NCBI GenBank assembly: GCA_001599595.1
Contig: BCHH01000015.1
Span: 37,659 to 54,358, forward strand
Length of the DNA: 16,700 nt
Direction of reading: 5' to 3'
From: Beverwykella pulmonaria
Taxonomy: Eukaryota; Ascomycota; Dothideomycetes; Pleosporales; Melanommataceae
Part shown: piece by piece, positions 1 to 16,700 of the stretch
Layout of the letters: each line of letters begins with the position of its first letter
Position numbering within the stretch: position 1 is the first letter of the stretch
Program-made: the position numbers and the translations under genes
The notes under the pieces: model-generated
Databases searched by the model: none
The model's input: only the letters and a program-made list of their open reading frames with translations
What the model was told of the DNA's origin: nothing

Positions 1-1007
1 CAAGCTAGGACATAGAAACTACTTACAAGCTGCACGACAACTACTAGTTAGCAACTTGCCTCATCATCCTGTCAAGCCAAGGCATGGACACCACTCACAG
101 CCTGTACCACGGCTATTAGTTAGCGACTTGCCTCATCAGTCTGTCAAGCCAGGGAATGGAAACTACTTACAGTCTGTACCGCGACCAGCGGTTAGCGATT
201 TGCCTCATCAGTCCGTCACGCTAGGGCATAGAGACGACTTACAATCTATCCCGCGACTAGCAGTTAGCGACTTGCCTCATCAATCTGTTAAGCCAGAGCA
301 TGGAAACCACTTACAATCTGCACCACAGCCGGCAGTTAGCGACTTTCCTTATTATTCTGTTAAGGCAGGGCATGGAAACCACTTACGCCCTGCACCGCAA
401 CCAGTAGTTAGCAATTTGCTTTATTAGTCCTTTAAATTAGGGCATGGAAACCACTTACGAGCTGCACAGTAACTAGCAGTTAGCAACTTGCCTTATAAGT
501 CCGACAAGCTACAGAATAGAGCCCACTTACAAGCTGCACCACGGTGAGCTGTTAGTAACTTGCCTTATTACTCTGTTAAGTTAGGCCATAGAAACTACTT
601 ACAAGCTGCACCAAGGCCAGTAGTTAGCGGTTTGCCTTATGATTCTGTCAAACCAAGGCATGGAAACTGCTTACAGTCTACATCACGACCATCAGTTAGC
701 GGCTTGTCTTATTATCTTGGCAAGCAAGGGCATAGAAACCACTTACAACCTGCACCGCGGAGAGCAGTTAGCAACTTGCCTTATCAGTCAACCAAGCCAG
801 GACAAGGATCCACTTACAATCTGCACCACGGCAAGCAGTTAGCAACTTGCCTTAGTAGTCCGTCAAGTCTAAACATGTGATCCACTTACAGTCTGCACCA
901 CGACCAGCAGTTAGCAACTTGCGTTATTAGTCTGTCAAACAAGGATATGGGCTCCACTTACAGTCTGCACCAGGACCAGCAATTAGCGACTTATCTACTT
1001 ATTCTAT
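1..1007 (-). repeat. 72-bp tandem array, 14 units, each with a full set of splice signals on the minus strand
   Basis: Fourteen head-to-tail units start at 1, 73, 145, 217, 289, 361, 433, 505, 577, 649, 721, 793, 864 and 936. All are 72 bp except the unit at 793, which is 71 bp. The array runs off the left edge. Units differ by many substitutions, yet on the minus strand three elements stay nearly fixed. The branch-point motif CTAAC is present in 13 of 14 units (CTAAT in the unit at 936). About 18 nt later comes a 3' splice site, CAG in 12 units and TAG in 2. Three nt after that comes a 5' splice site, GTAAGT in 12 units, GTGAGT in one and GTAAGC in one. Minus-strand frames all contain stops if unspliced. 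A divergent fifteenth unit joins the array to the secreted-protein exon at 1094-1198. The array is directly visible; its role as alternative terminal exons or microexons is inference. Confidence 0.97.
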
Positions 1008-1198
1008 CAATCAAGTAGAATAGATTTACTAACCTGTGCAAGAAACAGTTAATATATTTACAATATATAGAGAAAAAGATGTTTCTATCTTACCTGTCGA
1101 GCCTCAAGCTCTGTGGCCTTGGTTTCCTCCAGTTCAAGAGAACCAGGGAGCGCAAGAGCAGATGCTATAAGCATGGTAGAAAGAATTAAGAACTTCAT
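1007..1198 (-). CDS. Small secreted protein/peptide precursor; exon 1 plus nearest possible exon 2
   Basis: Exon 1 (1198 down to 1094) encodes 35 residues: a clear signal peptide (MKFLILSTMLIASALA, cleavage probably after ALA) and a short acidic pro-region ending LEARQ. The exon ends in phase 0 at CAG, followed by the donor GTAAGA. A 60-nt intron (1093-1034) has TTAAC and ends CACAG. The nearest exon 2 (1033-1007) then reads VSKSILLD and stops, giving a 43-residue precursor. An Arg-Gln end to the pro-region resembles Kex2-type processing before a mature N-terminal Gln, so the secreted product may be a very short peptide. This start is preferred over an in-frame ATG at 1336 because the signal peptide begins here, the context is AAAC-ATG, and a TATA box lies 113 bp upstream. 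Splicing could instead reach any unit of the neighbouring array. No family is recognised; an effector or peptide signal is possible but unproven. Confidence 0.75.
1034..1093 (-). other. First intron of the secreted-protein gene, a divergent unit of the array
   Basis: This 60-nt intron runs from GTAAGA to CACAG with a TTAAC branch-like motif about 16 nt before the acceptor. Its 3' end and the bases after it align with the 72-bp array units, with the branch, AG and GT(T/A)AGT elements in the same order. The array therefore looks like repeated duplication of this gene's own intron-exon boundary. Here acceptor and next donor touch directly (CACAG followed by GTTAGT), whereas array units have three bases between them. 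Confidence 0.7.
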
Positions 1199-1310
1199 GT
1201 TTATAAATGTAGTTATAGTAGAGGAGTGATCAAAGTAATACAATCGAGGTAGATGAATCGATTGTAATAAAGGCTGGATAAATGCTTCGTTAGATAAGGA
1301 CTTGTCGAGC

Positions 1311-1318
1311 TTTATATA
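1311..1318 (-). promoter_or_regulatory. TATA box of the secreted-protein gene
   Basis: The minus strand reads TATATAAA here, 113 bp upstream of the chosen ATG at 1198. A pyrimidine-rich stretch (ATCACTCCTC) follows before the start codon, a typical arrangement for well-expressed fungal small secreted proteins. Function is inferred from position and motif. Confidence 0.6.
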
Positions 1319-1336
1319 TTGTTTTTTAACATCCAC

Positions 1337-1801
1337 TCAGGCCAGTTGGCCACCTTTTTCAAGACTTTAAACTTAAACATTTTGGCTAAATTTTAATAAT
1401 TGCAACTAAATTCTCAATATAGGTTTCTTTATCCATTGCCTAATACGATTAGACCTAGTATATGCTATTTGAAGCCACGCTGAGCTCTATTGAGTCAGAA
1501 AATCTAGAAGAGGGATATTTTAAGGTAATATAATATATATAGAACATGATATATTAACCTCTCCTGCTGTTAGCTCTGCATGGCAGTGATTCCTCTCAAT
1601 TACTAATACCGTACTATGTCTATTGCGTTCTTAACTATCTGCTATCTGAATAACCTCTTACGTGGATTGCCCTTATCAAAATCCATTAAAAAATCGCTAT
1701 TTCAAATTTGAATATTTTTACAAATACTGGATAATAAGTAAAGAAACTTTGTATAACGTAATTCATAAGCACGTCGCCATCCTCAATATTCATCTTTTAT
1801 T
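1337..1801. other. AT-rich intergenic stretch between secreted-protein gene and transposase relic
   Basis: There is no supportable coding region. The stretch is strongly AT-rich, with runs such as TAATATAATATATATAG near 1530-1545. It probably includes the 3' flank of the Fot1-like relic to its right, but no terminal inverted repeat could be identified by eye. A short inverted repeat GGCCA-GT-TGGCC at about 1340-1351 lies in the upstream region of the secreted-protein gene. Confidence 0.6.
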
Positions 1802-2869
1802 TCACACTAGAAAAGCTTTACACGTACGAATGTTGTGTCCTGTTTCTTTACAGTGGCTACAGCGCATCTACAGCTAAGTTCTGCTATCTGAGCGAGTCCT
1901 CCCCTGGCGCGATTTGCTCTTGTTCTGTTTATTAGACCCTTTTTGAGCCATTATCTTGGACCCCTCTGTCAACAGAATCCACTTCTTTTTGCTACTTCTA
2001 CGCTTTATAGCAACCTTATTTGCTCTCTAAAGGCTTGCAATTTCCTTACACATTAATACAACAGAATGCGTTACTGTCTTAGCGCTTTTGGTAAGGCGAT
2101 CAAGCGACGGCTCAATTGGCATGGGTGAACTATCTTAATGCCTTTGAATCCTAAATGCTCTATGCCAATAAAAATTCTTATGTAGGAGTGATTCAAGCAT
2201 CCATATCACAAAATAAGGTTGACTAAGCTTCTAGCTTAGCAGCGTTGCTGTGTGTTTTGGATTCCTATTGAGTGATCTCTGCAACAGGAGGTATTGGCGT
2301 TTCAAGCCTATCATTAAGTTTTAATAGTACAGCCTCTAGATCGTGTGGTACTAGACCCGCGCCTTAGAGCTTGCGATAATATTATTCTTTGTAATTGACT
2401 TGTAGTAGGCTGCTTTAAAGGCTAGTAGAAACTCTGTCTTAGTGATATGTTGATGTAGTTGCACTTAATGCTCTCAGTTTCGCACCTATACATTTTCTTT
2501 AATAGCCTAAAGCAGCCCAATCAAGTAGCTGCAGCAGGTGCAACGCCTGTGCTAGCATATAGAGTAGAATAATATCCTTCTCCTTGCAGAGGTTATCTGT
2601 GATAGATCCCATGCATGTGCCCACGTGTGGGCTTGAGAGTGGCGCAATGGCGCAAGTGTGTTTTCCATGCATAAATACTGACTACGCAAGCTGAATCGTG
2701 ATTCAACTTGTTGGCTCAGTGGTATAGCGCATGTAGTCGTGCCGATGATCCGGTGGATCGAAACCCTTACATTATCAAAGCTAGCTAATAAATAGCTCTT
2801 ATTGCTATTAAGAATTAGTAGGTGGCGTGCGCCTACTGTACAATTCTTTGTACAGCTAAAGTCTGTATG
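1802..2869 (-). pseudogene. Fot1/pogo-like (DDE_1 type) transposase relic, C-terminal half
   Basis: Reading the minus strand with several frame changes recovers the typical order of a Fot1-like fungal transposase. Reading from high to low coordinates: TKNCTVGARHLLILN-SNKSY (catalytic Asp block), FD-N-LCKEKDII, HLLQLLD, GCFRLLKK, HITKTEFLLAFKAAYYKSIT, GAGLVPHDLEAVLLKLNDRL, ETPIPP, IQRH-DSSPMP, EIASL-RANKVAIKRR, and a C-terminal CCHC zinc knuckle (CSHCKETGHNIRTC, near 1819-1860). The LILD Asp position reads Asn, and stop codons replace sense codons at several places, so it cannot be active. A 174-bp insertion at 2598-2771 splits it. Excising that insertion plus one target duplicate rejoins the reading frame exactly. 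The N-terminal half is not visible to the right. The family call rests on recalled motifs, and the order match is strong. Confidence 0.88.
2593..2776. mobile_element. Solo-LTR-like insertion, 174 bp, with 5-bp target duplication TTATC
   Basis: The element at 2598-2771 begins TGTGATAG and ends CCCTTACA, and is flanked on both sides by TTATC (2593-2597 and 2772-2776). TG...CA ends with a 5-bp duplication are the mark of LTR retroelements, so it reads as a solo LTR or a very small LTR-type element. It interrupts the Fot1-like relic precisely. It contains a near-palindrome GCCCAC-GT-GTGGGC (2619-2632, with a CACGTG core), an ATAAATA motif near 2680-2687, and tRNA-like A-box and B-box motifs at its right end (about 2712-2722 and 2755-2765). 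No internal retroelement genes are present. A tRNA-related SINE is the alternative, but its boxes sit at the wrong end for one. Confidence 0.72.
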
Positions 2870-3366
2870 CACAAGCACAGACCGCAATACTTTGGCAAAC
2901 ATTGCGAGCGTTCAATCCCCACACCATCGACCCACCACCACACATCAACGTCGGGCTCTTTTGGCGCAGAAATTTCAGGAAATCGCATTAAAGGTGGTGA
3001 GCTTGCACCTGCGACGCGCAGTTCAATTATCTCCAAGTGGGAGCTAGTGTATTAAATTAGGATTTGGCGGTCAAATATGGCGTGCATTAGAATGCGATCT
3101 CCGCCACAATTAAGCACTAGCAAACCCTTAAAAGTTTACCTTGATCTAGCTGTCCTAAGATAACCACACGTCGCGAGAAACAGATGCTAGTTAAATTTGC
3201 GCAACTATATGTAAGCAGTATAGATATATCTCTCTTCTAGAAATATATAATTAAAAGGTCTTTTTGGTTACAGTTATGAGCCCGGACCGTCCCCGCATTT
3301 AAGCAGCGTTGGCGAGGACTGGTACATGGGTGAGGCACTATAAGCAAGCTTTTGCTACCAAAAAAT
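2870..3366. other. Degenerate repeat-derived intergenic sequence
   Basis: No intact gene is seen. The stretch lies between the Fot1-like and Tc1-like relics and is probably decayed transposon sequence, but I could not assign it to a family. Short overlapping open frames at 2802-3055 show no recognisable motif. A perfect hairpin CTGTACA-ATTCTT-TGTACAG lies at about 2837-2856, inside the edge of the Fot1-like relic. Confidence 0.5.
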
Positions 3367-3486
3367 ATTAAGGATAACGCGCTAATACACAACTCTAAAC
3401 ACAGCAAAGAGTGGCTTGAAATCCACAGGATCTGGACCCTTAAATAGCCTCCCTATTCACCTAACCTCAACCCAATTGAGCACTGT
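3367..3486 (+). pseudogene. Tc1/mariner-type DD34E transposase relic, C-terminal catalytic part
   Basis: The plus strand reads KDNALIHNSKHSKEWLEIHR, then IWTLK-stop-PPYSPNLNPIEHC. This matches the second and third catalytic blocks of Tc1-like transposases (DNAPIH... WPPYSPDLNPIEHLW). The Asp codon at 3373 and the Glu codon at 3478 have 34 residues between them, so the spacing is DD34E. The expected Trp codon before PPYSP is TAG at 3445-3447, a change consistent with G-to-A decay such as repeat-induced point mutation. A further stop (TAA at 3340-3342) precedes the block, and homology fades after IEHC. The rest of the element was not found. It is an inactive fragment. Confidence 0.82.
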
Positions 3487-3888
3487 CACGGTAACCATCG
3501 TGGCTCCCCTGACAAGCTCGCTTCCTCTAACACGCTTCCCCTAACACGTTACGCGACACCTTGGCTGCGCACGAGCCCAGCACAATCTGCATATAGCCTG
3601 GTAGAGAAACTTTCCTTCCTCTGCATCTGACGTCTTGAACCATCACGACAGTCGCACGTAGCAATCAATCCCTGAATCTGAATATCGCTCTTCGCCCATG
3701 GAGACGCACTTCTAGCTATTGGACTTGATACTTGATATCTAGTGTTCATACCTGAATGCCTCGTCGCCGTGACAAGCACATGAGGCGGGTGCTGAAAAAA
3801 ATGGTACATAAGCTCTATCTAGAGCTTGATAAGATGGGGCGACGCAGAAAGTGATTGGGGTCGAGCGACTGTATGCTTGTGAAAGCGC
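3487..3888. other. Non-coding stretch between Tc1-like relic and solo LTR
   Basis: No gene can be supported; a minus-strand open frame at 3549-3809 has no recognisable motif. Visible structure is a near-exact direct repeat CTTCCTCTAACACG / CTTCCCCTAACACG at about 3521-3550 and a perfect short inverted repeat AAGCTCTA-TC-TAGAGCTT at 3810-3827. Confidence 0.5.
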
Positions 3889-4082
3889 TCAAGTGTAAGG
3901 AGACTGTAGGCAGGAGATCGAAATGTGGGTATAGAGTGTATTCAAGACGAATCCTTGAGGACTACTCAGGAGTCGGAAGGTAGCTATATACAGATCGGCA
4001 CGTGACCGGAGATCACGTGGTCCGAGACCTGGCCGAAGGCTGGCCGAGGATGGCCTGAGGGAAGGTTGCTCGTGACATCAAG
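3889..4082 (-). mobile_element. Solo LTR, 184 bp, with 5-bp target duplication TCAAG
   Basis: The element at 3894-4077 begins TGTAAGGAG and ends CTCGTGACA on the plus strand. It is flanked by TCAAG on both sides (3889-3893 and 4078-4082). Read on the minus strand it starts TGTCACGAGC, has a TATA-like TGTATATAGC motif after an upstream region, and ends CTCCTTACA, the usual order of a promoter-bearing LTR. The upstream (U3-like) part holds a perfect inverted repeat CACGTGA-CCGGAGA-TCACGTG (3999-4019) with two E-box cores. No internal retrotransposon genes flank it, so it is a solo LTR left by recombination. The strand is inferred from the TATA position. Confidence 0.8.
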
Positions 4083-7000
4083 CCACCTTTTTTTTTTAAA
4101 TCATTTATATTGTAGATAGCTATTACTAATCTAAATACAATAAAGCTATCGGCGGTGACTCTGAAGATGAGGAAGGCGAAAGTTGAAAGGAGGGATGGGA
4201 GGAAGCCACTGACGATTGGAATCTAACATGCAGTCATTCATGCCCTAGCTCAGCGGGCATGCTAATGTACCGCAGTAGAAGGGTCCACGAGACACTTCAT
4301 GGCAACCTTACCTGCAAGCACATCCTTTCTTCGCAGTAGTTGTGAAAGTGAGATTGGGCTTGCACAAATGTTTGTGGCGATGCTCGACTGTATGCACGCC
4401 GGTGGGTTTCAAAGGCATCCACCTCCAAATAGTATTTGTTGGACTAAACAGTTCAGGTATCATTTGGCGCCATGCTGTGTTTGCTTGTTGTACAACAAGT
4501 TCGGTAAGGCAGACGGGGATGACAGCTTGTTGTCGATATTGCGGCGAAGGTCTCGCTATGCCGGCCTGAGACATACATGGTGTACTGTACTTATTCATCG
4601 CAAGCGCTTAATGACAGGCTGTTGTGCTACAGTGCCTTACCGATCCTGAGGAAAAAAATCCTAATATCAACGTCAGTCCAGGTCCAGGATTTCTTTTTGT
4701 GCCAACGGCTGATGTTCATGGTCAGCTGTCAGGAGCTCTCTGCTTCATCGTCAGTGCGTCTGAGGCGTGTCTCGCGGCAAAGACATGTCGTTCCAAGCGA
4801 GGGAGGGGGTGGTAAGAAGAGGGATTGGGCCATGCCGCTGGGAATACCGGGCGAAGAGAGAAAAAGGTCGGGGCGAGATGCTGAAGACAGCACCTGTAAG
4901 ATTCGGGCCGCATAATCTCACCCAGCCCTATGATAATACTGAGGAGTTAATATCTCAGGCTGTTGGTGGCTCTGAGTAGCGGTGAGTGAGTGTTTGTGCC
5001 AACCAACTATTGAGAAAACAGGTCAGCTCGAGGAGTCCAAGGTCCATCGCCGCTCATTGAAGAGTGTCTCGATGCAGACAAGGACCAAGTGTTCAGCGGA
5101 AGCCGTGTCTGGGGCGTAAATCCTTCCCAACTGCTAGTCGGAGCTCCTAATAATGATTCTGTTGTCCGTATCTACTGTTACACCTCGCGTAGAATAGCGG
5201 ACCGACAGTATCTTGGGGCTTTGACGGAACAAGTGTCAAAAGGCAATGTGCCCTGTTTGCTCTGTGGCATTCGTTCACGGAATCAGATTAGAGATGTTGG
5301 TTGACGTAAAGTCCGTCCAGAGACATGGTCGCAATAAGCGCCATGGTCCTTTAAGCTCACTAGTGCTGTGCTTGCTGGCAGAAAGTGCCAAGGGTTGTGT
5401 CCAACAGAGAAAGATAATAGAGAATAGATACTAAAAAGGCTGAGATGCTGAACCTGGAACCAGGCAACAGTAGCTTTCGACTGATGAGGCAGAAGAGAAG
5501 GATCCCAAAGCTTGTGGGGAGCATATGCCGAATGCGTATGCTGTGCTGATAGCACAGAAATATGCCAGATGCTGACCCCGCTCACACTTCACACATTTAG
5601 CAAGCATGCCCATCTCCACAGCCCACGTCGGGAGCGCTGGACCGAAGCTGCAACCTGCTGCTCGTCACCTGAGACCTCAGAGATGCGAGTCAACTTGGGA
5701 CATTCTGTGCCACCTTGGCGCTTGGTGCCTTTTTTTGGAGGCCAGCAGACGCGGGTAATTATGCGCGGCGTCGGTACAGGGACTGAGGGTAGGAAGGACG
5801 GCCGAGCGCAATGGAAGGGGGGAGGCGGGACAGTCAAAAGAAAACAAAGCGGGTGATAACGTTGAGTGCGAGAAGCTGACCCGTCTCATGAGGTGGTGTG
5901 GTCTGTTCAGGCCCCCAAAGGCGGTTTTTCTCGTCGATATTGGAGCTAGCGGCATGGTGGTCGACGATCGCTGTGCTCCAGAATGCGCGAGGAACGTTGC
6001 TTGCCGCGATATAATTATCTGGCGTAGTCATCGGCACAGCGCGGTCCCAGTGAGCCGTCACACTCCCCCGTCATCCATTTGGCGCGAGTCGGCCACGTCG
6101 ACGGCGAGCTGCTGGGCGTTCTGCTGCGAGTAGGAATGCTACCATCATACGGGAGAATGCTGTTTGTCTGGTGGCCGTCTGCTACGCCGCAAGGCTCTCT
6201 GCGACACATGATTGAGTACTTCTGGCGTCGTCGAGTGTGGACGTTGGTGCATTAGTGCATGCAGCGCGCAACACTCTCCTGTGCTGAGACTGCCGGTGAA
6301 GGTGGGCTTGGCCTAATTAAGCAAGCCAGTGCATCGTTCATCCAGCCCTCCCTCCTGGACTAAGGCAGCCTAGAGACATGGCATTGGCGAATCCGGTGGT
6401 GCCTGGGCGACATGGCAAAAGCGATGGCGCTGGCGAGCCTGGGTCGGAGAATTTTGACAGCTGGGAAGGGGGAAGGGAGTCGCGCGTCGCGAGTCGCGGC
6501 CACCACGGCGGAGATGAGGACGAGCATGGCCGTTTGCTGTGGCTTTTCTCGAGGACCCAAACACGTTCCCCGTCCCATGCCCGCGGGACGTCTGGGAGAT
6601 CCAGACGAGTGTGCGCCGACGGTGATGAGCAGAGGGCGAGTTGAGGGCTAAGCGGATCCCGCAGGCTAGCCCGCGCACACCTCACCCTCGGCGCTTAGCA
6701 CGCTCGATCTCACAAGGCTTGATGCGTGCTGCAGCCATGATTGGTGTGAAACGGCCAGGAGCGACGGCAGCAGGGGCGCGCAACAAGACAGCTGGGCCGG
6801 CGAGCAGGTGGAGTTCGCTCTCCATCCCTCACCGGCAACACGGTGACACCAGCGTCGACGGGCAGCACACTACGACGCGCAGGGCAAGAGCTCCATTGAA
6901 ACAAAACAATCGCCGCGCTCCTCAAAAGCCTCCACCATCGCCGCCCCTCTCTGCTCGCCCGCGCGCTGCATCGCCCACGTCGCTCTCACGCGCCGCCCCT

Positions 7001-7229
7001 CGCCCTGATTCGCCCCGACCCCAGCGGAAGCGCAGCCTTCAGCCTTGCGACTTTGCGACCTGAGACCTGCGACCTGCGATCGTCTCGCCGCCAGGGTGTT
7101 GTGGTATTGATAGGCAGCCAGCTGGGAGACTGGCCCACCACGACCCCAGAGTTCCGCGAAGACGGCTCCAACACGCGGCGCAGTCTGGCGCTGCAACGCC
7201 ATCGTGCCTGCATTGCGGCATCGTGAGCA
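4083..7229. other. Long stretch without a convincing gene
   Basis: Several overlapping open frames lie here (for example around 4299-4915, 5089-5856, 5888-6133 and 6378-7063). They overlap on both strands, lack recognisable domains and show no convincing intron-exon structure, so none is called. A T-run of about 10 bases lies at 4088-4097, next to the solo LTR. From about 6370 the sequence becomes GC-rich. The last several hundred bases before 7230 are probably promoter and 5' untranslated region of the gene starting there; an in-frame TGA at 7224-7226 excludes an upstream start for it. A short gene or an unrecognised decayed element cannot be ruled out. Confidence 0.5.
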
Positions 7230-9713
7230 ATGGCAACGGCCACGCAGCTCATGCCGTCTCCGACCGCACTGAGCTCGTCTTTCAGTCCTTTTACCGACTC
7301 TCCAAGCTCGCCCGGCAACTTCGCACAGATCTATTCAAATAGGTGGCCTCCCTCTACGCCATGGACGCCCGCATTGCAAGCGCTAATGGAAACCTTCAGG
7401 TCCTCAGGAGCCACGTCCGACCATCTGGTACCCCCGCCGAGTCCCTATCCTGCCACCGTTGACCCCTCCCCCGTTGACAGCAATGGCACAAACGGAACCG
7501 AGGTACATGATATGGGAGCGTAGACAATGCGCGTGGCTAACGTGCTCGATAGATTGAGGACGACGCCCAGGAGAACGAGGTCAGCGAGGATGCGCTGAGC
7601 GACATCCGGTCGCCGGGAGAGGACATTATCAGCCCTGCAAGCCAGGACAGCCAGGCAAAGGTACGAGGGCAAGAGCTATATCCATCGTGCGAAAACACCA
7701 CATCTAACGGCCTGCAGCCCTCGAGACTGGATACACAGCTTCCCCCTCGCACCCGCGCCGATTCCGACGAAGCGCCCCAGTCCGTCATTCACGCACCCAC
7801 AAACTTCAAAACATTTGTGAGTGTCGCCTTGATTACTGTTGCACTGCTAGGCGCTGACGGCTTGGGCAGAATCGGGTCACCGTTTCGGCGGCTTCCTCGA
7901 ATGAGACCATGTCAGATCAGACTGCTGTGGTGTCCCCACAGACACCTGAAGCCAACATGATTCCTGACGACAAGGTGCGTCGTGCTCACGTTGCCTTGGC
8001 TGTGGCCATGATGGCTGAAGATTTGCAGCACAGCTCGCAATACACCCACCCAATCGACACGGCTGTTCCCTCCGGCTCACCAGATCGCACAACACCCCGC
8101 GCACAGACTCGCCAGGACTTTGAGGAAGATCGCAAGCGACGTAGTGCGCGAGTGAGCCTAAGCCTTGCGGGTATGTGGTCCAGTTCTCCCAGGTCCATCC
8201 TTTTCTAACGTTCGCAGATATTGCCGAGACCGAGGACAACTGCATTTCTGAGACGGCTTCCAGCTCCATCTTTGAACCGGATGATAGCCTGCCTTCACAA
8301 TCTCAAACAGGTCAAATCTCCTCGTCCATGGCATCTCAGACCATGGGCGAGGTTTTACACGGTATCAACGAATCCGAGAAAGAAGTCGCTGCCTTGAGGA
8401 ACGCCTTGAACGAATGCTGGACACTGTGTAATACGCTAGCAAAGCTCAGCCAACACCATCGCCAAAGAATGTTCCACTTCTCTGGTACCAGGGGAGATAC
8501 GCAGGAATATGCCTGGAGAACCTGTTGGCGGCTGTGCCAGAAGCTCTACGAAAGCAGAAACGAGGACCCTGAAACTCAGATTAAGCCAACGTTGGAACTG
8601 TGCCGTGACTTTTGTCAGGCCTTGTTTGAAGTGCGGCAGCGTGGAGATGAAGCCTCCGATTCGGTGCTGAGAGTCAGCTTTGAACTTAATAACCATCTCT
8701 ACAATGCACATGATCGCAACCTACCGGAAGCATTTCGAGAACGAACTCTGGACTTTTACTTAACCCTGTGTCACCGCCTTATGAAGCAGCGGACCAATCT
8801 GCCAGAAGAAACGGATGCGCTGCTCCACGCATGCTGGTCGCTAGCCGAAATGTTGTTCAGCATGCGCCAAAATAGCCGCGATGGCAAAGTCCCGGACGAA
8901 GAACTGCTTGGGTCGGCTATTCAGGCATGTTGGGAACTATGCGATTTATTCCGAGAGGGTTGGACACAGGTACGACCTGAGCGCGGGACACCGCGACCGT
9001 CTCAGTACACATTTGCGGCCCCCGCTTCTGTGACACACTCCAACATTACTCTTTCCGAGATGTCTGGACGCTCCTCGAGCATGCATGCATCAAGCATGAA
9101 CGAATCATATCACTCAGCAGTATCCATGAGACAGCAGCTTGCAATGCAGCCCGAAACTCCAACCACCATCTTCGATGACCGCGAAGAGGAATTCTCACCT
9201 GCAGAGGAGCCCAATGTTCCGAATATACTAATTCTAGGACCAGAGGCGGGCCAAACTCGCACCCACGATCGCTGGTCATCGGCGGCCTCCAGTCTATCGA
9301 CCTATTCCGACTCATCGCAATCCGTGCATACTTCGTCCACAGCAACTGCAGGCCGCGAAGACCCGAATCTTATCCGCTTGAAGGGGCTTATTGTGAAGGC
9401 TGCCATAAATACAGGCTACTCGCGCCACACGCCGCTTCCCGACTTTGTCAGGTCTCTTCCGTCCAACAGCTTCGGGTCGATTCCTTGGCAGAGCAAGCTG
9501 TTTGAACACTACAAGAAGCTTGTCCTAACCGATCCAACGTTACGAACTGCGCATCTCCTCCCATTGCGTCGACTGACTGCCAGCGAGATTGGCAGAGCAG
9601 TGCAGTGGATGGCGCGGAGCGAACAATTCTCGTGGATGCGCGACCTCTACCGGTTCGTGTTTGGAAGCTTCCCTGAAGATACCGGACAGCGGAACCTCAT
9701 TATAAACGCATAA
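7230..9713 (+). CDS. Conserved-looking fungal protein of unknown function, 758 aa, five exons
   Basis: Exons by inspection are 7230-7502, 7553-7660, 7718-7816, 7870-8170 and 8218-9713. Introns of 50, 57, 53 and 47 nt start GTACAT, GTACGA, GTGAGT and GTATGT and carry CTAAC or CTGAC branch points. The joined frame is 2277 nt including stop. The N-terminal third is low-complexity and Ser/Pro-rich. Residues about 315-510 form a helical region with recurring motifs (ECWTLCNTLA, TCWRLCQKLY, LCRDFCQALF, ACWSLAEMLF, ACWELCDLF). A Ser/Thr-rich linker follows, and residues about 640-750 form a compact, probably conserved C-terminal domain (DFVRSLPSNSFGSIPWQSKL ... QWMARSEQFSWMRDLYRFVF). There is no signal peptide or membrane segment. 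It may belong to an uncharacterised fungal DUF family, but I cannot name it securely. Exon architecture and codon quality indicate a functional gene. Confidence 0.9.
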
Positions 9714-11789
9714 CCTCCTTTGGCATTTTCCATGTGCTAATGCTACGACATGTCTACGCTTTTTTTTTTATTATTATAATATTGGATCGGATTCTCGGAT
9801 GCATTACTCGCGATATACCCTCGACACTCACTATGGTGTGAATCTCCTTTCGTCATCTTGTTAGAATATGGTTTGGGGTGCAACTGGGCACATTGTCACC
9901 TTCCCTTCTTTGTACATCCTTCCCACTACCTATTTTGTCAAACACATTGCACAAACTTCTGTCCCTTGTGAAACTATTCTCCAGTCATCGTTCATGACTT
10001 CGTAATAGGTACCGACTTCAGTTGGGTTAGACACCACAACTATCGATGCAACACCGCCACAAACGCAGACACCTCACACTGACTAGGACAGAAATTTGTA
10101 CTTTCACAGGTCTTAATTCTGCGATCATCTGTGGTAAATTGTCTGGTGTAACCAGACTCTGCTAGGATAAGCACGGAAGAGCACAGGCCAACGTTTTGAT
10201 ACACCCTTCCATGCCCTAACCACGCATACCATGTAGATCTTTTGACTGAGTGTAGATATCTTGTAACTCCATGGTGATTATAAGCTTACATCGATAATAG
10301 TGCATCTTTCCTTTTCCCTCCTCACCCGAGGGCAGCACTATCTTTTCCTTAGGAGCGTACTATCTTCTAGGCCCCACAACCTCCACCTCCCCATTGTACG
10401 TGTGGTTCAACCGTTAGTCAGCAGTTGCATTTAACTTCTGAGATCTGATTACTCCCTTCATGTTACGGCTGCGTTCTTCTGAGAACTGCTTTCTTGGCCA
10501 AAGAGATGAATAAGAGGCAAGCACATCTTGATAACCGACAAGCCCTCCCTCCAAATCCACCGAATGAGAGCCTGCTCCGCTGCTGAAGGACTCGAGTCTC
10601 AGAAGGGGGTAACGAGGAGAATTTACTGAGTTTATACTTGATGCACATGTGTCACTTTTATTCTTATCAGCCCCGGGAGTTTAGCCTGTTAACGATCCAT
10701 TTTATTAAGCCCGCTATAATATGACAGAAGGAGTTCCTCAGGGAGTCAGCTCAGATTCAAATGAGTATAGAGACATCTCATTCTATTTTCAGAATGAAGC
10801 TGCAACGATCCTCGGATGTACTACGCGAAGTCAAATTTGCGATCTCGGAATCGCGCCCTTTGTAAGCCACTACGCAGCTTTTATGACAGTGTTAACCATT
10901 TTGGAGAAATTTGAGGCTTTAAAAATGGCAACAATAAAGGATTAATTTGGGTCTTTGCTGCCCTCGTGAATGTCCACACTCCGTTTGGCAGAGTGCGTTT
11001 CATTACAGGCAGTACAGCACTAGCGGCGAGGCTTGGACTAAGCATGTCATTTGCCACACAGGTAGCCGATGATCAGTAGGTGCAAGATATGCTCTAGCGG
11101 GCCGGTGGACCTGCGGTCAGCACACAAGCATCTTATGTTGAGTTGGTGATGGGACTGGACGAAGAGTTCTCTATTAGTATTACCATGACTCCCGGCAGAG
11201 GCCAAGCTCGTTATATTTACACGAATCAAATAAGCATTACCCCCTACCTTAGCTAGTCGATCCACTATTGACAGGCTCAGAAAATCAGGAGTACTCGATA
11301 TTCACCTTTCAGTGCCCTCGGTATCCTCTCACTACAGTATCGGCAAATAAGGAATCATACTCATCCTCGATATAATGCTGGAGTTTTTGCCTAATATTTT
11401 GCGGCGTAACAAAACAAAGCGCGACTAGCACTGAGATCGAGTGCCTTCCAAGAAGCTATTTTCGCCTTGGCTATGCTTCTGGTATATTTGCTAATGTAGG
11501 ATCATACAAACCTATGCAAGATATGTATACCTTAGCATTGGGACTGAAATGTATGTTCAAGCATACTCGACATTGGAGAATGGTTTTATCATTTTGGTTT
11601 TACATTTGAGACATTTCAAGTACATTGATGTAGATTTGGTTATAAAGAGTATTCTGTGGCTTTCTCGGCGCAAGACAGGCTGTTTTTCTTCGGCTTCGAC
11701 TCTCTCGCAGTGTCCTACATGAAGGACGTGGAGATGGTTTCTCTTCTTTTTTGCAGCCAGAGTTCAATACATACTCTTCCAACTTTTCC
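9714..11789. other. 3' flank and intergenic stretch without a convincing gene
   Basis: The first part is the likely 3' untranslated region of the upstream gene; a T-run followed by ATTATTATAATATT at about 9761-9782 is a plausible end region. Beyond this no coding region is supported. A 74-codon plus-strand frame at 10721-10945 and a 72-codon minus-strand frame at 11047-11265 show no motif. The part just left of 11790 should contain the 3' untranslated region of the F-box gene, which reads leftward. Confidence 0.5.
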
Positions 11790-13073
11790 TCAATGTAGGC
11801 TTTCGTTGTTCCTAGAAACCACAGCCATCAACCTATCGAACTCTCTTTGGTCTTCACCCCGTTCATACGCTTTCAAGTATGCCTCGTAATCCCTTTCCAA
11901 ACGGGCATCCAAATTCACATACGCGTAAGCAAACACTCGTCTTTCTGGACTCTCCTCTAGACTTTCAGCCAGCATGCGGAAGTCATGCGGAAGATCGGTC
12001 TGCTTAGGAAGGACAGAAAACTCTATCAGCCTCGGATAATCCACCTTGTTGATATCTTGGAAGAACATGCCCCAAGGGAAGCGATGGTAAGCTGTGGGAT
12101 CTGACCAACAATGCTCAAAACGAACCTCCTCCAAGGTATTGCGGTGATTGCGAATGAACTTTGCCAAGTTGGAAGTGATGGCAATATGCTTCAATTGCAG
12201 GATGCGAAGAAGAGGCATGTTATCCGGATACAGCGGCAGAAGAGTGAGGTATGTGATGTTAAAGAACATATGGTTATCCGGATTAGAAGGTGGTACCTGC
12301 TCGATCGCACTGAAACAAAACTCCGTGACATGAGTGAGATGCTCGAAAAAGTAAACTGCGAGGCTGTTGACAAAAGCCTGTCCACCAGGGGGCGGATACC
12401 CCGACATTACACGGCTATCGTATCCACGGAGAGTCAGAGTGAAGCGTTCCAGCGTGCTGAGGAAATTCCTGAAGGGGTCCTCCATCCAGGCCCAGACTTC
12501 ATGCGCCATTATATTGCGCAGGTGGAGCGATTTGATTGGCTTTGCATTCACGTTGCAACCTAAAGCCTCATATGAGCTTTCCATTAGCGCCCTCAATGCT
12601 TCGCACTCCTCCGTATGAGGATGCTGTTCATTGACCGGATCCACCGCTTCTGGTCGTTCTGTGGAATCATCTCGATTCTCCTCGGATATAAACGCGTCAT
12701 TCTCATCTTTTCTGTCAACTTTAAATTCCATCACAAGCTCTTCTAGACTGGGAAACCGGCTCAAGTTGGACAATGCATCGTCGACAGAATCTGGAAAATA
12801 ATCCAGATGGTCATTGGACGGCACGTTGGCGATGCCCAAATAAACCAAATGCTGAACACACTCCCCCCACGGCCCGCTCGCAATAGCTTGCAACGACTCC
12901 CCGCTCTTCTTATCGTTCCTCAGGCGGATGTTCTCGAAGACGGTCGGGGCAAGAAAGTCTCGTAGTTTGCGGCAGGTGCTACTCAAATTACGAATGTCAT
13001 CGCTCGATTCCAACCCCACGTATCCGAGGATGAGCAATTTCAATTCGTCCGAAAGATCCGGAATCGATGGCAT
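11790..13073 (-). CDS. F-box protein, 427 aa
   Basis: A single open frame starts MPSIPDLSDELKLLILGYVG. Residues about 4-48 fit an F-box: LSDELKLLIL, then DIRNLSSTCRKLRDFLAPTV and F-E-N-I-R-L. F-boxes bind Skp1 and place the protein in an SCF ubiquitin ligase, where the remainder recruits targets. Residues about 60-420 contain Leu-rich segments with an LRR-like rhythm (HLVYLGIANV, FPSLEELVMEF, IKSLHLRNIM, LERFTLTLRG, LRILQLKHIA, LEEVRFEHC), fitting the many fungal F-box proteins with irregular LRR-like C-termini. An acidic, low-complexity insert at about 120-155 (DRKDENDAFISEENRDD and onward) separates the first repeats. No intron is apparent. Cytoplasmic or nuclear location is expected; the substrate is unknown. 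Such genes are often expanded and lineage-specific in fungi. Confidence 0.87.
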   Translation of the reverse strand: MPSIPDLSDELKLLILGYVGLESSDDIRNLSSTCRKLRDFLAPTVFENIRLRNDKKSGESLQAIASGPWGECVQHLVYLGIANVPSNDHLDYFPDSVDDALSNLSRFPSLEELVMEFKVDRKDENDAFISEENRDDSTERPEAVDPVNEQHPHTEECEALRALMESSYEALGCNVNAKPIKSLHLRNIMAHEVWAWMEDPFRNFLSTLERFTLTLRGYDSRVMSGYPPPGGQAFVNSLAVYFFEHLTHVTEFCFSAIEQVPPSNPDNHMFFNITYLTLLPLYPDNMPLLRILQLKHIAITSNLAKFIRNHRNTLEEVRFEHCWSDPTAYHRFPWGMFFQDINKVDYPRLIEFSVLPKQTDLPHDFRMLAESLEESPERRVFAYAYVNLDARLERDYEAYLKAYERGEDQREFDRLMAVVSRNNESLH

Positions 13074-13477
13074 CGCGATGTAATTAGCGTCGATGTTGTT
13101 GATGAATAACTTTAGCGGGGGATGGCTATCTCTTATGCTAGCCGTAACCCCGGTAATACTCTAAATACACCACGCTTAGCGATAGATCAGGCCTAGGCCC
13201 CACACAGCCTTCAGGCAACAGTCTCGTGTATGCAACCGCATTTAGATAATCACCTGCAGTCTCTTGATCCCATTCAGACATTGTTTAGCTGTTTCATAAA
13301 GCATCGCATAGCTATAGTTTAATGTTATCGTTAGCGCATGATGTATAAGCATAGTCATGGGTTAAAGCAGCTGTCAGAAAGGTACATTATATCGCCACTG
13401 CTAGTAGGGAGGATGGCCGACCAGTCCGGTCACAGACGTGTGAAGGACTTCCTTATGAAATGATAGAGTAGAAGCAA
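13074..13477. other. Intergenic stretch upstream of the F-box gene
   Basis: This is the likely promoter region of the leftward F-box gene. No coding sequence, repeat or RNA gene is recognised. Confidence 0.55.
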
Positions 13478-13702
13478 CTACACTTTGCGAACTATCTCAA
13501 GGGTGGCGTTAAGGCGCCACTGAGTGGCCACAGTTTTTTCATCATTTTGCGTGGTTTTTATTCGATATCTGCGTATTTCGTCACCGTTGGTCCCGGATTC
13601 AGGGTGAGTGAGCGAATCAAGGGCTAAACCGTCTACTAGGTATCTCACAAGATTGTCCGTGCCAATCCCATGCAAGCATAGGAAATTCATGTCAGAGTCC
13701 AA
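13478..13702 (-). pseudogene. Possible FSH1-type serine hydrolase N-terminal fragment
   Basis: A 74-codon minus-strand frame has, after four residues, MNFLCLHGIGTDN. This closely resembles the start of fungal FSH1-family serine hydrolases (a first beta strand and oxyanion-side HG.GT loop, typically M-x-FLCLHG-x-GT). The rest of the frame (LVRYLVDGLALDSL and onward) does not look like the family. A GTGAGA donor-like site follows the codons for DNL, so an intron may begin there. I found no downstream exon and no nucleophile motif (G-F-S-Q-G) before 13080. It is therefore probably a truncated relic, or else a coincidental match. Confidence 0.35.
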
Positions 13703-14250
13703 AGGTTTAATGGCACGAATAAAGTATTAGGGATGGTTACGAAATCGTTCGGGGATCTTGAAGTCAAAATTGTAGATATCCATTCATGCGTCTCTACTTT
13801 ATACCCACACTGGCCGTCGAACTAGGTCGCGCCGCCCGCATCCTAGCTAAGCTAAGACAGATTGATGATCTTAACAAGTTGATTGCTTTCATGTTGAACA
13901 TGGACTATAAGACTATGATGCATTTGTTGTTTAATGCTGTAATAAAGAATGTGGAGGTATTCTCCAAATTGCAAACGGGACCACGTGTTAGTCTAAGTAC
14001 GACGGGAATATCCGTAAGGCGGGATTCGTCTACGAACCCTACTCATCGAGAGGCTGAGCATAGTGGGGTTTCCTTGAACTCCGAGGCCTTGAGGAGGCAC
14101 GTGGGAGGTAGTGATTGCTATTCCTATGCACTGCCACAAGATTCAATTGCACTGCCACGCCCACCAGCAACCACGTGGCAACCCCTCTTTTCATTATCTT
14201 CAAATTTACCCCAGTTGTTCAAATTTTCTCTCCACGCCGGCTCTTTTACC
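13703..14250 (+). promoter_or_regulatory. Upstream region of the HET-ANK gene with three CACGTG sites
   Basis: CACGTG E-box sites occur at 13982-13987, 14098-14103 and 14172-14177, the last 73 bp before the chosen start. An 11-bp direct repeat TGCACTGCCAC lies at 14127-14137 and 14148-14158. A pyrimidine-rich stretch leads up to ATG at 14251. CACGTG is the classic bHLH binding site, so regulation by such a factor is possible. From 13786 onward the region is also open in frame with the HET gene for 155 codons; if that extension is translated, these motifs would be coding and incidental. Confidence 0.4.
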
Positions 14251-16700
14251 ATGCCCCTGTACGAATCTCCTGAGGATTCGCTAGGTCCTGATAATATTCG
14301 CTTACTTCGCCTACTCCCTCAAAAAGACGAAAATGCACCTATTCAATGCCAACTTATCAACTGCTCTTTGCGGGAATCAGGCCAACGAACACATCCATAT
14401 GATGCTTTGTCCTACGTATGGGGTAATCCAGAGAAGACTTTGCCTATTTATATAGGCAAGCATCGCGTCAATGTGACACTAAACCTTCACGCGGCACTTT
14501 CACATATTCGACATTACTCTATTGAACGGATCATATGGGTAGATGCGGTTTGCATTAACCAAAAAAATGAACAAGAGAAAGAGCAACAGATTCAGTTAAT
14601 GGCGAAGATCTACGGTCAAGCAAACTGTGTAGTTGTTTGGCTTGGAGAGGCAGAGAACGATAGCGACCGAGCACTTGAATACATACGCGTTGCGGGAGCC
14701 AAGAAGTCTACGGATTCTTCGAATAACAAATCAAACGCGCAAGCAGTTCTGAAGCTGCTTGAACGACCGTGGTTTGAACGCATCTGGGTAAAAACTGGAT
14801 CCCCTTAATATCTACAGAAGTTACTAAAACGTTGGTCTAGATTCTTCAGGAAGTTGCCGCAGCTCGACATATCCTGATCAAATGTGGGCATGTGGAGATT
14901 GACGGATACGCATTCTGCTTGGGAGTGGATTCATTAAAGAATTCCTACAAAGCTCATGCAGACTTGCAGAGTTTGATCCGTTCAGTCACCTACCTGATAA
15001 GGGGAGCAATATTCCGGCCTAGCTATGCAAATAGTAGGCCGGGCAGGATTTCTCTAGATATATGTCCACTTGGCGAGCTAATGGACATGTACCATACCCA
15101 TAAGGCCACCAAGCTCCATGATAAGGTATTTGCCTTGCTCGGTATGAGTTCTGATGAACTTAGCAAAGATAGCCTGCTTCTTCAGTATAGTGATTCATGG
15201 AAAGACGTATTGCAACGACTTATCGGGTTCCTTCTTAGTGAAAAGGTATTGGTGGAGACTTGGCATGATAAGCAGATAGCAGTGATCAAGAGCAAGGGCT
15301 GTATTCTTGGTAAGGTGACCTCGATACAAAGTGACATTGCTCGGAATGACAGACAGGGCGTGGATGTCATTCTCACGGAAATGCCGAGGCAACTAGAAAA
15401 TATTCGATTCTGGAGAACTCACTGGACTCTACATACCTCAGCAAAATCCATCCGAGATGGAGATCTCATCTGCCTTCTTCAAGGAACTTCAAAGCCTACA
15501 ATCATTAGGTTATATAGGGATTATTTTTCTATTATCATGATTACAGCTACTCCTTTAGAGAGCCAAATAGGGAATGAAGATATCGAGTGGTCGAGATATT
15601 TACAATCAGAAAAAAACTTCACCCGCGACTTTCTACTTGTCTGGGACTGGAAAAATTCCCCAGAGGAGTTACAAGATTTAGATGAACACGAAACTTTCAT
15701 CCGAGTAAATAAATTTGGGTCAGAATATTCAAAGACAGGGTTGGATACCCATTTCGACAAAGCGATCAGAATATGGAATGTTGCACTGATATTAGAGGAC
15801 TCGAAAGTGGATAAAAATGTAGTAGAGAGGCGTCAAGAAGCAATAGAGAAGATGGCGTTTCAAGAAGACAAGCCTTACACGTTGAAAAGCCAATACGGTC
15901 AGACACCACTATCGTGGGCCGCAGGGAACGGGTACGATGCAGTAGTAAATCTATTACTTGCGAAAGATGGCGTCGATCCAGACTTGAAGGAAAGCCAATA
16001 CCATCGGACGCCACTGTCAAGGGCGGCGGGGGGAGGGCACGAGGTCGCGGTGAAGCTGCTGCTCAAGACAGGAAAGGTCGACGTCAACTCCAAGGACAAA
16101 GACGGGGCTACGCCGCTGTGGTGGGCAGCAAAGGGAGGGCACGAGGTCGTGGTGAAACTGCTGCTCAAGACAGGGAAGGTCGACGTCGACTCTAAGGACA
16201 AGGAAGGGACTACGCCGCTGTGGTGGGTAGCAAGGGGAGGGCATGAGGTCGTGATGAAACTGCTGCTCAAGACAGGGAAGGTCAACATCGACTCCAAAGA
16301 CAAGGGCGGGATTACGCCGCTGTGGTGGGCAGCAAGGGGAGGGCACGAGGTTGTGGTGAAGCTGTTGCTCAATACAGGCAAGGTCGACGTCGACTCCAAG
16401 GATAAAGACGGGTCTACGCCGCTGTGGTGGGCAGCAAAGGGAGGGCATGAGGCTATAGTCAAGCTGCTGCTCCAAAAGCAGGCGGATGTCACGGCAAAAC
16501 ATAATAGACGGACATCACTTCAAGCAGCGGCGGGAGGAGGCCATCTTGCCGTGGTCGAGCAGCTACTTCAAGAGAAGGCCGATGTCAACGCAGAAGCAGG
16601 ACCTTATAATGGACGAACAGCACTTCAAGCAGCGGCGGAAGGAGGCCATCTTGCCGTGGTCGAGCGGCTACTTCAAGAGAAGGCAGACGTCAACGCAGCA
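14251..16700 (+). CDS. HET domain-ankyrin repeat protein (allorecognition/NLR-like), 3' end beyond the window
   Basis: Exon 1 (14251-14787) and exon 2 (from 14841) are split by a 53-nt intron (GTAAAA...TCTAG) whose removal joins FERIW to ILQEVAAARHI, the expected HET motif. Residues about 48-190 are the HET domain, with YDALSYVWGN, IIWVDAVCINQ, ANCVVVWLG and RPWFERIWILQE. KVFALLGM appears in the middle region. From residue about 531 ankyrin repeats begin (TPLSWAAGNGYDAVVNLLL). They include four 34-residue periods with an almost identical TPLWWAA(K/R)GGHEVVVKLL core, then two repeats of a different type (LQAAAGGGHLAVVEQLLQEK). The frame is open to the right edge at 799 residues. HET domains trigger cell death in vegetative incompatibility; the ankyrin array would be the sensor. 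The start was chosen by family pattern; a start at 13786 would add 155 residues. Confidence 0.95.
16008..16430 (+). repeat. 102-bp near-identical ankyrin-coding tandem repeats
   Basis: The ACGCCGCTGTGGTGGG block recurs at exactly 102-bp spacing (16110, 16212, 16314, 16416), giving four copies of a 34-residue ankyrin unit; a more divergent unit precedes them. Differences between units are mostly single substitutions. The final two units in the window (from about 16510) belong to a separate subfamily with 105-bp spacing. Confidence 0.93.

Follow-up and report, generated by a model that had tools for sequence, protein, structure and literature searches.

The window analysed here, a stretch of 16,700 nucleotides (G000:C15:37659-54358 in a 45.6-Mb, 31-contig genome), very probably includes the 5' part of a secreted-peptide gene, one of a family whose array exons supply a single codon apiece, a reading made from the sequence. 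The predicted pre-mRNA would begin with a leader exon for a signal peptide and a short pro-region, run through tens of units that each combine an intron with a 3-nt exon, and close with a final intron whose acceptor directly precedes the stop codon. Each splice would add one codon in phase 0, and the mature peptide would be spelled at one residue per 72 bp.

The gene lies on the minus strand, where exon 1 (1094..1198) encodes the secretion leader MKFLILSTMLIASALALPGSLELEETKATELEARQ, which aligns with five further paralogous leaders. This exon ends at CGACAG|GTAAGA in phase 0, as had been proposed in a sequence-only reading of the same DNA, which described a signal-peptide exon closing at CAG|GTAAGA. 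By sequence reading, intron 1 (GTAAGA ... GCACAG) covers 1034..1093, and an acceptor with a donor-like site directly after it, CAG|GTTAGT, lies at 1028..1036. The earlier reading placed a fifteenth, divergent unit here; its acceptor at 1034 is present, and with GTTAGT following at once the mini-exon would have a length of zero. The site could be a zero-length exon (a re-splice site) or the interior of one longer first intron. Two paralogous arrays, C3a and C3b, carry CAG|GTTAGT and CAG|GTAAGC, respectively, at the matching position.

TRF reports a 72-bp period for positions 1-992 (13.8 copies, 75% matches), and the minus strand of 1-1094 contains 14 YAG-NNN-GTRAGY sites spaced at 72 nt (71 once), while 2000 first-order Markov sequences averaged 0.09 such sites and never exceeded 3. 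The 72-bp array with ordered splice signals that had been described is thus real and far above chance. The mini-exon is exactly 3 nt long in all 14 full units. In reading order on the minus strand, the exons are ACT (Thr) at 962..964, set in CAG|ACT|GTAAGT with a branch-like CTAAT at 986; ACT (Thr) at 890..892; ATT (Ile) at 818..820; GTT (Val) at 747..749, in the 71-nt unit; ACT (Thr) at 675..677, with a TAG acceptor and GTAAGC donor; CTT (Leu) at 603..605; CTT (Leu) at 531..533; CTC (Leu) at 459..461; GGC (Gly) at 387..389; ATT (Ile) at 315..317; ATT (Ile) at 243..245, with a TAG acceptor; ACT (Thr) at 171..173; GCT (Ala) at 99..101, with a GTGAGT donor; and CTT (Leu) at 27..29, the last within the window. 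All are YAG-NNN-GTRAGY sites, so that a YAG acceptor and a usable donor are found in 14 of 14 full units as claimed, at the coordinates given there and with the same variants (TAG in two units, GTAAGC once, GTGAGT once). The branch motif, which the sequence-only reading counted in 13 of 14 units by a motif of its own, appears here as a CTRAY branch-like site upstream of 14 of 14. An Rfam search of the window returned nothing at the gathering threshold, and an ARAGORN search of it found no tRNA.

The array, here C15a, runs past the left window edge to about C15:33359, and its terminal exon begins with TAA at about C15:33292. A run of N directly left of window base 1 interrupts it and has the same 80 bases on both flanks, so one unit may have been counted twice and the unit total of C15a is uncertain.

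Genome DNA searches indicated seven apparently intact arrays (C15a, C3a, C3b, C15b, C1, C5 and C2) and three degenerate-looking pieces, at C18, C11 and C8. Leader exons were read by eye at all seven loci. In an alignment of six leaders, which comprises every member but C15b, M1, L6, M9, L10, A16, P18, L31 and R34 are invariant, and the leader exon ends in Arg-Gln in five of the six. Dynamic-programming models gave 59 readable units for C15a, 88 for C3a, 80 for C3b, 55 for C15b, 83 for C1, 22 for C5 and 38 for C2. Each unit consists of an intron of ~69 nt (roughly 60-80) and one 3-nt exon, equal to one codon. When exon lengths from 0 to 12 were tried on the first eight genomic regions examined, only a length of 3 gave strict chains, and the exon stays at 3 nt in the 111 of 416 units whose length differs from 72 (61-82 nt). 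C3a (C3:174716, minus) and C3b (C3:184100, plus) lie head to head, with start codons about 9.4 kb apart.

Of the 425 codons read from the seven arrays, 400 lie at sites that fit YAG-NNN-GTRAGY strictly and the other 25 at relaxed ones. All but one of the relaxed sites have an AAG acceptor or one of the donors GTACGT, GTATGT, GTAGGT, GTTAGT, GTCAGT, GCAAGT and GTAAGA. A single unit of the 425, at C2:2668259, is without a normal acceptor; it may be left out in splicing or form a 9-nt exon instead. C2 is the weakest model, accounting for 10 of the 25 relaxed sites (GCAAGT, GTAGGT, GTCAGT and others). A read-through ORF over the array was ruled out by 38-200 stops per sense frame across the seven arrays.

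At the 3' end, the terminal acceptor was picked as the YAG following the aligned TAAC branch-like site. By this definition the acceptor is followed immediately by a stop codon in six of the seven members, TAA in C15a, C3a, C1, C5 and C2 and TGA in C3b, while in C15b it is followed by CCA TAG, which places one extra codon before the stop. A conserved element of ~70 nt lies 3' of the stop and aligns in all seven arrays (for example C2:2670565-2670660), with the core GGTTTCAGCTCAGGCCGG and one change from it in C5. When the genome was searched with the C2 copy, the six places listed all lay beside the family, and the C5 copy was absent. Folding gives 20 predicted pairs, two of which are changed on both sides, and the element may form a stem in this model; a role as a 3' UTR regulatory or processing element is possible.

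The codons of C5 spell the compact six-cysteine peptide DCIGDQCYGRCPLDQYGNCCGC, and those of C2 spell a second compact six-cysteine peptide, RDQCNNQVGEDCTRTAQCCRGYCRGRNGPRGSGICVVR, in which the Q between NN and VGED comes from a doubtful unit. Knottins, or inhibitor cystine knots, have the order C-x-C-x-CC-x-C-x-C. The C2 peptide matches this cysteine order (C-C-CC-C-C), with a loose spacing that 2783 of 200000 shuffles also fit. The C1 peptide is rich in Gly and also contains Arg, Glu and His, and that of C15b contains much Gly, Thr, Val, Leu and Cys. The peptides of C3a, C3b and C15a are rich in Thr, Leu, Pro and Ala and have an FCA-x(7)-C end in common. A Pfam search with the six spliced precursors other than C15a returned no match, nor did a sequence search of the PDB with the C2 and C5 peptides.

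For the last three peptides, with C15a represented by the part beyond the N run, local alignment was compared with codon shuffles. None of 5000 shuffles reached the observed score in any of the three pairs, the scores being 124 against a shuffle maximum of 67 for C15a-C3b, 91 against 78 for C3a-C3b and 75 against 68 for C15a-C3a. Amino-acid identity in and out of register is 0.61 vs 0.11 for C15a-C3b, 0.36 vs 0.12 for C3a-C3b and 0.45 vs 0.11 for C15a-C3a, where the intron bodies give 0.736 vs 0.681, 0.728 vs 0.714 and 0.713 vs 0.682, respectively; these values are biased towards identity because the register came from the peptide alignment, and the fair measure is the shuffle test. In C15a-C3b the intron bodies are also more alike at units encoding the same residue (0.757) than elsewhere (0.701), so part of the codon homology in this pair may simply reflect common descent. 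C3a-C3b and C15a-C3a have no such excess.

These peptides bear on how many products each locus makes. The leader could be joined to varying subsets of units to give many peptides per locus, an idea compatible with the single-codon-exon gene, and every unit is in phase 0 with usable sites, so that skipping would keep the frame. We regard such combinatorial splicing as rather unlikely, as the cysteine frameworks of C2 and C5 and the ordered homology between paralogs favour a defined full-length product, and the unit codons read are without any stop. The sequence-only reading had gone further along this line. Its alternative terminal exons find no counterpart, with neither a terminal exon nor a stop among the unit codons read, and its set of many secreted peptides from one locus gives way to a family spread over several loci, with one peptide as the best reading of each.

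The splice signals can also be read as relics. In that case the array would be a non-coding minisatellite within one long intron, generated when an intron and 3 nt of its flank were tandemly duplicated; the leader would be joined straight to the terminal exon, and the splice motifs would be inherited decoys. The recurrence of the same motifs in nearly every unit and the tandem array reported by TRF would suit this origin. The state of the splice sites does not. We located units by intron body alone, without splice motifs, and omitted junctions more than 100 nt apart or holding N. Among the 394 adjacent junctions left in the seven arrays, 377 read [ACT]AG-NNN-GTRAGY, 16 are relaxed and one is neither. 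Over the 416 units of the models, the donor has G at +1 in 416, T at +2 in 415 and G at +5 in 416, and the acceptor has A in 416 and G in 415, with C, T or A but never G at -3; the lowest mean identities among the tabulated columns are those of exon positions 1 and 2 (0.33 and 0.38). Because the models were chained on splice sites, these column figures are partly circular, a circularity that the body-only junction test answers.

Related units point the same way. Across 1835 unit pairs with a body identity of at least 80%, differences affect 1.3% of donor positions, 0% of AG, 4.4% of branch and 16.9% of body positions, and exon bases 1, 2 and 3 differ in 53, 48 and 35% of pairs; the pairs are non-independent, and the figures are descriptive rather than P values. 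At thresholds of 80, 85 and 88%, the body has a transition/transversion ratio of 2.8-3.1 and the exon one of 0.7-0.8; the exon value at 92%, where data are few, is 1.6. A comparison of intact with degenerate junctions was too small for use (two in C18, two in C8, none in C11).

Codon choice is also constrained. There are no stops among the 425 unit codons, against 4.0 expected from column composition (P=0.018, a modest test alone). For Lys, Glu and Gln, the units use NAA 27 times and NAG in 1 of 28 codons, whereas NAG makes up 139 of 255 in three ORFs of the window (Fisher 6e-8), a yardstick of stop-to-stop frames that are perhaps partly non-coding. An NAG before GTAAGT would create a rival acceptor, and avoidance of NAG is thus the pattern that a spliced chain would require. 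None of the unit codons encodes Met or Trp, the residues whose codons must end in G. A minisatellite with decoy motifs appears very unlikely against AG and donors that are nearly fixed where bodies differ by ~17%, length changes that spare the 3-nt exon, the paralog codon homology, the cysteine-framework peptides, the NAG avoidance and the lack of stops. Chained microexons, by contrast, which the sequence-only reading had listed as one option, are strongly supported by one in-frame codon per unit and a terminal stop in six of seven paralogs, and further by the stop-free codons, the splice-position conservation and the paralog peptide homology.

We scanned the whole genome for chains in which three donors follow one another with 3-nt exons and obtained 340 matches, against none for a reversed-pattern control. 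We also tried a plain tandem repeat as the source of the pattern and rejected it: the same search in viral_contigs yielded 32 stretches unlike the family arrays; their chains mostly comprise 2 or 3 sites, within a range of 2-9, the NNN is mostly near-constant within a chain, and the acceptor is often AAG or GAG. The scan bears on a different origin, in which mobile introns of the introner or stwintron type inserted side by side and left 3-nt exons as by-products. Similar introns do occur here many times over, a re-splice-like AG|GT site stands at the array start, and introner-like elements are known in fungi from the accessible text of two papers (PMC4457414, PMC8469720). We consider this origin highly improbable, since DNA searches with four arrays placed every copy among the best-scored candidates in a head-to-tail array or a remnant of one, 339 of the 340 strict three-unit chains fall at loci examined (a pattern blind to isolated copies), and the codons carry homology. 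That the genes are once-functional and now in decay, a process suggested by the degenerate-looking pieces at C18, C11 and C8, is scarcely credible when a strict or relaxed site is kept at 393 of 394 junctions in seven members and their terminal stop is TAA in five cases and TGA in a further one.

The scan also brought out a second single-codon-exon gene at C3:1858788-1860225 (-), which contains 15 of the 340 matches. It has a different leader, MNAKILLVGFFAAIAAAAPTPDNGIKERA, followed by 20 single-codon exons, GGKQCYDFPLPGGGSSRVCT, with unit lengths of 63-83, and it ends in an ordinary terminal exon with the possible reading CSESLSVTNTSIGD-stop. A DNA search with this gene matches only itself, and the body profile of the first family misses it. 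Judging from these sequences, the one-codon-per-exon plan apparently had separate origins, unless descendants of a single one have diverged beyond recognition. A third array of ~68 nt, at G000:C6:1021040-1021590 (+), has TAG|NNN|GTAAGT units, several of them irregular, and no leader was found there.

Since fungal introns are short and each is recognised as a unit, removal of the array introns could proceed one by one. The anatomy, phase, stop placement, conservation and paralog homology described above are seen in the sequence; transcription, this splicing order by intron definition, secretion and processing are inferred. The peptide would be secreted, cut after Arg, probably by a Kex2-like protease, and folded through disulfides. 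Tandem duplication that copies the intron signals is a likely way for units to have multiplied. Unequal exchange among units would add or remove whole residues in frame, so that peptide length and sequence could change without a frameshift, which fits the range of 22-88 units. We lean, with only slight preference, towards a broader proposal: that this is a residue-by-residue modular gene in which recombination edits a secreted peptide in frame, that the plan arose at least twice (perhaps a third time at C6), and that it is a general means of fungal diversification missed by annotation.

Aphid bicycle genes also contain many microexons. To our knowledge, their exons are not one codon each and have no tandem unit, and the organism is unrelated to the fungal host here. 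In the available text they are described as a fast-evolving putative effector family recognised through gene structure (PMC9168663). A schistosome micro-exon gene (MEG) has 10-20 exons of 6-81 bp (3-81 according to the abstract) between introns of 0.1-5 kb, and MEGs share with the present genes secreted products, very short exons mostly in multiples of three and difficulty in automatic annotation, as far as the accessible part of that paper goes (PMC10526429). In the seven genes here, the coding part behind a secretion leader is likewise dominated by successive, very short exons whose length is a multiple of 3. The sizes differ from those in the accessible MEG text, with 3-nt exons, 20-88 per gene over both families, and tandem introns of ~69 nt; the phylum is different, and no homology is claimed. 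The arrays may alternatively be labelled an extreme variant, or limiting case, of micro-exon genes.

Tiny exons have been reported in fungi as well, including a 1-nt exon in Fusarium CYP621A with read support in two Fusarium species (PMC12940212), very short exons in Phlebia radiata genes (PMC6540522) and a microexon in Trichoderma Xlr2 (PMC11121469). In the accessible text of these reports they range from a few codons to less than one codon, with no consecutive single-codon chain and no repeat of intron plus codon. Human RPS24 has three neighbouring alternative microexons, and a '3-bp exon' appears in the available portions of both papers (PMC12686416, PMC11162997); that is three microexons in a ribosomal protein gene, against tens of one-codon exons in tandem. 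Stwintrons and introner-like elements are multiplied, similar fungal introns with consecutive splicing reactions, and in the text available they are nested or spread over many genes, whereas the present introns stand head to tail, each with a codon, in peptide gene families (PMC8469720, PMC4457414). Near-identical introns scattered in unrelated genes did not appear among our best DNA-search candidates. In a stwintron, a splice element of the external intron is interrupted by an internal one; the only thing here that resembles this is the zero-length AG|GT site at the head of three arrays, C15a, C3a and C3b. Intron gain by tandem duplication has added one or a few introns in the cases described in the accessible text (PMC4974935), against tens of units here, each adding a residue. 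Our search of the literature on tiny, single-codon or chained exons, which had most subscription papers and bioRxiv preprints outside its coverage, found no gene of tens of consecutive single-codon exons. The tandem unit of intron plus codon is a new plan as far as the literature searched shows.

If the single-codon-exon reading is true, up to 88 consecutive 3-nt exons would be joined in order, which would test both intron definition and minimum exon size. Acceptor and donor factors would have to act 3 nt apart, tens of times, without loss. Such a gene class would likely be missed by standard annotation, hiding secreted Cys-rich peptides in fungal genomes. Minisatellite dynamics would be tied to peptide evolution, each unit gained or lost being a frame-safe change of one residue.

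Two other features of the window lie outside the gene. An element at 2607-2771 shares 84% identity, over 178 columns of alignment, with an insertion in the degenerate array at C11; from the element's tRNA-like text, our guess is that it is a short interspersed element. The interval 13762-16700 (+) holds a HET-domain ORF, of a kind that suits a filamentous ascomycete, and then an ankyrin-repeat ORF whose tandem repeats of 102-105 bp show 87-92% matches, an ORF pair that we take to be as in fungal non-self recognition genes.
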